Assembly: GCF_900048895.1 (NCBI RefSeq)
Contig: NZ_LT160640.1
Span: 620,001-684,000, forward strand
Source of the DNA: Neglectibacter timonensis
Lineage (GTDB): Bacteria; Bacillota; Clostridia; Oscillospirales; Acutalibacteraceae
Direction: 5' to 3'
Length of the DNA: 64,000 nt
The notes beneath the pieces were generated by a model. The model searched no databases. It was given only the letters and a program-made list of their open reading frames with translations, and was not told the origin of the DNA. Of this stretch, positions 1 through 64,000 are shown in pieces (position 1 is the stretch's first letter; each line of letters begins with the position of its first letter). Made by a program: the position numbers and the translations under genes.

Positions 1-20
1 ATACCAATAAGGAGTAAATT

Positions 21-608
21 GTGAATTTTCAAAAAATAGAATTTGAACTTGCCGCCGGCAAAGAGGATCAGCTTCCCGAAAGCAGCTTTCCGGAAATTGT
101 TTTTTGTGGAAAATCTAATGTAGGCAAGTCATCTCTTATCAACAAATTAGCTAATCGGAAAGCTTTAGCCCGTGTCAGCGCGACTCCTGGAAAAACAGCG
201 ACAATTAATTTTTATCGTCTTCCTGATTGCCGCTTTGTGGACTTGCCCGGCTATGGATATGCAAAAGTTTCCAGAGCCGAAAAGGAACGGTGGGCGAATT
301 TGGTAGAAGGCTATTTTGCCCAACAGCGTAGAATTGCCCTGGTCATACAGCTTTTGGATATGCGGCACGAGCCTACTCAGGATGATATTTCTATGATCAA
401 TTTTCTATTGGAGACGGGTCATCCGTTTGTGGTGGTTTGCACCAAAAGTGATAAACTCAACCAAACACAGTCTACTGCTCAAAAAGCTTTGTTTACAGAG
501 GTATTTCAGGAAGCTGAAATTAATTTTTATCCTTTTTCAGCGGTTTCTGGCGTTGGACTTGAACAGGTAAAAGAGCTGATTGAGCAGGCTGTAGTACAGA
601 ACGGGTAG
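21..608 (+). CDS. engB: Ribosome biogenesis GTPase EngB/YsxC
   Basis: TrmE-Era-EngA-EngB family GTPase needed for late assembly of the 50S ribosomal subunit in the cytoplasm. All G motifs are visible: G1 GKSNVGKSS (about residues 31-39), the TPGKT switch I, G3 DLPGYGYA, G4 TKSDK and G5 SAVSG. At 195 aa it is full length for the family. The start is GTG at 21, with an AAGGAG ribosome site about 8 bases upstream. The stop is 18 bases before lysA on the same strand. The family assignment is secure. Confidence 0.96.
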   Translation: MNFQKIEFELAAGKEDQLPESSFPEIVFCGKSNVGKSSLINKLANRKALARVSATPGKTATINFYRLPDCRFVDLPGYGYAKVSRAEKERWANLVEGYFAQQRRIALVIQLLDMRHEPTQDDISMINFLLETGHPFVVVCTKSDKLNQTQSTAQKALFTEVFQEAEINFYPFSAVSGVGLEQVKELIEQAVVQNG

Positions 609-626
609 AGGAAAGGATGGGTTATT

Positions 627-1922
627 TTGATCTCTGACTGCTTGAGCTGTAATGACGCCGGTCATCTGGTAATCAGCGGCTGCGATACAGTGGATCTCGC
701 AAGGCAATACGGAACTCCTCTCTATGTAATGAGTGAGGACAAGATTCGTGAAACCTGTAGAAGATACGTTTCCTCATTCCAAACAAATTACGGGGGAAAT
801 GGACGTCCTATTTATGCAAGTAAGGCCTTCTCATGTAAAGAAATTTATCGGATTGTTTTGAGCGAGGGGTTGGATGTAGAAGTTGTGTCTGGCGGAGAGC
901 TTTACACCGCATTACAGGCCGGCGTTCCTGCAAGTAGAATTCATTTCCAGGGAAATAATAAGTCCATCGGGGAAATTGTTTATGCCGTAGAAAGCGGTGT
1001 AGGGGATATCGTTGTGGATCATCCCAGCGAACTTATGCAGATACAACGGGCCGCTGCAGAGAACAGCACTGTAGCCTCTATTTCTTTCCGAATTAAACCT
1101 GGAATTGACGCCCATACTCATGATTTTATCCGTACAGGTCAGATTGATTCTAAATTTGGCATCGACCTAATCAGCGGCGAGGCCATGGAGGCGGTTAGAA
1201 CTGCCCTTACCATGGATCACATCGTTCTGAAAGGGCTGCATTGCCATATTGGTTCCCAGATACTGGAGAAGGAGCCGTTTGTCCATGCTGCAGAAATGAT
1301 GCTGGATTTTTATGCTCAGATTAGAGATGAGCTGGGTGTAGTTTTTGAGCATTTGAATTTAGGCGGAGGTTTTGGAATTAAATACCGCGATGAGGATTTA
1401 ACAATCCCCTATGAAGAGTATATGGCAGCTGTTTCAGTGGCTGTCCATTCAAAGTGTAAAGTTAAAGAGCTTCCCACTCCTAAGATATTTATTGAACCAG
1501 GCCGTTCTATTGTGGGTGAGGCAGGAATCACGCTTTATACGGTAGGCTCCATAAAGGAGATTCCTGGTGTTAGAAATTATGTGACTATAGACGGCGGTAT
1601 GTTTGACAATCCGAGATATGCGTTATATCAAGCGGACTATACCTGCCTTATTGCCAATAAAGCAGATCAACCGGCAGATTACATCGCAACGATAGCTGGT
1701 AAATGCTGCGAAAGCGGTGATCTCATTCAAGAACATACTGCTCTTCAAACACCGATGGAGGGTGATCTTCTTGCAGTTCTTTCTACAGGTGCTTACAATT
1801 ATTCTATGGCTTCCAATTACAATAGAAACTTGAAGCCGGCCTGTGTTATGGTATCGAACGGGGAGTCTCGCATCGTTATCAAGGCTGAAACCTATGAAGA
1901 CCTTGTACGCAACGATGTTTGA
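627..1922 (+). CDS. lysA: Diaminopimelate decarboxylase
   Basis: PLP-dependent decarboxylase converting meso-diaminopimelate to L-lysine, the last step of lysine synthesis. It is an alanine-racemase-fold (class III) enzyme. The PLP lysine lies in YASKAFSCKEI (about residue 65), a HCHIGSQI motif and a GGGFG phosphate-binding loop follow, and the substrate-site motifs EPGRSIVGEAG and CCESGD lie in the C-terminal half. The start is TTG at 627 behind a GAGGAAAGG ribosome site. The 431-aa length is normal. The other lysine genes are near 42-45 kb rather than beside it. Confidence 0.95.
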   Translation: MISDCLSCNDAGHLVISGCDTVDLARQYGTPLYVMSEDKIRETCRRYVSSFQTNYGGNGRPIYASKAFSCKEIYRIVLSEGLDVEVVSGGELYTALQAGVPASRIHFQGNNKSIGEIVYAVESGVGDIVVDHPSELMQIQRAAAENSTVASISFRIKPGIDAHTHDFIRTGQIDSKFGIDLISGEAMEAVRTALTMDHIVLKGLHCHIGSQILEKEPFVHAAEMMLDFYAQIRDELGVVFEHLNLGGGFGIKYRDEDLTIPYEEYMAAVSVAVHSKCKVKELPTPKIFIEPGRSIVGEAGITLYTVGSIKEIPGVRNYVTIDGGMFDNPRYALYQADYTCLIANKADQPADYIATIAGKCCESGDLIQEHTALQTPMEGDLLAVLSTGAYNYSMASNYNRNLKPACVMVSNGESRIVIKAETYEDLVRNDV

Positions 1923-1943
1923 GACAAAGTTTTTGTTTTGTAG

Positions 1944-1972
1944 TTTACTTTTACACTTTTCTATGCTAAAAT
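1944..1972 (+). promoter_or_regulatory. Sigma-A-type promoter for the yerC-like operon
   Basis: TTTACT and TAAAAT hexamers separated by exactly 17 bases, about 40 bases before the start of the yerC-like gene. The -35 is not perfect, so this is a good but unproven promoter. Confidence 0.5.
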
Positions 1973-2013
1973 TCTAAAGTGTAAGTTCTTGAATGAGAGA
2001 AGGAGTAGTTCAA

Positions 2014-2319
2014 ATGAACGGAAAGCTTCAGGACAAAAATTTTGATTTTCTTTTTCAGGCGGTTTTGACCCTTAAGACCCCTGAAGAATGCAGCAAGTTT
2101 TTTGATGATCTTTGTACTGTTCCGGAATTGAAGGCCATGTCGCAGCGTTTGGCTGTTGCCCGGATGCTGAGCCAAAAACAGGTTTACAGTGATATTGTAG
2201 CGGAAACAGGCGCTTCTACTGCCACAATCAGCCGTGTTAACCGTTCTTTGAACTATGGCAGCGACGGATATGAACTGGTATTTCAGAGAATTGATGAGGC
2301 GGATAAAGACGGCGAATGA
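2014..2319 (+). CDS. YerC/YecD-type TrpR-related DNA-binding protein
   Basis: Small cytoplasmic protein of the TrpR-like YerC/YecD family. It carries a helix-turn-helix in the second half, where the run from SQKQVYSDIVAETG to ASTATISRVNRSL matches the family. Its target is not known from sequence. An upstream in-frame ATG lies at 1993, but AGAAGGAG at 1998-2005 sits 8 bases before the ATG at 2014, so 2014 is preferred (101 aa). It overlaps the following methyltransferase by 4 bases (ATGA), so the two are translationally coupled. Confidence 0.82.
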   Translation: MNGKLQDKNFDFLFQAVLTLKTPEECSKFFDDLCTVPELKAMSQRLAVARMLSQKQVYSDIVAETGASTATISRVNRSLNYGSDGYELVFQRIDEADKDGE

Positions 2320-3062
2320 GTGGTTATTCAGTTTTTGCGCAGTATTATGACGAGTTGACTCGCAATGTCCGGTATGCAGAACGGGCTGAATACTTTTTGG
2401 CTCTTCTGAAAAGGCTAGAGCATGCGCCGGGCTTGACTTTGGATCTTGCCTGCGGTACGGGCAGTCTGACTTTAGAGCTTTTTTGCAGAGGTGTTGATAT
2501 CTATGGTGTCGACGCCTCTGTCGCTATGCTCTCTCAAGCCAGGGAAAAATGTATGAACGTGGGCGCTGACATCCTTTTTCTGTGTCAGAAGATGCAATCT
2601 ATTGATTTATATGGCACAGTAGACACTGTTATTTGCTCATTGGATAGTATCAATCATCTGAAGGACGAACAAGAAGTCCAACAGGTATTTTCCAAGGTTT
2701 CCTTTTTCATGAATCCAGGCGGTGTTTTTCTTTTCGACCTGAATACTCTTTATAAACATGAAATGGTGTTGGGAAACAATGTGTTTGTTTACGATATGGA
2801 AAATGTCTATTGTGTTTGGCAAAACCATTATGTACCTGCCTCTGCCCGTGTAGACATACATTTGGATTTTTTTGAACGGAACGGCAAGCTATATTCCCGT
2901 AGTTCAGAACACTTTTCTGAACGCACTTATCCTCTTGAAAAGATCAGCGCATGTTTGGAGAAAGCTGGGTTTTCTTCTATTTCTATTTTTGATGAAATGA
3001 GCTTTGAATCTCCCAAAATTGATAGTCAGCGCGTCGTTTTCGCCGCAAAAAAGAAAAGATAA
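2316..3062 (+). CDS. Class I SAM-dependent methyltransferase
   Basis: Rossmann-fold methyltransferase of unknown substrate. The AdoMet motif is LDLACGTGSLTLEL (about residues 42-55), followed by an acidic strand-2 residue in YGVDAS and a CSLDSINHL post-I motif. The 248-aa length and the motifs match small free-standing Clostridia methyltransferases. The start ATG overlaps the stop of the yerC-like gene by 4 bases. hslO begins 18 bases after the stop, suggesting one transcript. Substrate cannot be assigned. Confidence 0.85.
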   Translation: MSGYSVFAQYYDELTRNVRYAERAEYFLALLKRLEHAPGLTLDLACGTGSLTLELFCRGVDIYGVDASVAMLSQAREKCMNVGADILFLCQKMQSIDLYGTVDTVICSLDSINHLKDEQEVQQVFSKVSFFMNPGGVFLFDLNTLYKHEMVLGNNVFVYDMENVYCVWQNHYVPASARVDIHLDFFERNGKLYSRSSEHFSERTYPLEKISACLEKAGFSSISIFDEMSFESPKIDSQRVVFAAKKKR

Positions 3063-3080
3063 AGGATTTGTTTATAAACC

Positions 3081-3980
3081 ATGGATAGAATACTTCGATG
3101 CATTACCTCTGACGGCAGTTTGATGGCTGCTGCCATTGATTCAAGTGATTTGGTTTATACAGCTCAAAAATTGCATAAACTGACCAAGACTTCCTGTGCA
3201 GCTTTGGGGCGTTTGTTGACTGGGGCCTCAGTGATGGGCTCTATGCTCAAAAGCAGCGATGCAACGCTTACCTTAAAGGTAAATGGAGGTGGGCCTCTTG
3301 GAAATTTGGTGGCTATTTCAGATAGTTATGGGAACGTTCGGGGATATGTGGACCGGCCCCAGGTGGATCTGCCGCTGAAGCCCAATGGCAAAATTGATGT
3401 GGGTACCGCCGTTGGCGCAGTTGGACGAATTGCTGTTATGCGGGACATGGGGAGCGGTGACCCCTATATTGGCCAGGTAGAGTTGGCCAGCGGTGAAATT
3501 GCGGAAGATATAACAAACTATTATGCAATAAGTGAGCAGATTCCTACGGTGTGTGCTCTGGGCGTTCTTGTCAATAAAGACGGAGGAGAAACACTTCTGG
3601 CTGGCGGGCTATTGATACAGGCTTTGCCGGGTGCTGATGATAACGCTCTGCAACGCTTAGAAGAGAATATTTCACATATGGATTCCGTCACTACAATGCT
3701 GGCAAAGGGAACGCAGCCGGAAGAAATTTGCAAGACTGCTTTGGAAGGATTCCAAATTGAAAAGCTGGATGAATTTCGGGTGCATTATGCCTGTAACTGC
3801 AGCAAAGAAAAATTTGCCCGAGCCATGCTCACGATAGGGGCCGACGAACTACGTGATCTTCCTTTGGATGAGTCGGGAAGGGTAGAGACCATCTGCCAGT
3901 ACTGCAACAGGAAATACTATTTTACTGAGGAAGAATGTAGAGAACTGATCCGGCAGGCTGAGATAGCAAAAAAAAATTGA
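3081..3980 (+). CDS. hslO: Redox-regulated chaperone Hsp33
   Basis: Cytoplasmic holdase chaperone switched on by oxidation of a C-terminal zinc-binding cysteine site. The four zinc ligands are seen as CNC (about residues 239-241) and CQYC (about 272-275). The N-terminal domain has the typical GGGPLGNLVAISD stretch. The 299-aa length is normal. It is the last gene of the apparent yerC-methyltransferase-hslO run, and the tRNA array starts about 85 bases downstream under its own promoter. Confidence 0.95.
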   Translation: MDRILRCITSDGSLMAAAIDSSDLVYTAQKLHKLTKTSCAALGRLLTGASVMGSMLKSSDATLTLKVNGGGPLGNLVAISDSYGNVRGYVDRPQVDLPLKPNGKIDVGTAVGAVGRIAVMRDMGSGDPYIGQVELASGEIAEDITNYYAISEQIPTVCALGVLVNKDGGETLLAGGLLIQALPGADDNALQRLEENISHMDSVTTMLAKGTQPEEICKTALEGFQIEKLDEFRVHYACNCSKEKFARAMLTIGADELRDLPLDESGRVETICQYCNRKYYFTEEECRELIRQAEIAKKN

Positions 3981-3998
3981 AAAAAGATGAAAATAATA

Positions 3999-4027
3999 TT
4001 GACAAATGAGCAAGAATCGTGTAAGAT
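3999..4027 (+). promoter_or_regulatory. Promoter for the Val-Asp-Phe tRNA array
   Basis: A consensus TTGACA at 3999-4004 and TAAGAT at 4022-4027 with a 17-base spacer, 38 bases before tRNA-Val. Strong sigma-A-type stable RNA promoter. Confidence 0.82.
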
Positions 4028-4065
4028 ATTAAACGTCGCTGAAAAGTGATTGCACTGATTCACTC

Positions 4066-4142
4066 GGGGGCATAGCTCAGCTGGTTAGAGCACCTGCCTT
4101 ACAAGCAGGGGGTCATAGGTTCGAGTCCTATTGTCCCCACCA
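4066..4142 (+). tRNA. tRNA-Val (anticodon TAC)
   Basis: Full cloverleaf. The 7-base acceptor stem GGGGGCA pairs with TGTCCCC (one G-U), the anticodon loop CTTACAA lies between CCTGC and GCAGG, and the T loop is TTCGAGT. CCA is encoded. It is the first tRNA of a three-gene array. Confidence 0.96.
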
Positions 4143-4172
4143 TGTGCAATCAAATAGATAGCGACGGTATTT

Positions 4173-4249
4173 GGCCCGGTAGTTCAGTTGGTTAGAACGC
4201 TAGCCTGTCACGCTAGAGGTCGACGGTTCGAGCCCGTTCCGGGTCGCCA
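4173..4249 (+). tRNA. tRNA-Asp (anticodon GTC)
   Basis: Cloverleaf with acceptor GGCCCGG/CCGGGTC, anticodon loop CTGTCAC between CTAGC and GCTAG, discriminator G and an encoded CCA. Cotranscribed with tRNA-Val, 30 bases downstream. Confidence 0.96.
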
Positions 4250-4254
4250 TTCTT

Positions 4255-4330
4255 GCCTCTGTAGCTCAGTCGGTAGAGCAGGGGACTGAAAATCCCCGTG
4301 TCATTGGTTCGATTCCGATCGGAGGCACCA
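4255..4330 (+). tRNA. tRNA-Phe (anticodon GAA)
   Basis: Acceptor GCCTCTG/CGGAGGC, anticodon stem GGGGA/TCCCC with loop CTGAAAA, and an encoded CCA. It lies 5 bases after tRNA-Asp and is followed at once by an intrinsic terminator. Confidence 0.96.
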
Positions 4331-4332
4331 GG

Positions 4333-4373
4333 AAGACTCCTCAAAACGATTAAGGTTTTGAGGAGTCTTTTCT
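4333..4373 (+). terminator. Intrinsic terminator of the Val-Asp-Phe tRNA array
   Basis: Perfect 15-base stem at 4333-4347 and 4355-4369 with a 7-base loop, running into a T-rich tail. From here to about 4554 no gene is seen. Confidence 0.9.
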
Positions 4374-4554
4374 TACCTTTAAGCAGTTGAACTCAAAAGG
4401 TGAATTAATGAGTATATTTTCTCTACTGTTTGATGAGAGGGAGGATAGTCCCAAAAAACAGAAGAAAAACAGAATACCGTTAATCTTGGGCCATAGCGAA
4501 GGATGTATAAAAAATGAGGCACGAGATGCTTTTGAAATTTTTCTTATTTTCAGC

Positions 4555-4583
4555 TTGACAAAACGTGGGAAAATGCATATAAT
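4555..4583 (+). promoter_or_regulatory. Consensus promoter for tRNA-Gly
   Basis: Perfect TTGACA (4555-4560) and perfect TATAAT (4578-4583) with a 17-base spacer, 32 bases before tRNA-Gly. It is one of the strongest-looking promoters in the window. Confidence 0.92.
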
Positions 4584-4615
4584 ATAAAAGCCGTAGAGAA
4601 CAGACAGTATGATCT

Positions 4616-4691
4616 GCGGACGTAGCTCATCTGGTAGAGCGCCACCTTGCCAAGGTGGAGGTAGCGAGTTCGAGCCTCGTCGTCCGCTCCA
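4616..4691 (+). tRNA. tRNA-Gly (anticodon GCC)
   Basis: Acceptor GCGGACG/CGTCCGC, anticodon loop TTGCCAA between CCACC and GGTGG, discriminator T and an encoded CCA. Confidence 0.96.
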
Positions 4692-4698
4692 AAAGTAG

Positions 4699-4730
4699 AA
4701 AAGACGCTTTCTCCATAAGCGTCTTTTCTT
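4699..4730 (+). terminator. Terminator between tRNA-Gly and tRNA-Cys
   Basis: Perfect 11-base stem (4699-4709 / 4717-4727) ending in TTTTCTT. Only 6 bases separate it from tRNA-Cys, so tRNA-Cys must depend on read-through or on processing of the same transcript. Confidence 0.75.
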
Positions 4731-4736
4731 AACCAT

Positions 4737-4811
4737 GGTGACATAGCCAAGTGGTAAGGCAAAGGTCTGCAAAACCTTCATTCCCCGGTTCAAATCCGGG
4801 TGTCACCTCCA
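4737..4811 (+). tRNA. tRNA-Cys (anticodon GCA)
   Basis: Acceptor GGTGACA/TGTCACC is fully paired, the anticodon stem AAGGT/ACCTT has loop CTGCAAA, and CCA is encoded. No separate promoter fits in the 6 bases upstream. Confidence 0.95.
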
Positions 4812-4842
4812 AAAAACGCCGGAGCGAGCTCCGGCGTTTTTT
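4811..4842 (+). terminator. Intrinsic terminator after tRNA-Cys
   Basis: 14-base perfect stem (4811-4824 / 4829-4842) with a CGAG loop and a run of six T. It shares its first base with the CCA end of tRNA-Cys. Confidence 0.92.
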
Positions 4843-4871
4843 ATTTTTCTAATGAAGAGGAGGGGGACTTG

Positions 4872-5723
4872 GTGTCACCAGACATTAATGATATTTTTGC
4901 ATTATATCTGAAATGCTTCCCTGACTATCCTGTTTCGAAAGAGGCTTTTTGTAATTTGCTTCAGCTTGAAACTGCAGAAATCTTATCAGATTTCAATGCC
5001 AACAAGCTGATTGGATTTTCCATAGTACGAGAAAATACCATTTCTCTGCTCTGTGTAGATCCCTTCTACCGAGCAAAAGGAGTCGGAAGCAGATTGCTGC
5101 AAAAATCAGAAACTGCAATTGCAGGGCAGAATTTCAAACATATTATTTTGGGTAGAGGCAAACATTATCTGCTGCAGGGAGTCCCCGCCGAACCGACAGA
5201 AATTTCCCGCTTTTTTCAAAAGAGAGGTTATTCCGCTGAGTGGACCAGCGCAGATATGAACCTTTGTCTGAATCATTTTTCAGCTTTGGCTCTGGACATT
5301 CCTCCTGCACCGGAAACGGTGGTTTTTCGTTTTGCCACCGAAAAAGATTCTGTTCTTTTGTTAAATGCTGTACAGAAGGCCGAGCCTGCATGGAAGGATT
5401 TCTTTATATCTCCGTCAGAACCTATCCTGATTGCCTTTCATGCAGGAGAAATAGCTGGTTTTGAATTTCTTTCCCCGAAGGGAGGCAGGTTCGTCAAACC
5501 TGAAAGCCGGACAGGCAGTATCGGTTGTGTGGGCGTGGTACCAGAGGAAAGAAAAAAGGGAATCGGGCGACAGCTGGTCTCAAAAGGGGCTGAATGGCTG
5601 AAATTGCAGGGCTGTATGAATATCGAACTGCGTTATGTAGCACTTGTGGATTGGTACCAGAAAATAGGCTTTGAAGTAATCCGGCGTCAATGGATGGGGG
5701 AGAAAGACTTATCTGCAGTATAG
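4872..5723 (+). CDS. Tandem GNAT acetyltransferase
   Basis: Cytoplasmic acetyl-CoA-dependent N-acetyltransferase of unknown substrate with two GNAT domains. The N-terminal half has the acetyl-CoA loop YRAKGVGSRLL and the C-terminal half has ERKKGIGRQLV followed by a YQKIGFEV end motif. AGGAGG at 4858-4863 is followed by TTG at 4869 and GTG at 4872, and either could be the start (283-284 aa). The open frame extends upstream into tRNA-Cys, but that part cannot be coding. It stands alone, convergent with the metF-metH operon. Confidence 0.82.
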   Translation: MSPDINDIFALYLKCFPDYPVSKEAFCNLLQLETAEILSDFNANKLIGFSIVRENTISLLCVDPFYRAKGVGSRLLQKSETAIAGQNFKHIILGRGKHYLLQGVPAEPTEISRFFQKRGYSAEWTSADMNLCLNHFSALALDIPPAPETVVFRFATEKDSVLLLNAVQKAEPAWKDFFISPSEPILIAFHAGEIAGFEFLSPKGGRFVKPESRTGSIGCVGVVPEERKKGIGRQLVSKGAEWLKLQGCMNIELRYVALVDWYQKIGFEVIRRQWMGEKDLSAV

Positions 5724-5819
5724 TTGGGAGCAGTCCAAGACAGAACGGGAATTATCCTGCAGATCTCGCGGAGTAAGCCAAAACGACTACCGGATTATGA
5801 AACATGAAGTCATAAATAA

Positions 5820-5856
5820 GCAAGGCCGCAGTCACAAAATTTTGACTGCGGCCTTG
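5820..5856. terminator. Bidirectional terminator between the GNAT gene and metH
   Basis: 14-base inverted repeat of AAGGCCGCAGTCA type with an AT-rich loop, placed between the stops of two convergent genes. The tails are only moderately T-rich. Confidence 0.65.
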
Positions 5857-5860
5857 CTCT

Positions 5861-8257
5861 TTATGACTTTCCGGAGAGTTCCTTCTCTATTTCAGAAGCA
5901 TAACGGACTGAAGCCATGGCATCTTTCCCGTAAAAATCCGCACCGATCAGATCGGCATACTCCTGATTGAGCACAGCCCCGCCTACCATAATCTTACAGT
6001 GAGGTGCCTCTCGCTTCAGCAAGTCTATAGTCTCCTTCATAGAAGCCACCGTAGTTGTCATTAAAGCACTGAGACCTACCAATTCAGCATTTTCCCTTTT
6101 CACCGTCTCCAATATGGTCTCAGAAGCCACATCCTTTCCCAGGTCAATGACTGCGAATCCATAGTTTTCCAGAAGTACTTTAACGATATTCTTTCCAATA
6201 TCATGAACGTCTCCCTTGACAGTGGCAATCACAATGGTCAGGCACTTTTGACTTACCTCCTGCTTTGATGGATCCAGCTTCGCTCTTATCACATCAAAAG
6301 CGGCTTTGGCAGCTTCCGCGCTCATCAAAAGCTGCGGCAGAAACAAAACACCCTTTTCGAATTTTTCACCCACAGAATCCAAGGCAGGAATAATTTCCTG
6401 GTCGATGATCTCCAGCGAAGAGGTTGTCTGCGCCAGCGCGGCTGCAGCCTCTGCAGCCGCTTCCTTCAGCCCTTTTTCAATAGTGCTGAACAAGGAATAA
6501 CCCGGCATCGTTTTGGATACAACATTCTCTTTAGATTGCGAATAGGCGGCTATGAAGTTCATACAGTTGTTATCGAAGCCGCAAAGGGCGCAATACGACC
6601 GGTAAGCTCGCATCATGATATCGGAGTTTGGGTTCATGATCGCTGCATTTAAGCCGCTTTGAAGGGCCATCAGGAAGAATGCCGAGGTGACAGTCTCTCT
6701 CTGGGGAAGCCCAAATGAGATATTAGAGACACCCAAAGAGGTACACACTCCGAGTTCAGCATGGATCTGCCGCAGTGCCTCCAGCGTCACCAAAGCGGAA
6801 TCCTGTCCTGCGCTGACCGCCATCGTCAATGGGTCAATAATAATGTCTTCCTTGCCAATTCCATATTCCGCCGCCGTGTCTATAATTTTGCGTGCAGCTT
6901 CCAGCCGGCCTTGAGCGGTCTCCGGGATGCCGCCTTCTGTGATCGTTAGGCCGATTACCACGCCGCCATATTTTTGGATCAGGGGAAAGACTGAATGCAT
7001 GGACGCCTCTTTGGCAGTAACAGAGTTCACCAATGGCTTTCCATTGTAAATCCGCATAGCGTCCGCCATAGTTTTCGGATCGGAGGTATCTATTTGCAAA
7101 GGCAGCTCTGTAACGGCCTGCAATTCTCTCAGAACCCGACACATCATCTTGGGTTCGTCGATTTCCGGAAGACCTACATTGACATCCAGAATGTCTGCCC
7201 CGTTATCCTGTTGTACAATTCCTTCCTGCAGAATATAAGAGAGATTTTCCTCGCGTAAGGCTTGTTTGAATTTGGGTTTTCCCGTGGGATTAATGCGTTC
7301 ACCAATGATAACCGGTCTGCCGCCAAATCGGGCTGATCGATTTCCTGATGCGACTACCGTACGTTTCTGCTGCTTTATTACAGGAGAAGGAAGCGCCTGG
7401 CACCGGGCAACCGTTTCAAAAAGATGTTTGGGGGTCGTTCCGCAGCATCCTCCCACCGCATTAGCTCCCGCATATATGATTTCGACCATGGTCTTGGAAA
7501 ATTCATCGGGTTCCACATCATATACCGTTCTGCCGTCTTCTTCCCTTGGGAGGCCGGCGTTGGGATTGACCAGAATCGGCAGGCTGGTGGCTCTACGAAG
7601 CTGCTGCACCAAAGAGACCATTGGCTGCGGCCCCAGACCGCAGTTAAGACCTATTGCATCCACACGCAGCCCCTCAAGAACAGCCGCTGCTGTTTCTAGA
7701 TCAGCGCCTGTCAACAGCTTTCCCTGTTCATTGACTGTCATCGTGACAAAAACAGGAAGGGAAGGGGCGCCTTCTTTCGCTGCTATCACTGCAGACTTAA
7801 TTTCGTAGAGATCGCTCATCGTCTCAATCAGGATACAGTCGGCCCCCGCCTGCACACCGGCGCTCATTATTTCCCTGTAAGCAGCGATTGCATCTTCAAA
7901 CTCCAAATCCCCGATCGGAGCTAAAAGCTTTCCGGTAGGGCCGACGTCTAATGCTACGGCGGCAGAATAGGGGGCAGCTGCCTCCTTTGCTAGCTTGACT
8001 CCTTCCTGTACGATCTCCTGAACAGAGTGGCCGCTTTCCATCAGTTTAAAACGATTCGCTCCAAAGGTGTTGGTTTTTAGCACCGTACAGCCCACCTGAA
8101 GATAAGAGCGATGAATTTCCCGGATTACCTCAGGCTTTAAAATATCCCACAGCTCCGGCAGTTCTCCTGTCGGAAGTCCTTTTTTTTGCAGAGTGGTTCC
8201 CATTGCCCCATCAAAGAATAAAATTTCATTTCCAAGCCTTGAAAGTATTGTATGCAT
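5861..8257 (-). CDS. metH: Cobalamin-dependent methionine synthase lacking the activation domain
   Basis: Transfers methyl from methyltetrahydrofolate to homocysteine through cobalamin. Domain order: homocysteine domain (about 1-290) with zinc ligands in GLNCG and GGCCGTTPKH; pterin-binding domain (about 318-570) starting GERINPTG; B12 cap (about 580-680); B12-binding domain (about 685-795) with the cobalt-ligand motif DVHDIGKNIV. At 798 aa it lacks the C-terminal AdoMet reactivation domain of the 1200-aa enzymes. That function is supplied by the adjacent upstream gene. An AAGGAAG ribosome site precedes the ATG at 8257. Confidence 0.95.
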   Translation of the reverse strand: MHTILSRLGNEILFFDGAMGTTLQKKGLPTGELPELWDILKPEVIREIHRSYLQVGCTVLKTNTFGANRFKLMESGHSVQEIVQEGVKLAKEAAAPYSAAVALDVGPTGKLLAPIGDLEFEDAIAAYREIMSAGVQAGADCILIETMSDLYEIKSAVIAAKEGAPSLPVFVTMTVNEQGKLLTGADLETAAAVLEGLRVDAIGLNCGLGPQPMVSLVQQLRRATSLPILVNPNAGLPREEDGRTVYDVEPDEFSKTMVEIIYAGANAVGGCCGTTPKHLFETVARCQALPSPVIKQQKRTVVASGNRSARFGGRPVIIGERINPTGKPKFKQALREENLSYILQEGIVQQDNGADILDVNVGLPEIDEPKMMCRVLRELQAVTELPLQIDTSDPKTMADAMRIYNGKPLVNSVTAKEASMHSVFPLIQKYGGVVIGLTITEGGIPETAQGRLEAARKIIDTAAEYGIGKEDIIIDPLTMAVSAGQDSALVTLEALRQIHAELGVCTSLGVSNISFGLPQRETVTSAFFLMALQSGLNAAIMNPNSDIMMRAYRSYCALCGFDNNCMNFIAAYSQSKENVVSKTMPGYSLFSTIEKGLKEAAAEAAAALAQTTSSLEIIDQEIIPALDSVGEKFEKGVLFLPQLLMSAEAAKAAFDVIRAKLDPSKQEVSQKCLTIVIATVKGDVHDIGKNIVKVLLENYGFAVIDLGKDVASETILETVKRENAELVGLSALMTTTVASMKETIDLLKREAPHCKIMVGGAVLNQEYADLIGADFYGKDAMASVRYASEIEKELSGKS

Positions 8258-8298
8258 GTAAAATCTTCCTTTTTATTTTAATCCTGTTAAAAATCATT

Positions 8299-8928
8299 TT
8301 ATTTTCTAAAAGGACATTTATTTAACTTGCAGCTCATACATTTTCCCACGTGACACTGCGTCCCTTTTTCGGAAAGCCCTAGCACGGCAGTGATGGATTT
8401 GCATGGTATCATCAAGAAACTGTCTGTCAGGAAAACGCCTATTCTTTTTGTGATTTCCAGAGAATCAAAAAAGAAGCGCTGGTTTTCCAGTGAAAAATCA
8501 CCATACCCCGGACTGTACCTGGGACGGAGGTAGAGTCCGCATCTGCCAGCCTGAGCTTCCAGCGATTTCTGAATCTCATCAGCACAGAATTCTGTATAGA
8601 CAGCTGCACAGGCCTGTAATACTGGAACCATAGGAGGATCGGCTACCTCACTGCGCCGAATCAGCCTGTCAATTCCTGGGCCTAATGTCAAGGCTAACAG
8701 GTAGACTTCTCGGCAGCCGTTCAGGTGTGCCGCCAAATCCCTGCTTACCAGCGCTGTCGTTCCCACATGCGTGGTATCATCTTCCACACGTATAGCCGTT
8801 CGTCTGAATACATGTACGGGAGCGGCAGCCTGTAACACCAGTTTCTCAGCCTGAACTGCCATCCGTTCCAACAAAGCATTTTCCGTCCGGCAGCCAAGAT
8901 AACGCAACACTTCTTTTCGATCCAGCAT
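8299..8928 (-). CDS. Methionine synthase reactivation-domain protein
   Basis: 209-aa protein resembling the separately encoded AdoMet-binding activation domain of MetH (as in Thermotoga TM0269). Reductive methylation of oxidised cobalamin is the expected role. Supporting features are an RPRYSPGYGDF segment (about residues 145-155), typical of the AdoMet site, and its place between metF and metH. A C-terminal cysteine-rich tail, CHVGKCMSCKLNKCPF, could bind a metal or an Fe-S cluster. AAGAGGAG precedes the ATG at 8928, 10 bases after the metF stop. Confidence 0.85.
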   Translation of the reverse strand: MLDRKEVLRYLGCRTENALLERMAVQAEKLVLQAAAPVHVFRRTAIRVEDDTTHVGTTALVSRDLAAHLNGCREVYLLALTLGPGIDRLIRRSEVADPPMVPVLQACAAVYTEFCADEIQKSLEAQAGRCGLYLRPRYSPGYGDFSLENQRFFFDSLEITKRIGVFLTDSFLMIPCKSITAVLGLSEKGTQCHVGKCMSCKLNKCPFRK

Positions 8929-8938
8929 AGCACTCCTC

Positions 8939-9799
8939 TTATCTCAAAATACAACTCAGATTTTCCATAATTTTCGCAGCAGTTTCCGGACGGTTCATCG
9001 TGTAAATATGAAAATACTTAACGCCATTTGCCACTAGATCGATAATTTGTTCTGTAGCATAGGCGATCCCCGCCTGCTGCATTGCCTCGGGAACATCTGA
9101 AAATTTATCGGCTATCGCTTTGAAGCGGGGAGGAAGGGCTGTCCCCGAAAGCTCGCAGCTTCGTTTGATCTGTTTGCTGTTGATGACCGGCATGATCCCC
9201 GGAATTACCGGTACGTGAATTCCCGCAGCCAGCACTCGATACAAGAAATTATAATAAATATTGTTGTCAAAAAACATTTGTGTGGTCAAAAAATCACAAC
9301 CTGCATCCACTTTCGCTTTCAGGAAACCAATGTCGTCTTCTTTATGCTCACATTCCACGTGGCCTTCTGGATAGCAGGCTGCACCAATGCAAAAATCCCC
9401 TTGAACTTTGATATCACGAATAAGATCAATAGCATAGGTATAAGAACCTCCCCCGGAATAGTTCTCAGGACGGTCTCCGCGTAAAGCCAAAATATTTTCA
9501 ATGCCATTGGCTTTTAATTCCTCCAACCGATGCTGAATTTCTTCTTTACTGGAATCACAACAGGTCAAATGAGCCAGGGCCGGTTTACAATGTTTATTCT
9601 GAATATAAGAAGCCACTTCCACCGTCTTTTTTGAAGTGCTTCCTCCCGCGCCATAAGTCACACTGATAAAGTCCACATTCAGTTGGTTAATTTGATCCAC
9701 AACCTCAAAAATCCTGCCAAATGCCCCGTCTTTCTTTGGGGGGAAAATTTCACAGGAGACGGTAATCTTGTCCCTTGCTAAAAGCTCACTGATTCTCAT
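8939..9799 (-). CDS. metF: 5,10-methylenetetrahydrofolate reductase
   Basis: Makes 5-methyltetrahydrofolate for the adjacent methionine synthase. It is a flavin TIM barrel: VSCEIFPPK at the N-terminus holds the catalytic glutamate, followed by SVTYGAGGS, ALRGDRP and TQMFFDN. The open frame continues upstream to 9874, but ATG at 9799 (MRISELLARDK) has an AGAAAGG ribosome site and gives the usual 286 aa. A TATAAT at 9839-9844 on this strand is a likely -10. The leader is too short for a SAM riboswitch. Confidence 0.94.
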   Translation of the reverse strand: MRISELLARDKITVSCEIFPPKKDGAFGRIFEVVDQINQLNVDFISVTYGAGGSTSKKTVEVASYIQNKHCKPALAHLTCCDSSKEEIQHRLEELKANGIENILALRGDRPENYSGGGSYTYAIDLIRDIKVQGDFCIGAACYPEGHVECEHKEDDIGFLKAKVDAGCDFLTTQMFFDNNIYYNFLYRVLAAGIHVPVIPGIMPVINSKQIKRSCELSGTALPPRFKAIADKFSDVPEAMQQAGIAYATEQIIDLVANGVKYFHIYTMNRPETAAKIMENLSCILR

Positions 9800-9933
9800 G
9801 AAATCCCAACCTTTCTCCCACGTTTGGATTAAATAGTTATTATAGCATAAAACATGTGGATTTAAAAGTTCCATAGCATGGATAAACGACAGTTTTCATA
9901 GGAATAGACGATACTTAATAGGAGGGATTTTAG

Positions 9934-10683
9934 TTGAAAAGGAATTACCAGAAAATTGTTTTCCCCGCGATCGTATTTGCGGCATTCCTCTTCTTTGCCT
10001 TTCAAACTGTTCAAGCCTTTGGCATCGTGGCGTTTCATGCTGATTTTTTTAAAAAAAAGGGGACTGTTGTCATCGATGCGGGACATGGTGGCGAAGATGG
10101 CGGCGCCGTTGGCGTAAACGGCGTTATGGAAAAGGATATCAATCTAGCCATTGCCTTGAATCTGCAGAAATATTTACAAGAAAACAATTTTGAGGTCATC
10201 ATGATCCGTGACGGTGATTATGCAGTGGGAGATCAGAGCCTGGGCAGTATTTCCGAAAGAAAGCGGTCAGACACCAAAAACCGGTTGAGAACAGTGGAAG
10301 AAATGGGGAAGTGTATTTTAATCAGCATCCACCAAAATTATTTTACAGAGGGGAAATATGATGGGGCTCAAGTTTTTTATTCCCCAAATGACACCGAAAG
10401 CTCCTCTTTGGCAGAGGCGATCCGTCAGAATATCACCTCTTCTCTGCAGCCGGAGAATAAACGTGAAAACAAGGCTGCGGAAAAAAACATTTATTTGCTC
10501 TATCATACCACTGTTCCCGCCGTTCTGGTGGAATGCGGATTTCTCTCTAATCCTGCTGAAGCAGAAAGATTGTGTGACGAAAAGTATCAAAAGGACATGG
10601 CGGCGGCTATCTATAACGGTTTGATCGATTATCTGTCCGCCAAAACCGATAAAACTCCCTCTGAAACCTCCAGCGTCGCATAA
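9934..10683 (+). CDS. N-acetylmuramoyl-L-alanine amidase, CwlD-like
   Basis: Zn-dependent amidase_3 enzyme that cleaves the muramoyl-alanine bond. In spore formers the close relative CwlD prepares muramic lactam in cortex peptidoglycan. An N-terminal membrane anchor or signal (about residues 6-28) is followed by the zinc motif VIDAGHGGEDGGA (about 50-62), a second His in ISIHQNYF and the catalytic Glu in VECGFLSNP. TTG start at 9934 with AGGAGGG 7 bases upstream. 249 aa, single domain. CwlD is the best guess among amidase_3 paralogues. Confidence 0.85.
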   Translation: MKRNYQKIVFPAIVFAAFLFFAFQTVQAFGIVAFHADFFKKKGTVVIDAGHGGEDGGAVGVNGVMEKDINLAIALNLQKYLQENNFEVIMIRDGDYAVGDQSLGSISERKRSDTKNRLRTVEEMGKCILISIHQNYFTEGKYDGAQVFYSPNDTESSSLAEAIRQNITSSLQPENKRENKAAEKNIYLLYHTTVPAVLVECGFLSNPAEAERLCDEKYQKDMAAAIYNGLIDYLSAKTDKTPSETSSVA

Positions 10684-10707
10684 ATCCAATACTAATGTGC
10701 TGCGCGT

Positions 10708-10736
10708 TTGGCAAAATCTCAGAAACATGATATAAT
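10708..10736 (+). promoter_or_regulatory. Promoter of the HAD-radA operon
   Basis: TTGGCA at 10708-10713 and TATAAT at 10731-10736 with a 17-base spacer, 49 bases before the HAD gene start. Confidence 0.75.
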
Positions 10737-10785
10737 ACTGAAAAAGTTAATTGTTGCAATAGCTGGAGGCAGGAGGGGAAGAGGC

Positions 10786-11466
10786 ATGGCTTTTCTAGTA
10801 TTCGACTTAGGCGGAACGCTCATGAAATACCAAGGCATGCCTGCCAACTGGTCTGATTTTTATCTGGACGGCTTCCAGAGGGTAAATGATGCCCTGCAGC
10901 TGAATTTAACGAATCAGGAGCTGATGGACGCCTGTGAAATTCTCCGTTCTTACAATCCCAGAATCTGCGGCCGTGAGAAAGAGTACTCCCCAGAATATTT
11001 GTTCGAAAAAGCAATTGTTTCTTGGAACCGGCCATCACTGTGTCCTTCAACGCTGGTAGAATATTTTTTTGACGGACTGAAGCTGGTTCCAATTATTTAT
11101 GATGATACGATTCCCTTCTTAAACCTGTATCGGGCAGGAAGGGGGCACGCCGCCATATTGACGGATTTGCCCTCTGCGATGCCCGATCAATTGATACGGC
11201 AGCATATTTCAAAGCTGCTGCCGTATTTTGGTTTTTATGTATCTTCAGCAACCTGCGGATACCGAAAACCCAACCCGGCTGGCCTGCAGTATCTGGCTGG
11301 GAAATGGAAGACAAAGCTTTCAGAGCTATGCCTGATCGGGGATGAAGAGAAGGATGAGAAAACCGCAAAAGCGGCAGGCTGTCGTTTCATCAAGATAGAC
11401 AGGTCCGGAAAAAACCCGCAGTTGCCTCACAATCTATCAGAGCTCTCATCTGTGTTGGGTTTGTAA
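10786..11466 (+). CDS. HAD-superfamily hydrolase
   Basis: Cytoplasmic haloacid dehalogenase-fold hydrolase, probably a phosphatase. Motif I is FDLGGTL (the second Asp is Gly, a common subgroup variant), motif II is ILTDLPS, motif III is a lysine in CGYRKPNP, and motif IV is LIGDEEKDEKTA. The open frame extends back to 10708, but AGGAGGGG at 10771-10778 points to ATG at 10786 (226 aa). It is the first gene of an apparent operon with radA 16 bases downstream. Substrate unknown. Confidence 0.83.
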   Translation: MAFLVFDLGGTLMKYQGMPANWSDFYLDGFQRVNDALQLNLTNQELMDACEILRSYNPRICGREKEYSPEYLFEKAIVSWNRPSLCPSTLVEYFFDGLKLVPIIYDDTIPFLNLYRAGRGHAAILTDLPSAMPDQLIRQHISKLLPYFGFYVSSATCGYRKPNPAGLQYLAGKWKTKLSELCLIGDEEKDEKTAKAAGCRFIKIDRSGKNPQLPHNLSELSSVLGL

Positions 11467-11488
11467 CAAAAGAAAGGAACACTTGAAA

Positions 11489-12853
11489 ATGCCTGCTAAA
11501 AGCAAATTGATCTATCAATGCACGCAGTGCGGATATGAATCTCCCAAATGGACGGGAAAATGCCCGGAATGCGGAGAGTGGAATACCATGCTGGAAATGC
11601 TCAAAGAACCTATGACACAAAAATCAACAGCGGCCTCTTCTGCCGGGAACGTTTCCCGTCCCATTGGTATCCATGAGATCAGTACAGCGGACGAGCCCAG
11701 ATATCACACTGGCCTGGGGGAATTAGACCGTGTTCTCGGCGGCGGTATCGTCAAAGGCTCTTTGATCCTGATCAGCGGAGATCCCGGAATCGGAAAGTCT
11801 ACGATGCTCCTCCAGATCTGTGAATATCTAGGACAAAATCTCAAGATTCTCTATGTGTCCGGAGAGGAATCTGCAAGACAGATCAAACTTCGCGCAAGCA
11901 GATTAGGAGTCCAGAGCCCCAACCTGAAAATTTTAACAGAAACAGATGTGCAATTTATCGTCGAGCAGATCCGGGCTGAAAAGCCGGATCTCGTCATGAT
12001 CGATTCTATCCAGACAATGAATCACACTGAGCTGAATTCTTCTCCGGGAAGTGTTACCCAGGTCAGGGAATGCACCAACACCATGATGCGCTGCGCAAAA
12101 ATGTTGGATATCCCTGTAATGATCGTAGGCCACGTCAATAAGGATGGGGCAATCGCAGGTCCAAAGGTTTTGGAACATATCGTGGATGCGGTACTTTATT
12201 TTGAAGGCGACCGTCAGATGACCTATCGAATTTTGCGGGCAGTGAAAAACCGATATGGCTCTACCAACGAAATCGGTGTATTCGATATGGGGGAGGACGG
12301 CCTGACTCAAGTGGAAAACCCTTCTCAAGCCATGCTCTCAGGAAGGCCGCAGAATGTTTCCGGCTCTTGCGTAACCGCTGTCATGGAGGGAACCCGTCCC
12401 ATTCTGGCAGAAATTCAGGGACTGGCCACCACCTCAGGCTATGGAACACCGCGCCGGATGTCCACTGGGTTTGATTACAACAGGATGTCTCTGATTCTGG
12501 CAGTACTGGAAAAACGCGCTGGTTATTATTTTTCCAATTTGGACGCCTTTATCAATGTGGTAGGCGGTCTCCGGCTGGATGAACCCTCCGTTGATTTGGC
12601 AGTGGCCATTGCGTTGATTTCCAGTCTGAAAGATGTTTCTGTCCGTGAAGATACGGTAGTGTTCGGGGAAATCGGGCTGGCCGGAGAGCTGCGCAGCGTC
12701 AGCCATGCGGACCTGCGTATTTCTGAAGCGCTGCGTCTGGGCTTCAGCCGCTGTGTCCTGCCGTACCACGGCTTGAAGACTTTGAAAAAATTCAGCGGAA
12801 TCGAGATCATCGGAACCAAAAACATCCGGGAAGCTTTTGAGGCTGCAACCTGA
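11489..12853 (+). CDS. radA: DNA repair ATPase RadA
   Basis: RecA-like hexameric helicase that helps process recombination intermediates. An N-terminal C4 zinc finger (CTQCGYESPKW...CPEC, about residues 9-29) is followed by Walker A GDPGIGKST (about 96), the RadA-specific KNRYGSTNE motif, and a C-terminal Lon-protease-like domain. ATG at 11489 fits the family N-terminus. An in-frame TTG at 11483 is closer to the AAGGA ribosome site and cannot be excluded. The stop overlaps the next start by one base (TGATG). Confidence 0.95.
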   Translation: MPAKSKLIYQCTQCGYESPKWTGKCPECGEWNTMLEMLKEPMTQKSTAASSAGNVSRPIGIHEISTADEPRYHTGLGELDRVLGGGIVKGSLILISGDPGIGKSTMLLQICEYLGQNLKILYVSGEESARQIKLRASRLGVQSPNLKILTETDVQFIVEQIRAEKPDLVMIDSIQTMNHTELNSSPGSVTQVRECTNTMMRCAKMLDIPVMIVGHVNKDGAIAGPKVLEHIVDAVLYFEGDRQMTYRILRAVKNRYGSTNEIGVFDMGEDGLTQVENPSQAMLSGRPQNVSGSCVTAVMEGTRPILAEIQGLATTSGYGTPRRMSTGFDYNRMSLILAVLEKRAGYYFSNLDAFINVVGGLRLDEPSVDLAVAIALISSLKDVSVREDTVVFGEIGLAGELRSVSHADLRISEALRLGFSRCVLPYHGLKTLKKFSGIEIIGTKNIREAFEAAT

Positions 12854-13605
12854 TGGATTTATTTCTGCCACACCCGAGACTCCCGGATTCCCCAGTTACA
12901 ACAGCATTGGTAAGCGGAGAATATCCATTTCTTCCACATGCGCTGAATGCAATAGGGATAAAAACAATTCTGACCAATAGGGAATCCAGACTGCCCGTTC
13001 CGGTATCCTGGCATCCTGACATGCAGGTATGTATGGTTGCGCCGGATTTGCTTTTCACATTATCTGGAAGCACTCTGGGAAAGTCCATTCAAAAGGAAAC
13101 CGGACTTCGAACAAAAGAAACAGAGAAGACTCCTTTCGTCAGTTATCCGCAGGATGTGCTGTGCAACGCTCTCATATTGGGAAACTGTTTGATTGCAAAT
13201 CCGAATACAGTGGATCCCCGGATTCTGACCTGGGCAAAAAAGCAAGAGATTTCAATTATTCCTGTCAGACAAGGGTACACTGCCTGTGCGGTGTGTATCG
13301 TCAATAAAAACGCAGTGATCACAGCAGACAGAGGGATCTCGATAGTTTTAGAGAAACTGGGGGTAGATGTTCTGTGCATCCGTTCCGGATTTATTAGGCT
13401 GCCAGGTTATGACACCGGTTTATTGGGCGGATGCTGCGGACATCTGAGCCGTGATTGTATCGCCTTTACCGGACAGCTGTCGAGTCATCCCGACTGTGAA
13501 AGTATCAGGGGATTTTTAAGGAACTATAGTATCTCCATCCTGGAACTTTTTCCGGGTGAACTGATGGATGTAGGCGGCATACTTCCTTTACTGCAAATGG
13601 AATAG
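12853..13605 (+). CDS. Uncharacterised protein, probable DUF6873/GME-fold family
   Basis: 250-aa soluble protein of unknown role, coupled to radA by a TGATG overlap. It resembles a Clostridia family described as a GME (guanidino-modifying enzyme) fold. What is seen is a GLLGGCCGHLSRD motif (about residues 190-203), a later SSHPDC segment and a closing LMDVGGILPL. The classical C-terminal catalytic Cys of amidinotransferases is not obvious, so activity is doubtful. The family name is from memory and moderately certain. Confidence 0.6.
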   Translation: MDLFLPHPRLPDSPVTTALVSGEYPFLPHALNAIGIKTILTNRESRLPVPVSWHPDMQVCMVAPDLLFTLSGSTLGKSIQKETGLRTKETEKTPFVSYPQDVLCNALILGNCLIANPNTVDPRILTWAKKQEISIIPVRQGYTACAVCIVNKNAVITADRGISIVLEKLGVDVLCIRSGFIRLPGYDTGLLGGCCGHLSRDCIAFTGQLSSHPDCESIRGFLRNYSISILELFPGELMDVGGILPLLQME

Positions 13606-13642
13606 AGACGTTGTCTTTAGGAGAGAAAGAAGCATTGAAATA

Positions 13643-13670
13643 ATTATACAAAATAAATATTTTGTATAAT
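13643..13670 (+). promoter_or_regulatory. Perfect 12-base palindrome overlapping a -10 box
   Basis: ATTATACAAAAT (13643-13654), spacer AAAT, ATTTTGTATAAT (13659-13670). The right arm ends in TATAAT (13665-13670), the best -10 candidate for the recombinase that starts at 13709. No good -35 is seen 17 bases upstream. It looks like an operator occluding the promoter; the binding protein is unknown. Confidence 0.55.
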
Positions 13671-13708
13671 ATAGGGGAGTCTTAAAGGTCGTTAGGAGTG
13701 AAAAATTT

Positions 13709-14713
13709 ATGAGCTTTTCCATTAAAGCCGAAATGCCGTTTATCGTGCAGCAATACGCACTTTATCTTCGCAATATCCGCGGACTCTCCGCGCATACTGT
13801 TGACGAGTACTGTATGGATTTACGGACGTTTTTTAGGTTTATCAAACGGGATCGCGGTTTAGCCGGCGACGAAAATAATCTGGAGGCCATTTCAGTAAAC
13901 GATGTGGATCTGGATTTAATCCGCAGCATTACTACGTTGGATATTTTCGAGTTCATGAACTTCGTGGCTGATTCTCGCAACAATATGAGCTCTACTAGAC
14001 AGAGAAAATCTTCCTCCTTAAAATCTTTCTTTAAATATTTGACTGTACATGAAAAGCTTTTGATGGAAAACCCGACAGAAAATCTCACTCCGCCTAAAAA
14101 AAAGAAATCTCTGCCCCATTTTCTGTCACTCGAACAAAGTATCGAATTACTCAATGCAGTGGAAGGGCCTGATAAAGAACGAGATTACTGTATCTTAGTG
14201 TTGTTTCTCAACTGCGGCATGAGGCTTTCTGAATTAGTGGGCATCAACATTTCCGACGTACTTCACAATAATTCTACAATCCGTATTTTAGGAAAGGGCA
14301 ACAAGGAACGTATTGTTTATTTGAATCAGGCTTGTCTGGAGGCAATTGAAAGCTATCTCAAAGTCCGGCCTAAAGATGGTGTCAAAGATCGGAATGCTTT
14401 ATTTTTGAGCAACCGAAAGACCCGTATCAGCCCGAAAACGGTTCAATTTATTGTGAAAAAGTATTTAGATAAGATCGGGCTGAGCGGTCCTGGATATTCA
14501 GTTCATAAGCTCCGACATACTGCCGCCACTCTTATGTACCGGCATGGCCATGTAGATATACGGGTTCTGCAGGATATTTTGGGACATGAAAATCTCGGAA
14601 CAACAGAAATCTATACCCATACCTCCAGCACGCAGATGGAGGACGCAGCCAACGCTAATCCTCTTTCTAAGGTGCAAAACAAAAAGAAGAAAAAAACAAC
14701 GGAATCGGAATAA
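13709..14713 (+). CDS. Tyrosine recombinase (XerC/XerD-like)
   Basis: Site-specific recombinase of the phage-integrase family. An N-terminal SAM-like core-binding domain (about residues 5-115) precedes the catalytic domain, with Arg in NCGMRLSEL, Lys in GKGNKERIV, HKLRH, the second His in LGHENLG and the nucleophile Tyr in TEIYTHT. All are present, so it should be active. 334 aa, longer than XerC/D because of an N-terminal insertion and a basic tail KKKKK. TAGGAGTG lies 8 bases before ATG. It is not beside phage genes. A dedicated Xer protein is encoded at 15.8 kb, so the role of this one is unclear. Confidence 0.87.
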   Translation: MSFSIKAEMPFIVQQYALYLRNIRGLSAHTVDEYCMDLRTFFRFIKRDRGLAGDENNLEAISVNDVDLDLIRSITTLDIFEFMNFVADSRNNMSSTRQRKSSSLKSFFKYLTVHEKLLMENPTENLTPPKKKKSLPHFLSLEQSIELLNAVEGPDKERDYCILVLFLNCGMRLSELVGINISDVLHNNSTIRILGKGNKERIVYLNQACLEAIESYLKVRPKDGVKDRNALFLSNRKTRISPKTVQFIVKKYLDKIGLSGPGYSVHKLRHTAATLMYRHGHVDIRVLQDILGHENLGTTEIYTHTSSTQMEDAANANPLSKVQNKKKKKTTESE

Positions 14714-14727
14714 ATATAAAATACAGT

Positions 14728-14771
14728 AAAAATCCGACCACCTGAATCAAATCAGGCGGCCGGATTTTTTT
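14728..14771. terminator. Bidirectional terminator
   Basis: Interrupted stem AAATCCG.CC..CCTGA / TCAGG..GG.CGGATTT followed by six or more T, between convergent genes. The right arm overlaps the stop region of the DUF624 gene. Confidence 0.8.
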
Positions 14772-15768
14772 ACTTATCGTCTTCTTTTAATTCGGATTTG
14801 TGCACTAGTTTTCCGTTCACGTAAACAAACTTGTCCTCGTCTTCTTCCTCTTCCTCAATAGAATCTGGAGCAAACAGGCCAGAAAACTCTTCTTTGATTT
14901 CCGGCTTCTCTCCCCCACTCTTTTCTTCTTCCAACTTTTTCTGATAAGGCTGAATCAGGAAGCGGTCGATTAGAGGATAAACCGTGAAATTGATCAAAAA
15001 GCTAATCAATGCAAAAACCAGGAACAGATACAAGAACAATGCAATTAACAAGGTGAGCCCCATGATGGGCACATACATGATAATGACAAAGAGCAATCCG
15101 CCAAATAAAACGGTTAAAAGCAAATTCCGGAATAAACCCGCTAGAGAAAAAATAAATGCATTTTTATAGGCTTGACGGAATTTCAAATCAAAAGTCACAA
15201 ACATAACCGGCAGGTAATACTGAGCAAAGACAAAGAGAACTGACAGCACCAGACATAACCCCAGTGGAATGTAAAATATCCCCTCCGAAGCAGAACGGGT
15301 ATAATAATAGAGAATAGAAAAGCTGAGGATGACATAGGCCAGATAGCAAACAATACCATTGAGCAAAAACAGCTTCCAATTGTTCTTTACCGAAGCCCAA
15401 AAGTCAGACCACACGAAAGCATGTTCTTCTCTTGCAAAATTTCGCGTTACAAACGTCAGGCCAGCCAAAAAAGGAGAGAGCAAAACGAGTGGAAACGGAA
15501 CCGCATACATGGCCCAAGCATCTAACTGCAGCACCCCGTCCGCCATCGGCAGCTGAAGCATAAAATGGGTCGGAAATAAGTAAATCAGCACCATCAGTGC
15601 AACAGCCACTGTTGCCGGGATTGCAAAAATCAAATTGAGCTGCACCAGCTTTGTGAATTTTCTGAGAAAAATCTCAAAAAATCGAACCGGGGCGGCCTTT
15701 TGAGGCTCGTCCTTATTTACGCCGGGACCCGGCTTGTCATAGTTTCCAAAAATACCTAAAAATGCCAA
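14770..15768 (-). CDS. DUF624/YesL-like membrane protein
   Basis: 332-aa integral membrane protein of unknown function. About six hydrophobic segments are visible (for example around residues 48-70, 85-110, 135-155, 165-190 and 205-250). The FWASVKNNWKLF segment between helices is typical of DUF624/YesL. A charged, Glu-rich cytoplasmic tail (about 275-332) is unusual in length. YesL relatives often sit with sugar-transport genes, but none are adjacent here. Confidence 0.7.
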   Translation of the reverse strand: MAFLGIFGNYDKPGPGVNKDEPQKAAPVRFFEIFLRKFTKLVQLNLIFAIPATVAVALMVLIYLFPTHFMLQLPMADGVLQLDAWAMYAVPFPLVLLSPFLAGLTFVTRNFAREEHAFVWSDFWASVKNNWKLFLLNGIVCYLAYVILSFSILYYYTRSASEGIFYIPLGLCLVLSVLFVFAQYYLPVMFVTFDLKFRQAYKNAFIFSLAGLFRNLLLTVLFGGLLFVIIMYVPIMGLTLLIALFLYLFLVFALISFLINFTVYPLIDRFLIQPYQKKLEEEKSGGEKPEIKEEFSGLFAPDSIEEEEEDEDKFVYVNGKLVHKSELKEDDK

Positions 15769-15803
15769 AAATGACCAACTCCATTTTTTTAATTTTCCTA
15801 TTG

Positions 15804-16694
15804 CTAACCCAATTTAGCCTTGGGATGGCAGTCATTATAAACTTGCTTTACGTGACTGTCCAGAAGCTGTACATAAACCTGAGTAGACGAAATATCCGCA
15901 TGTCCCATCATCGTCTGAATATCCTTGACAGAGGCGCCATTTTCTAAAAGATGTAAGGCAAAGGAATGCCGAAGTGTGTGAGGTGTAATTTCCTTTGTAA
16001 TGCCGGCTTCTATGGCGTAACCCTTTACAATTTTCCAAAACCCCTGTCTAGTCAGCCGCCCGCCATTGAGGTTGACAAACAACGCGCTGCCGCTCTCAGG
16101 ACCCGTAATCAGGCCGCGCATGCGGTAGATATAATCGGATACAGATACGACCGCAGAGGGGTAAACGGGAATAGAACGGACTCCTTTTGAGCCATGACAG
16201 TAGAGTACGCCAGAGCGCAGATTGATATCCTTTAAGTTCAGGTTGATCAATTCAGAAGCTCTGATGCCTGTGGCGTAAAGAAGTTCCAGCATAGCCTTGT
16301 CCCTACAGCCCTTCGGCTCCGTGATGTCCGGCTGCGCCAATAAAAGCTCAATTTCCTCTCCAGAGAGTACTTGAGGAAGCTTCTTTTCGGCTTTTTCCAA
16401 TTTGATCCCTTTTGCCGGATTGTGATCCAACTGCCCTCTGAATATTAAGAATTTATAGAAACACCGTACAGAGGCCAGGTTCCTGGAGATCGTTGTAGGC
16501 GAACGTTTGAGTTCATGCAACCGGTCCACATATTTCTGAATCACCTCTTCATCTGCGTCTTGAGGAGCAGTTCCTATCCCAGAAAGATACTCCAAAAAAA
16601 ACATGGTATCCCGGAGATAAGATTCCCGCGTGTTTGCAGAATTAGCTTTTTGATTTGTAAGATATTCGCTGAACATGGAATAATAATCGTTCAT
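15804..16694 (-). CDS. xerD: Tyrosine recombinase XerD
   Basis: Chromosome dimer resolution recombinase acting at dif with a Xer partner. It has an N-terminal core-binding domain and a catalytic domain with Arg in ATGIRASEL, Lys in GSKGVRSIP, HTLRHSFA, MGHADIS and Tyr in TQVYVQL. Translation could start at GTG 16706 or ATG 16694. The ATG is preferred (296 aa) because the only purine-rich site upstream abuts the GTG. It lies directly downstream of spoIIM, a neighbourhood also found in Bacillus. Confidence 0.85.
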   Translation of the reverse strand: MNDYYSMFSEYLTNQKANSANTRESYLRDTMFFLEYLSGIGTAPQDADEEVIQKYVDRLHELKRSPTTISRNLASVRCFYKFLIFRGQLDHNPAKGIKLEKAEKKLPQVLSGEEIELLLAQPDITEPKGCRDKAMLELLYATGIRASELINLNLKDINLRSGVLYCHGSKGVRSIPVYPSAVVSVSDYIYRMRGLITGPESGSALFVNLNGGRLTRQGFWKIVKGYAIEAGITKEITPHTLRHSFALHLLENGASVKDIQTMMGHADISSTQVYVQLLDSHVKQVYNDCHPKAKLG

Positions 16695-16709
16695 GCCCTT
16701 ACCCACCCT

Positions 16710-17378
16710 CTACGGAAGAAATACCGAATACAGCGCAACAGGCAAACTGCCCACCAGCGCTAACGCCACCGCAAAAACCAAAGCTGTCAGAAAATCATAA
16801 CAAAACTTTTTAAAGTTCAAAGTGTCCGATTTTGATGACAAGCTCTTTTTCGCTAAGCGTTCGGAAAATACCAGTGCTTGAACCGCAAATAAAAGCAAAA
16901 GTACAGATGCAGCAGCCGCAGCCGGCGTATATAATAAAACGCATTCTGCCAAACCATGATATCCATTCGCAGATAGGAAGGATATCACCCCAATCCCGAC
17001 AGCCACACCCTTGAGAAAGACAAAGGCCGGAACCGCAAATACCCCAAATACGGTCAAACCGCACAGGAAAAGGATCATAAGGCAGAGCAGCGTATTCAAT
17101 AAAAGAGTGGAAAAACAGGAAAAAATCCCATATTCAGGAACTGGAATTCCGGAAAACAACAAAGGCAAAACTGATTTATCTTGAAATGCTTTTGCACAAG
17201 TGGAGAGGATTGCCCCACAAGCAACCCCTGCCAGTAAAGAAAGTGAAAGAAGGATTACCGCCCTTTTTTTAACAAGACCGTTAACCACAAAAAAAGAGTC
17301 TTGTTTGGAATCGGTATCCATATGAGACGGAACAACGTATTTCACAGCAATCACATCCGTATCAAGAATAAAGGACAC
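16710..17378 (-). CDS. spoIIM: Stage II sporulation protein M
   Basis: Polytopic membrane protein of the SpoIID-M-P complex that drives engulfment of the forespore by peptidoglycan remodelling. It has several hydrophobic segments (about residues 40-60, 80-115, 120-145, 155-175 and 200-220) and the usual length. The start is uncertain: GTG at 17378 has no clear ribosome site, and ATG at 17321 would give 203 aa. Its stop lies within 20 bases of the xerD start, so the two are likely cotranscribed. Confidence 0.85.
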   Translation of the reverse strand: MSFILDTDVIAVKYVVPSHMDTDSKQDSFFVVNGLVKKRAVILLSLSLLAGVACGAILSTCAKAFQDKSVLPLLFSGIPVPEYGIFSCFSTLLLNTLLCLMILFLCGLTVFGVFAVPAFVFLKGVAVGIGVISFLSANGYHGLAECVLLYTPAAAAASVLLLLFAVQALVFSERLAKKSLSSKSDTLNFKKFCYDFLTALVFAVALALVGSLPVALYSVFLP

Positions 17379-17916
17379 GGCTCATACTATGAAAAAAAGA
17401 AACAAGCTATTCCACCCTCGTCTCTCACACAGTTGGGAATCACCGACTGTTTTCAAACAAAAAGTGAATATACAATAAAATCTTATTGTTAACTCAGGTT
17501 TGCATTTCGCCAAAAAACGCGTCTCTAAATCAAAAACTAACAACCAGGAGAATTTATGAGACATCAGAACGGTTTTTAATCCTTTTTACGAATTAACCTT
17601 ACCGAAAATTCGCAAAATATGCTATCTGTTTTTCTGGATAACAGCATATATTGAGTTTTTTCATCATCCGATTTCTTCAGGTTTTATCAGTGTTTCTCGA
17701 AAACCCAATTGAAATTTTCCCGATTTGCTCATGTTTTGTCAGCAATTCGCTCTCAAACCCTTGTAACTATATACTATAATACATAAAAAAGAATTTTTCA
17801 AGTCAAAGTCTCGAATATTTTTTCATTTTATCAAGAAACCTCTAAATTTTATGTATATTTTATTATGTAAACCAATGTATATTTTGGTTTTAGGGTTATG
17901 GAAAGTTGGTACGAAT
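17379..17916. other. AT-rich intergenic region without a gene
   Basis: About 540 bases with many stops in all frames, upstream of spoIIM and downstream of the yrzE-like gene. A TATAAT lies at 17775-17780, but no matching -35 was found. Nothing else can be supported. Confidence 0.5.
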
Positions 17917-17949
17917 AAAAATACACACAGCTGAGCTGTGTGTATTTTT
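17917..17949. terminator. Intrinsic terminator after the yrzE-like gene
   Basis: Perfect 15-base stem (17917-17931 / 17935-17949) with a 3-base loop, A5 and T5 on the two sides. It acts for the minus-strand gene ending at 17954. Confidence 0.9.
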
Positions 17950-17953
17950 ATCG

Positions 17954-18331
17954 TTAAAACTTGACTTTACTTTTCCTGTTCACGCCTAAAACTCCCCCCA
18001 ATGCGCCGGAAATCAACACAGCAGCAGCCTTCCCCGCTCCCGCAGCTGTGAAATCATTCTGAAATACCAAGAATGAGACTAGCCCCGCGCAAAGTGCAAA
18101 CAACAACCCGCTTAAGATTCCAAAGAGGATTCCTTTTTCCCGCAAATAAAGGGTGGAAAAAAGACTACCCAAAAAAACGGCAATACTGGCAGCAACCGTG
18201 GTCAAGACTGTTAACGACGCCTTGGGAAGGGAGGATGTCTTTGCAAAAATAAAGGACAGGATAGCCAACAAAAGAACACTGATAAAAAGCATCAGTCCAG
18301 CAGAGAGAATTGCAGCCTTAATTTTTTTCAT
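17954..18331 (-). CDS. YrzE/TIGR04086-type small membrane protein
   Basis: 125-aa protein with four hydrophobic helices (about residues 5-30, 38-62, 68-92 and 98-118) and almost no soluble part. In Bacillus the TIGR04086 protein YrzE also lies next to yajC and tgt, which supports the assignment. Function is unknown. Its N-terminal MKKIKAAI is basic, and the start at 18331 is unopposed. Confidence 0.72.
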   Translation of the reverse strand: MKKIKAAILSAGLMLFISVLLLAILSFIFAKTSSLPKASLTVLTTVAASIAVFLGSLFSTLYLREKGILFGILSGLLFALCAGLVSFLVFQNDFTAAGAGKAAAVLISGALGGVLGVNRKSKVKF

Positions 18332-18418
18332 AAAAAAGACCTCACAGCATCAGTATGGAACATACTATGCGCTGTAAGGCCAATTCATTCTGTATATTTC
18401 TGCATTGATAAGGCTTTT

Positions 18419-18754
18419 TTAGGTCTGATCATCCTCATGGACGGTATCCACACTGCCAATTGCCCATCTCTTGACACGAAGCTTAGCACGGTCGCTTCCC
18501 GTCTCAATAACAATAGAATCTGTCTCGTCCTTTACTGCAACGATCCGCCCACAGATTCCGCCGATGGTCGTGATTTCATCCCCTACCTGGGCATTCTTTC
18601 GCATGGCGGCTTCTTTTTTCTTCTTTTTGTTCTGAGGACGGAAAAAGATCAAGTAAAGCGCGCCGATAAAAACAGCATAGACAAGAAGCATTATGATCAG
18701 GCTGAAACCGCCGCCCTGCTGTTCCGCTGTGGTCAAGGTCATCATTTGATTCAT
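18419..18754 (-). CDS. yajC: Sec translocase accessory subunit YajC
   Basis: Small inner-membrane protein that associates with SecDF. One transmembrane helix (about residues 17-38) is followed by FRPQNKKKKKEAAMRK and the typical cytoplasmic beta domain with GDEITTIGGICGRIV. 111 aa. A GGAGGTG ribosome site precedes ATG at 18754. Downstream of tgt, as in many Firmicutes. Confidence 0.93.
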   Translation of the reverse strand: MNQMMTLTTAEQQGGGFSLIIMLLVYAVFIGALYLIFFRPQNKKKKKEAAMRKNAQVGDEITTIGGICGRIVAVKDETDSIVIETGSDRAKLRVKRWAIGSVDTVHEDDQT

Positions 18755-18850
18755 TTAAAGTTGCACCTCCGAGTTAATGTTTTGATTATATCAAAAATGA
18801 AAAAAACATTCAAGTAATTCTCTCGTTTTTCCGATTTATTTATTAGAGCC

Positions 18851-19981
18851 TCAAATTCTTTTTCCCAGAGGTTCACGGTTTGACCTGTAAAACTCTTCAT
18901 AGTTTCCAGCGTCCAGCGCATTCCGGATCTTCTTCATCAGGTTATTGTAAAAATAAAGATTGTGCATGACAGTCAAACGCATCGCCAGCATTTCCCCCGC
19001 CTTAAATAAATGGTGAAGATAGGCACGGCTGAAACCTCTGCAAGTGGGACAATCGCAATTTTCGTCCAGCGGCGCCTCATCGAGTTCATACTTGGCATTC
19101 AGCAAATTGCGGCATCCCAAAGAGGTAAAGGCATGTCCATGCCGGGCATTTCGGCTAGGCATTACACAGTCAAATAAATCCACTCCGCGATGAACTGCCT
19201 CTAATATATTTGCAGGAGTGCCGACCCCCATTAAATACCGAATTTTATTCCGCGGCATATATGGTTCTACCGTTTCGATGATCCGGTACATCTCATGAGT
19301 AGGCTCCCCTACCGCCAAGCCTCCAATGGCATAGCCATCCAGGTCCATCTCAGCAATGTTCTTCATATGCTCCACTCTTAAATCTTCAAAAGTACACCCT
19401 TGATTGATCCCGAAAAGGAGCTGCTGCGGATTAATAGTTCCTTCTGCCGCATTCAGGCGTTTCATTTCTGTTTTGCACCGTTCCAGCCATCGCGTCGTCC
19501 GTTCACAGGAAGCTTTGGCATATCCGTACTCTGCCGGATTTTCAACGCATTCGTCGAATGCCATTGCAATAGTAGACCCAAGATTTGACTGGATGCGCAT
19601 ACTCTCCTCAGGTCCCATAAAAATTTTATGCCCGTCAATATGGGAAGCAAATGTCACACCAGCTTCTGTAATATTCCGCAGTTTCGCCAGAGAAAAGACT
19701 TGAAATCCACCGCTGTCCGTAAGCACAGGGCCCGACCAGCGAGTAAAATCCCGAATTCCCCCGAGTTTTTTTACCGTTTCATCACCGGGACGGAGATGAA
19801 GGTGATAAGTATTGCACAGTTGAACCTGACAGTCCAGATTCTTGAGATCGTAGGCGGAGACAGCGCCTTTGATCGCTCCGGCAGTGGCAACATTCATAAA
19901 TGCAGGAGTCTGGACAGTTCCATGTACTGTTTGGAATTCTCCACGCCGTGCGCTGCCTTCCTGTTTTAATAATCGATACAT
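18851..19981 (-). CDS. tgt: tRNA-guanine transglycosylase (queuine tRNA-ribosyltransferase)
   Basis: Exchanges guanine-34 for preQ1 in tRNAs with GUN anticodons, the entry step of queuosine. The catalytic Asp is in LTDSGGFQVFSL (about residue 90), the second Asp in GVDLFDCVMPSRNARHG, and the zinc site in NCDCPTCRGFSRAYLHHL. 376 aa, normal. The next enzyme, queA, is 20 kb away instead of adjacent. Confidence 0.96.
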   Translation of the reverse strand: MYRLLKQEGSARRGEFQTVHGTVQTPAFMNVATAGAIKGAVSAYDLKNLDCQVQLCNTYHLHLRPGDETVKKLGGIRDFTRWSGPVLTDSGGFQVFSLAKLRNITEAGVTFASHIDGHKIFMGPEESMRIQSNLGSTIAMAFDECVENPAEYGYAKASCERTTRWLERCKTEMKRLNAAEGTINPQQLLFGINQGCTFEDLRVEHMKNIAEMDLDGYAIGGLAVGEPTHEMYRIIETVEPYMPRNKIRYLMGVGTPANILEAVHRGVDLFDCVMPSRNARHGHAFTSLGCRNLLNAKYELDEAPLDENCDCPTCRGFSRAYLHHLFKAGEMLAMRLTVMHNLYFYNNLMKKIRNALDAGNYEEFYRSNREPLGKRI

Positions 19982-20179
19982 GCATATTTCCTTTCCTTGT
20001 CAGAAAAATTGCTGCTTCAAAAAGCGAGCGGTGCTGAAGAGGATCCCTCTAAGCACCGCTTTTCTATATTTTATAAGCTCTGAAATAGAAAGTCAACCCT
20101 GAAATAATCGTCTTCTTTCACTGTGTCTGCCAAGATACCGCAAATAAGCCTGAAAAACACATTTTTCTGATCAAAATAA

Positions 20180-20236
20180 CGCTCTCCCTTGTAACGGCAG
20201 ATCTTCTTTTTTTATCTGCCTAAAAAGGAGAGCATT
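20180..20236 (-). terminator. Hairpin terminator downstream of the dehydrogenase
   Basis: Nested inverted repeat: an outer GCTCTCC/GGAGAGC stem and an inner GGCAGAT/ATCTGCC stem, just past the stop at 20269 on the minus strand. The tail is weak, so confidence is moderate. A second hairpin of GCGGTGCT/AGCACCGC type lies at about 20026-20060 ahead of tgt. Confidence 0.5.
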
Positions 20237-20268
20237 TTTTCTATCTTTCTTTAAAACTCATATTTTCC

Positions 20269-21312
20269 TTACTCAACATACATGTGCATGGGCCAAGTGA
20301 GATAACCTGCTTCATCCAGCTTTTCTGCTGTGATAAAGCCAGCCGGAGCATTTAAAATATCTGGGATACGATTTACCAAAGTTGCGCAGGTATGCGCAGG
20401 CGTATCCGGTTTAACTACATGAAATTCCGTAGTAGGTTCTCCGACAATTTTCCAATCGCACATATCTCCGTCATCAGGGCCGTAGACCTTGCCGATGCAC
20501 TGCGTTTCGATAACCGGCCCCTGAAATGTTTCTGTGGTAACTACAGCGCTCATACCGATACAATTTCCCTTAGGAATCGTCACTCCCATTGTACCGCACC
20601 ACAAATCAGAAGCGTAGAAATAGGGAATACATTTTTGACTGATGGATTTGATTGTGAGTCCCAGCTTATTGGCCAGCGCTTCATTGGAATTCCACACATA
20701 GGCTGGTTCCAGCGTTTCGGGATGGGCAATCTGCGCCTCGAACTCTTCGGGAGTTAGACCTACGCCATGCGCCTTTGCCAACGCAAGGCCATAATCCTCC
20801 ACATTGTAACTGACTGCGCCTTCAATTTTCTGGATGCTGTGTATGCCTCCCGCCACTGAACCGATCATGTTTATCCAGAAGATGTCCTGCATTCCTGTAC
20901 CGGTAATTGTGCACCCATTCTCCTTGGCCATTTTATCGAGGCGATTGGTAACCGCCGCAGAGGTGGTCCATGGATAAATCGCCTCTTCACAAGTGGTCAC
21001 TACATTAATGCCGCGGGACAGGCAGCGTTCAAAATGCGGCAGCACATCTGTCATAAAGCTGAACAATGTCACTACGGCAATATCAGGATCGCATCCATCC
21101 AGAACAGCATCCGCATCTGAACAGATTGGCACATTTAATTTCACACCAAGCTCTGCAAAGTCACCAACGTCCTGGCCGATTATTTCTGGATTTGTATCAA
21201 TGGCGCCCACAATTTCAGCACCCTTCTCATACAAATAACGCAGGATATATTTGCTCATTTTTCCGCATCCGTACTGTACAACACGAATTTTTTCCAAATT
21301 AATCATAACCAA
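20269..21312 (-). CDS. 2,4-diaminopentanoate dehydrogenase-like oxidoreductase
   Basis: NAD(P)-dependent Rossmann-fold enzyme of the DapB-like superfamily. The dinucleotide motif is [12 protein letters not shown] near the N-terminus. The 347-aa length, [12 protein letters not shown] and GTGMQDIFW resemble Ord, which oxidatively deaminates 2,4-diaminopentanoate in Stickland ornithine degradation. No ornithine aminomutase genes are nearby, so the substrate is uncertain. TTG at 21312 has AAAGGAT at good spacing. An ATG two codons later is also possible. It stands alone with its own terminator. Confidence 0.65.
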
Positions 21313-21825
21313 TTGTCATCCTTTCAATTGTCAGAATTTTTAACAGGCAACGTTGTTTTATGTTTTCACGATGGGGTACCCGAGACCTTAGAAAAAAACT
21401 GGCATTTAGTTCCGCTGTCAGAATAATCGCTAACGGTTCATACACAACATAGCTTACAATCGTTCCATTATTTAATATATTCCCAGAATCGGGTAATATA
21501 TTCTTTTCCCTGTAGAATTCAGTAGATATGCCCCCCAAGCAAAGACCATGATAATCAGTTCTTCTGATGCAAGGAAGCATCCGCTTAGAGTACCAGACCG
21601 AGTATGTTCTCTTTTTCATCGTGTCTGCTTCCTGTGCTATTTTTGTAGCTGTCATTTAAAACTGCTTATCGTACACCGCTCGCCTTATAAACTGGTCTCC
21701 CTTTCTGCTTTCGCTCTTTTTTCCATCCAGTTTATTTTACTCCCTCCACAGGAGGCTTTTGTCCATTTTTGCTGGAGCAGTCTAATATGGAGACACTCTA
21801 TTATTTGATTTATATGAGCCTACTT
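21313..21825. other. Intergenic region without a supported gene
   Basis: About 510 bases between the dehydrogenase start and the first GGDEF gene stop. Short open frames exist but have no ribosome site or recognisable domain. It presumably holds the dehydrogenase promoter. Confidence 0.45.
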
Positions 21826-23031
21826 TCACTCCCGCACCGCGTGCTTTTGCCGTTTCTGCTCATACATCGCACGGTCTGCCCACTGGACCAACTCCCGCCA
21901 GTCAGGGACCTGCGTACTCTGTATCACGCCATAGCTGACAGACAAGGGATAGGCAAACCCATCCAAAGAACGGAGACTCTCGTTGATCACCTCCGCCCGT
22001 TGCACCACCCTGTCAGCGGGCAGCCCAACGAACAAAACCAAAAACTCATCGCCGCCATACCGGAACACCCAGTCACTGCCGCTTCGACAGGCGCGGTGAA
22101 TTTGCTCCGCGACCGTTATAATGTAGCGGTCACCCTCTTCGTGGCCATACCGGTCATTGACGTTTTTGAGCCCGTCCAGGTCGAGAAAGCACAGGGTAAA
22201 CCCGGTTTGCTGCTGTGTCATAGAGGCGAGAGTTTCGTCCGCCGCCTGCCGGTTCTGCAATCCGGTCAGAACGTCAAGGGAAGCCTGCTGGCGCAGCTGT
22301 TCCTCCTCTATTCTTCGCTTTTCCAGTTCCTGTTCCATCTGCCAGTTTTTCTCCCGGTAATCGCCCAGTTCACACACCCGCTTGGTATAGCGGGCGGCGA
22401 TGTAAAAGCCGATGATGCAGAACAGACAAGACTTGAGGCTCCATAGTTTCAAAAGCAAATCATTCAGCGGTGTCGAATAGAGCAGCAGATTGATGAACAG
22501 ATAAAAAAACAAACCACCCATCATCTCCAGTAAAAAGGACTGCTGTTTGGGATGCCGAAGAATCAGCCGAATCCGTTCCACTATGGCAGTCCGTTTCATG
22601 AACTGCAGAATAACGCCCGCCAACAAAAATCCCAAAAGGACCGGAATCCCTTTCTCATTGACGGCGCTGGACGTATGGTTGTCAAAGTTCTGCAGGGGCT
22701 GACTCAGAACAATGGCGACGATACTCCGGCAAATGATGGTAGTGGATAATCCATAGAGGATTCCCAGCAGCGTGCTAAATAGTGCACACCGTTTGTCTCC
22801 GTTGTCATATAGCAGAGTTTCGCCAAATAGTAGGAAAGCAAACAGAAACCAGTTGAGCACCAGAGGGAATTCCAGCACGCTACAGAGAATAAAAAACAGA
22901 TAATTGATGACAAAACCGAGAAAGACCAGCCAGATACGCCGACACGGCTGTTCCTTCAACTTTTTCACCAGGGTAAAATACTGCCAGTGAAAATAAAAAT
23001 AAGCGGCCGCCGTCAGCAGCAACAGTATCAT
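21826..23031 (-). CDS. Membrane diguanylate cyclase
   Basis: Makes c-di-GMP from two GTP. An N-terminal membrane domain with about six or seven helices (residues 1-210) is followed by a short coiled coil with many Glu/Gln (about 218-245) and a GGDEF domain (about 245-400) with an intact RYGGDEF signature at about residue 325. 401 aa. It lies 16 bases downstream of another membrane GGDEF gene on the same strand with the same architecture. The N-terminal sensor ligand is unknown. Confidence 0.9.
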   Translation of the reverse strand: MILLLLTAAAYFYFHWQYFTLVKKLKEQPCRRIWLVFLGFVINYLFFILCSVLEFPLVLNWFLFAFLLFGETLLYDNGDKRCALFSTLLGILYGLSTTIICRSIVAIVLSQPLQNFDNHTSSAVNEKGIPVLLGFLLAGVILQFMKRTAIVERIRLILRHPKQQSFLLEMMGGLFFYLFINLLLYSTPLNDLLLKLWSLKSCLFCIIGFYIAARYTKRVCELGDYREKNWQMEQELEKRRIEEEQLRQQASLDVLTGLQNRQAADETLASMTQQQTGFTLCFLDLDGLKNVNDRYGHEEGDRYIITVAEQIHRACRSGSDWVFRYGGDEFLVLFVGLPADRVVQRAEVINESLRSLDGFAYPLSVSYGVIQSTQVPDWRELVQWADRAMYEQKRQKHAVRE

Positions 23032-23047
23032 GGCTGACCCTCCTTTC

Positions 23048-24250
23048 TCATGAACAAGACCTCATCTGTTTATCTTGGTACATGGCTTGGTCCGACCGGC
23101 GGAAAACCTCCTCCACGCTGTCATCAGGCGTTTGGGAAGCAGAGGTAACGCCAAAGCTGAAAGACAGAGGCGGACTGTACGCCTGTTCCATCCGGGTTCG
23201 GATCTCCTTCATCCGGGTTTCCGCCGTTTCCTGCGTACAACCTGGAAGCAGTACGACAAATTCATCCCCTCCAACCCTGGCAAAGACGTCTGGCTTACGA
23301 AGCCATGCGCCAAATTCCTGCGCGAATTTTACAAGGTAACAGTCACCGGCTTGATGCCCTTCCCGGTCGTTAATCTGTTTGAGATGGTCCAGGTCAATAT
23401 AAACCAGAGAAAACAGCTCCTTCGACTGGAGCAGGAATGCTGTCTGCTCCATAGCGTAGCGTCTCGAAAAAACCCCGGTCAGCGCATCCACCGCACTTTT
23501 GTGGCGCAGCTCCGCCTCAGTCTGGTTCCGCTGTTCCAGCTTCTCCACCAAACCGCGGTGCTCCTCTTCCAGATATCGGACATGCAACAGTGTATACAGA
23601 TGCCGGAGAAAGCGCACCAGGTAAAATTCCAGCAAAACTGTGCTTGCAATCAAAAAAACCGGCAGAAGTCTCCAGCTGATCGTGGCAATACACAGCACGC
23701 TGTCCATCAGTAGGAAGAGATTGCAGAACCAGAGGAACACCAGGAACGGCCGAGTCTCTTCGCTTTCCGATTGGGTATGCAGCACAGTGAGGAGCGTCTG
23801 CAAGCGAGGAAGCAAAAACGCGATCAGAATATTAATAATCAGTATGGAGCCGATGGTAGCAATCCGCCAAAACGGCTGCCATAAAAGCTTGTTCATCGGT
23901 GTCTGAGTAGCCAACGAGCACACGCCAATCAGGGTCATGTGCAGCGCGATGGTCGTCAGATGGGATATATTGATGATGAAAACCGCCTTCACACTGCTCA
24001 GTTTCGCTCCTGCCAGATGAGACAGCTTGCCCAGGAAGGTCAGGATATATAGCACCGGCAGGGGGATATTGGCGATTCCCCAAAGCGTGAACAGGAGCAA
24101 TGGGGGCAGGATTTCCCGCAGCCATGCCCAAGCCGTATTTTTCTGCACATATCCCAATGCGGCTCTGGCGCGACGGCCCATAAGCCCATAGAGCAGCGAT
24201 AGACCCACCGGAACCAGTAGGCCCCATCCGGTATAGATGATATAAGGCAT
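23048..24250 (-). CDS. Membrane diguanylate cyclase, paralogue
   Basis: Same plan as its downstream neighbour: a multi-helix membrane sensor (about residues 1-205), a linker coiled coil and a GGDEF domain with an intact ARVGGDEF signature. The frame extends to 24316, but GGAAGGAGGGAG upstream of ATG at 24250 decides the start (400 aa). The N-terminal domains of the pair have diverged more than the cyclase domains, which suggests an old duplication with different inputs. Confidence 0.9.
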   Translation of the reverse strand: MPYIIYTGWGLLVPVGLSLLYGLMGRRARAALGYVQKNTAWAWLREILPPLLLFTLWGIANIPLPVLYILTFLGKLSHLAGAKLSSVKAVFIINISHLTTIALHMTLIGVCSLATQTPMNKLLWQPFWRIATIGSILIINILIAFLLPRLQTLLTVLHTQSESEETRPFLVFLWFCNLFLLMDSVLCIATISWRLLPVFLIASTVLLEFYLVRFLRHLYTLLHVRYLEEEHRGLVEKLEQRNQTEAELRHKSAVDALTGVFSRRYAMEQTAFLLQSKELFSLVYIDLDHLKQINDREGHQAGDCYLVKFAQEFGAWLRKPDVFARVGGDEFVVLLPGCTQETAETRMKEIRTRMEQAYSPPLSFSFGVTSASQTPDDSVEEVFRRSDQAMYQDKQMRSCS

Positions 24251-24445
24251 TAGACTCCCTCCTTCCTGCATTTGAATGGATACCTCCATTCTCTTTTGCC
24301 CATGCAAATAAAGCAAAGTTCAACCGATTAGGAAAATAATTCATAATTGCTTCTCTCTACATCGGTTTACCGAATACGCCTTGTTTTATATCAAAGACAC
24401 ACATCCATAACCTGGTCCCCTGCCTTTGGAAAAAACAATCAATGC

Positions 24446-26116
24446 TTAAATGAGGTCGATTGGTCCTCTCATCAGCGTTTCAAATGCTTCACAGGGCATG
24501 GGCTTTGCAAAGTAATAACCCTGCCCATAATCGCAGCCAATTTCGCACAGCCGTTCCAGCTGCTCTTTTGTTTCCACGCCCTCCGCCACGACGCGCAGGC
24601 CCATGGTCCCGGCGATGGCCATGATATGTCGCAGGATGCCCTGGCTCTTGGGTTTCGTTGTTTCACTGCGGATGAACTGCATGTCGAGCTTTAAGATATC
24701 CAGTGACAGCTGATTGAGCATGTTGAGCGAGGAATAGCCGCTGCCGAAATCATCCATCTCAATCAGGAACCCCAACTTTTTCAAGGACTCCACGGCCTCA
24801 ATGATTTGGCTGGGGTTTTCCGTGTAGGCGCTTTCGGTGATTTCCAGTGGGAGACGGGAAACGCCCAGCCCATACTTTTGGACCGTCTTTAGCAGAATAT
24901 TCGTCAAATCCGCATTGTAGATATCGGCCCGGGATACGTTGACTGAGACGCTCAGCGGCGGATAGCCCTTGTTGTCCCATTGCCGCAGTACAGCGCAGGT
25001 TTTATCCCAGACAAATTGATCGAGCTTTGTGATAAAACCGTTTTTCTCAAACAACGGTATGAACGTTGTCGGAGATAAAAATCCCTGCTTTGGATGGTTC
25101 CAGCGCACCAGCGCCTCAGCGCCAGCCAGAACGCCATCCTGCAGCCGATACTTGGGTTGCAGGTAAACCTCAAATTGTTCTGAGGACAGTGCCGTGGTCA
25201 TCTCGTTGGTGATGGTCTGCTCCCACAGCAGTTCTTCGCGCATTGCGTCGTCATAGACCGCAAAATGCTGGTCGTACCGCCCTTTGATGCTGTGGGCAGC
25301 CAGCAACGCCCTGTCGCACATCTGCTCAATGGGAACCGCCGTATCCTCTACGGCGTAAATCCCCCACTTCAACCCTACATTCTTTGCGCAGGATAGGTCG
25401 TTAATCCTGCAAATGATATTCGCAAATAAATCGTTCGTATAATTGAAGCCGTGCTCGATCATGCAGGCAAATTGATCGGCTCCAATCCGGCCGCAGATTC
25501 CCTTCCCTCCTGCGAATTCCTTGCAGATCTTTACAATTCCCTTTAGCAAACAGTCTCCGGCTTGAGTGCCGAAGACGTCGTTAACCAGCTTGAAATTTTC
25601 AACGTTGGAGCAGACGATGTCGTATTCCTTTTCCGGGGCTTCAACAAAGGTATCTTTTACCTGTTGATAAAAATATTCCTTGCTGTAAGCACCCGTCAGC
25701 TGGTCGTACCGCAGCTGGTTGACTATCGCTGCGGTTTCCCGCAAATGAATCAGGCCTGCGATCCGGTGTCGGATGATTTCCGGCCGGTAGGGCTTGGAGA
25801 CGAAATCGGTCGCGCCATGAGCTAGCGCTTCCACCTCATCCTCCTCGCTGCTGCTTTGGGTCGTGACGACGACGGGAATCAAGGAACAGGCATCGTCCGC
25901 CTTGATCCGAGACAGAAAAGCATACCCGTTCATAATCGGCATGACAATATCCAACAGAATGAGAGAAATATCTCCCTCCTGTGCCTGCAGTATGCTCAGA
26001 GCTTCCTGTCCGTTCTCCGCCTCTAATATCTCATACTCCGGGAAGAGAATGTTTTTCAGCATCTCCCGGTTGAGCATGTTATCCTCCACTACCAGTATCT
26101 TTTTCTTCGCCATCAT
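24446..26116 (-). CDS. Response regulator with degenerate GGDEF and EAL phosphodiesterase
   Basis: c-di-GMP phosphodiesterase controlled by phosphorylation. The receiver domain (about residues 1-120) has the phospho-Asp in LLDIVMP. The GGDEF domain (about 135-290) has GADQF in place of GGDEF, so it is probably inactive or a GTP sensor. The EAL domain (about 305-555) has GAEALVRW, DDFGSGYSSL and VVAEGVET, which are the metal and catalytic motifs. The frame runs back to 26176, but AGAGGA lies before ATG at 26116 (556 aa). Confidence 0.92.
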   Translation of the reverse strand: MMAKKKILVVEDNMLNREMLKNILFPEYEILEAENGQEALSILQAQEGDISLILLDIVMPIMNGYAFLSRIKADDACSLIPVVVTTQSSSEEDEVEALAHGATDFVSKPYRPEIIRHRIAGLIHLRETAAIVNQLRYDQLTGAYSKEYFYQQVKDTFVEAPEKEYDIVCSNVENFKLVNDVFGTQAGDCLLKGIVKICKEFAGGKGICGRIGADQFACMIEHGFNYTNDLFANIICRINDLSCAKNVGLKWGIYAVEDTAVPIEQMCDRALLAAHSIKGRYDQHFAVYDDAMREELLWEQTITNEMTTALSSEQFEVYLQPKYRLQDGVLAGAEALVRWNHPKQGFLSPTTFIPLFEKNGFITKLDQFVWDKTCAVLRQWDNKGYPPLSVSVNVSRADIYNADLTNILLKTVQKYGLGVSRLPLEITESAYTENPSQIIEAVESLKKLGFLIEMDDFGSGYSSLNMLNQLSLDILKLDMQFIRSETTKPKSQGILRHIMAIAGTMGLRVVAEGVETKEQLERLCEIGCDYGQGYYFAKPMPCEAFETLMRGPIDLI

Positions 26117-26272
26117 TCGCAATTCCTCTATCCTTGATTCGGTTCTTTTAAGGTTCCGCTTTTTACAAAGCAGCACCCTATCCTTTTGGACTCATCCACG
26201 GTAGGCGCCGCCGTTTTTGCTGGCATGGGCAGTTACGGCAGAGGTAATTTTCCGGAGGCGCTTACCGTCTCT

Positions 26273-27203
26273 TTATTTTGTTTTCTTCACGGCACAGTGA
26301 CAAGCCCCGGGCAAAACAGGCGCCTGAAGCAGATGCTCTCTTTTTAGCAGTTCCAATAATTCTTCCGCCGGCATGGGCTTTGCGAAATAATAACCCTGCC
26401 CATACTCACATTGATATTGACACAGCAGCTTAATCTGTCTGCCAGAGATTGGGTTCCGGGCAGCTCTTTGCAAATCTGCATCACATTTTTCATGACAATA
26501 CAGCTTTGGGCATTGCTACCCAGCTCCTCCACAAACGATTTATCAAATTCAATCTCTTTAAAGGCCAGTTTGGTCAATAAACTGCATAATTTCCGCCGAG
26601 CGACATAAGAAAGGATTCCTGCCGCGTTTAAATTTATCGTTCCATTCCATAATGTATTCCAGAGGGATCTTCTGCAGATTATCGATTTCCCTCGAGATGC
26701 CCGGAACACACCATTCAAACGTATTGGAAATCGTATCTTGTTCATATTCAAAAATATACGCCCGGTCAGCCGCATAAAAGTGGCCGATCAGTTCCAAAAA
26801 TCGGTTCACCGCCACCGGTCCGGTTCTCCGGAGAGCGTCTGGATGCAGTCTACCAGGGTTTCCTCCACGGTCAAACGGCTGGAGACCCGGTCAAGCTGTT
26901 CTTTTTGCTCTGTGATATCGCGTGCGATTTCAAGCCGGCGGTCTTTTCCTTGGAACGATACCAACAGTTCTGTAATATCCATCCACTTTTGCAGCTTTTT
27001 GTTAAAATGCTCCCACCGGTAGGACTCGGTGGTCGACAGCTTGTCATTGGTGCAGAACGGGCAAGGGGGTTCCGGCCTTGGATCAGCTCATAACACTTTT
27101 TGCCATAACACTCCCTGGCATTCTTGAATCCGCACAGGGACGCCGCAGCCTGCGTCATATACAGGATATCATGAGTATCCGGGTCACTGGCATAGGCGAT
27201 CAA
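26273..27203 (-). pseudogene. Decayed PAS...EAL signalling gene
   Basis: Recognisable pieces lie in different frames on the minus strand. A PAS-like N-terminus (27203 down to about 27070) shifts frame near 27066 into a CPFCTNDK-type continuation, which shifts again near 26815 into an AYIFEYEQD (GAF-like) segment. After an apparent large internal deletion, the C-terminal end of an EAL domain remains (YGQGYYFAKPMP, about 26390-26340). At least three lesions are present, so it is non-functional. The same YGQGYYFAKPMP motif occurs intact in the neighbouring REC-GGDEF-EAL protein. Confidence 0.75.
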
Positions 27204-27351
27204 ATTTTACTGTTCCATAATCGTTCGCTCAAAAAGACATCCCGCACCGCATCCCTAATTCTTTTCTTAGGCTTTCAGCCCTTATATCCGAACCGAATCC
27301 AAAAACACGAAGATACATCTGAAGCGGGCGTGCTTTAAACACGTCAAATCC

Positions 27352-30300
27352 TTACAGCCACTTTTCCAGCACCAGCCGCAGCTGATCCATATCGATGGGC
27401 TTTGCCAAATGCCCGTTCATGCCCGCGTCCTTTGTCTTTTGCCGGTCGTCCGCAAAGGCGTTGGCCGTCATGGCGATGATCGGGAGCGTTTTCGCATCCT
27501 CCCTCTTCAGTGCACGGATATGTTCGGCCGCCGTACAGCCATCCATAACTGGCATCTGCATGTCCATAAAGATCAGGTCGTAGGTTCCGGCGGGCGCGTC
27601 TTTCACTAGGTTCACGGCGATTTGTCCATTTTCTGCCGTATCGACGGCCACACCGGTTTCCGATAGAATTTCCACAGCGATTTCTCGGTTCATGGCGTTG
27701 TCCTCCACCAGCAGGATCCGTCTACCCTCATATGACCCGCCGATCAGTGGCCCAGCCACCAGCCTTTCTTCTTCGGCGGCGCCGTTTATGAATTGCTTCA
27801 GCTTATAGGCGAGGCGGGACCGGAACAGTGGTTTGGTGATAAACCCATTTGCACCTGCCTCTTTAGCGGTTTCCATTTGCTCTGACAGATCATAGGCTGA
27901 AAGCATAATAATGGGCAGATCGTTTCCCACTTTCTCCCGGATCAGCCGGGTAGTCTCCACGCCATTCAGGTCCGGCATCCGGTAATCGAGAATGACCGCA
28001 AAATAATCCTGAAAAGCGGCGTGAGCCTCTACTACTTTGGCAAGAGCCGCCCGGCCGTCACCAACCCCTTCCGCTATCATTCCCAATTCCTCCAGCCGCT
28101 CACAGGTGTTGTCACAGACAACTACATCGTCATCCACCACCAGCACCGGCAAGCCGGCCAGCTCACCGTCGTCAATTTTTTCCTCCTGTACTTTGAGATA
28201 AACCGATACGATAAATTTGCTGCCCTTCCCGTATTCGCTTTCCACCTCGATTGTGCCGCCCATCTGTTCCGCAATTTTTTTACAGATAGAGAGCCCCAGT
28301 CCGGTGCCTTGGACCGCCTGGATTTTCACATCTTCCGCCCGTTCAAAAGGGTCGAACACATGGCTTAAGAATTCCGGTTTCATCCCGATCCCGGTATCCG
28401 AAACGATAAACTCATAATGCGCCGTATCCGTTCCACCGATGGGGTTTTCCCGGATTTCCAGTGAAACGCTTCCACCTTCGGACGTGTATTTTACCGCGTT
28501 CGACAGCAGGTTCATAACCAGCTGTTGCAGGCGCTGCACGTCGCTGACCACCGTCTCGTGGATGACGCCGCTGACGTAAGTGTTGAACCGGAGGCTTTTG
28601 TCCTGGAACAGCGGCTGCACCATAGTGACCACACCCTGCACCAGTTCCGCCAAGTTCACTTCCTCTTCCGCCAGCAGAATCTGGCCGCTTTCGACCTTGG
28701 ACATGTCAAGCACTTCGTTGATCAGGTCAATCAGGAGTTTAGACGATACATCGATCTTCTGGAAACAGTCCATCACCCGTTCCGGGTTGTTTACGTACTT
28801 TTTGCCGATCTTGGTCATGCCCAGAACCGCGTTCATCGGCGTTCGAATATCGTGGCTCATCCGAGACAGGAAATCTGACTTGGCTCGGTTTGCGTGCTCT
28901 GCCGCCGTGAGCGCGTCCTGTAGGGCCGCTTTCTGCTCGGTCAGCTGCTTTTGCATTTCCCTCAGCTCGGTGACGTCGGTAGCGTCGATGAAAACCGTCA
29001 AATAGACCGGGTCATCAGCAATGGAATCGGTGCAGGTACTGCGGATCTGAAACCACCGCACCCTGTCATTCCGATCCTTCATGCGCAGCGTTCCCTCAAA
29101 AGGTTCGCCTTTTCGGAAACGCGGATGGTTCGCCTTGATGATCGCCCCGCTCTCTGGCTCCAAAGCGGCATATACGTCAAAGGACTCCAGATGATCCAGA
29201 TCCACGTTGAAAACGTCCGTAATGCCATCGCTGGCGCCGATCATAACTATTTTGTCTTTTAGGATACGGTGCTTGACGATAAAGCCCGGGATATTGTCAT
29301 ACGCGACGGCCTTTTCCTGCTGAATCTGCATCAACTCCGTGACGTCGACCATAGTGGTGTAAGCCAATTGCATACCGTCCTGGTACTCATCCGTGAAAAA
29401 GCCCGTCATTTTGACCCAGTTGGTGGATCCATCGGGAAGCTTCAGAGGCACAAAAAGCTCGTAGCTCGTTTTGCCCGCCGCGTACATTTCCTCGATTCTA
29501 CTATGGATTTTCTCCCAGCTGCCTTCGTTGGTCTTAAAATATTCGTCGCAGTGGTTGTGGAAGGCCGCTTCATATTCCTCCCGGGTATACCCAATCAGCT
29601 CATAATAAAAGTCGTTGGCCTCGACCACCGTGAAATGCTTGTCCACCAAATGGCGGCTGACGCTGACTTTCATGGCCTGCATCAGCATCTCCTGCTCGTT
29701 TTTCGTTTTGACCAGTTCCGTCACGTCGGTCATAACTGTGTACGAGGTACGACAGCCATCGATATATTCCTCCGTGAAATAGCTGAACAGCTTGACCCAA
29801 TAGGTGGAGCCATCCTCATATTTCATGGGCACAATCAACTCATATTGATCGCCGCCCTGCGTCAGGACTTCGTTCACTTTTTGCGTCAGCAGTTCCCAGC
29901 CCTCAGGGTTGTTTCGATAGTATTCGTCAGGATGGTTATGAAACAATTTTTCATATTTTTCTTTGGAGTAACCGATAAGCCGGTAGTAATACTCATTGGC
30001 CCGCACGCAGGTATAGTGCTCATCGATGAGATGCTTGCTGACGCTGACGTTTAAGGCGCTCATGAGCATATCTTGCTCGTGAGTCAGCTTTTCAAACTCC
30101 TGCCGGGCCTGCATCATCTCGGTCACATCGGTCAAGGTAGTGTAGGCAACCCGGAGGCCGTCGATATACTCATCCGTAAAGGCCGCCTGGAGTTTCACCC
30201 AGTAGGCCCCCCTGTCGGGGTGGATAAGGGGCAGGTAAACAGAATTGCCATTTTCCCCTTTGACAAGGGCACCCATCACGGATTCCACCAGAAGCTGGAA

Positions 30301-30540
30301 CCCTTCCGGATTATTATAGAAGTATTCATCCGGACGGTTATGAAATCTGGTATTAAATTCCTCTTGGGGGTAACCGATAAGGTCATAAAAAAAGTCGTTG
30401 GCCCAGATGAGCGTGAAATGCTCATCCAGCAAATGTTTGCTGACACTGACGCTAAGCAGGCGCATCAAGGTACTGTATTCATAATCTGCTGCTGCCTGTT
30501 TTTCCAGCCGCCGCTCTTTTTCTTCTGTTTCATTCAGCAT
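27352..30540 (-). CDS. Hybrid sensor histidine kinase with triplicated PAS-like modules
   Basis: 1062-aa cytoplasmic hybrid kinase with no membrane segment. Three closely similar PAS-like modules (about residues 20-140, 150-270 and 280-395), each with SVS(K/R)HL, ANDFYY, YWVKL and DVTE motifs, are followed by a fourth, divergent PAS (about 400-530). Next come HisKA with SHDIRTPMNAVLG (about 560), HATPase with NLLSNAVKYT, DTGIGM and GTGLGLSI, and two receivers with phospho-Asp at about 850 and 992. There is no C-terminal Hpt domain. A decayed Hpt gene lies just upstream. Confidence 0.93.
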   Translation of the reverse strand: MLNETEEKERRLEKQAAADYEYSTLMRLLSVSVSKHLLDEHFTLIWANDFFYDLIGYPQEEFNTRFHNRPDEYFYNNPEGFQLLVESVMGALVKGENGNSVYLPLIHPDRGAYWVKLQAAFTDEYIDGLRVAYTTLTDVTEMMQARQEFEKLTHEQDMLMSALNVSVSKHLIDEHYTCVRANEYYYRLIGYSKEKYEKLFHNHPDEYYRNNPEGWELLTQKVNEVLTQGGDQYELIVPMKYEDGSTYWVKLFSYFTEEYIDGCRTSYTVMTDVTELVKTKNEQEMLMQAMKVSVSRHLVDKHFTVVEANDFYYELIGYTREEYEAAFHNHCDEYFKTNEGSWEKIHSRIEEMYAAGKTSYELFVPLKLPDGSTNWVKMTGFFTDEYQDGMQLAYTTMVDVTELMQIQQEKAVAYDNIPGFIVKHRILKDKIVMIGASDGITDVFNVDLDHLESFDVYAALEPESGAIIKANHPRFRKGEPFEGTLRMKDRNDRVRWFQIRSTCTDSIADDPVYLTVFIDATDVTELREMQKQLTEQKAALQDALTAAEHANRAKSDFLSRMSHDIRTPMNAVLGMTKIGKKYVNNPERVMDCFQKIDVSSKLLIDLINEVLDMSKVESGQILLAEEEVNLAELVQGVVTMVQPLFQDKSLRFNTYVSGVIHETVVSDVQRLQQLVMNLLSNAVKYTSEGGSVSLEIRENPIGGTDTAHYEFIVSDTGIGMKPEFLSHVFDPFERAEDVKIQAVQGTGLGLSICKKIAEQMGGTIEVESEYGKGSKFIVSVYLKVQEEKIDDGELAGLPVLVVDDDVVVCDNTCERLEELGMIAEGVGDGRAALAKVVEAHAAFQDYFAVILDYRMPDLNGVETTRLIREKVGNDLPIIMLSAYDLSEQMETAKEAGANGFITKPLFRSRLAYKLKQFINGAAEEERLVAGPLIGGSYEGRRILLVEDNAMNREIAVEILSETGVAVDTAENGQIAVNLVKDAPAGTYDLIFMDMQMPVMDGCTAAEHIRALKREDAKTLPIIAMTANAFADDRQKTKDAGMNGHLAKPIDMDQLRLVLEKWL

Positions 30541-30591
30541 TATTCTACACCTTCCCGATTTACGAGCCTATCGTATGTATACTGCAGCTTA

Positions 30592-30894
30592 TCATAGAAG
30601 CCGCCGCTCCTTCTTGTTTTTCTGCCAGTAGCAGAGATACGGTCTCCGAACAGACATCGAACAAGGGATAACCCTAGGTTGCCCGACACGTCTTTTTAGA
30701 GTGCGTGCTGCCATCTGCACGGCCTTCCAGTTTTTAACCAGCAGCGCGGGATAGATCTTCCCATGGGTGGTGTCCAACAGAAATTTCAGCATAAACTTTT
30801 AGTACAGGACGCTGTTTCTGGAAAAATGGCGCAGCGCGCCCTCTGTATCCTCATCCGTTTCCTGCAGGGTTACAAGCCATGTCAGTTCCATCAT
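30592..30894 (-). pseudogene. Decayed Hpt (histidine phosphotransfer) gene
   Basis: ATG at 30894 has a GGAAAGGGAAG ribosome site and opens a 31-codon frame ending in EGALRHFSRNSVLY, a typical Hpt N-terminus. An in-frame TAA at 30799-30801 interrupts it, and the same frame then continues KFMLKFLLDTTHGKIYPAL...AARTLKR to 30592. The expected phospho-acceptor motif A-H-T-L-K has Arg in place of His. Both lesions indicate lost function. It is immediately upstream of, and cotranscribed in direction with, the hybrid kinase, which would have needed a phosphotransfer partner. Confidence 0.7.
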
Positions 30895-31353
30895 AAAATA
30901 AGCTTCCCTTTCCTAAATTGGGGAATGGTATCGGCCTATTGCTCGGTTTTTGTTCCCCTACTATTGTAATGACCATCTTTGGAGTAAAAGTTACAAAATC
31001 TGTTTAAAATGGAATACGCGTTTCCTGTGTATGATTTTCTACCTTGATCATTACTTTATCAGTTTATTATAACGTGTCTGAACAACAAATGCAACATCCG
31101 TTCCATGTGTCAGGATAGATTTTCGTGTTCAACTGTGCTATACTTAATTACTAAAATAGTTGCCCGTCAGTGGGTTTGATTACAGTACACGGACGCAGAA
31201 ATTTTTCTTAACAGCGAGACCTGAATCGCCTGAATTCGGATAAAAAGGCTTTTTGAATATTCCAATGGATGACGACAACGAGTTCGGGACTTTTTTGATG
31301 AAAAAATTATAAACTAAGAGAATAAAGAATTTCCATAAGAAGGAGGCCGAACG
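30895..31353. other. Divergent intergenic region
   Basis: About 460 bases between the decayed Hpt gene (minus) and the GntR-type gene (plus). A weak TTGATC-17-TTATAA pair lies at 31044-31072 and a TATACT at 31139-31144, but neither promoter is convincing. No gene is supported. Confidence 0.4.
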
Positions 31354-32781
31354 GTGCAAAATAACAGTATGGCTGATATTATCTATGACTATTTTACTTC
31401 TCGAATCCTATTCGGTTATTATCTGCTTGGGGACCGCCTTCCCTCGATCAGTTATATCTGCCGGCAGTTTCAGGTCAGTGCTCTCACCGTTCGGACAGCA
31501 TTATACCGGATGCACGACGAAGGTTACATAAAAATCACTGAGCGAAAACGCAGCACCGTGATTTACCGGCCGGACAAGCAGCAAGGGCAACGCTACCGGG
31601 CCGCTTTCCTCTCCCGCAGGGAGGGCATGGAAGACATATGCCGACACTCCGATCTTCTTTTCAGTTCCATCGTTCATTACTATCTGCAAAGGCAGACTGA
31701 GGATTCCATCCATCAAATCCGGACGCAGCTGAAAAGGCGGAAGGAACATCCGGTGAAACAAATCAACATGTTTTATGCGGAGGCCATGCGGCCACTGAAC
31801 AATCCCTTGGTGCTCAATTTGCACTGGGAAATAGTCCGCTATCTCCAGACGCCCTACCTGCAGCGGCCCGCCAATTTTGAAGCTTCCGACGCCGCGGCAA
31901 AGCATATCGAACAAATGCTGACCTTGATTGAAACAGGGAATACCGATCAAGCGCTGGAAGTGACCCAGGCGTTCAGCAAAAATGTCACGCAGATGTTTTT
32001 TAAGAGTCTGGCTGTCCAGCTGGATACACCGGAGCCGGTGGAGCAGATCCCCTTTGAATGGCAGATTTACCGGGAACACCCGCAGCTGTGCTACACCTTG
32101 GCCGCCGAACTAATGAGCAAAATCGATGCGAGAATTTACAAGCAGGAGGAACTTCTTCCCTCCTGCCAGGCGCTGGCCCAGGAATATGACGTTTCCCTGA
32201 TCACCATGCGGCGCACGCTTGAGCTTTTAAACGACATCCGTGTCACCGAGACGATAAACGGCGTTGGAACCCGAGTCATTTCCGGCAGGCTGGCCGGCCC
32301 ACCCGATCTTTCGCATTTACAGATTCGCAAATGTCTGCTCATGCTGCTGCAGGCGATGCAGATAAGCGCTCTGACCTGTGAAAATGTCGCGGTACATACC
32401 TTATCCTCGTTGGATGAAGAAGATTTCCAAGTCCTCGGCCGTGAAATCGGGCGGCTTATAAAAGAAGGAACCCCTTTCCTAACCGCAAAAAGCTGCCTTC
32501 GATTTATTGGCGATAACAGCCCCTCGGCTTTTATCCGGGAGGTGTACCGTCAATTATATTTTCTATTGCAGTGGGGGCACGCCCTGCATATGTTTTCCCA
32601 AAAACTGGATTCCGGCGGGTTTTACGAGGTCTATGCAGAAAATCTGCGCGGGGCGCTTAGCCGCCGGGATATCGAAGGCTTTGCAGGAAAACTGTCAGAA
32701 CTGATGGAGAAAAGCGTTGAGGGAACCAAAACATTGCTTTTAGAGCTTGGCTTTCAAAAGAAGCAGTTGATATGGACGTGA
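31354..32781 (+). CDS. GntR-type regulator with two winged-helix domains
   Basis: 475-aa cytoplasmic transcription regulator. An N-terminal GntR-type winged helix (about residues 5-70, GDRLPSISYICRQFQVSALTV) is followed by a helical region. A second GntR-like winged helix lies in the middle (about 243-312, EELLPSCQALAQEYDVSLITMRR split over the core), and another helical region ends the protein. Such a repeated HTH-helical plan in one chain is unusual. GTG start at 31354 with AAGGAGG 7 bases upstream. It lies opposite the decayed signalling genes; its ligand is unknown. Confidence 0.8.
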   Translation: MQNNSMADIIYDYFTSRILFGYYLLGDRLPSISYICRQFQVSALTVRTALYRMHDEGYIKITERKRSTVIYRPDKQQGQRYRAAFLSRREGMEDICRHSDLLFSSIVHYYLQRQTEDSIHQIRTQLKRRKEHPVKQINMFYAEAMRPLNNPLVLNLHWEIVRYLQTPYLQRPANFEASDAAAKHIEQMLTLIETGNTDQALEVTQAFSKNVTQMFFKSLAVQLDTPEPVEQIPFEWQIYREHPQLCYTLAAELMSKIDARIYKQEELLPSCQALAQEYDVSLITMRRTLELLNDIRVTETINGVGTRVISGRLAGPPDLSHLQIRKCLLMLLQAMQISALTCENVAVHTLSSLDEEDFQVLGREIGRLIKEGTPFLTAKSCLRFIGDNSPSAFIREVYRQLYFLLQWGHALHMFSQKLDSGGFYEVYAENLRGALSRRDIEGFAGKLSELMEKSVEGTKTLLLELGFQKKQLIWT

Positions 32782-33417
32782 AATAGAAACGGCCAATAAA
32801 AAGGAACAAATCTCTTAGGGTTTGCCTGCCGCAAGGGCTTCTTCCAAAATACTCGATCCTCCGTATGCATTCTCATATACTTCAGCTTTACTTGCATTTC
32901 TTTCTAAGATAAAAGTAGACACTCTCCTTCTATGAGTGTCTACTTTTATCTTGCCAGATGCAGTTGGAATTTCCCATCGTATATTGAAGCTTTCATCAGT
33001 GTCTACTCTTGCTAGATAGATTCAGGTGATGGTAGTGAACAAATCCGTCCACGATCAGGTCAATTGCTTTTTAACATTCCGCATTCCTTTCCTGCATGAC
33101 CTTTGCCAGCGGAATCGTCTCACAAGTCAGTACATTCTGCTTATGGGTGTCTCTCGGCTTTTTTCCGCAGACACTCGACACCATACAGCAATCCCTTTTG
33201 CAGTCTGTTCTCATTGATAACAAAACATATCTTCCATCATTTCAACCCCCTGGCATCCTTCCCTCCAGCACGCAGTGAAAATAGAGAATCATGGGCGATA
33301 TGGGGATGCAGTATGGAGTCCCGTCGGAATTTACGATGGTGAGGGGCGCGTATTCACAGTCGCGCAGTACTTCGAGAGCAAAAGCTGCATCACTTTCCCG
33401 TTCTTTCTTCTCATCGG
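32782..33417. other. Gene-poor region with probable mobile-element remnants
   Basis: About 630 bases with no intact gene. It contains a 17-base inverted repeat at 32908-32950 and a third imperfect copy of GTGTCTACT...TTGC at about 33000-33018. On the minus strand a short frame at about 32820-32900 reads like the end of a lost protein, but no family is recognised. Confidence 0.4.
32908..32950. repeat. 17-base inverted repeat, possible insertion-sequence end
   Basis: GATAAAAGTAGACACTC (32908-32924), 9-base spacer, exact complement (32934-32950). The right arm continues into TTGCCAGAT, and a similar GTGTCTACTCTTGC lies 60 bases on. Repeated ends of this kind are seen in IS21-like elements, but no transposase is present. 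It could also act as a terminator. Confidence 0.45.
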
Positions 33418-34128
33418 TCAGTCCTCCAGTATCCTTCCGTCAGTGGAAATCGTCACCACCTGCCACGGAATCATCTTGCCGCTGTTTTTTAAGGCCGTGA
33501 TCACGGCCTGCTCAATCCCGCCGCAGCAGGGTACCTCCATGCGGACCACCGTCACCGATTCGATATCGTTGTCACGAAGAATGGCAGTCAGCTTTTCGCC
33601 GTAATCCACAGCGTCCAGCTTTGGACAGCCGATCAGGGCGATTTTGTTCTTCATAAACTCGTTGTGGAAATTCCCGTAAGCGTAGGCGGCGCAGTCGGCG
33701 GACACCAGCAGGTTGGCTCCGTCAAAATAGGGTGCATTCACCGGCGCCAGCTTGATTTGCACTGGCCACTGGTTTAACTGGGACGCAATCGACACGTTTT
33801 GTATGGGGGAAGGCTCCCGCTCCGCCTCTGCCCTCCTAATTGCTTTCGCATTGGATCCCGGACATCCACAGGGCAACGGAGGCCGTATCAGCTCCCCCCT
33901 ATTCTTTTTTGCCTCCTCCCTATTGTAAGCGTCCGCCTCCCGTTCCTCGAACGTGATGGCCCCGGTGGGACAGGCAGGCAGACAGTCTCCCAACCCGTCG
34001 CAATAATCATCTCTGAGCAGTTTCGCTTTACCGTTTGCCATGCCGATAGCGCCCTCATGGCAGGCCTCGACGCACAAACCGCAACCGTTGCATCTTTCTT
34101 CGTCTATCATAATGATTTTCCGTTTCAT
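33418..34128 (-). CDS. 4Fe-4S ferredoxin-type protein with C-terminal CCGG domain
   Basis: 236-aa soluble Fe-S protein, probably an electron carrier. Two 4Fe-4S motifs occupy the N-terminus (CNGCGLCVEAC, about residues 14-24, and CDGLGDCLPAC, about 43-53), then a PCGCPGS cysteine cluster and a C-terminal domain with SADCAAYAYG, IGCPKLD and VPCCGGIE. In other anaerobes similar genes sit beside Crp/Fnr regulators and nitrosative-stress genes. Here a Crp/Fnr gene is divergent from it. AAGGAGG lies before ATG at 34128. Exact function unknown. Confidence 0.82.
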   Translation of the reverse strand: MKRKIIMIDEERCNGCGLCVEACHEGAIGMANGKAKLLRDDYCDGLGDCLPACPTGAITFEEREADAYNREEAKKNRGELIRPPLPCGCPGSNAKAIRRAEAEREPSPIQNVSIASQLNQWPVQIKLAPVNAPYFDGANLLVSADCAAYAYGNFHNEFMKNKIALIGCPKLDAVDYGEKLTAILRDNDIESVTVVRMEVPCCGGIEQAVITALKNSGKMIPWQVVTISTDGRILED

Positions 34129-34141
34129 GCTGCATTCCTCC

Positions 34142-34170
34142 TTGACTTTCTGTCTTTATCATACTATACT
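34142..34170 (+). promoter_or_regulatory. Promoter of the Crp/Fnr-family gene
   Basis: TTGACT (34142-34147) and TATACT (34165-34170) with a 17-base spacer. It overlaps the leader of the divergent ferredoxin gene. Confidence 0.8.
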
Positions 34171-34180
34171 CAAAGCAAAA

Positions 34181-34206
34181 AATTCCGTGGTTATTACCAC
34201 GGAATT
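34181..34206 (+). promoter_or_regulatory. Palindrome at the transcription start of the Crp/Fnr gene
   Basis: AATTCCGTGGT / ACCACGGAATT, 11 perfect pairs around a TATT loop, beginning about 11 bases after the -10. It could be an operator for autoregulation or a 5-prime mRNA hairpin. It does not match the usual FNR site TTGAT-N4-ATCAA. Confidence 0.55.
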
Positions 34207-34226
34207 ATCGAAGAAGGTTGCTTTTT

Positions 34227-34886
34227 ATGAGAAAATCAGATTCTATATTGCCATCGGTTTCTCTGTTCAAAGGCATCAATGATGATGAGCTTGACTCCAT
34301 GTTAAATTGCCTGCAGGCCAAGACAGTGGAATACAGGAAAGGGTCTATTCTGCTTGAAGCGGGAAGCAAACCGAAATATGTAGGCGTTGTACTTTCGGGC
34401 TGCCTGCACATTGTACGGGATGATATTGACGGAAACCGTACCTTGCTGGCTACCCTTGGTGAAGCCGATATTTTCGCCGAGGCCCTTTGCTGCGCGGACG
34501 CAAGGGAAAGCCCGGTTTCCGTGCTGGCCGATTCGGATGCTGTCGTACTGCTGCTCGGCTTTTCACGCATCCTGCATACCTGCCCGAATGCCTGTGCGTT
34601 TCATCAAATACTGATCGCCAACATGCTGCAAACTGTTGCACAGAAGAACCTATACCTGCAGAGCAGAATGGAGATCATCTGTATGAAGTCGGTGCGGGCA
34701 AAGATACTGCAGTATTTGAGCACGCTTACGGCGGCAAAACACGGACGAACCTTCACCGTTCCGCATAACCGTGAGCAGATGGCCGATTACCTCTGTGTGG
34801 AGCGAAGCGCGCTGTCACATGAGTTAATGCGCATGAAACAAGACGGGCTGATTGAGTATCAGAAAGACAGGTTTACTTTACTATGA
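34227..34886 (+). CDS. Crp/Fnr-family transcription regulator
   Basis: Cyclic-nucleotide-binding-like beta barrel (about residues 10-125) followed by a dimer helix and a winged helix (about 145-215) with NREQMADYLCVERSALSHEL as recognition helix. There is no N-terminal FNR cysteine cluster. An upstream TTG at 34218 abuts the AAGAAGG ribosome site, so ATG at 34227 is chosen (219 aa). Divergent Fe-S gene and shared control region suggest it regulates that gene, possibly in response to NO or redox stress (inference). Confidence 0.87.
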   Translation: MRKSDSILPSVSLFKGINDDELDSMLNCLQAKTVEYRKGSILLEAGSKPKYVGVVLSGCLHIVRDDIDGNRTLLATLGEADIFAEALCCADARESPVSVLADSDAVVLLLGFSRILHTCPNACAFHQILIANMLQTVAQKNLYLQSRMEIICMKSVRAKILQYLSTLTAAKHGRTFTVPHNREQMADYLCVERSALSHELMRMKQDGLIEYQKDRFTLL

Positions 34887-35075
34887 GGCTCCATTTTCTA
34901 TGATTTACTTGTAAAGGATGGGCCTTACCGCCAAAACATCGAAGGCTTTCCAGCTAATGGAAAAGAGCTTCGATGCGCCAAGGGCCTGCTTCCTATTTTT
35001 TCAAAACTACTCAAGTGTAATATACTTGGCCTGCTTGCCATTTAGCGGGAACACACTTTCTACCTTAATAAATCT

Positions 35076-35264
35076 TTGCTTTCTGAACAAGAACAAAATC
35101 AGATACTACTGGCCTTGCAGGGATTAAATATCATTGACGAAGAAAACACAAAGACACTTCTATCAAAACTTAGAAGAATATTTCAGAAACAGCGTGTTAA
35201 TTGGATTGAAGTGGATTTTTCAGAATGGAATAAGAAAAACGAACATATTTTCCATGTTCTCTAG
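35076..35264 (+). pseudogene. Fragment of a WYL-type transcription regulator
   Basis: A 62-codon stretch beginning LLSEQEQNQILLALQGL and continuing KLRRIFQKQRVNWIEVDFSEW matches the linker region of YafY/WYL-domain regulators. The HTH half upstream is broken by stops (34900-35060) and the WYL half downstream is missing. The fragment ends where the opposite-strand AraC-type remnant begins, which suggests a deletion junction at about 35240-35264. Confidence 0.6.
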
Positions 35265-35576
35265 GTCTAGAAAATAATCTCTGAAATTCGAGCCGAAAAG
35301 CTTTTTGAACAGAGTGCCCAGATGACCTGCTATCCCCCAGCTCCTTTGCCATGGCGCCGAGGGAATACCCTGCACCGGACAAATGCTCCTCCAAAGCTTT
35401 GGCTAATTCTGCGTGGACGCTTCCATTCGATCTATTCTTTCTCTAAGAGTGCGAGGGCTCCCTCGCCATTTTCGGCCTTAAAGAGTTCCGTCATGCCCAG
35501 GCCGCCAAAATCGATAAACACCAGGATTCCTTGGCAGATGATGCTTTCATCGTCTACCGCCAGCAGCCTGATACAT
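35240..35576 (-). pseudogene. Decayed REC-AraC response regulator
   Basis: On the minus strand, the start of a receiver domain is readable after a 1-base slip near the ATG at 35576 (RLLAVDDESIICQGI). It continues to GEGALALLEKE and stops at TAG 35432-35434. After a deletion, the AraC helix-turn-helix is seen (ALEEHLSGAGYSLGAMAKEL, from about 35400), with a further frameshift into LFKKLFGSNFRDYF. It begins 28 bases after the HD-GYP stop, so it was once its operon partner. Several lesions make it non-functional. Confidence 0.68.
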
Positions 35577-35603
35577 TTCGCTCTCTCTTTCCTGCCCACC
35601 CTT

Positions 35604-36866
35604 CTATAGTTCCATACACCGGGCTAACAACTCTTCGTACTCTTCCTGGATGTGATTATACATATCCAGCACTGCTGTACAGTTTTCCGCTACATTTCCC
35701 ATGATCTCGTCGTAGTACCCGCAGACCAGGTCGACCACCTGTGGACAAAGTTTGTTATCCCGCTTCATCTCTCCAAGAATGGTCCGTATTTTTTTCTTCC
35801 CAAATGCGGCCTTATAGCTGCGGGTGCCATGGAGTGCACTGAGGACATCTGCCACCGCCACTATCCGTTGAGCCGAAGTGAGAACATCCCCAGTAAGGCC
35901 AAGGGGATAGCCACTGCCGTCAAGCTTTTCATGGTGACGAAGGGCTATCTGAACGATTTCCGAATCAATCTCATCCCCCAGAATATTCCCCGTGATTTCC
36001 ACATGGGTCCGCATGACTGTCATGGCCTGGGGACTGAGCTTACCAGGAAACTCCAGTATCTCCACTGGAATGGCGATCTTTCCTAAATCGTGGAGGAGCG
36101 CTCCATAACGCACCAGCATTATTTCATCCGGCAAGGCACCCAACAGAGTCGCTATTTCCACGCTGGCACTTTCCGTGGTGATGGTATGGGTGACGGTGTG
36201 GTGGCTGCGGAAATCAATCGCAAAAACAAGCATACGCAGGTAAACGTCGATTTCTTCCCGAGTAAAAGGCACTTTTACAAGCAGCTCTGAAAGTTCTGTA
36301 CGGTACGCCCCGCTGTCCATCAAGCCGGCAATATCCCACAGCTTCATGGCGCGGTACATCAGATCGATTGCCAGCGGTGAAAAACACTCGTCTCTGCGGG
36401 CTCTTTCCCAGAAATCCTCAGGAAATGCCCGGCGCTCCACCTGAAGCAGCACATCCAGACGGTCCGCCAGATGGATCAGCCCAGTAAGTTTTTTATGACG
36501 TACGTCCAAATCCCGCAGCCGAAAATACGGCACATGATGGAGCAGAATGCTGGGAGCATAGTCTTTAAGCGGCGACATATACCGCAGGAACAGATATCCA
36601 TATACAGAATGCTCCCATGTGTCGCCGGTTTCAAACTGCGCCATCCGGTCGATTTCCTCGGTCTTATAAGCTCCCACATCATGAAAAAGGGCTGCGAGAG
36701 AGGAATCCCGCAGTACCTGGGGTGTGGATTCTCCTTCCGCCTGCAGCATTTTATAAACAAGATAGGCCACACGTTCACCGTGGTCCACCAGGCGGGGATC
36801 CACCCGGTTCAATGTTTCCCGCACAATATTTACTAAATTTTGGCCGTTTGGCAGTTTCATTTTCAT
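35604..36866 (-). CDS. HD-GYP phosphodiesterase with an extra N-terminal HD domain
   Basis: Probable c-di-GMP (or related cyclic dinucleotide) phosphodiesterase. The C-terminal HD-GYP domain (about residues 218-410) has LLHDLGKIAIP, HVEITG, LRHHEKLDGSGYP and VADVLSAL, so metal ligands and the GYP motif are intact. The N-terminal half (about 20-165) is a second HD-like domain with FHDVGAYK, LHHV and HLADRLDVL but no GYP. No receiver or membrane segment. 420 aa, cytosolic. ATG start at 36866. Confidence 0.9.
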   Translation of the reverse strand: MKMKLPNGQNLVNIVRETLNRVDPRLVDHGERVAYLVYKMLQAEGESTPQVLRDSSLAALFHDVGAYKTEEIDRMAQFETGDTWEHSVYGYLFLRYMSPLKDYAPSILLHHVPYFRLRDLDVRHKKLTGLIHLADRLDVLLQVERRAFPEDFWERARRDECFSPLAIDLMYRAMKLWDIAGLMDSGAYRTELSELLVKVPFTREEIDVYLRMLVFAIDFRSHHTVTHTITTESASVEIATLLGALPDEIMLVRYGALLHDLGKIAIPVEILEFPGKLSPQAMTVMRTHVEITGNILGDEIDSEIVQIALRHHEKLDGSGYPLGLTGDVLTSAQRIVAVADVLSALHGTRSYKAAFGKKKIRTILGEMKRDNKLCPQVVDLVCGYYDEIMGNVAENCTAVLDMYNHIQEEYEELLARCMEL

Positions 36867-37049
36867 TATCTCCTCTACATTCTCGCACCGCTAGTTTTGG
36901 GCCACAGAGGACGAAAAATCGCGTGTCCGGCTGTCTAAAAATAGGTGTGGTATTATTTGCGTTTTGGGATACCAAGGAAAAACGCAAATATTCCCACACC
37001 GCCTCCAATGTCCATTGGGATGTTACGACACTTTTTTCTATTATATAGC

Positions 37050-37084
37050 ACTGGAACTCACAGAACAAGTCTGTGAGTTCCAGT
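37050..37084. repeat. 15-base inverted repeat
   Basis: ACTGGAACTCACAGA, a 5-base loop, and its exact complement at 37070-37084. There is a weak T tract on neither side, so a terminator role is uncertain. Confidence 0.5.
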
Positions 37085-37106
37085 ATTGCTTTCAGTATTC
37101 AACCCA

Positions 37107-37235
37107 CTATTCAAAAACCTGGAGCAGGAATCTGTATCCTTCTAATTCCAATTTGTCATAGGGAGCAAAGCGGATAGGGGCGCCATTGATGCAGTAACGA
37201 AGCACGCCCAGCACAGCTGCGCGCCTCAGTTCGTA
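37107..37235 (-). pseudogene. Remnant of a methionine sulfoxide reductase B C-terminus
   Basis: The minus-strand frame ending at TAG 37107-37109 reads LRYCINGAPIRFAPYD followed by KLELEGYRFLL. It matches the MsrB C-terminal block RYCIN-A-RF with its conserved catalytic Cys. The rest of the enzyme (zinc CxxC motifs and N-terminus) is absent, so only a fragment remains. Confidence 0.55.
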
Positions 37236-37486
37236 CTATGTTAAACTGTGTGTTGGTTTTCTACGTTGCCATCTCCGAAATGATAGGTTTTAAAAAGCCA
37301 AACTAGCCGCAGTGGGGCTCTATCAAGCAAGTAATAAACCGGATACTGGCAAATTCACTAACACCTACACGCTGTTTTTCCATTGTGTCATTCAATTTTG
37401 CATTTGAAAGGCTACAGCCCAGAAGGTCTTATTTTGAAATATCAGGTGCATGGTGTTTAAATCCGTAGTATTACTGATTAATCAAC

Positions 37487-38512
37487 TCATAACCTCTCAA
37501 AGTTTAATGCTATTACAATCTTCTTCAGCGTACCGTCTGATTGTTGAAATGGTGTTGATGTAAGGTCTGCATGATTTCCTAAAGTATTCAAAAGAGACTC
37601 TATTCTATTAAGAAAAGAGGCATTGTCACTCATGCAGTGACGTGACAACAAAAGCATCGTTTTGTCAAATCCATCTGTAGGAATATAAAATCCATGCCTT
37701 CCATTAACTGTAATAGTATTTAATAAATCTTCAACCGACGGAGGACAGTCTGCTCCATATCCACACCAATAAAGTCTTCCTGCTCCAGGCTGAGAATAGG
37801 CATCTTTTAGTGCTGACATTAGAGATTTGTCACGCCCACTATATCCGATAACGATAAGATTTCTCTTCGCAAGTTCATGTTGCAATGCTTTTATTAGAAC
37901 ATCGCTCTGGGAATCAAGTTCAGCAGTGGTGTTCTTTAATGCACCATATTTATAATCGCCATGAAGAGATACACAAAGGAGCTCTTTATCTACATCGTGT
38001 CTATAAATACGATCTTGTGATTCTAACGTAACTTCCACAGGGGTCAAATTGTATTGATGCGCCACTTTAAGGGATAAACCATCAAAATTAGTCGTCCAGA
38101 TGCTTTTTATCCAGCCAATCTCAGCAAGCATGGCTGCCAAGTGGTACCCCAAGCTAGGATTCTTGTTTTCCGATAAATGTTGAAAATACTTTCTTCTGTC
38201 ATCATCAATAGGATACGCTTTTTCAGCAAAAAAGGAATATTCTTCATCAGAACTTGCAATAGGGTAAACCCCTTGTGAATCCAACCAATTTTGAATTGCA
38301 ATACGGACGTTATCAATCTTTATATTCTTAAATGAGTCTGCTGATGACGGATTTTGAGACATAAATATTTCATGTTTCCAATCCCATATACAGTCAGAGG
38401 CAGAAGGAACACCCGACTCCACAGAAGCTCCTGCACCTAAAAGCAACGAATGCGTCGTATCCTTATTTTGTTTAAGCGAACGAATAAACTCGTCAAATTT
38501 AAGTGTCTGCAT
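37487..38512 (-). CDS. SIR2-like (sirtuin-fold) protein, probable defence NADase
   Basis: 341-aa soluble protein with a SIR2_2-type Rossmann domain. The NAD-binding motif LLLGAGASVESGVPSA lies near residue 25, WTTNFDGL holds the conserved Asn-Asp at about 147, LHGDYKYG the catalytic His at about 190, and VIGYSGRD follows. SIR2-like domains of this kind deplete NAD in anti-phage systems such as Thoeris, DSR and SIR2-HerA. The C-terminal 80 residues are not assigned. AAAAAGGAG precedes ATG at 38512. Neighbours are accessory. The defence role is inferred. Confidence 0.82.
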   Translation of the reverse strand: MQTLKFDEFIRSLKQNKDTTHSLLLGAGASVESGVPSASDCIWDWKHEIFMSQNPSSADSFKNIKIDNVRIAIQNWLDSQGVYPIASSDEEYSFFAEKAYPIDDDRRKYFQHLSENKNPSLGYHLAAMLAEIGWIKSIWTTNFDGLSLKVAHQYNLTPVEVTLESQDRIYRHDVDKELLCVSLHGDYKYGALKNTTAELDSQSDVLIKALQHELAKRNLIVIGYSGRDKSLMSALKDAYSQPGAGRLYWCGYGADCPPSVEDLLNTITVNGRHGFYIPTDGFDKTMLLLSRHCMSDNASFLNRIESLLNTLGNHADLTSTPFQQSDGTLKKIVIALNFERL

Positions 38513-38541
38513 TATAAACTCCTTTTTTAGTCCCAATCTAT

Positions 38542-38570
38542 ATTTTAGTACGTATCATTTTTTCATGCAA
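38542..38570 (-). promoter_or_regulatory. Promoter of the SIR2-like gene
   Basis: On the minus strand, TTGCAT (38565-38570) and TAAAAT (38542-38547) with a 17-base spacer, 29 bases before the start. The SIR2-like gene may thus be transcribed apart from the small gene upstream. Confidence 0.6.
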
Positions 38571-38657
38571 TAATTAGTTTTAACAGCCGCCCTCAGCTTT
38601 TCTAAAACTAAAATTCCTTATACAACACGACTTCTATTTCTCATCTAATGAGCTTTA

Positions 38658-39083
38658 TTACATAGTTTCAATCTCGTTAATATTGTTTCTCAGCATACTA
38701 ATTATCTCTGCTACCTTAGCTGCAATCGCTAATTCTTCCGCAGGCAATCCGATAATATTTACAGTACAAGCTCTTTCTAAACCTTCACATGCATCGCTTA
38801 GAACGCCAGTAATTTTATTTCGCAACTCTTGTCCAGCCAGTTCTCCGGGCGACTGAGGAGCTCGCTGATAATGGCCACGCACAGGGTTAATGTATGCCCC
38901 ATTACTATTGCGAACTAAATCACGAATCGCACCGGTAAACATGCCTTCTGTAAAACTATTTGCATTTGGAGAATGTGCTCTTACATATTGAGTAATTTCA
39001 TCTCTCGTATGCATTTGCCCATCCTGTAGCAGCTCTTTTGCGTAAAAACGAATTTCCTCTGCATTGGATCTGTAATGCGGCAT
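38658..39083 (-). CDS. Small protein with a winged-helix-like N-terminus, function unknown
   Basis: 141-aa soluble protein that I do not recognise as a named family. The N-terminal 60 residues (AEEIRFYAKELLQDGQMHTRDEI and following, read as a pattern) look like a compact helix-turn-helix or winged helix. The C-terminal 55 residues form two likely amphipathic helices rich in Glu/Ala/Leu. A consensus promoter and a long palindrome lie just upstream, so it could be the local regulator. It precedes the SIR2-like gene on the same strand with a 145-base gap. Confidence 0.6.
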   Translation of the reverse strand: MPHYRSNAEEIRFYAKELLQDGQMHTRDEITQYVRAHSPNANSFTEGMFTGAIRDLVRNSNGAYINPVRGHYQRAPQSPGELAGQELRNKITGVLSDACEGLERACTVNIIGLPAEELAIAAKVAEIISMLRNNINEIETM

Positions 39084-39111
39084 AATACCCCTTCTTTCCT
39101 CTTTTTCTTAA

Positions 39112-39140
39112 ATTATACAACCATTTTGTTCCACAGTCAA
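39112..39140 (-). promoter_or_regulatory. Promoter of the small winged-helix-like gene
   Basis: Minus-strand TTGACT (39135-39140) and TATAAT (39112-39117) with a 17-base spacer. The -35 overlaps the left end of the 13-base palindrome by 2 bases. Confidence 0.78.
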
Positions 39141-39173
39141 TTCTTATTTTCTGAATTTCTGAAAATAAGAATT
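39139..39173. promoter_or_regulatory. 13-9-13 inverted repeat, putative operator
   Basis: AATTCTTATTTTC (39139-39151), a 9-base spacer, GAAAATAAGAATT (39161-39173), perfect. It lies between two divergent genes and touches the -35 of the minus-strand promoter, as expected for a repressor or activator site. Confidence 0.6.
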
Positions 39174-39253
39174 ATATATTTACTTCTATTTCTATTTTTT
39201 ATCAATGTCCTTCATATTTCCTTTAGAAAGTAAAAAAGGAAGGTAATGATAAA

Positions 39254-40282
39254 ATGTATAAAAACGAAAAAACAGTTCAGCTTTCAGAATCTGAAATACA
39301 ATCCATCAGAGATTTGCTACTGAAAGAAAAGCAGGACACCATCACCTATATTTTTGGAGCGTACGAATTGCTTCGTTCTCTATCCCTCGTAGTCAGATTA
39401 CTTGATTACAAACAAATCAAACCAAGGTCGAAAACAAAGTGGAGCATTGAGGCCATACGCTCTATTCTCACAGATTCACTTTATTGCGAATCCCCCACTC
39501 TCTTTGATCCTGGTACAAAAGAAGCTTGTATTCGTTGTCAAAGAATACTGACCGAGCAGACAGCAGGCAGCATCCAGACGCACTTGCGTAGCTATTGCCA
39601 TGTCTTTTCTGGGTTCCTCTATTGCTCGGTTTGCGGGAAATCCATGAGCGCACGAGGCGGTAAAAGAAAGGGGCTGGGGAGATCCCCTGCAAACTACTCC
39701 TGCCCGGGGAAACGGAAGCAAACTTGCAATAGCTGTTATATCTCAGAAAGCATTCTCGGCGAATTCATATTTAATCTGATACTAAACTTGTATAAGCTCA
39801 TAAGACATCCAGAATCCCTCTCTTCTGCAAGAGATACAGAAAAACAGATTTTGAGAGATAACATTTTTCCCACTATTATTCATGTTGACTCACAGGATTT
39901 AAAGATGCTTTTAGAACAAAGCGCTCAAAAAATAAATCCTCTCTTTGAAGGTTTTCCTTTCAGACCAAGTATTAGCTTGGATATGATCCGGATGCTAACG
40001 GGAAGTGAAACAGACGATTTTGTTTACTTGTTGAGTCCAGAAGAAGGAATTCAAAAACTCAACGATTCATTTTACCGTGAAAAAAGTTTTAATTATTGGA
40101 GCATGATGGATGAAATAAACCCTTGGATCCTAAAAGAATTTTTACAACAATTTGTCACAAGAATTATTGTCGATCGTGGGATTGTCTCATCCGTTACATT
40201 CAAAAACGGCCTTACACTGCATTTCATTATCAGCAATCCGATCAAAAATTTCACTGATCTCTTTGACACCCAAGCAGATTGA
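39254..40282 (+). CDS. Serine-recombinase-like protein without the catalytic domain
   Basis: 342-aa protein matching only the C-terminal parts of large serine recombinases: a Recombinase-domain segment (about residues 40-85, KWSIEAIRSILTDSLYCESP) and a zinc beta-ribbon (FSGFLYCSVCGKSM ... CNSC, about 117-170), then a helical tail. The N-terminal resolvase domain with the nucleophilic Ser is absent. It has its own AAGGAAGG ribosome site and ATG, and the frame is open throughout. It may be a truncated relic or a DNA-binding protein derived from a recombinase. AT-rich like its neighbours. Confidence 0.7.
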   Translation: MYKNEKTVQLSESEIQSIRDLLLKEKQDTITYIFGAYELLRSLSLVVRLLDYKQIKPRSKTKWSIEAIRSILTDSLYCESPTLFDPGTKEACIRCQRILTEQTAGSIQTHLRSYCHVFSGFLYCSVCGKSMSARGGKRKGLGRSPANYSCPGKRKQTCNSCYISESILGEFIFNLILNLYKLIRHPESLSSARDTEKQILRDNIFPTIIHVDSQDLKMLLEQSAQKINPLFEGFPFRPSISLDMIRMLTGSETDDFVYLLSPEEGIQKLNDSFYREKSFNYWSMMDEINPWILKEFLQQFVTRIIVDRGIVSSVTFKNGLTLHFIISNPIKNFTDLFDTQAD

Positions 40283-40288
40283 AGAAGC

Positions 40289-40330
40289 AAAAATGGCAGC
40301 GGCATCTAATACGATACCGCTGCCATTTTC
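40289..40330. terminator. Intrinsic terminator after the recombinase-like gene
   Basis: AAAATGGCAGCGG (40290-40302) pairs with CCGCTGCCATTTT (40317-40329). The region from here to queA (40553) holds no gene. Confidence 0.75.
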
Positions 40331-40553
40331 TGCATATTACTATTCATTTTCAAAAAACATACCGTCAGCGGTACGAAAAACAATCTTTTTAGGGCCAATT
40401 TTACATACAGATTTTGAACAAAATTCATCCTTATGTCATGACACCTTTAGCCTTTTGGCAAACAGAGAATTGGTAATAACCCACAATAAACATTATATTT
40501 TATTATATATTTATTCCAAATTCTCTCTTGTTCGAATAGCATACCGTCGGGTT

Positions 40554-41579
40554 TTATACTATCAGCATGCTATCCCCAAAGCTAAAAAAGCGATACTTGT
40601 TTTTTACTGCATCTTCATAAGCGTGTAGTACATTCTCACGACCAGCCAAAGCCGAAACGAGCATTATCAGCGTGCTTTCCGGCAGATGAAAATTAGTAAT
40701 CAGTCCATCGAGGCCCCGAAACTCAAAGCCGGGATAGATAAAGATATCCGTCCAGCCCTCACTCTCGCAGAATCTTCCCTCTTTTTGAACTACCGACTCT
40801 ATGGTCCGGCAGCTGGTAGTTCCCACGGCGATTACACGTTTTCCATTCTTTTTTGTTTCATTGATGAGGTCTGCTGTGGCCTGCGGCATATAATAATGTT
40901 CGGAATGCATTTTGTGGTTCTGTATCTTGTCCTCACTGACCGGACGGAAGGTGCCCAGTCCAACATGCAAAGTGACAAATCCCAATTGGATCCCTTTCTG
41001 CTGAATCCGCTCTAAAAGTTGCGGAGTAAAATGCAGCCCCGCCGTAGGAGCAGCCGCTGAACCAGTTTCCTTGGAATATACTGTTTGATAACGCTCCCGA
41101 TCTTCTAGTTTTTCCTTGATGTACGGCGGTAGGGGCATCTGTCCAATTTGGTCAAGCAGATTGAAGAAAATACCCTCGTAATTGAAATGGATCCTTCGGT
41201 TTCCATCCTCAAGTACATCTACTACTTCACAGGTCATCAGACCTTCCCCAAAAACAAATCGAGTTCCCTTTTTAGCCCGCTTCCCGGGCTTCGAAAGAGC
41301 CTCCCAAATATCATTTCCCTTGTTTTCCAGAAGCAAAAACTCCACTCTGGCCCCAGTGTCCTCTTTAATCCCGTAAAGTCTGGCCGGCAGTACACGGGAA
41401 TCATTGAGAATCAGGCAGTCTCCCGGATTTAAAAAATCGATAATTTCATAGAAATGATGATGGGCGACGGCACCCGTTTTTTTATCAAGCGTCATCAGCC
41501 GCGAAGCGTCACGCGGCTCCACCGGCGTTTGGGCAATCAGTTCTTCAGGCAGGTAGTAATTGAAATCACTTGTTTTCAT
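40554..41579 (-). CDS. queA: tRNA preQ1(34) S-adenosylmethionine ribosyltransferase-isomerase
   Basis: Adds the AdoMet-derived epoxycyclopentane to preQ1 in tRNA, the step after Tgt. Typical motifs are [15 protein letters not shown] at the N-terminus, [17 protein letters not shown] and [10 protein letters not shown]. The open frame extends upstream to 41675, but ATG at 41579 gives the normal 341-aa enzyme. The nearest purine-rich site (ACGGAAAA) is weak. It sits alone here, divergent from the lysine operon. Confidence 0.94.
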
Positions 41580-41668
41580 TGAATTTTCCGTTTTATTTTC
41601 CTCCCTACTTGGCACGGTTTCATCGATGATAGCATAAAATAGAAATGCACGGAAATTGCGCGAAAAAA

Positions 41669-41697
41669 TTGACAACGAGCATAAACTAATGTATGAT
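41669..41697 (+). promoter_or_regulatory. Promoter of the lysine riboswitch operon
   Basis: TTGACA (41669-41674) and TATGAT (41692-41697) with a 17-base spacer, just before the riboswitch. Confidence 0.85.
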
Positions 41698-41705
41698 AAG
41701 AAAGA

Positions 41706-41862
41706 AATAGAGGCGCAGCTTTCAAAAGTAATGGGATCGAGGTTGCCAGGACTGTTGAAGTTCTATGAAAGGGTGGGCTGCCGAAGGGAATATCCGGCAA
41801 ATATTACCTGGTTGCAACGGCGAAAGCTTTGTGACTGTCATCACTTATGATGGAGTGCTATT
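41706..41862 (+). promoter_or_regulatory. Lysine riboswitch (L-box)
   Basis: P1 pairs AATAG (41706-41710) with CTATT (41858-41862). Conserved blocks are AGAGGCGC near the 5-prime end, GAAAGGGTGGGCTGCCGAAG in the middle with a CCGGCA return arm, CCTGGTTGCAACGG, and GTGACTGTCAT before TGGAGTGCTATT. These match the lysine riboswitch class by eye. It precedes asd-dapA-dapB and ends before a terminator. It should shut the operon when lysine is high. Confidence 0.85.
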
Positions 41863-41920
41863 CTTACCTACTTTTGGGCTCATCGCGTCAAAACAGCATT
41901 TCTATTATATGGGATTGGCA

Positions 41921-41943
41921 GCCGGTTTTCAACCGGTTTTTTT
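41921..41943 (+). terminator. Riboswitch-controlled terminator
   Basis: CCGGTT / AACCGG stem with a TTC loop and seven T, 58 bases before the asd start. It is the expression platform of the lysine riboswitch. Confidence 0.8.
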
Positions 41944-42001
41944 CATTCCCCTGCCTTTTTACTTTTGCAGATAAATTTCATAGGAAAGGATCGATAAAGA
42001 G

Positions 42002-43081
42002 ATGAAAAAATATCGTGTTGGAATTATAGGGTGCACAGGAATGGTCGGACAGCGTTTTGCCACTATTTTGGATGGTCACCCTTGGTTCACTGTTACAGCA
42101 CTTGCCGCCAGTGCCAACTCCGCAGGAAAAAGCTATCGTGAAGCTGTAGGAAGCCGATGGGCAATGAAGAAAGCGATCCCTGAAGCTTTAAAGGATTTAC
42201 CCGTTTATGACGCTGAGAAAGATATCGAAACTATTGTCTCTCAAGTCGATTTTGTTTTCTGCGCCGTCAATATGAAAAAAGAGGATATCAAAGCATTAGA
42301 GGAAACATACGCCAGACATGAGTGCCCTGTTGTTTCCAATAACAGCGCCCACCGCAGCACTCCGGATGTTCCCATGATCATTCCTGAACTCAATGCCGAC
42401 CATGCCGATGTGATTGCCGCCCAACGGGCACGCCTTGGGACCAAGCGAGGGTTTATTTCCGTAAAATGCAATTGTTCCCTCCAGAGCTATGTGCCGGCGA
42501 TTCATCCTTTGATGGATCTGGAAGTCACCAAAGTCTTGGCCTGTACTTACCAGGCAATTTCTGGTGCGGGTAAAACATTCGAGACCATGCCGGAGATTCT
42601 GGACAACGTCATTCCCTTTATCGGCGGCGAGGAAGAGAAGTCTGAGCAGGAGCCGATGAAAATCTGGGGACATGTGGAAAACGGCGTCATTGTCAATGCT
42701 TCTACTCCTTCTATAACCTCTCAGTGCCTGCGTGTTCCTGTCTCTGATGGGCATATGGCTGCAGTGTTTTTCTCTCTAAAGCAAAAGGCCAGCAAAGAAG
42801 AAATTATTGCACGCTGGAATAAGTTCCGCGGCCCTGCACAGGAGCTTGAGCTTCCCAGTGCGCCCAAACAATTCATTCATTATTTCACAGAGGACAACAG
42901 GCCTCAGCCCAAATTGGACCGGGATCTGGAAGGCGGTATGGCAATTTCCGTTGGCAGGCTGCGTCCCGACACCCAGTATGACTATAAATTTGTGTGTCTT
43001 TCTCATAACACGCTGCGTGGAGCTGCGGGAGGCGCTCTGCTGATGGCAGAACTGCTCTGTAAGAAGGGCTATTTCGATTGA
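42002..43081 (+). CDS. asd: Aspartate-semialdehyde dehydrogenase (archaeal/fungal type)
   Basis: Reduces aspartyl phosphate to aspartate semialdehyde, the branch-point step for lysine, threonine and methionine. The NADP motif is GIIGCTGMVGQRF, then NNSAHR and the catalytic Cys in SVKCNCSLQSYV (about residue 157). 359 aa and the motif set indicate the archaeal/fungal-type subfamily. An AAAGGA ribosome site precedes the ATG. First gene of the lysine operon, 26 bases before dapA. Confidence 0.94.
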   Translation: MKKYRVGIIGCTGMVGQRFATILDGHPWFTVTALAASANSAGKSYREAVGSRWAMKKAIPEALKDLPVYDAEKDIETIVSQVDFVFCAVNMKKEDIKALEETYARHECPVVSNNSAHRSTPDVPMIIPELNADHADVIAAQRARLGTKRGFISVKCNCSLQSYVPAIHPLMDLEVTKVLACTYQAISGAGKTFETMPEILDNVIPFIGGEEEKSEQEPMKIWGHVENGVIVNASTPSITSQCLRVPVSDGHMAAVFFSLKQKASKEEIIARWNKFRGPAQELELPSAPKQFIHYFTEDNRPQPKLDRDLEGGMAISVGRLRPDTQYDYKFVCLSHNTLRGAAGGALLMAELLCKKGYFD

Positions 43082-43107
43082 ATTGAATTCGGAGGTAATC
43101 GTCAACT

Positions 43108-43998
43108 ATGAAAGAACTACTCTTTACCGGGGCAGGAACTGCCCTTGTCACCCCCTTCGATAAAAGCGGCAATATCGCTTGGGATGAAATTGAAAAGTTG
43201 GTGGAATATCAAATCGAAAGTGGGATTGACGCCCTCATTGCCTGCGGTACTACCGGTGAAGCGGCTACCATGACCTCGGAAGAACATTTGAAGACGATTG
43301 ATTTCATTATTCAGAAGTCAAAAGGCCGTGTTCCGGTCATTGCCGGAACAGGCAGCAATGACACTCAGTTCTGCGTAGAGCTCTCTTTGCAGGCTAAAAA
43401 ACTTGGAGCTGACGGTTTGCTGCTTGTCACCCCTTACTATAACAAAACGTCGCAAAAAGGCCTGGTTGAAAGCTTCAACTATATTGCCGACAGTGTTCAA
43501 ATGCCCTGTATCCTGTACAACGTACCGGGCCGCACCGGCTGCAACATCTTACCGGAAACCTATTATGAGCTTTCCAAAAACCCCTATGTGGTAGCAACGA
43601 AAGAGGCCAACGGAGACACTGTTTCCGTTGCGAAAACAGCGGCTATGTGCGGCGATGAATTGACGATATATTCCGGAGAAGATAATCAGACGCTCCCCAT
43701 CATGGCACTGGGCGGAAAGGGCGTTATCTCTGTTTTTTCCAATGCACTTCCCGGTAAAATGCATGAACTGACTGCCGCAATGCTGAAAGATGACCTCCCT
43801 GTAGCCAGAAAGCTTAACAATGAATACTTTGACTTGATGAATGGGTTCTTCATGGATGTCAACCCCATTCCGATCAAGGAAGCTTTGTTCCAGATGGGGC
43901 TTATCAGCACCAATCGCTGTAGAATGCCATTGACCACCATGACGGAAAATGGGAAAGCACAGTTACTTGCCTTGCTAAAAAAACACGCTGTTCTTTGA
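43108..43998 (+). CDS. dapA: 4-hydroxy-tetrahydrodipicolinate synthase
   Basis: Condenses pyruvate with aspartate semialdehyde. TIM-barrel Schiff-base enzyme with GTTGEAATM, the catalytic Tyr in YNVPGRTG (about residue 133) and the lysine in VATKEANGD (about 161). 296 aa, normal. CGGAGG lies before ATG at 43108. Second gene of the riboswitch operon. Confidence 0.96.
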   Translation: MKELLFTGAGTALVTPFDKSGNIAWDEIEKLVEYQIESGIDALIACGTTGEAATMTSEEHLKTIDFIIQKSKGRVPVIAGTGSNDTQFCVELSLQAKKLGADGLLLVTPYYNKTSQKGLVESFNYIADSVQMPCILYNVPGRTGCNILPETYYELSKNPYVVATKEANGDTVSVAKTAAMCGDELTIYSGEDNQTLPIMALGGKGVISVFSNALPGKMHELTAAMLKDDLPVARKLNNEYFDLMNGFFMDVNPIPIKEALFQMGLISTNRCRMPLTTMTENGKAQLLALLKKHAVL

Positions 43999-44040
43999 TC
44001 ATAAACCGGAAGTTGAACTTTTAGGAAGGATAATCTGAAA

Positions 44041-44796
44041 ATGACGGATTTAATCTTATGCGGCTGTGGCGGAAAGATGGGCGCTGCGGTACGAGAATTG
44101 GCCTCCGCTCGGGAAGACTGCAGAATCGTTGCAGGCGTAGATCTTGCATGCCAGAACAGCGGGCTGCATTTTCCAGTCTACCGTGCACTTTCCGAGGTCA
44201 ACGAAGCCGCCGACTGTATTATTGATTTTTCTCATCCCTCTACCCTCCCCTCCATTTTGAATTACTGCAGAACTCACCCGGGCACTTCTGCCATCCTTTG
44301 TACCACTGGCTACAGTGAGGAGCAAACGGCAGACATTCGGGACGCAGCGGAGGAGCTTCCTCTTTTCTATTCCCGAAATATGTCTCTTGGCATCAACTTA
44401 TTGATTGAGCTTGCCAAGAAAGCAGAGGCTGTGCTGGGTGATGCATTCGACGTTGAGATCCTGGAAATGCATCATAACCAAAAAGTAGACGCTCCCAGTG
44501 GCACTGCACTGATGATTGCCGACGCAGTAAATGAGGTACGTGAAAACAATATGAAGTACGCCTACGACCGTCATTCTCAAAGAAAAAAGCGTGAGAAAAA
44601 TGAAATAGGCATGCATTCTGTCCGCGGAGGAACTATTGTAGGAGAACATCAGATCATTTTTGCAGGCCGGCATGAGATGATCACTCTGTCCCATTCCGCC
44701 CAGTCAAAAGAGCTCTTTGCATCCGGCGCTGTCAATGCAGCGTTATTTATGAAAGGCAAGGGCCCAGGACTCTATAGCATGTCCGATTTGATATGA
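44041..44796 (+). CDS. dapB: 4-hydroxy-tetrahydrodipicolinate reductase
   Basis: NAD(P)H-dependent reductase after DapA. It has a dinucleotide motif CGCGGKMGAAV at the N-terminus, catalytic HHNQKVDAPSGTA (about residues 142-154) and a SVRGG motif in the tetramer domain. 251 aa. AGGAAGG precedes ATG at 44041. Third gene of the operon, 12 bases before the ACT protein. Confidence 0.95.
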   Translation: MTDLILCGCGGKMGAAVRELASAREDCRIVAGVDLACQNSGLHFPVYRALSEVNEAADCIIDFSHPSTLPSILNYCRTHPGTSAILCTTGYSEEQTADIRDAAEELPLFYSRNMSLGINLLIELAKKAEAVLGDAFDVEILEMHHNQKVDAPSGTALMIADAVNEVRENNMKYAYDRHSQRKKREKNEIGMHSVRGGTIVGEHQIIFAGRHEMITLSHSAQSKELFASGAVNAALFMKGKGPGLYSMSDLI

Positions 44797-44808
44797 GGAG
44801 GAAACAGG

Positions 44809-45270
44809 ATGAATTCTACCACAGTCATCAGTACGGTTGACAACATCACTCTGATTACCCTGCAGGGCTTTCCGGCCAATGTGGGCGCCATGTCCAGAAT
44901 ATTTGATGAAATCGCTAAATGCGGTATCAACATCGATATGATTTCCATGGCCCCCACTCACGGCGCCTATACAGGGATGTCTTTCACTATTTCCGATAAT
45001 GACCTCATCGATATTCTCTCCTTTGTCAACGCTGTAAAAAAAGAGACGGATATCAAAGTGATCGTCAGCAGCGTCAATCACAAAATTTCGATCTATGACA
45101 AGGCTATGAAAAATACGCCTGGAATTGCGGCTAAAGTTTTTAACGCCATCTCCAATACGGACGCCGACATTCGCCTTATTACCACTTCCGAGGTGGAAAT
45201 TTCTCTGCTAGTCACAGAGGCGGATTTTGACACGGTCTATCAGGCAATCACAGCCGCAATGTCTTATTGA
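44809..45270 (+). CDS. Stand-alone aspartokinase-type double ACT protein
   Basis: 153-aa protein made of two ACT domains (about residues 10-75 and 90-150) with aspartokinase-like signatures: an ITLQGFPANVGAMSRIF-type first block, NIDMISM, and TPGIAAKVF with SEVEISLLV in the second. The amino-acid kinase domain is missing, and no truncated kinase lies upstream. GAGGAGG precedes ATG at 44809. As fourth gene of the lysine operon it may sense lysine or threonine and act on a partner kinase (inference). Confidence 0.82.
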   Translation: MNSTTVISTVDNITLITLQGFPANVGAMSRIFDEIAKCGINIDMISMAPTHGAYTGMSFTISDNDLIDILSFVNAVKKETDIKVIVSSVNHKISIYDKAMKNTPGIAAKVFNAISNTDADIRLITTSEVEISLLVTEADFDTVYQAITAAMSY

Positions 45271-45292
45271 TATTTTCAATAAAAATTCTGAT

Positions 45293-45330
45293 AAAAAAGG
45301 AAGCAGTCAATTGTGACCGCTTCCTTTTTT
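45293..45330. terminator. Terminator of the lysine operon
   Basis: AAAAAAGGAAGC.GTC / GAC.GCTTCCTTTTTT stem with a six-base loop, six T on both strands. It serves the convergent YfhO gene as well. Confidence 0.88.
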
Positions 45331-45331
45331 G

Positions 45332-47950
45332 TCAGAATATCCAAAGTAACACTGGAAGAATATAGATCACTGCAAGTACAAGGTAAAAAGCAATGTTCAG
45401 TAGGATGGGGGATACTCGCTCCAAACAGTTTTGCAGTTTATTTAATTTTTTCTTTCTATTATAAGAAACCAAGAATACTGCTATCAGGAAAGTTACTGAA
45501 CTGATCCATAGGCCTGTCCATAAACCTTGAGGGATATAAGTGACGCATACATTATTCTCCCCTTTATCCAAAGGGATTTCCAAGAAGCAGTTCCAGACCA
45601 GCTTTGGCGTCGTCTTCACCCCATTGACGGTAATCTTCATTCCCGGACTATATGGGGTAGAAAGAAACAAGCTTTCCCCTTCTTCTGCTTCGGCACGAAT
45701 TTCCATCCTGCTGCCCTGTACAGAAAACACGGCATCGGTTAACTGCTTCCTCAATAATTCCGTGTTCTTTTCTTCATATCCGTAAAGGCCAAAGGAGTAC
45801 AGTTCTGCTTGTTTTTTTACTCTGACGGTGATATGAACTAAGCCCTGGTCAAATTTTCCAAGCTCCAGTATGCCGTTACAGCGCTGCGTCGGGTAACTTT
45901 CCTGAACGACTACTCCATTCACTTCGATTGCGAACGTATCATTGATCTTTTCTTTTAGCTTGGTGGAAATTTCATGAAATGCATCGAAATATAGCGTTTC
46001 TCCTTGCCTGGCCTCCAGTTCAAATACCAGGCAGCCTTCTTCTCCATCTGGTTCCAGATAGACAGTCTCTCCTACCCTTGAGATATTGAGTTTTTCTGTC
46101 CGGACTGGAGCGTACGGCGTCAATCCTTCTTTTCCGGTGAGGGAGCGAAAGACGGCATTCTGGAATTCCAGTCTATTTTCATGGGTGGAAAATTCAGGCA
46201 GAATGTTTTCTGGAATCAAATAGGCTAAATTTCCTGCCCCCGTGGCAGAAATCTGAAAATTTTCATCGATAGAATACTTGTTGGAAAGTAAAACGTCACT
46301 TATCGGCGTGCCACAGCAGGAAGAGGTTTCCATCCAATAAGAACTGTAGCCTAAAAGCTTCATGGTTTTCAGGTATTCTTCATCTGTCAGAGAAGTATAA
46401 TGGTCCAATGTTTTGAAGCCTGCTGCTCCCAACAGATTTACATCGCATATTTTCGAATTCTGCTTCACCCGGTACATCCCATCGTCCGGAATCATTCCTT
46501 CCAGGTTTAGCAGATTTTTTTCTCTGTCAGGAAAATTAGCAGCAGAGCCCATCAATACAGATGCATGAAAGCCACCCTGTATGATACAGATTGATACCAA
46601 GGTGAATGCCAATATCCTAGAGGAAATTTTATGGTTCAGATAAAAATGAATTGCCAGTACTATGACAGATGCAGCATGAATCGAAATCAAAAGAAGCCAA
46701 ATGAGACTTTCCGGATCAAACCATAAGGTTTTTGTGTAACTGGTAATTTTGTCAAAATTCAGGAAAAGAAGCAGCAGTGACAGTGTCAAAAGATGCACAG
46801 CAGCAGCAAAGAGAACTATGGGATATCTCTTTTGCTGCCGCAAAATCCCCTCTTTTTCTTCCTGCCGATAGTCTAAAGAGGATAGGCAATCGGCAAAATA
46901 CCAGAGTCCGATAAAGAGTGGAATATATCCATACCTCGCAGGAAAAGCCTGGTAGCTTCCAGTGTGCCACAGTTTGTTGATTGGTTCGACAATCAACGGC
47001 AAGGAAAGCAGGACTAGCAGTAGCAGCAAGGTTTTTCGTAAATGGCTTTTGGGAAACAAGCGTATTATGACCGGAATACTGACCACTGCAGCCGAGCACA
47101 GCAATACCGGGAGAGTCGTTTCCGCTTCTGTAAAAAAGCCTCCCCTGCGCAGCTCTTCTAAAACTCCTGCCGTACGGGCAGAACGAAAACACTGCAGCAG
47201 CGAGGGCAGCCAAACCGGAGCGGACACTCCAAGGGAAAAAAACGCAGCACAGCCGATCTGTCTGGCCGCTCTTCCCCGATCCTCAACACAATACCTGAGA
47301 AAGAGTGCGCTGATGAGAATCAAGGCAAGGAACACCATATAGCTTAGATAGTAATTGAGAACTATGGTTATGGTAACAAAAACAGTAAACAGCAAGCTTC
47401 TTTTCTCTTTGATAAGCTTGAGGAATCCAAGCATGGTCAAAGGAAAGATCAGCATCAGATCTAACCAGACGATATTTTGATAATAGAGCAGGCCATATCC
47501 ACAGAGAGAATAGCTGATGCAGAGAAAGCTGTGAAGCATATGATTCAACTTTGGCTCAGCATAGCGAAAAAAACAAGAGACCGTTCCCGCCGACAGGGCA
47601 AGTTTTAAGAGAATCAATAAATTGATAAATTCATAGAGATAGGATTTATCAATAAATACTGTTAAAAAAGTAAAAGGACTGGAAAGGAAAAAGAAGAAGA
47701 CTCCGAAGAAGCTCATTCCTCCTGCGTTATTCAAGTTGTAGAAGAACCCGGCTCTTCCGGAAAGGATGTCCTTCCATTCCAGCATCAGTGGAATCACCTG
47801 CTGTTTCATATCCCCCCAGGCTGCTGACTTTTCTCCAAACGGATACAATCCAAAACAGAAAAAAACCAGACCAAGAATCAGGGCTGTCAGCAGCGCCGGC
47901 AGTATATGCCAGAAAAGTTGATTTACTTTTAATTTCCATTTCTTTTCCAT
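45332..47950 (-). CDS. YfhO-family membrane protein
   Basis: 872-aa polytopic membrane protein with a dozen or so hydrophobic segments through about residue 460, a large extracellular soluble region (about 470-830) and a last helix pair at the C-terminus. The GLYPFGEKSAAWGDMKQQ and NLNNAGGMSFFG motifs near the N-terminus are typical of YfhO proteins, which are linked to glycosylation of cell-wall polymers. Single-gene unit between two terminators. Its precise substrate is unknown. Confidence 0.82.
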   Translation of the reverse strand: MEKKWKLKVNQLFWHILPALLTALILGLVFFCFGLYPFGEKSAAWGDMKQQVIPLMLEWKDILSGRAGFFYNLNNAGGMSFFGVFFFFLSSPFTFLTVFIDKSYLYEFINLLILLKLALSAGTVSCFFRYAEPKLNHMLHSFLCISYSLCGYGLLYYQNIVWLDLMLIFPLTMLGFLKLIKEKRSLLFTVFVTITIVLNYYLSYMVFLALILISALFLRYCVEDRGRAARQIGCAAFFSLGVSAPVWLPSLLQCFRSARTAGVLEELRRGGFFTEAETTLPVLLCSAAVVSIPVIIRLFPKSHLRKTLLLLLVLLSLPLIVEPINKLWHTGSYQAFPARYGYIPLFIGLWYFADCLSSLDYRQEEKEGILRQQKRYPIVLFAAAVHLLTLSLLLLFLNFDKITSYTKTLWFDPESLIWLLLISIHAASVIVLAIHFYLNHKISSRILAFTLVSICIIQGGFHASVLMGSAANFPDREKNLLNLEGMIPDDGMYRVKQNSKICDVNLLGAAGFKTLDHYTSLTDEEYLKTMKLLGYSSYWMETSSCCGTPISDVLLSNKYSIDENFQISATGAGNLAYLIPENILPEFSTHENRLEFQNAVFRSLTGKEGLTPYAPVRTEKLNISRVGETVYLEPDGEEGCLVFELEARQGETLYFDAFHEISTKLKEKINDTFAIEVNGVVVQESYPTQRCNGILELGKFDQGLVHITVRVKKQAELYSFGLYGYEEKNTELLRKQLTDAVFSVQGSRMEIRAEAEEGESLFLSTPYSPGMKITVNGVKTTPKLVWNCFLEIPLDKGENNVCVTYIPQGLWTGLWISSVTFLIAVFLVSYNRKKKLNKLQNCLERVSPILLNIAFYLVLAVIYILPVLLWIF

Positions 47951-48011
47951 ATTCGTAATATTGCCAGATTATTCTGACATTACTCTTACAGAACACTGAA
48001 AAATACAAAAA

Positions 48012-48046
48012 GATCAGGCCGGCAGCTTGAAACTGCCGGCCTGATC
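48012..48046 (-). terminator. Terminator of the nfeD-stomatin operon
   Basis: Perfect 14-base GC-rich stem (48012-48025 / 48033-48046) with a 7-base loop, followed on the minus strand by TTTTTG. Confidence 0.85.
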
Positions 48047-48060
48047 AAATCATATGAATC

Positions 48061-48969
48061 TTATCTTTTCTCATCCTGAGGCACATCGGTCATTAATTCC
48101 TTTAAAGAAGTTGCCATTCCTGCCAGGCTCTGGATATTCGAGGGAATAATAATCTTGGTTGCTCTTCCATCTGCCGCTTTCTGAAAAGCCTCAAGACTTT
48201 TCAACGCTATGACAGGATCGCTGGGATGCGCCTCATTCATCAGTTTGATAGAATCTGCCAACGCTCTCTGAACAGAAAGAATCGCTTCCGCTTCGCCCTG
48301 TGCTTCGCGGATTTTCGTTTCTTTCACCGCGTCAGCCCGGAGCACCGCGGATTCCTTCTGTCCTTCCGCAATCAGGATTGCACTGCGCTTCTCACCCTCA
48401 GCATCAAGAATTTTCGCACGACGTTCCCGTTCGGCCTTCATCTGTTTCTCCATGGAGTCTTGAATTTCCGCCGGCGGAATAATATTTTTCAGCTCTACAC
48501 GATTCACCTTGATGCCCCAGGCGTCAGTCGCCTCGTCAAGAATAACCCGGATCTTCGAATTGATAACGTCACGCGAAGTCAGAGTATGATCCAATTCCAT
48601 ATCGCCAATGATATTCCGCAGCGTGGTCGCACTTAGGTTTTCAATGGCAGAAATCGGATTTTCCACACCATAGGCATAAAGCTTTGGGTCGGTAATCTGG
48701 AAATATACTACCGTATCAATCTGCATCGTAACGTTGTCCTTGGTAATAACCGGCTGGGGAGGGAAATCAATAACTTGTTCCTTCAGACTTACTTTCTTGG
48801 CAATCCGGTCAAAAAAAGGAATTTTCACGTGCAGACCTGTTCCCCAGGAAGCGTGAAACGCCCCCAGCCGTTCCAGAACAAAAGCATGCGCCTGCGGTAC
48901 AATCTTAATATTTGCAATGACGACAATGAAAAACAGCAAAACCACTACCAAAGCAATTATGATAGGCAT
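48061..48969 (-). CDS. Stomatin/prohibitin-like (SPFH, QmcA-type) membrane protein
   Basis: 302-aa protein with an N-terminal membrane helix (residues 2-22), an SPFH domain (about 25-200; VPQAHAFVLERLGAF and TLRNIIGDMELDHTL) and an Ala/Glu-rich coiled coil (about 190-250, KAERERRAKILDAEGE). Such proteins scaffold membrane microdomains. The NfeD partner gene lies 15 bases upstream, the classic NfeD-stomatin operon. Confidence 0.92.
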   Translation of the reverse strand: MPIIIALVVVLLFFIVVIANIKIVPQAHAFVLERLGAFHASWGTGLHVKIPFFDRIAKKVSLKEQVIDFPPQPVITKDNVTMQIDTVVYFQITDPKLYAYGVENPISAIENLSATTLRNIIGDMELDHTLTSRDVINSKIRVILDEATDAWGIKVNRVELKNIIPPAEIQDSMEKQMKAERERRAKILDAEGEKRSAILIAEGQKESAVLRADAVKETKIREAQGEAEAILSVQRALADSIKLMNEAHPSDPVIALKSLEAFQKAADGRATKIIIPSNIQSLAGMATSLKELMTDVPQDEKR

Positions 48970-48984
48970 AATAAATCTCCTCTC

Positions 48985-49434
48985 TCAAGACTGATATCCT
49001 TGATGGACAATCAGCTTTACACCCTCGATTTTTTCCACAATAACCTTTTCGCCGGATGGAATCACGCTTTCTGGATCCGCTGACCGGGCTGACCAGCTGT
49101 TCCCCAGCACGGTTACTCTGCCAGCCCCAAGAAGATTGTTGATTTCCTCTGTAACTAAGGCCGTCTTACCCAATACCATATCGGCATTGGTGCTTATGGT
49201 TTTACGACTTTGAATCCTCTTTACCAGAGGCCTCGTCAGAATCAACGCTGCACCGGAAACTACAAGGAACAGAGCGACTTGAAGCCACAGCGGCGCTCCG
49301 AATAGACTTGCCACCAAAGCAGCCAGTCCTCCAGGCACAAACCAGACAGATACCAGCGCCGGTACGGCCGCTTCCACAATTGCAGCGACCACAGTGATTC
49401 CCAACCAGATATAATCCCAAACTTCCAAACGCAT
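48985..49434 (-). CDS. NfeD-family membrane protein, short form
   Basis: 149 aa: about three hydrophobic helices in the first 75 residues, then a C-terminal OB-fold (about 85-149; LGKTALVTEEINNLLGAGRV and GEKVIVEKIEGVKLIV). It lacks the ClpP-like protease domain of long NfeD. It works with the adjacent stomatin-like protein in membrane-domain organisation. GGGGGAGGG lies just before ATG at 49434. Confidence 0.9.
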   Translation of the reverse strand: MRLEVWDYIWLGITVVAAIVEAAVPALVSVWFVPGGLAALVASLFGAPLWLQVALFLVVSGAALILTRPLVKRIQSRKTISTNADMVLGKTALVTEEINNLLGAGRVTVLGNSWSARSADPESVIPSGEKVIVEKIEGVKLIVHQGYQS

Positions 49435-49502
49435 TCCCTCCCCCTGTCAAAGATATGTTAAATTATAATATAACTATACTATATAAGGCTTTAAAATGCA
49501 AG

Positions 49503-49534
49503 AAAAAGGGAACCTCCGCAAAGGTTCCCTTTTT
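49503..49534. terminator. Terminator of the groES-groEL operon
   Basis: 13-base stem AAAAAGGGAACCT / AGGTTCCCTTTTT with a CCGCAA loop, 18 bases past the groEL stop on the minus strand. Confidence 0.9.
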
Positions 49535-49551
49535 TCCTATTAAGAAATTTA

Positions 49552-51183
<1,632 letters not shown>

Positions 51184-51237
51184 TCATATCCTTTCAGTTT
51201 TAAGTTTCATTAAACAGAACCTGACGTTTCGTTTCCG

Positions 51238-51522
51238 TTATTCCACTACCGCCAGAATATCGGACTGGCGCACAATCGTGTACTCTTCTCCATCTATCTT
51301 TACTTCGGTGCCGCTGTATTTTGCTGCAATAACGCGATCCCCTTCTTTCAGATACATCTTCACTTCTTTGCCGTCAACTTCTCCACCGGGTCCCACTGCA
51401 ATAACACTTGCGATTTGGGGCTTTTCCACTGCTTTGGCGGCCAAAACGATACCGCTCTTTGTAGTTTCCTCCGCCTCTTCGGCCTTGAGCAGAACTCTGT
51501 CAGAAAGTGGTCTAATCGTCAT
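51238..51522 (-). CDS. groES: Co-chaperonin GroES (Hsp10)
   Basis: 94-aa lid of the GroEL chamber. It contains the mobile loop (AEETTKSGIVLAAKA, about residues 19-33), the GPGGEVDG roof loop and VAAKYSGTEV. The frame extends to a GTG at 51531 abutting the ribosome site, so ATG at 51522 (MTIRPLSDRVL) is the start. Confidence 0.96.
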   Translation of the reverse strand: MTIRPLSDRVLLKAEEAEETTKSGIVLAAKAVEKPQIASVIAVGPGGEVDGKEVKMYLKEGDRVIAAKYSGTEVKIDGEEYTIVRQSDILAVVE

Positions 51523-51710
51523 AACGCACACCCTTCGGCCCGTATGCTTTTGGTTTTACCGGGCCAATCCTTTCTCCCCGACTCTTTATTGTTTTCGCAC
51601 TCCCCGGGGAAGAATGCTAAAACCGCACGGATATTCCGTACGAAAAAGAAAGATTACTAGGTATCTGCCGAAAACGACGGATCTGTGATCCGCTCGACCC
51701 CGGCCTTTCT

Positions 51711-51737
51711 TTAGCACTCTTTATCCCTGAGTGCTAA
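51711..51737 (-). promoter_or_regulatory. CIRCE operator (HrcA site)
   Basis: Perfect TTAGCACTC-N9-GAGTGCTAA, the binding site of the heat-shock repressor HrcA, in the leader of groES-groEL. hrcA itself is not in the window. Confidence 0.96.
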
Positions 51738-51742
51738 CACAT

Positions 51743-51771
51743 ATTTTAGTCATATGGTCAGTAAAAGTCAA
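51743..51771 (-). promoter_or_regulatory. groES-groEL promoter
   Basis: Minus-strand TTGACT (51766-51771) and TAAAAT (51743-51748), 17-base spacer. CIRCE begins about 6 bases after the -10, so HrcA would block initiation. Confidence 0.88.
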
Positions 51772-51880
51772 TAGTCTTTTTTTAAAAATTTGACTTTTAA
51801 CAAATCCTTCATATTTTTCATCTAGTTTCCGTTTTTTCATATCTGCGTCTGCTGTCCATATTTCCAATTCTTAGAAAAAA

Positions 51881-51916
51881 GCTGCCGTGCCTCCCCACAG
51901 GGAACCGCACGGCAGC
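51881..51916 (-). terminator. Terminator of the GH3 gene
   Basis: 10-base GCTGCCGTGC / GCACGGCAGC stem, followed on the minus strand by six T (A run at 51875-51880). Confidence 0.82.
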
Positions 51917-51931
51917 CGGCTAATTTGTTGT

Positions 51932-54172
51932 TCAGGCGTTGAGTTGATCCAATAGGCCCTCAATCATTTCCGGTCGAATTTTATCTCCACCCATCATCAA
52001 GGCGCCGCGAAGCGGCATATATCCCATCATAGCCATCATGGCATCTTTGGAAATTGCCTCGCCGCCAATATCGTCCAAGTTCATCTTTTCAAGCATCTTT
52101 GAAACTATTTCCTGACCCTTGGGGTCTGCCATGATGTCGCCGAAGGTACTGTTTATGGTAAATACCCTCTTATATTGTCTGGTTGACTCCACCCGGACCA
52201 CTGCAGACAGTGCGATATCACGGCTGGATTTCCCGATCATAATCGTGAAGTCTCCCGTTTCCACGTCCCAGTCTGATATCTCTGTGTTGTAATAGGCAAA
52301 GGAACGCTTATCCAGAGTGAAAGACACCTCTTTCTCTTCACCGGGCGCCAGCTCCACCTTTTCAAACCCTTTCAGCTCCTTGACCGGACGTATCACAGAG
52401 CTTTCGTTGTCCTGGACATAGAGTTGAACAATTTCCTTGCCCGCCCTATTTCCTATATTTTCCACTTTTACACTCACATGCAGCGAATCCGTATCTTTGA
52501 GTGAATCGCGGTCCAGCCGCAGGCTGCTGTAAGCAAATTCTGTATAACTCAACCCATAGCCAAATGGGAACAGAACCTCCATATCCTTTTTGTCATAATA
52601 ACGATACCCTACAAAAATGCCCTCTCTGTATTCCGTAAGGTCGCCTTCTCCGAAGTAATACAGATAGGATGGATTGTCTTCCAGCCGGAGAGGAAATGTT
52701 TCAGCCAGTTTACCGCTGGGATTCTTCTCTCCATACAGAAGATCCACCACTGCGCTGCCTACGGCTTCTCCCCCCAAATAGGCATAGAGGACAGCCTTTA
52801 CATCATTTAGCCACGGCATTTCAACCGGCGCGCCACAATGAATTACCGCAATTGTATTCTTTTGAACCTTTACCACCTCTTCGATCAGTCTTTGCTGCCC
52901 GAAAGGTATTTTAAGATTCTTTCTATCGAAGCCTTCCGACTCCATCTCATCCGTAATCCCAATAAACAACACGGCGCAGTCTGCTTCTTTGGCCGCTTTA
53001 ACGGCTTCTGCGAGAAGTTCCTCCTGCGGTTCCTGCGACTCGATGGAATAACCGGGAGCGTAAACTATGTTTAAATCCTTAGCCGCCTCCACAGCTCCTG
53101 TAATTTTATAACAGGTCACATGAGAGCTGCCGCCGCCTTGGAACCGCGGGTGCTTCGCAAATTCCCCCAGAAAAGCCACCTTTTTCTCTTTGGAGAGAGG
53201 CAGAATTCCCGCCTCATTTTTTAGGAGAACCATGGATTCCGCAGCCATCTGACGCGCCATTTCATGATCCCGTTCATACTGAAATGCAGTGTTAGGCTGA
53301 CGGTTTTCTATGTATTGAGCCACTACTTTAAGGACGCGCTCCACTGCCTTGTTTAAATCCTCTTCGGAAAGCGTTCCGCTCAGTACCGCCTCTGTGATCT
53401 TCGTCGCATTTTCTTTTCCTGGCCCCGGCATTTCCAGATCCATTCCTGCGGCCACGCCTTTCACCCGGTCGTTCACAGCGCCCCAGTCGCTGACTACCAT
53501 GCCGTCATAACCCCAATCCTCTCGCAGAATTTCTGTGAGCAAGCGGTGGTTTTCGGAGGCATATGTTCCATTGAGTTTATTGTAGGAGCACATCACTGTC
53601 CAGGGCTTGGCTTCTTTTACGGCTTTTTCGAAAGCAGGCAGATAGAGTTCCCTAAGCGTACGCTCGTCGACCACGCTGTCGCTGGTCATCCGGCGGTGTT
53701 CCTGACTGTTGGCGGCGAAATGTTTCAAGCTGGTACCGACCTGCTTGCTTTGCACACCTTTGATATACGCTGCTGCCATTTCGCCTGCTGCATAAGGATC
53801 TTCTGAAAAGTACTCAAAATTGCGGCCGCACAGAGGAGAACGCTTTATATTGACTGCCGGTCCCAGAAGCACGGCCACATCTTCCGCTTGGCATTCCTCT
53901 CCAAGAATCTCTCCTGATCTTTGGATGAGTTCACGATCAAACGAACTGGCGATACAAGACCCCGTAGGATAACTCACCGCGGTCACACTGGCATTCAGTC
54001 CCAAATGGTCGCTTTCCCCTGCCTGCTTCCGCAGTCCGCAAGGGCCGTCCGTTACCATGACAGATGGGACCCCAAGCCGTTCCACACCCTTTGTATGCCA
54101 AAAATCACTGCCTGCACACATGGCGGCTTTTTCTTCCAAGGTCATCTCTGCCACTAATTTTTTGATATCCAT
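51932..54172 (-). CDS. Glycoside hydrolase family 3 beta-glucosidase
   Basis: 746-aa cytoplasmic enzyme (no signal peptide) likely hydrolysing beta-glucosides. The GH3 N-terminal barrel has KHFAANSQEHRR and the nucleophile Asp in GMVVSDWGAV (about residue 228). The (alpha/beta) sandwich domain (about 320-530) and a fibronectin III-like domain (about 570-650, GKEIVQLYV) follow. An extra C-terminal segment of about 75 residues (TINSTFGDIMADPKG onward) occurs in a Clostridia GH3 subgroup. Single-gene unit. Exact sugar unknown. Confidence 0.92.
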   Translation of the reverse strand: MDIKKLVAEMTLEEKAAMCAGSDFWHTKGVERLGVPSVMVTDGPCGLRKQAGESDHLGLNASVTAVSYPTGSCIASSFDRELIQRSGEILGEECQAEDVAVLLGPAVNIKRSPLCGRNFEYFSEDPYAAGEMAAAYIKGVQSKQVGTSLKHFAANSQEHRRMTSDSVVDERTLRELYLPAFEKAVKEAKPWTVMCSYNKLNGTYASENHRLLTEILREDWGYDGMVVSDWGAVNDRVKGVAAGMDLEMPGPGKENATKITEAVLSGTLSEEDLNKAVERVLKVVAQYIENRQPNTAFQYERDHEMARQMAAESMVLLKNEAGILPLSKEKKVAFLGEFAKHPRFQGGGSSHVTCYKITGAVEAAKDLNIVYAPGYSIESQEPQEELLAEAVKAAKEADCAVLFIGITDEMESEGFDRKNLKIPFGQQRLIEEVVKVQKNTIAVIHCGAPVEMPWLNDVKAVLYAYLGGEAVGSAVVDLLYGEKNPSGKLAETFPLRLEDNPSYLYYFGEGDLTEYREGIFVGYRYYDKKDMEVLFPFGYGLSYTEFAYSSLRLDRDSLKDTDSLHVSVKVENIGNRAGKEIVQLYVQDNESSVIRPVKELKGFEKVELAPGEEKEVSFTLDKRSFAYYNTEISDWDVETGDFTIMIGKSSRDIALSAVVRVESTRQYKRVFTINSTFGDIMADPKGQEIVSKMLEKMNLDDIGGEAISKDAMMAMMGYMPLRGALMMGGDKIRPEMIEGLLDQLNA

Positions 54173-54290
54173 TTGACCAGGTTCCTCCTAAACAGATTTA
54201 CTAGATTTTCATTATAACACAAGCTTGAGTAAATTTCACCAGAAAAATTTCCGTATTATAAAACAAATTGTAAATGAGGATAATTTCACA

Positions 54291-54331
54291 AACAACGGGC
54301 TTTCGGAAAGCATCTCCGAAAGCCCGTTGTT
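54291..54331. terminator. Hairpin downstream of the GNAT gene
   Basis: Perfect 17-base stem (54291-54307 / 54315-54331) with a 7-base loop, at the stop of the minus-strand GNAT gene. The T tract is short, so efficiency is uncertain. Confidence 0.75.
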
Positions 54332-54852
54332 TACAATTCTTTTACCATAACATAGTCATCCATCACATAGCCCGAACCAATATCCGATTTTACCTGCTCC
54401 TCAACCTGAAAGCCATAATGGCTGTAGACGCCTATGGCATGTTCATTCCCCTTATTGACCGTAAGTCGGATTTTGGAAAGACCTTCCTCTCTCGTCTCCT
54501 TTTCCACCAGGGCAAAAGCCTGAGACACCGCTCCGGTACCGTGGTATTCCGGCAAAAGATAAATTTTACTCAGGAACATCTCCTCCCTGTTCTCATACCG
54601 GGGAGAAAAACCGACAAACCCGGCAGGCTTTCCCTCGATCTTGATCAGATAATACCGGTATCCCTGGGCCTTCATCTGGGCTTTTACCGCATGATCAGAC
54701 TGAAATTTATCCAGCATATACTCCACCTGACCGTCTGGCAAAAGCGGATCGTATGTTTCATGCCATACCACCCGTGCAATCTCACAAAGACTGTCGATTT
54801 GCTCTTGACTTTCTACCTTTTCCAAATTAATATTCCGCATATTGTTTCCCAT
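54331..54852 (-). CDS. GNAT acetyltransferase
   Basis: 173-aa single-domain acetyltransferase of the GNAT fold. It has an LLPEYHGTGAVSQAFALVEK region (about residues 95-115) in place of the strict R/Q-x-x-G-x-G/A acetyl-CoA loop, then LTVNKGNEHAIGVYSHYGF, which is the typical C-terminal motif B. Substrate unknown. GAGGAAG lies just before ATG at 54852. A second ATG at 54840 is possible. It stands between unrelated genes. Confidence 0.85.
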   Translation of the reverse strand: MGNNMRNINLEKVESQEQIDSLCEIARVVWHETYDPLLPDGQVEYMLDKFQSDHAVKAQMKAQGYRYYLIKIEGKPAGFVGFSPRYENREEMFLSKIYLLPEYHGTGAVSQAFALVEKETREEGLSKIRLTVNKGNEHAIGVYSHYGFQVEEQVKSDIGSGYVMDDYVMVKEL

Positions 54853-55028
54853 TCTTCCTCTATCATATATTTGCGGTGTTTTTTAGAAAGGATACCGCAG
54901 ATAAACCGTTATCCTTTAAAATGAAGAGCGTTGAAGCTTGAACAATTCCAAGATTCCGACTCTTTGAAACAGTCAGAGAAAACTTCAAAATCACTTTTTT
55001 AGTAGCCTGTCCTTTTAAAATTGTTTGG

Positions 55029-56168
55029 TCAAGCCTCGCGATAGTTTCCCAGAAAGGAAAACCGAGGTAATTCATCGTGCAGCGCACAAATCAAGTCCAG
55101 GGTGTCCGGAGTATGGATATTTCCGGAAAAATCCAGATAAAAATCGTATTCAAAATTGCTGCCGGGAATAGGACGAGATTCAATTTTAGTCAAGTTCAGA
55201 CCGTGTATTGCAAAGCGTTCCAGAACATTATAGAGTGAGCCGGTAATATGGGGCAACGAAAAACAAAGGCTGATTTTATCGGCATTCTCCGGCAAAACGG
55301 GCTTCTGAGAGATAATGACAAACCGGGTTTTGTTATTCGCGGCATTTTGAATCCCTTTCTTTAAAACAATCAAACCATATTCCTCTGCAGCCTCCTCTGA
55401 ACAGATCGCCGCCGTTCCGTCGGGGCGCTCCTGCGCAACAAACTTGGCCGCAGCTGCCGTGTTGGAATATTCTACAGTGGAAAGACCGTGCTGTTCGATG
55501 TAATCAGAACACTGGGAAAGGCCTTGTGGATGGGATATAACCGTCTTTATGTCAGCGTTTCCCCGGCATGCTGCCAGACAGTGCTCCACTTTGATCCCCA
55601 CTGCACCCACGATATAAAAACGGTATCGGAGGATCAGATCATAGACGGCGCTGACCGAGCCAGCTGCAGAATTTTCTACCGGCAAAACACCGAAGTCAGC
55701 CTCTCCAGATTTTACGGTTTCGAATACCTCTTTCCAGGTACTGCGAAAGACAAGTTCAGGCGCTTCAAAAAAGCGGAGGGCAGCGCGGTGGGAGTAAGCC
55801 CCCGGCACGCCCTGGCAAACCGCCCTCACATCGCTTTGTTTCATGCTGCGGTCCGCCGTCTGCTCCAGCCGGCGCAGTTCGCCTCCGCCTACCAGCATCT
55901 GATGTTGCCGTGCACGGCTTACTGCCATAATCGCAGAATAAAGCGCCGCGGCACTTCCGCCGTATCCACCAGCCTCTTCCCTGACTCGGTCAAGGATTTC
56001 CTGTTCCCTTTTTGCGTTGAGCACTGGTATTCCCGCTTGTTGTTTGATCTCAGCCACTTTCTCCGAGCAATTCATCCGTTCTAAAAAAAGCGGCAAAAGC
56101 TGCTTGTCTATGCGGTCTATCTCCTCCCGTACAGCCGAAAGCTGCCGCTCAAATTCCTGCTTCTCCAT
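55029..56168 (-). CDS. pheA: Bifunctional chorismate mutase / prephenate dehydratase
   Basis: Converts chorismate to phenylpyruvate for phenylalanine. An AroQ-type chorismate mutase (about residues 1-90, REEIDRIDKQLLPLFLERM) is followed by the dehydratase (about 110-290, GVPGAYSHRAALRFF and the TRFVIIS motif) and an ACT domain (about 300-375) with GSLYNVLERFAIHGLNLTKIE and ESRP, the phenylalanine feedback site. 379 aa. Last gene of the aroF operon, 17 bases after aroC. Confidence 0.94.
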   Translation of the reverse strand: MEKQEFERQLSAVREEIDRIDKQLLPLFLERMNCSEKVAEIKQQAGIPVLNAKREQEILDRVREEAGGYGGSAAALYSAIMAVSRARQHQMLVGGGELRRLEQTADRSMKQSDVRAVCQGVPGAYSHRAALRFFEAPELVFRSTWKEVFETVKSGEADFGVLPVENSAAGSVSAVYDLILRYRFYIVGAVGIKVEHCLAACRGNADIKTVISHPQGLSQCSDYIEQHGLSTVEYSNTAAAAKFVAQERPDGTAAICSEEAAEEYGLIVLKKGIQNAANNKTRFVIISQKPVLPENADKISLCFSLPHITGSLYNVLERFAIHGLNLTKIESRPIPGSNFEYDFYLDFSGNIHTPDTLDLICALHDELPRFSFLGNYREA

Positions 56169-56185
56169 CCTGCCCCACCCTTTCT

Positions 56186-57280
56186 TTACAGCTTTCCGTT
56201 TTGAGCCAGAAGTTCCAGTACCGCCACAGCAGCCGCAGACTCCAAAGCAGGCACCGCTCTCGGCACAATACAGGGATCATGACGCCCCTTAATCACCAGT
56301 TTTACATTTTCTCCCGTCTCAAGATTTACAGTATCCTGTTCCCGGCTGATGGAAGGCGTGGGTTTTACTGCAGCGCGAAAAACCAGAGGCATGCCGGTGG
56401 TAATCCCCCCCAAGATACCTCCCGCATTGTTGGTACGCGTTTTCACTGCGCCCCCATCGTCATAATAAAAAGAATCATTGTTCTCATGCCCCATTTTCCG
56501 GGCTGCCTGGAACCCTGCACCAAATTCAATTCCCTTAACAGCAGGCACCCCGAACACAATGGACGAAATCAAATTCTCCACTCCGCCGAACATGGGGTTT
56601 CCCATCCCTGTCGGCAATCCTGTCACAGCGCATTCCACCACCCCTCCCAAACTGTCCAAAGCGAGGCGCGCTTCCTCAATCTGCCTGCGCATCTCCTGCC
56701 GAATAGAGGGAAACAGGACGGGAAAATATTCCCGGCTCAAACTTTTCAGAATTTCCGGTTCGATATCCGCCATGTTGAACCGCCGGTCTTCTGCCGGTCC
56801 AACTGACAGTACATGCCCGCCGATCAGAATCCCATGTCGGGAAAGAATTTGGCGGCACACTGCTCCTGCAAAAACAAGGGGAGCTGTGAGACGTCCGGAA
56901 AAATGACCGCCACCTCGGATATCATTGTTGCCCTGATATTTTACGAAGGCGGCATAATCAGCGTGCCCCGGCCTGGGAGTAACCTTTAAATTCCCATAAT
57001 CTTTGGAGTGCTGGTCAGAATTATAAATCAGCGCACAAAGCGGGGCTCCCGTCAAAACTCCGTCGGAAGACATCCCGCAGACCACGTGTGGTTCATCCTT
57101 TTCCACACGCCGGGTAGCGCTGGGGTCTTGCCCCGGCGCCCGCCTTGCCATCTGCACCAAGATCTCGTCCCAATCCATCTTTTCACCCGCCGGCAAGCCG
57201 TCCAAAGTAACGCCAATGGCTTCCGTATGGCTTCCCCCAAAAACAGAGAGCTTGATCCTCTCACCCCACATCGATGACAT
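56186..57280 (-). CDS. aroC: Chorismate synthase
   Basis: FMN-dependent trans-elimination of phosphate from EPSP, giving chorismate. Motifs are SVFGGSHTEAIGV at the N-terminus, RPGHADYAA, GGGHFSGRLTAPLV and RTNNAGGILGGI. ATG at 57280 (MSSMWG) is preferred over TTG at 57286 because GGGAGG lies 8 bases upstream. It overlaps the end of aroA by 20 bases, so translation is coupled. 364 aa. Confidence 0.95.
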   Translation of the reverse strand: MSSMWGERIKLSVFGGSHTEAIGVTLDGLPAGEKMDWDEILVQMARRAPGQDPSATRRVEKDEPHVVCGMSSDGVLTGAPLCALIYNSDQHSKDYGNLKVTPRPGHADYAAFVKYQGNNDIRGGGHFSGRLTAPLVFAGAVCRQILSRHGILIGGHVLSVGPAEDRRFNMADIEPEILKSLSREYFPVLFPSIRQEMRRQIEEARLALDSLGGVVECAVTGLPTGMGNPMFGGVENLISSIVFGVPAVKGIEFGAGFQAARKMGHENNDSFYYDDGGAVKTRTNNAGGILGGITTGMPLVFRAAVKPTPSISREQDTVNLETGENVKLVIKGRHDPCIVPRAVPALESAAAVAVLELLAQNGKL

Positions 57281-58559
57281 CTGCAATTCCTCCCAACTTT
57301 CTTAAATCCTCAAAAAATCCCGGATAAGATTTTCTGACACTCCATGCGTCCGTCACACACACCTCTTTGCTGCTTCTGCAGGCGGCGGCTGCAAGGGCCA
57401 TGACAATCCGATGATCGTTTCTTCCCTCTGCCCGTCCTCCGGAGAAATACGGTACGCCTTTTATCATAAGACCGTCTTCCGTCTCCGTTACCCTGCCTCC
57501 CAGCGCATTCATTGCCGCCGCCATTGCGGCCAGCCGGTCACTCTCTTTCAGGCGCAGGCGTTCAGCATGGTAAATTTTGGTCTCTCCCTCCGCTGCACAG
57601 GCGCATACAGTCAGGGCAGGCACCATGTCGGGAATCTGCGCCACATCAATGGCAAACCCCTTCAGACCGCCAAACGGCTGTTTTGCATTTGGATTCCAGG
57701 CTTTAAGAACACCGTCTTCGAAAGCAAGCTGAAGTCCAAATCTCTCAAATAGGGATACACAGGCCCGATCTCCCTGGTGGGATGACTCCAGCAGTCCGGC
57801 TATTTGAATCTTGCCGCCTCCCAGTGCAGCAAGGCACAGAAAAAAGGCGGCTTGGGACCAATCTCCTTCCACCATATATCTTCGGGCACAGTACTTCTGT
57901 CCGCCCGGAATATGCCAGCCTGTAGCGGTTTCAATAACCGAAACTCCGAAATCCGCCAGTATAGAGATAGTAAGATCCACATAGCCTTTCGATTCCAGCT
58001 CTGAAGAAAGCACAATTTCACTGTCTCCTTCTAAAAGCGGAAGGGCCAACAGGAGGCCCGTGACGAATTGAGAGCTAACGTTGCCGGGAAGCGTATAGCT
58101 TCCTGCATGCAGCTTCCCTTCCATTTTCAGCGGCAGTCCGCCCTCTGTTTGAAGCAGGACGCCGTGTTCTGGAAGAAGCTTTTGATAAATCCCCAAGGGG
58201 CGTTGCGGCAACCGTCCTTTGCCGTAAAAAGTCGTTTTTACTCCCAAAGCGGCGGCAACCGGTATCATAAAGCGAAGGGTTGAGCCCGATTCCAAACAAT
58301 CGATCTCTGCTGTTTCCCCACCCAAATCCGCGGATTGAACCAACAGAGTTTTCCGCTTCTTATCATAGGAAACAATGCCTCCAAGCGCTTTCACCGCGTT
58401 TACCGTTGCGGTCAGGTCGTCGCTCAGTTCAAGGTTGCCAATTTCACAGTTGCCTTGGGACAGTGCCGCACACAACACGGCACGGTGCGCCGCGCTTTTG
58501 CTGGGTGGAATCTGCAAAATCCCCTTCAGACCGCTTTTTCGGTAGATCACGTTGGCCAT
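57261..58559 (-). CDS. aroA: 5-enolpyruvylshikimate-3-phosphate synthase
   Basis: Adds enolpyruvate from PEP to shikimate 3-phosphate. PPSKSAAHRAVLCAAL at the N-terminus holds the active-site Lys, GNVSSQFVTGLLLALP the shikimate site, and LRLKESDRLAAM the C-terminal PEP-site residues. The N-terminal PEP-site block is ESGSTLRFMIPVAA instead of the class I GNAGTA(M/T)R motif, so it looks like a class II-like variant. 432 aa, inverted two-domain fold. Its stop overlaps the aroC start. Confidence 0.94.
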   Translation of the reverse strand: MANVIYRKSGLKGILQIPPSKSAAHRAVLCAALSQGNCEIGNLELSDDLTATVNAVKALGGIVSYDKKRKTLLVQSADLGGETAEIDCLESGSTLRFMIPVAAALGVKTTFYGKGRLPQRPLGIYQKLLPEHGVLLQTEGGLPLKMEGKLHAGSYTLPGNVSSQFVTGLLLALPLLEGDSEIVLSSELESKGYVDLTISILADFGVSVIETATGWHIPGGQKYCARRYMVEGDWSQAAFFLCLAALGGGKIQIAGLLESSHQGDRACVSLFERFGLQLAFEDGVLKAWNPNAKQPFGGLKGFAIDVAQIPDMVPALTVCACAAEGETKIYHAERLRLKESDRLAAMAAAMNALGGRVTETEDGLMIKGVPYFSGGRAEGRNDHRIVMALAAAACRSSKEVCVTDAWSVRKSYPGFFEDLRKLGGIADVIDVG

Positions 58560-58673
58560 CTTTGTTGCCCTCCTTCTGCTCAGTAGCCGCTTTCCGAAAG
58601 AAATATTTCCTTTTTCTAATTCAAAACTTCACTAAAATACGAAAAGTGCCTCATGCCGTTTCAAGGATCCCGA

Positions 58674-59720
58674 TTATTCCATCACACACAGCAGCTGGCT
58701 GCGATGAATCGGATAGATGATGCTTTCCCCTATTTCCTTCAGAAGAATCAGCTGCAGCGTTTCTCCATCACTCTTTTTGTCCAAAGCTGTGGCCTCGATT
58801 ATCTCTTCTTTGGAAAAACAATCCTCCACAGGCAGGCCGTATTGTACCAGCACCTTTCGAATGCGCTCCGCTGTTCCTGCCCGGGTGATTCCAAGTTTCT
58901 CCCCGACACCTGCAGCAAGCACCATTCCGATTCCTACAGCCTCCCCGTGGGCCAATTCCTGGAAATGATGAAGCTTTTCCAACGCATGTCCGAACGTGTG
59001 CCCAAAATTCAGAATCATCCGGCGGCCCTTATCCCGGGTGTCCTCTTCAACCAGCTTTTTTTTGCTGGATACACAACGGATAATGATCTCCTCCAGGTCT
59101 ACGGGCTTAATTCCCTTTTCCAGCTGTTCAAGCAGGGCCAAGTCTGAAATGCAGCCGTATTTGATCACTTCTCCCATACCGTCATGAAAATAATGCTCCG
59201 GCAATGTATTCAGCGTCTGCGGATCGGTAACAACTGCACGAGGCTGGTGAAACGCACCTACCAAATTTTTGCCAAAGGGAAGGTCCACACCCGTTTTTCC
59301 CCCTACGCTGGCGTCCACTTGGGCCAGCAGAGAGGTCGGAATCTGAAGAAAGGAAATTCCTCTCAGAAAGGTAGCAGCGGCAAAGCCGCCCATATCTCCT
59401 GTTACACCGCCGCCTAAGGTGACGATAAAATCGCTGCGGGTAAATCCGTTTTCCGAAAGCGCCCGATAAATATCGCAGACCGTAGCGATCTGCTTCGAGC
59501 TTTCTCCCGCTGGGAACAAGAATTCGCTGACCCGAAACCCGGCAGATTCCAGCGAATCTTTGACGCGTTGCCCATAGAGGGGAAACACATTGCTTTCACT
59601 GACCAGCATCGCTTTGGCTCCCGGTCTTTCCAATTCCGCAGCCAATTCTCCCACCCGGTCAATTATTCCGTTTTCCACTGTCACTTGATAGGGCACTGCA
59701 GTAGCTATCTCAATCTTCAT
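58674..59720 (-). CDS. aroB: 3-dehydroquinate synthase
   Basis: NAD- and metal-dependent cyclisation of DAHP to 3-dehydroquinate. The motifs are LGGGVTGDMGGFAAATFLRG (about residues 101-120), PTSLLAQVDASVGGKTG, the metal ligands E in GMGEVIKYG, H in LNFGHTFGHALE and H in ELAHGEAVGIG. 348 aa. Ends about 115 bases before aroA on the same strand. Confidence 0.96.
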   Translation of the reverse strand: MKIEIATAVPYQVTVENGIIDRVGELAAELERPGAKAMLVSESNVFPLYGQRVKDSLESAGFRVSEFLFPAGESSKQIATVCDIYRALSENGFTRSDFIVTLGGGVTGDMGGFAAATFLRGISFLQIPTSLLAQVDASVGGKTGVDLPFGKNLVGAFHQPRAVVTDPQTLNTLPEHYFHDGMGEVIKYGCISDLALLEQLEKGIKPVDLEEIIIRCVSSKKKLVEEDTRDKGRRMILNFGHTFGHALEKLHHFQELAHGEAVGIGMVLAAGVGEKLGITRAGTAERIRKVLVQYGLPVEDCFSKEEIIEATALDKKSDGETLQLILLKEIGESIIYPIHRSQLLCVME

Positions 59721-59820
59721 GATGTCAAAATCTTCCTTTCTCCCTGACAGGCGCTGCCCCGTACGATTCCGCTGTAGTACCCCCTGTTATAAAACAGAGT
59801 ACCGAGCCGGCTTCCCGCCT

Positions 59821-60654
59821 TTATCCTTCTTCCTGCTTGATCCGGGCTGCAGCCTGCAGCAGGCCGCGGAGTTCCCCTTCCTCCTGCCCGGCCACAGCAT
59901 CTCTGAGCTTTTCCAGATTCCCTATCAAAGTATCAATTTCGCGTAGGAGCGCTTCCCGGTTGTCCAAAAACAGGCGGCTCCACAGCTCGTCATTGATCAG
60001 GGCAACCCGCGAAACGTCCCGGTAGCTGCCTGCTGAAAAGCCCTGGTGTTCCCGGCACCTCGGACTCATCACATAGGCGCAGGCCAGCACATGCGGCACC
60101 TGAGAGGTGAATGCTATTATTTGATCGTGCTTTTCGGGGGTAGTGAGTACCACACGTCCAAATCCCATCCCTTTTGCCAAGGAAGAGACCTCTTCTACAG
60201 CCCATTCAGGCGCCCCGCAAGGAGTAATCAAATAGGAAGCCCCCACAAAAATACTGGGGTCACTGGCAGAAAACCCACTGCGTTCCTTACCAGCCATGGG
60301 GTGCCCCCCTACAAAGATAAAGTTACCGTTTGCTTGCAAGAGATTCATCTGCCGGCAAACTTGCTTTTTGATTCCACAGGTATCGGTGACAATACAATCA
60401 GATTTCAGCCTTTTTCCATACTCCTCAATAAACCTTATAACTTCCTCAGGATAGACGCAGAGATAGATCATATCCGCCTCCTCCAGGTCCTGCAGAGTAG
60501 CCTTACGGTCGATTGCTCCGCAGGAACAGGCGTCCAGCAGGGTTTCATCGCTGATATCGACGCCTAAAACCTCGTGCTCCGTACTGAGTTTCAGGGCTTT
60601 TGCCAACGAGCCCCCGATCAATCCCAAGCCTACCAGAACGATTTTCTTTTTCAT
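59821..60654 (-). CDS. tyrA: Prephenate dehydrogenase
   Basis: NAD-dependent oxidative decarboxylation of prephenate to 4-hydroxyphenylpyruvate for tyrosine. The Rossmann motif is VGLGLIGGSLAKAL, then TDTCGIKKQV and the catalytic His in VGGHPMAGKERSGF. 277 aa with no ACT domain and no fused mutase. Start overlaps the aroF stop by 4 bases. About 100 bases separate its end from aroB. Confidence 0.94.
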   Translation of the reverse strand: MKKKIVLVGLGLIGGSLAKALKLSTEHEVLGVDISDETLLDACSCGAIDRKATLQDLEEADMIYLCVYPEEVIRFIEEYGKRLKSDCIVTDTCGIKKQVCRQMNLLQANGNFIFVGGHPMAGKERSGFSASDPSIFVGASYLITPCGAPEWAVEEVSSLAKGMGFGRVVLTTPEKHDQIIAFTSQVPHVLACAYVMSPRCREHQGFSAGSYRDVSRVALINDELWSRLFLDNREALLREIDTLIGNLEKLRDAVAGQEEGELRGLLQAAARIKQEEG

Positions 60655-61664
60655 AGCGCCCGAACCGTTTCTGAAAGCTTCTTCACCTTTGCAGCCAGAG
60701 CGTCAAACTGAACTGGTGTAATAGACTGAGCGCCGTCGCAGAGAGCATGACTTGGGTCATTATGCACCTCAATGATCAGCCCATCCGCCCCAATAGCAGC
60801 GGCTGCAATTGCCAGCGGCTCGATCAGCCAGTTGATTCCAGAGGCATGGCTCGGGTCCACAATAACCGGCAGATGGGAAAGCTTCTTGATTACAGGAACT
60901 GCCGAGATATCCAGCGTATTGCGTGTCATCGTCTCATAAGTACGGATTCCCCTTTCACACAGAATGACCTGTTCGTTTCCTTCTGCCATGATATATTCCG
61001 CACTCATCAAAAGCTCTTCTATTGTATTTGCAAGCCCTCTCTTGAGAAGAATCGGCTTGCGCGTTTTTCCCAATTGTCTGAGAAGCTCAAAATTCTGCAT
61101 ATTGCGCGCTCCCACCTGAATGATATCCACATCCTCAAACAGCGGGAGATGCTCGATGCTCATGATTTCCGTTACAATAGGCAGGCCAGTTTTCTTTTTC
61201 GCTTTAGAGAGCAATTCGAGGCCTTCCGCTTTCATTCCCTGGAAAGCATACGGCGAAGTACGCGGTTTAAAAGCGCCGCCACGCAGAAACATAGCCCCAG
61301 ACCTCTTTACACTCTCGGCAATTTCACAGATTTGGTCTTCGCTTTCCACAGAACAGGGGCCTGCAATAAGAGCCAGAGAGCCGTCTCCAATTTTCTGGCC
61401 TGTAGGCAAAGAGATGACGGTATTATCGGGATGAAATTTCCTGTTGGCCTTTTTATAAGGCTCTTGCACTCTTTTGACGCTCTCAACAAATTCCTGGGCA
61501 GCCACATATTCACTGTCAATTGCAGTGGTATCCCCGATCAGACCGAGAACTGTGCTCTGGGTGCCTACCCAGGTATTGACCTGCACATCATAGTTTGTCG
61601 TCAGTTTATTGACGAATTCATTAATTGTTTCCTGCCTTTGATTGGGCTTTAATACGATAATCAT
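60651..61664 (-). CDS. aroF: 3-deoxy-7-phosphoheptulonate (DAHP) synthase
   Basis: First committed step of aromatic synthesis: PEP plus erythrose 4-phosphate. Bacillus/Thermotoga-type (type I beta) enzyme with an N-terminal ferredoxin-like regulatory domain (about 1-70) and a TIM barrel with AGPCSVES, GGAFKPRTSPYAFQG, the KRG loop and VDPSHASG. 337 aa. The N-terminal domain is the usual site of Tyr or prephenate feedback. An AAAGGAAG ribosome site precedes ATG at 61664. First gene of the operon behind the aromatic leader. Confidence 0.95.
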   Translation of the reverse strand: MIIVLKPNQRQETINEFVNKLTTNYDVQVNTWVGTQSTVLGLIGDTTAIDSEYVAAQEFVESVKRVQEPYKKANRKFHPDNTVISLPTGQKIGDGSLALIAGPCSVESEDQICEIAESVKRSGAMFLRGGAFKPRTSPYAFQGMKAEGLELLSKAKKKTGLPIVTEIMSIEHLPLFEDVDIIQVGARNMQNFELLRQLGKTRKPILLKRGLANTIEELLMSAEYIMAEGNEQVILCERGIRTYETMTRNTLDISAVPVIKKLSHLPVIVDPSHASGINWLIEPLAIAAAAIGADGLIIEVHNDPSHALCDGAQSITPVQFDALAAKVKKLSETVRAL

Positions 61665-61696
61665 GGTTTTTTCTTCCTTTCAAAAACACTGTGAAT

Positions 61697-61726
61697 TAAA
61701 AAAGCGAAGCCTGCATCGGCTCCGCT
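61697..61726 (-). terminator. Attenuator terminator in the aroF leader
   Basis: On the minus strand AGCGGAGCC (61726-61718), a GATGCA loop and GGCTTCGCT (61711-61703) are followed by TTTTTTAA. It lies about 35 bases before the aroF start, so it would block the operon unless disrupted. Confidence 0.82.
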
Positions 61727-61763
61727 AATAACAACATTCCATAAAAATTCCAATTTGCCTGAT

Positions 61764-61889
61764 TCAGCAATCAAACAAAATCGGTATTCTGGAAAACGCA
61801 GCCGCAAATTGATTCCATGCACAAAAAGCCCGCGCAGTAAATCGCGAGCTAAAATAGCCATAAAATCGTTTTGCAGCCAATGAAACCAT
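61764..61889 (-). CDS. Aromatic-rich leader peptide of the aroF operon
   Basis: A 41-codon frame from ATG 61889 to TGA 61764-61766. AAAGGAAG lies 8 bases upstream. Ten of 41 codons are aromatic: residues 9, 10, 12, 13, 17, 22, 25, 28, 32 and 39 (Phe, Tyr, Tyr, Phe, Phe, Phe, Trp, Phe, Phe, Phe), including the run FYGYF at 9-13. It starts about 35 bases after the promoter -10 and ends before the intrinsic terminator. The pattern fits a ribosome-stalling leader that reports charged tRNA-Phe/Tyr. An overlapping open frame (61661-61861) has no ribosome site. Confidence 0.75.
   Translation of the reverse strand: MVSLAAKRFYGYFSSRFTARAFCAWNQFAAAFSRIPILFDC
61828..61849 (-). other. Leader hairpin inside the aromatic leader frame
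   Basis: GCTCGCG / CGCGGGC (one G-U pair) around an 8-base loop, followed on the minus strand by TTTTTG. It covers leader codons about 14-21, where a stalled ribosome would break it. A further 8-base complement joins 61751-61758 and 61804-61811, an alternative stem. Confidence 0.6.
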
Positions 61890-61928
61890 TAAAATACTTC
61901 CTTTACACACATCGGAATTTTCTTTACT

Positions 61929-61957
61929 ATCTTAAACCAGAGCAAATTATTTGTCAA
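61929..61957 (-). promoter_or_regulatory. Promoter of the aroF operon
   Basis: Minus-strand TTGACA (61952-61957) and TAAGAT (61929-61934), 17-base spacer, in the gap between aroK and the leader peptide. Confidence 0.88.
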
Positions 61958-61983
61958 GGTTTTTATACTTTAAAGTACAAAAT

Positions 61984-62490
61984 TCAGAGAAAAGCCTCAG
62001 CAATTCGCTTTGCAACCACACAGGCAGGCGCTCCTGCCTCCACCGTCAGGTCTGCAGCCGCCTGATACAGTGGACAACGCTGTTCATAGAGCTCCGCGAT
62101 CACTTTCCGTCTGTTGGGCTTCTGAAGCAGGGGCCGCTTCCTGTCCCCCTTCAGCCTTTCCTGCAGTGCCGGAAGCGGTACGTCCAAATAAAGGATGGTA
62201 CCCTTTCCGGCATGAAATGCCTGTACATTGTCAGGAAAAAGCACGGTTCCGCCTCCGCAGGCCACCACCATGTTCGTTTTTTCTGCAATTTCCCGTACTG
62301 CCGCAGCTTCCCGTTCCCGAAAACCAGCTTCACCAAAACGTTCGAATATTTGAGAAACTTTTAAACCTTCTTTGCGTTCAATATATTGGTCGAGATCACA
62401 GAACTTCCGGTTCATGAGTTTGGCCGCCCGCTTTCCCACACTTGTTTTGCCGCATCCCATAAAGCCGCACAGCACGATATTTCCATCCAT
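61984..62490 (-). CDS. aroK: Shikimate kinase
   Basis: ATP-dependent phosphorylation of shikimate. P-loop GFMGCGKTSVGK near the N-terminus, DLDQYIE shikimate-site Asp, VACGGGTV (about residues 75-82) and the lid RKRPLL. The frame continues back to 62544 inside aroE, but ATG at 62490, 3 bases after the aroE stop, gives the normal 168 aa. Coupled to aroE. Confidence 0.92.
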   Translation of the reverse strand: MDGNIVLCGFMGCGKTSVGKRAAKLMNRKFCDLDQYIERKEGLKVSQIFERFGEAGFREREAAAVREIAEKTNMVVACGGGTVLFPDNVQAFHAGKGTILYLDVPLPALQERLKGDRKRPLLQKPNRRKVIAELYEQRCPLYQAAADLTVEAGAPACVVAKRIAEAFL

Positions 62491-62492
62491 AA

Positions 62493-63356
62493 CTATGCTT
62501 TCCCCCCGAAAATCCGTCTCATCTCTTCTGCAGCGTCTTTGCAAAGTACAGCCAGCTCTGAGGCCTTGAACTGCGTGCCATACCAGATTTCATGGGCAGC
62601 CACAGCCTGAAATACCAGCATTTCCATTCCTCCGATCGCCTTTACCCCCAATCTCTCTGCACGTTGCAGCAATTCTGTTTTCGCAGGATTATACACAGCG
62701 TCAAACACAGCGGAACAACGGGAGACCACTTCCTCTGAAACAGGGCATTCACCAGTGTGGGGATACATTCCCGCACTGGTAGCATTTATAAGCACGTCAA
62801 ACTCCGTCTTTTCGCTTTCCAGCGCGGCATAAGTCAGAACACGCACCTCTCCGCCCACGCCGCGATACTTCTGAAGATCAGAGCAGAGCTTTTGCCCCTT
62901 TTCAACCGAATTTTCCCTGCTAACAATTGTGAGGCTTGTCCCCGGACATTCCGCCGCCTCAAAGGCGATTGCTCTGGCGGCTCCGCCGTTTCCAAGCAGC
63001 AAAACTTTTCCCGAAAGCTCTGCACCATGATTTTTCAACGCCGCACGGCACCCGGCGCCGTCGGTTGTATATCCAAAAAGCCTTCCCTGCTTCACTTGCA
63101 CCGTGTTGACAGAGCCGGAAGCTTTCGCTTTTTCCTCAACTTCATCCAAAAAGGGAATAATTGCATTTTTATGGGGAATCGTTACGTTGAAACAATCCAG
63201 ACCGCATAAAACCGGTATTGCCTCCTTCAAATCCGGAACATCCAGAACCGTGTAGGAAAGCGGACGTCCGGATAACGCAAACAACCTTTCATGGATGAAC
63301 GGTGACATCGTATGTCCGATAGGATGGCCAATTACGGCAATTTTTTGTGGTTCCAT
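62493..63356 (-). CDS. aroE: Shikimate dehydrogenase
   Basis: NADP-dependent reduction of 3-dehydroshikimate. It has GHPIGHTMSPFIHE, the catalytic Lys in NVTIPHKNAI (about residue 65) and the Asp in YTTDGAGCRAA, plus a LLGNGGAARAIAFE Rossmann loop. 287 aa. First gene of the aroE-aroK pair. The ATG at 63356 lies about 50 bases from the divergent acpP promoter region. Confidence 0.94.
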   Translation of the reverse strand: MEPQKIAVIGHPIGHTMSPFIHERLFALSGRPLSYTVLDVPDLKEAIPVLCGLDCFNVTIPHKNAIIPFLDEVEEKAKASGSVNTVQVKQGRLFGYTTDGAGCRAALKNHGAELSGKVLLLGNGGAARAIAFEAAECPGTSLTIVSRENSVEKGQKLCSDLQKYRGVGGEVRVLTYAALESEKTEFDVLINATSAGMYPHTGECPVSEEVVSRCSAVFDAVYNPAKTELLQRAERLGVKAIGGMEMLVFQAVAAHEIWYGTQFKASELAVLCKDAAEEMRRIFGGKA

Positions 63357-63408
63357 GGCGGAAGAAACTCCCCTTTCCCTCAGTTTTCCAAAATATTTCT
63401 ATTTCGTA

Positions 63409-63437
63409 TTGACAAAGCAGAATCGAGTCAATAAAAT
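63409..63437 (+). promoter_or_regulatory. Promoter of acpP
   Basis: TTGACA (63409-63414) and TAAAAT (63432-63437), 17-base spacer. The 130-base leader before acpP shows no recognised element. Confidence 0.8.
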
Positions 63438-63575
63438 GTAGGTGATGGATACGGTACGGCGAACGTTACCACTCGCCGGCGTATGGATTGTATCACATAT
63501 TGACCGGTTTTGTCCATATCTTCCATTTTTGAACGGAAGCCCCCAAAAACAGAATTTTATTAGGAGGAACTAGAA

Positions 63576-63809
63576 ATGGTACTAGAAAAAGTCAAGGCGA
63601 TTCTCAGCGAACAGTTTGATGTGGAGGAGGATTCTATCACTGCAGAAACCACACTCGCCGATGATCTGGGCGCAGATTCTCTTGATGTTGTCGACCTGCT
63701 GATGTCCATCGAGGATGAATTCGAAGTTGAAATTCCCGATGAAGAGGTAGAAAATATTAAAACGGTCGGCGCGCTTGTTGAGTATATTGAAGGCCATTCT
63801 AAAATCTGA
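63576..63809 (+). CDS. acpP: Acyl carrier protein
   Basis: 77-aa four-helix carrier of fatty-acid intermediates. The phosphopantetheine Ser lies in GADSLDVVDLLM (about residue 36) and the protein is strongly acidic. TTAGGAGG lies 11 bases before ATG. Single gene between its own promoter and terminator, away from other fab genes. Confidence 0.96.
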   Translation: MVLEKVKAILSEQFDVEEDSITAETTLADDLGADSLDVVDLLMSIEDEFEVEIPDEEVENIKTVGALVEYIEGHSKI

Positions 63810-63833
63810 TTTTGAAATACTATCGCTAAGTCG

Positions 63834-63862
63834 AGCGTCCGAGCCTTGTTCGGACGCTTTTT
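63834..63862 (+). terminator. Terminator of acpP
   Basis: Perfect 9-base AGCGTCCGA / TCGGACGCT stem with a GCCTTGT loop and a run of T. The T run abuts the next promoter. Confidence 0.85.
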
Positions 63863-63864
63863 TC

Positions 63865-63893
63865 TTGCAAAACCCTTTTATTCAAGCTATAAT
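63865..63893 (+). promoter_or_regulatory. Promoter of proS
   Basis: TTGCAA (63865-63870) and TATAAT (63888-63893) with a 17-base spacer, 46 bases before the start. It begins at the end of the acpP terminator. Confidence 0.72.
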
Positions 63894-63938
63894 TTTTGCA
63901 TGGAATCTTAAATATCCGCTCGAAAGGACTTGTTTTTC

Positions 63939-64000
63939 ATGGCACAGCAGAAAAAAATGGTCGAAGATATAACTTCGATGGAAGAAGATTTTTCCAAATG
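63939..64000 (+). CDS. proS: Proline-tRNA ligase, N-terminal fragment cut by the window edge
   Basis: Only 20 complete codons are in the window: MAQQKKMVEDITSMEEDFSK. This matches the start of short, archaeal/eukaryote-like class II prolyl-tRNA synthetases common in Clostridia. CGAAAGGA lies 10 bases before ATG at 63939. The call rests on the N-terminal motif alone. Confidence 0.72.
   Translation, partial: MAQQKKMVEDITSMEEDFSK

Follow-up and report, generated by a model that had tools for sequence, protein, structure and literature searches.

The window analysed here, the whole stretch of 64,000 nucleotides from Neglectibacter timonensis, carries a cluster of aromatic amino acid genes headed by aroF. 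The cluster and the leader that precedes it are composed of the following features, listed in the direction of transcription.

61929-61957, minus strand: sigma-70-like promoter TTGACA-17-TAAGAT, located upstream of the leader, past the point where the shikimate kinase-like frame ends (61984)
61897-61904, minus strand: Shine-Dalgarno-like sequence AAAGGAAG ahead of the leader ATG (61889)
61764-61889, minus strand: leader peptide frame, 41 codons of which 10 are aromatic, read from the sequence; its core is kept in 27 genus leaders
61869-61877, minus strand: 5' strand of helix P1 (Ala-Lys codons), partner of 61818-61826, proposed by eye and supported by covariation and swap tests
61851-61865, minus strand: FYGYF, where the ribosome is proposed to stall (control codons), within the bulge that separates P1 from P2 on the 5' side
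61827-61850, minus strand: helix P2, an in-frame hairpin AGCTCGCG-loop-CGCGGGCT
61818-61826, minus strand: 3' strand of P1, a U-rich stretch after P2, TTTTGTGCA, proposed by eye and supported by covariation and swap tests
61795-61804, minus strand: proposed antiterminator strand CGGCTGCGTT, with its core GGCTGCG at 61803-61797
61703-61726, minus strand: terminator AGCGGAGCC-GATGCA-GGCTTCGCT, with a T run next to it at 61702-61697
60651-61664, minus strand: aroF (ATG at 61664), DAHP synthase of the B. subtilis type by profile match (TIGR01361), the first gene past the leader
55029-60654, minus strand: prephenate dehydrogenase-like gene, aroB, aroA, aroC and prephenate dehydratase with a chorismate mutase-like part, all by profile matches

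An aroF query gives a single match in the genome; among the matches listed, the closest named aroF records belong to Neglectibacter MAGs (87%), an uncultured Clostridia bacterium (84%) and Heritagella (81%). Every match of the prephenate dehydrogenase-like gene falls under the curated cut-offs, as does the chorismate mutase part of the prephenate dehydratase. Upstream of aroF are found a shikimate kinase-like gene, also under cut-offs, and aroE. We infer from their position that aroF and the same-strand genes following it form one operon read as a single transcript. By virtue of its gene content, the cluster serves the common path together with the Phe and Tyr branches. A lysine riboswitch (RF00168, 98 bits) is located elsewhere in the window, at 41700-41868 on the plus strand.

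An initial annotation of this DNA had proposed a ribosome-mediated attenuator upstream of the aroF operon, and several of the parts that it named are indeed present: the TTGACA/TAAGAT promoter (61957-61929), the 41-codon frame with its ribosome site, 10 Phe, Tyr or Trp codons and FYGYF, the terminator just before aroF (61726-61703, then TTTTTT) and a stem at 61828-61849, recovered as a hairpin that extends from 61850 to 61827. The encoded peptide, MVSLAAKRFYGYFSSRFTARAFCAWNQFAAAFSRIPILFDC, has 41 residues including seven Phe, two Tyr and one Trp, FYGYF among them. Taken by itself, the aromatic count of the window leader is only moderately unusual. A frame led by a ribosome site and holding at least 10 aromatic codons arises in 62 of 2000 dinucleotide shuffles, and the binomial probability of the count is 0.0016 against the 8.3% of aromatic codons in the 41 long frames of the window. 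This single-sequence excess is modest, and the case rests on comparison with relatives. The folding energy of the leader reaches -80.1 kcal/mol against -61.9 +/- 4.2 kcal/mol for shuffled sequences, none of 200 attaining it (z = -4.4), and two terminator-like sites are found where 0.5 would be expected. A distance of 38 bases separates the terminator from aroF.

All 28 same-genus genomes searched possess aroF and 26 of them keep a leader ahead of it, which gives, with the window, 27 leaders for comparison. The two genomes outside this set are L093, where no leader was found ahead of aroF, and L094, which is unreadable since its contig gives just 43 bases upstream. Leader frames were picked by a scan requiring a ribosome site and ranked by aromatic count, except in L103, where the frame was picked by eye. 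According to the initial annotation, relatives keeping the terminator and losing the aromatic codons or the ribosome site would speak against an attenuator; the outcome was the opposite, these 26 genomes retaining both and 25 of them displaying a terminator-like hairpin as well. When the related leaders were aligned, a check that had also been suggested, two of the Phe codons proved to be kept in frame in 27 of 27.

The peptide core of the genus leaders can be written approximately as [AT]KRF-(aromatic cluster)-SLRFTARAF. In all 27 leaders, the two Phe codons conserved in it stand in the same frame, with a spacer of 6, 9 or 12 bases in 16, 6 and 5 leaders, respectively. The P2 loop likewise varies in length by threes, and up to the far edge of this loop, counting from the first CGATTT, insertions and deletions come in multiples of three; beyond the hairpin they are not, and the frame is no longer maintained. 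All 27 leaders have TTT as the first conserved Phe codon and 25 of them have CGA as the Arg codon before it, while the second conserved pair is CGA TTT in every leader. CGA is the rarest Arg codon in the 41 long window frames (8%). The hexamer CGATTT occurs twice (61868-61839 in the window) in 25 of 27 genus leaders; the second copy, on the loop side of P2, is invariant (27 of 27). Among the genus leaders, variation is no greater at third codon positions than at first or second ones, so that a simple coding test comes out negative; RNA structure may account for these unvarying positions. In L103 the frame exits its register after the core and continues for 78 codons to near aroF, the core and the RNA elements being retained; its close relative L102 differs.

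The frame overlaps the two proposed helices, whose 3' strands adjoin and whose 5' strands are parted by the bulge containing the Phe/Tyr cluster. Because the bulge separates them, a ribosome waiting at the cluster would cover both 5' strands. Within P2, 94.9% of the cells of the 27-leader comparison are paired and two pairs exhibit changes on both sides. In a fixed register, 73.7% of the cells of P1 are paired, its three outer pairs being broken in 10, 16 and 11 of the 27 leaders. The covariation score and the percentage paired of P1 and P2 together were matched by none of 500 shuffles and dropped when the partners were slid. Two of the five measures were unremarkable: the number of pairs with both-side changes was reached by 210 of 500 shuffles and that of further pair types by 66 of 500. 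P1 was proposed by eye and tested afterwards, and the shuffle test of P1 and P2 therefore leans towards P1. In species-swap permutations the observed energy was reached in 0 of 2000 cases for P1 and 1 of 2000 for P2. With other window limits, the figure for P1 was 2 of 5000 in the genus, and in 14 leaders from other genera, a set leaving out L029 and L076 with their CGT codons, it was 6 of 5000. These swap tests take no account of relatedness and use windows set by hand. Consensus folding by RNAalifold recovered six P2 pairs and did not recover P1. As judged from these alignments, a covarying hairpin overlaps the putative control codons, the support being strong for P2 and moderate for P1.

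A downstream terminator was found in 26 of the 27 genus leaders, the window included; it is weak in L098, L102 and L103. No hairpin of L095 reached the terminator criteria, and this leader was omitted from the terminator tests. Past P2, 18 of 27 leaders hold the exact sequence GGCTGC at a distance of 39-46 nt from where the loop CGATTT begins, and in 15 of these it reads GGCTGCG; the other nine have variants at this place, which were listed manually from the alignment. Exact copies lie in frames 0, 1 and 2 in 12, 2 and 4 leaders, or in 19, 4 and 4 with the variants included, and this strand, present in all three reading frames, is therefore kept as RNA. The 5' arm of the terminator has its best partner at or next to the GGCTGC strand in 19 of 26 leaders (windows starting 29-47 nt past the start of the loop CGATTT) and elsewhere in seven, another hairpin having been taken as the terminator of L085 in this count. 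In the window, CGGCTGCGTT (61804-61795) can form nine pairs with AGCGGAGCCG (61726-61717), with one mismatch, at -14.2 kcal/mol. Where the arm is GCAGGGCC or GCGGGGCC (L101, L104, L105 and L109), CCGCCCTG or TGCCCTG stands just past the motif, arm and partner thus changing together, although in L104 and L109 the terminator arm has a slightly better partner farther downstream. The species-swap permutations that reach the observed energy of the antiterminator pairing number 38 of 2000, a moderate result. We regard the pairing of 61804-61795 with 61726-61717 as the likely antiterminator. The initial annotation had assigned this role to 61751-61758 with 61804-61811; the complement exists, but its strand 61804-61811 is not conserved in relatives, and this candidate was dropped in favour of the better supported one. 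Another candidate, a general protector formed by the 5' strand of P1 and the antiterminator strand, was set aside as weak (227 of 2000 permutations), though in the minimum-energy fold of the window 61870-61877 is joined to 61802-61809 and not to the 3' strand of P1.

The effect of a ribosome on the pairing between terminator arm and antiterminator was modelled by masking. A first model gave for the window 0.05 with no ribosome, 0.87 with a stalled ribosome and 0.05 with a ribosome at the stop codon, the stalled state being defined as a ribosome inside FYGYF with its A site at Gly 11. The corresponding means over 26 leaders were 0.27, 0.46 and 0.16. With other boundaries, the window values became 0.26, 0.67 and 0.26; over the 26 leaders the stalled state gave 0.60 against 0.38 at the stop, compared with 0.38 against 0.31 for shuffled sequences, and stalled exceeded stop by more than 0.1 in 14 leaders, the reverse being found in four. 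In this second model, the stalled value of 0.60 was not above the 0.58 obtained with no ribosome across the 26 leaders (six up, seven down), so that the untranslated state is not explained.

Set together, these elements argue for a leader that very probably acts as a ribosome-mediated transcription attenuator, sensing charged tRNA-Phe and tRNA-Tyr and controlling aroF-tyrA-aroB-aroA-aroC-pheA. Under a shortage of Phe or Tyr, a ribosome would stall on the FYGYF codons, covering P1 and P2 on their 5' sides; with the 3' half of the leader freed, GGCTGCG would pair with the terminator arm and the operon would be read. When both amino acids are plentiful, the ribosome would reach the stop codon, P1/P2 would re-form or the ribosome would cover GGCTGCG, and the terminator would form. 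As the window stop codon lies 37 nt past the start of the GGCTGCG core, a ribosome halted there would not cover the core.

A mixed Phe/Tyr/Trp signal had been proposed initially. Its Phe/Tyr part stands and is the most likely signal, while Trp is doubtful, because the leader has one Trp codon, no anthranilate synthase domain PF04715 was found and the cluster holds the Phe and Tyr branches. The search for PF04715 gave no match in this genome, and a control search was positive in 14 of 14 genomes. In this same genome a TrpB-like gene sits behind a T-box-like hit, and Trp may be obtained there by salvage of indole or by import.

The comparison was extended beyond the genus to the best 80 aroF matches, mostly Clostridia MAGs with a few labelled Treponema; 79 loci were scanned, L017 with only 118 bases upstream having been dropped. 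A frame counted as aromatic if it had a ribosome site, 12-70 codons, at least six and at least 20% aromatic codons, and lay at most 300 bases from aroF. Such a frame precedes aroF in 45 of the 79 loci. In a crude control, which took the regions upstream of other long frames from these loci, 6 of 202 had one, and among shuffles the share was 5.7%. Eight of the 34 loci without one have another long frame ending at most 100 bases from aroF, and in L009, L032 and L033, also counted as lacking a frame, the leader begins just past 300 bases. The overlap with the genus set is slight: L002 and L003, which belong to the 79, show the leader peptides of L090 and L105. Clostridium tyrobutyricum, C. thailandense and C. 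ganghwense are among the named strains with a leader. This distribution, together with that in the genus, supports the proposed attenuator upstream of the aroF operon. With a limit of 400 bases, a hairpin followed by a T run was found inside 21 of 46 wide-set aromatic frames, 3.4 being expected from shuffles. CGATTT is present in 14 of 16 other-genus leaders, which were picked for Arg-Phe in the peptide and include some mutually close relatives. The leaders of distant Clostridia are aromatic-rich and, by eye, share no primary sequence. Two MAG contigs labelled Treponemataceae or Treponema (L066 and L077) also carry aromatic-rich short frames and terminator-like hairpins ahead of aroF; they may be misbinned contigs or reflect a transfer of the operon.

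An RNA model built on the genus leaders finds one match in its own genome and matches 5 of 150 family genomes, including its own and another of its genus, under filters by which weak matches are lost; aroF is located beside the match in the three from other genera (L129-L131). Such a search reaches close relatives only. A plasmid search with the leader gave no match.

Several other readings of the leader can be weighed against attenuation by alternative pairing. The one that survives best, though we consider it unlikely, places terminators in tandem: P2 and the Phe-coding T run would constitute a first terminator, which a ribosome stalled just upstream would block directly. P2 plus its T run does score as terminator-like in the window and likewise in 26 of 27 genus leaders (not L097), and the excess of hairpins with T runs inside the wide-set frames points the same way. 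However, in the genus this T run is the 3' strand of P1, which passes the swap tests and favours a 1:2 protector or pause hairpin, and P2 would also be melted by a translating ribosome. Appreciably less probable is a riboswitch that binds a metabolite, or a leader that binds a protein, with P1/P2 and the two CGAUUU copies as its framework and with an incidental reading frame. The conserved structure of P1/P2 and the near invariance of the hexamers, which includes third codon positions and recurs in the picked leaders of other genera, are what such an element would display, but the genus indels, which come in multiples of three between the first CGATTT and the far edge of the P2 loop, and the aromatic richness that persists in distant Clostridia without shared primary sequence speak for a translated frame, and no Rfam family matches the leader. 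It is very improbable that the frame is a gene for a small functional peptide, membrane-active or toxin-like, standing ahead of aroF by chance: short aromatic-rich peptides can in general act on membranes, yet the position ahead of aroF, the drift outside the control codons, the GGCTGC strand kept across reading frames and the one copy detected by the RNA model in the genome all oppose it. A chance aromatic frame in a T-rich leader with an ordinary terminator and no regulation, the least credible reading of all, draws on the ease with which shuffles of the single sequence reach 10 aromatic codons and is contradicted by conservation in the 27 genus leaders and by the wide-set excess over other upstream regions.

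Attenuation through FYGYF remains our preferred reading. We tentatively consider, as an extension that is rather doubtful, that such leaders might form a Clostridia-wide class in which the leader frame shares sequence with its own first hairpin and with the T run, so that Phe control codons are encoded by this T run. One ribosome would then serve two checkpoints, and the near-invariant rare Arg codon CGA before the two key Phe codons would set its pace; a single stretch would combine the roles of regulatory codon, helix strand and potential early terminator. If attenuation is confirmed, the entry into the shikimate pathway would be set in many gut bacteria by ribosome stalling on Phe/Tyr codons, and the way these bacteria switch aromatic synthesis with diet could be predicted. 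Leader-peptide control would coexist with T-boxes, giving one genome two sensors of tRNA charging, and the choice between them is directly testable. As the peptide, and not the RNA, would carry the deep conservation, a route would also be opened to attenuators missed by RNA family libraries. Similar leaders precede aroF in many Clostridia, bacteria in which another kind of control is better known.

Aromatic operons of Gram-positive bacteria are usually ascribed to T-boxes or TRAP, and T-box riboswitches sense uncharged tRNA. The genome yields 15 hits to the T-box model RF00230 (E up to 0.001), five of them above cut-off; those below include one ahead of pheS (92.6 of 93 bits) and one ahead of the TrpB-like gene (74.5 bits). 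All 15 are located elsewhere than at aroF, whose leader occupies positions 681660-681960 of the contig, in agreement with the initial annotation, which had seen no T-box motif there. No Rfam family reaches its gathering score in the window leader, and relaxing E up to 1 gives two unrelated sRNA families far under their cut-offs. In a search of 20 other whole loci the sole match is a cobalamin riboswitch in L022, with none at the leaders. A T-box or a known RNA family as the aroF leader was ruled out by these searches.

The aroF leader resembles the enteric pheA, pheST and trp attenuators, which combine a short translated frame, rich in codons for the amino acid that the pathway makes, with a 1:2 hairpin spanning the control codons, an alternative pairing and a terminator before the first structural gene. 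In the aroF leader, the counterpart of this alternative pairing is the likely antiterminator. In trpL, the stop codon lies between strands 1 and 2. By contrast, in all 27 leaders compared the aroF leader frame extends across the whole 1:2 hairpin, strands 1 and 2 alike, and in 26 it passes the antiterminator core, L090 stopping before it.

The initial annotation had further suggested that such a leader could be undescribed. For Clostridia this holds, aromatic leader peptides ahead of aroF having no description in the literature searched, which lies largely outside subscription papers. Beyond Clostridia it does not, since the passages cited from PMC8632094 predict ahead of the Acholeplasma aroF a motif, uORFC-13-1, with a uORF containing 'at least one' Phe and an apparent terminator downstream, for which attenuation is proposed. 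That motif counts 24 examples, from Acholeplasma and environmental sequences only, and resembles the present leader, by description, in its aroF target, its uORF with one or more Phe codons and its terminator (PMC8632094, passages cited). Leader-peptide attenuators have also been reported from Firmicutes, where T-boxes are the rule: His leader peptides occur in bacilli (PMC2965389) and one is named for hisZ of Clostridium difficile (PMC4833913). In the passage cited, the authors of the former knew of no leader peptides shown outside Proteobacteria and Actinobacteria, ermC aside (PMC2965389). Unlike the aroF leader, these serve His genes, and the passages cited contain no aromatic or aro case (PMC2965389, PMC4833913). 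The leucine-rich attenuator peptide described in the cited part of a report on Staphylococcus aureus concerns branched-chain genes and Leu codons and, being an attenuator peptide of a Firmicute, provides a Gram-positive precedent (PMC5794164). The Leu/phe leader RF01743 of Lactococcus lactis, listed as an RNA motif (PMC2864571, passage cited), is named as a leader for amino acids including Phe and comes from a different Gram-positive organism, without a match here. In the excerpts cited, T-boxes precede tyrosine biosynthesis in the B. cereus group (PMC2494555) and no conserved RNA structure is found for Phe or Tyr operons in Actinobacteria (PMC1262725). Unlike T-boxes, which occur elsewhere in the same genome, the aroF leader would sense through translation. 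In its proposed mechanism it is like the enteric leaders, and in its layout it is a variant of them.
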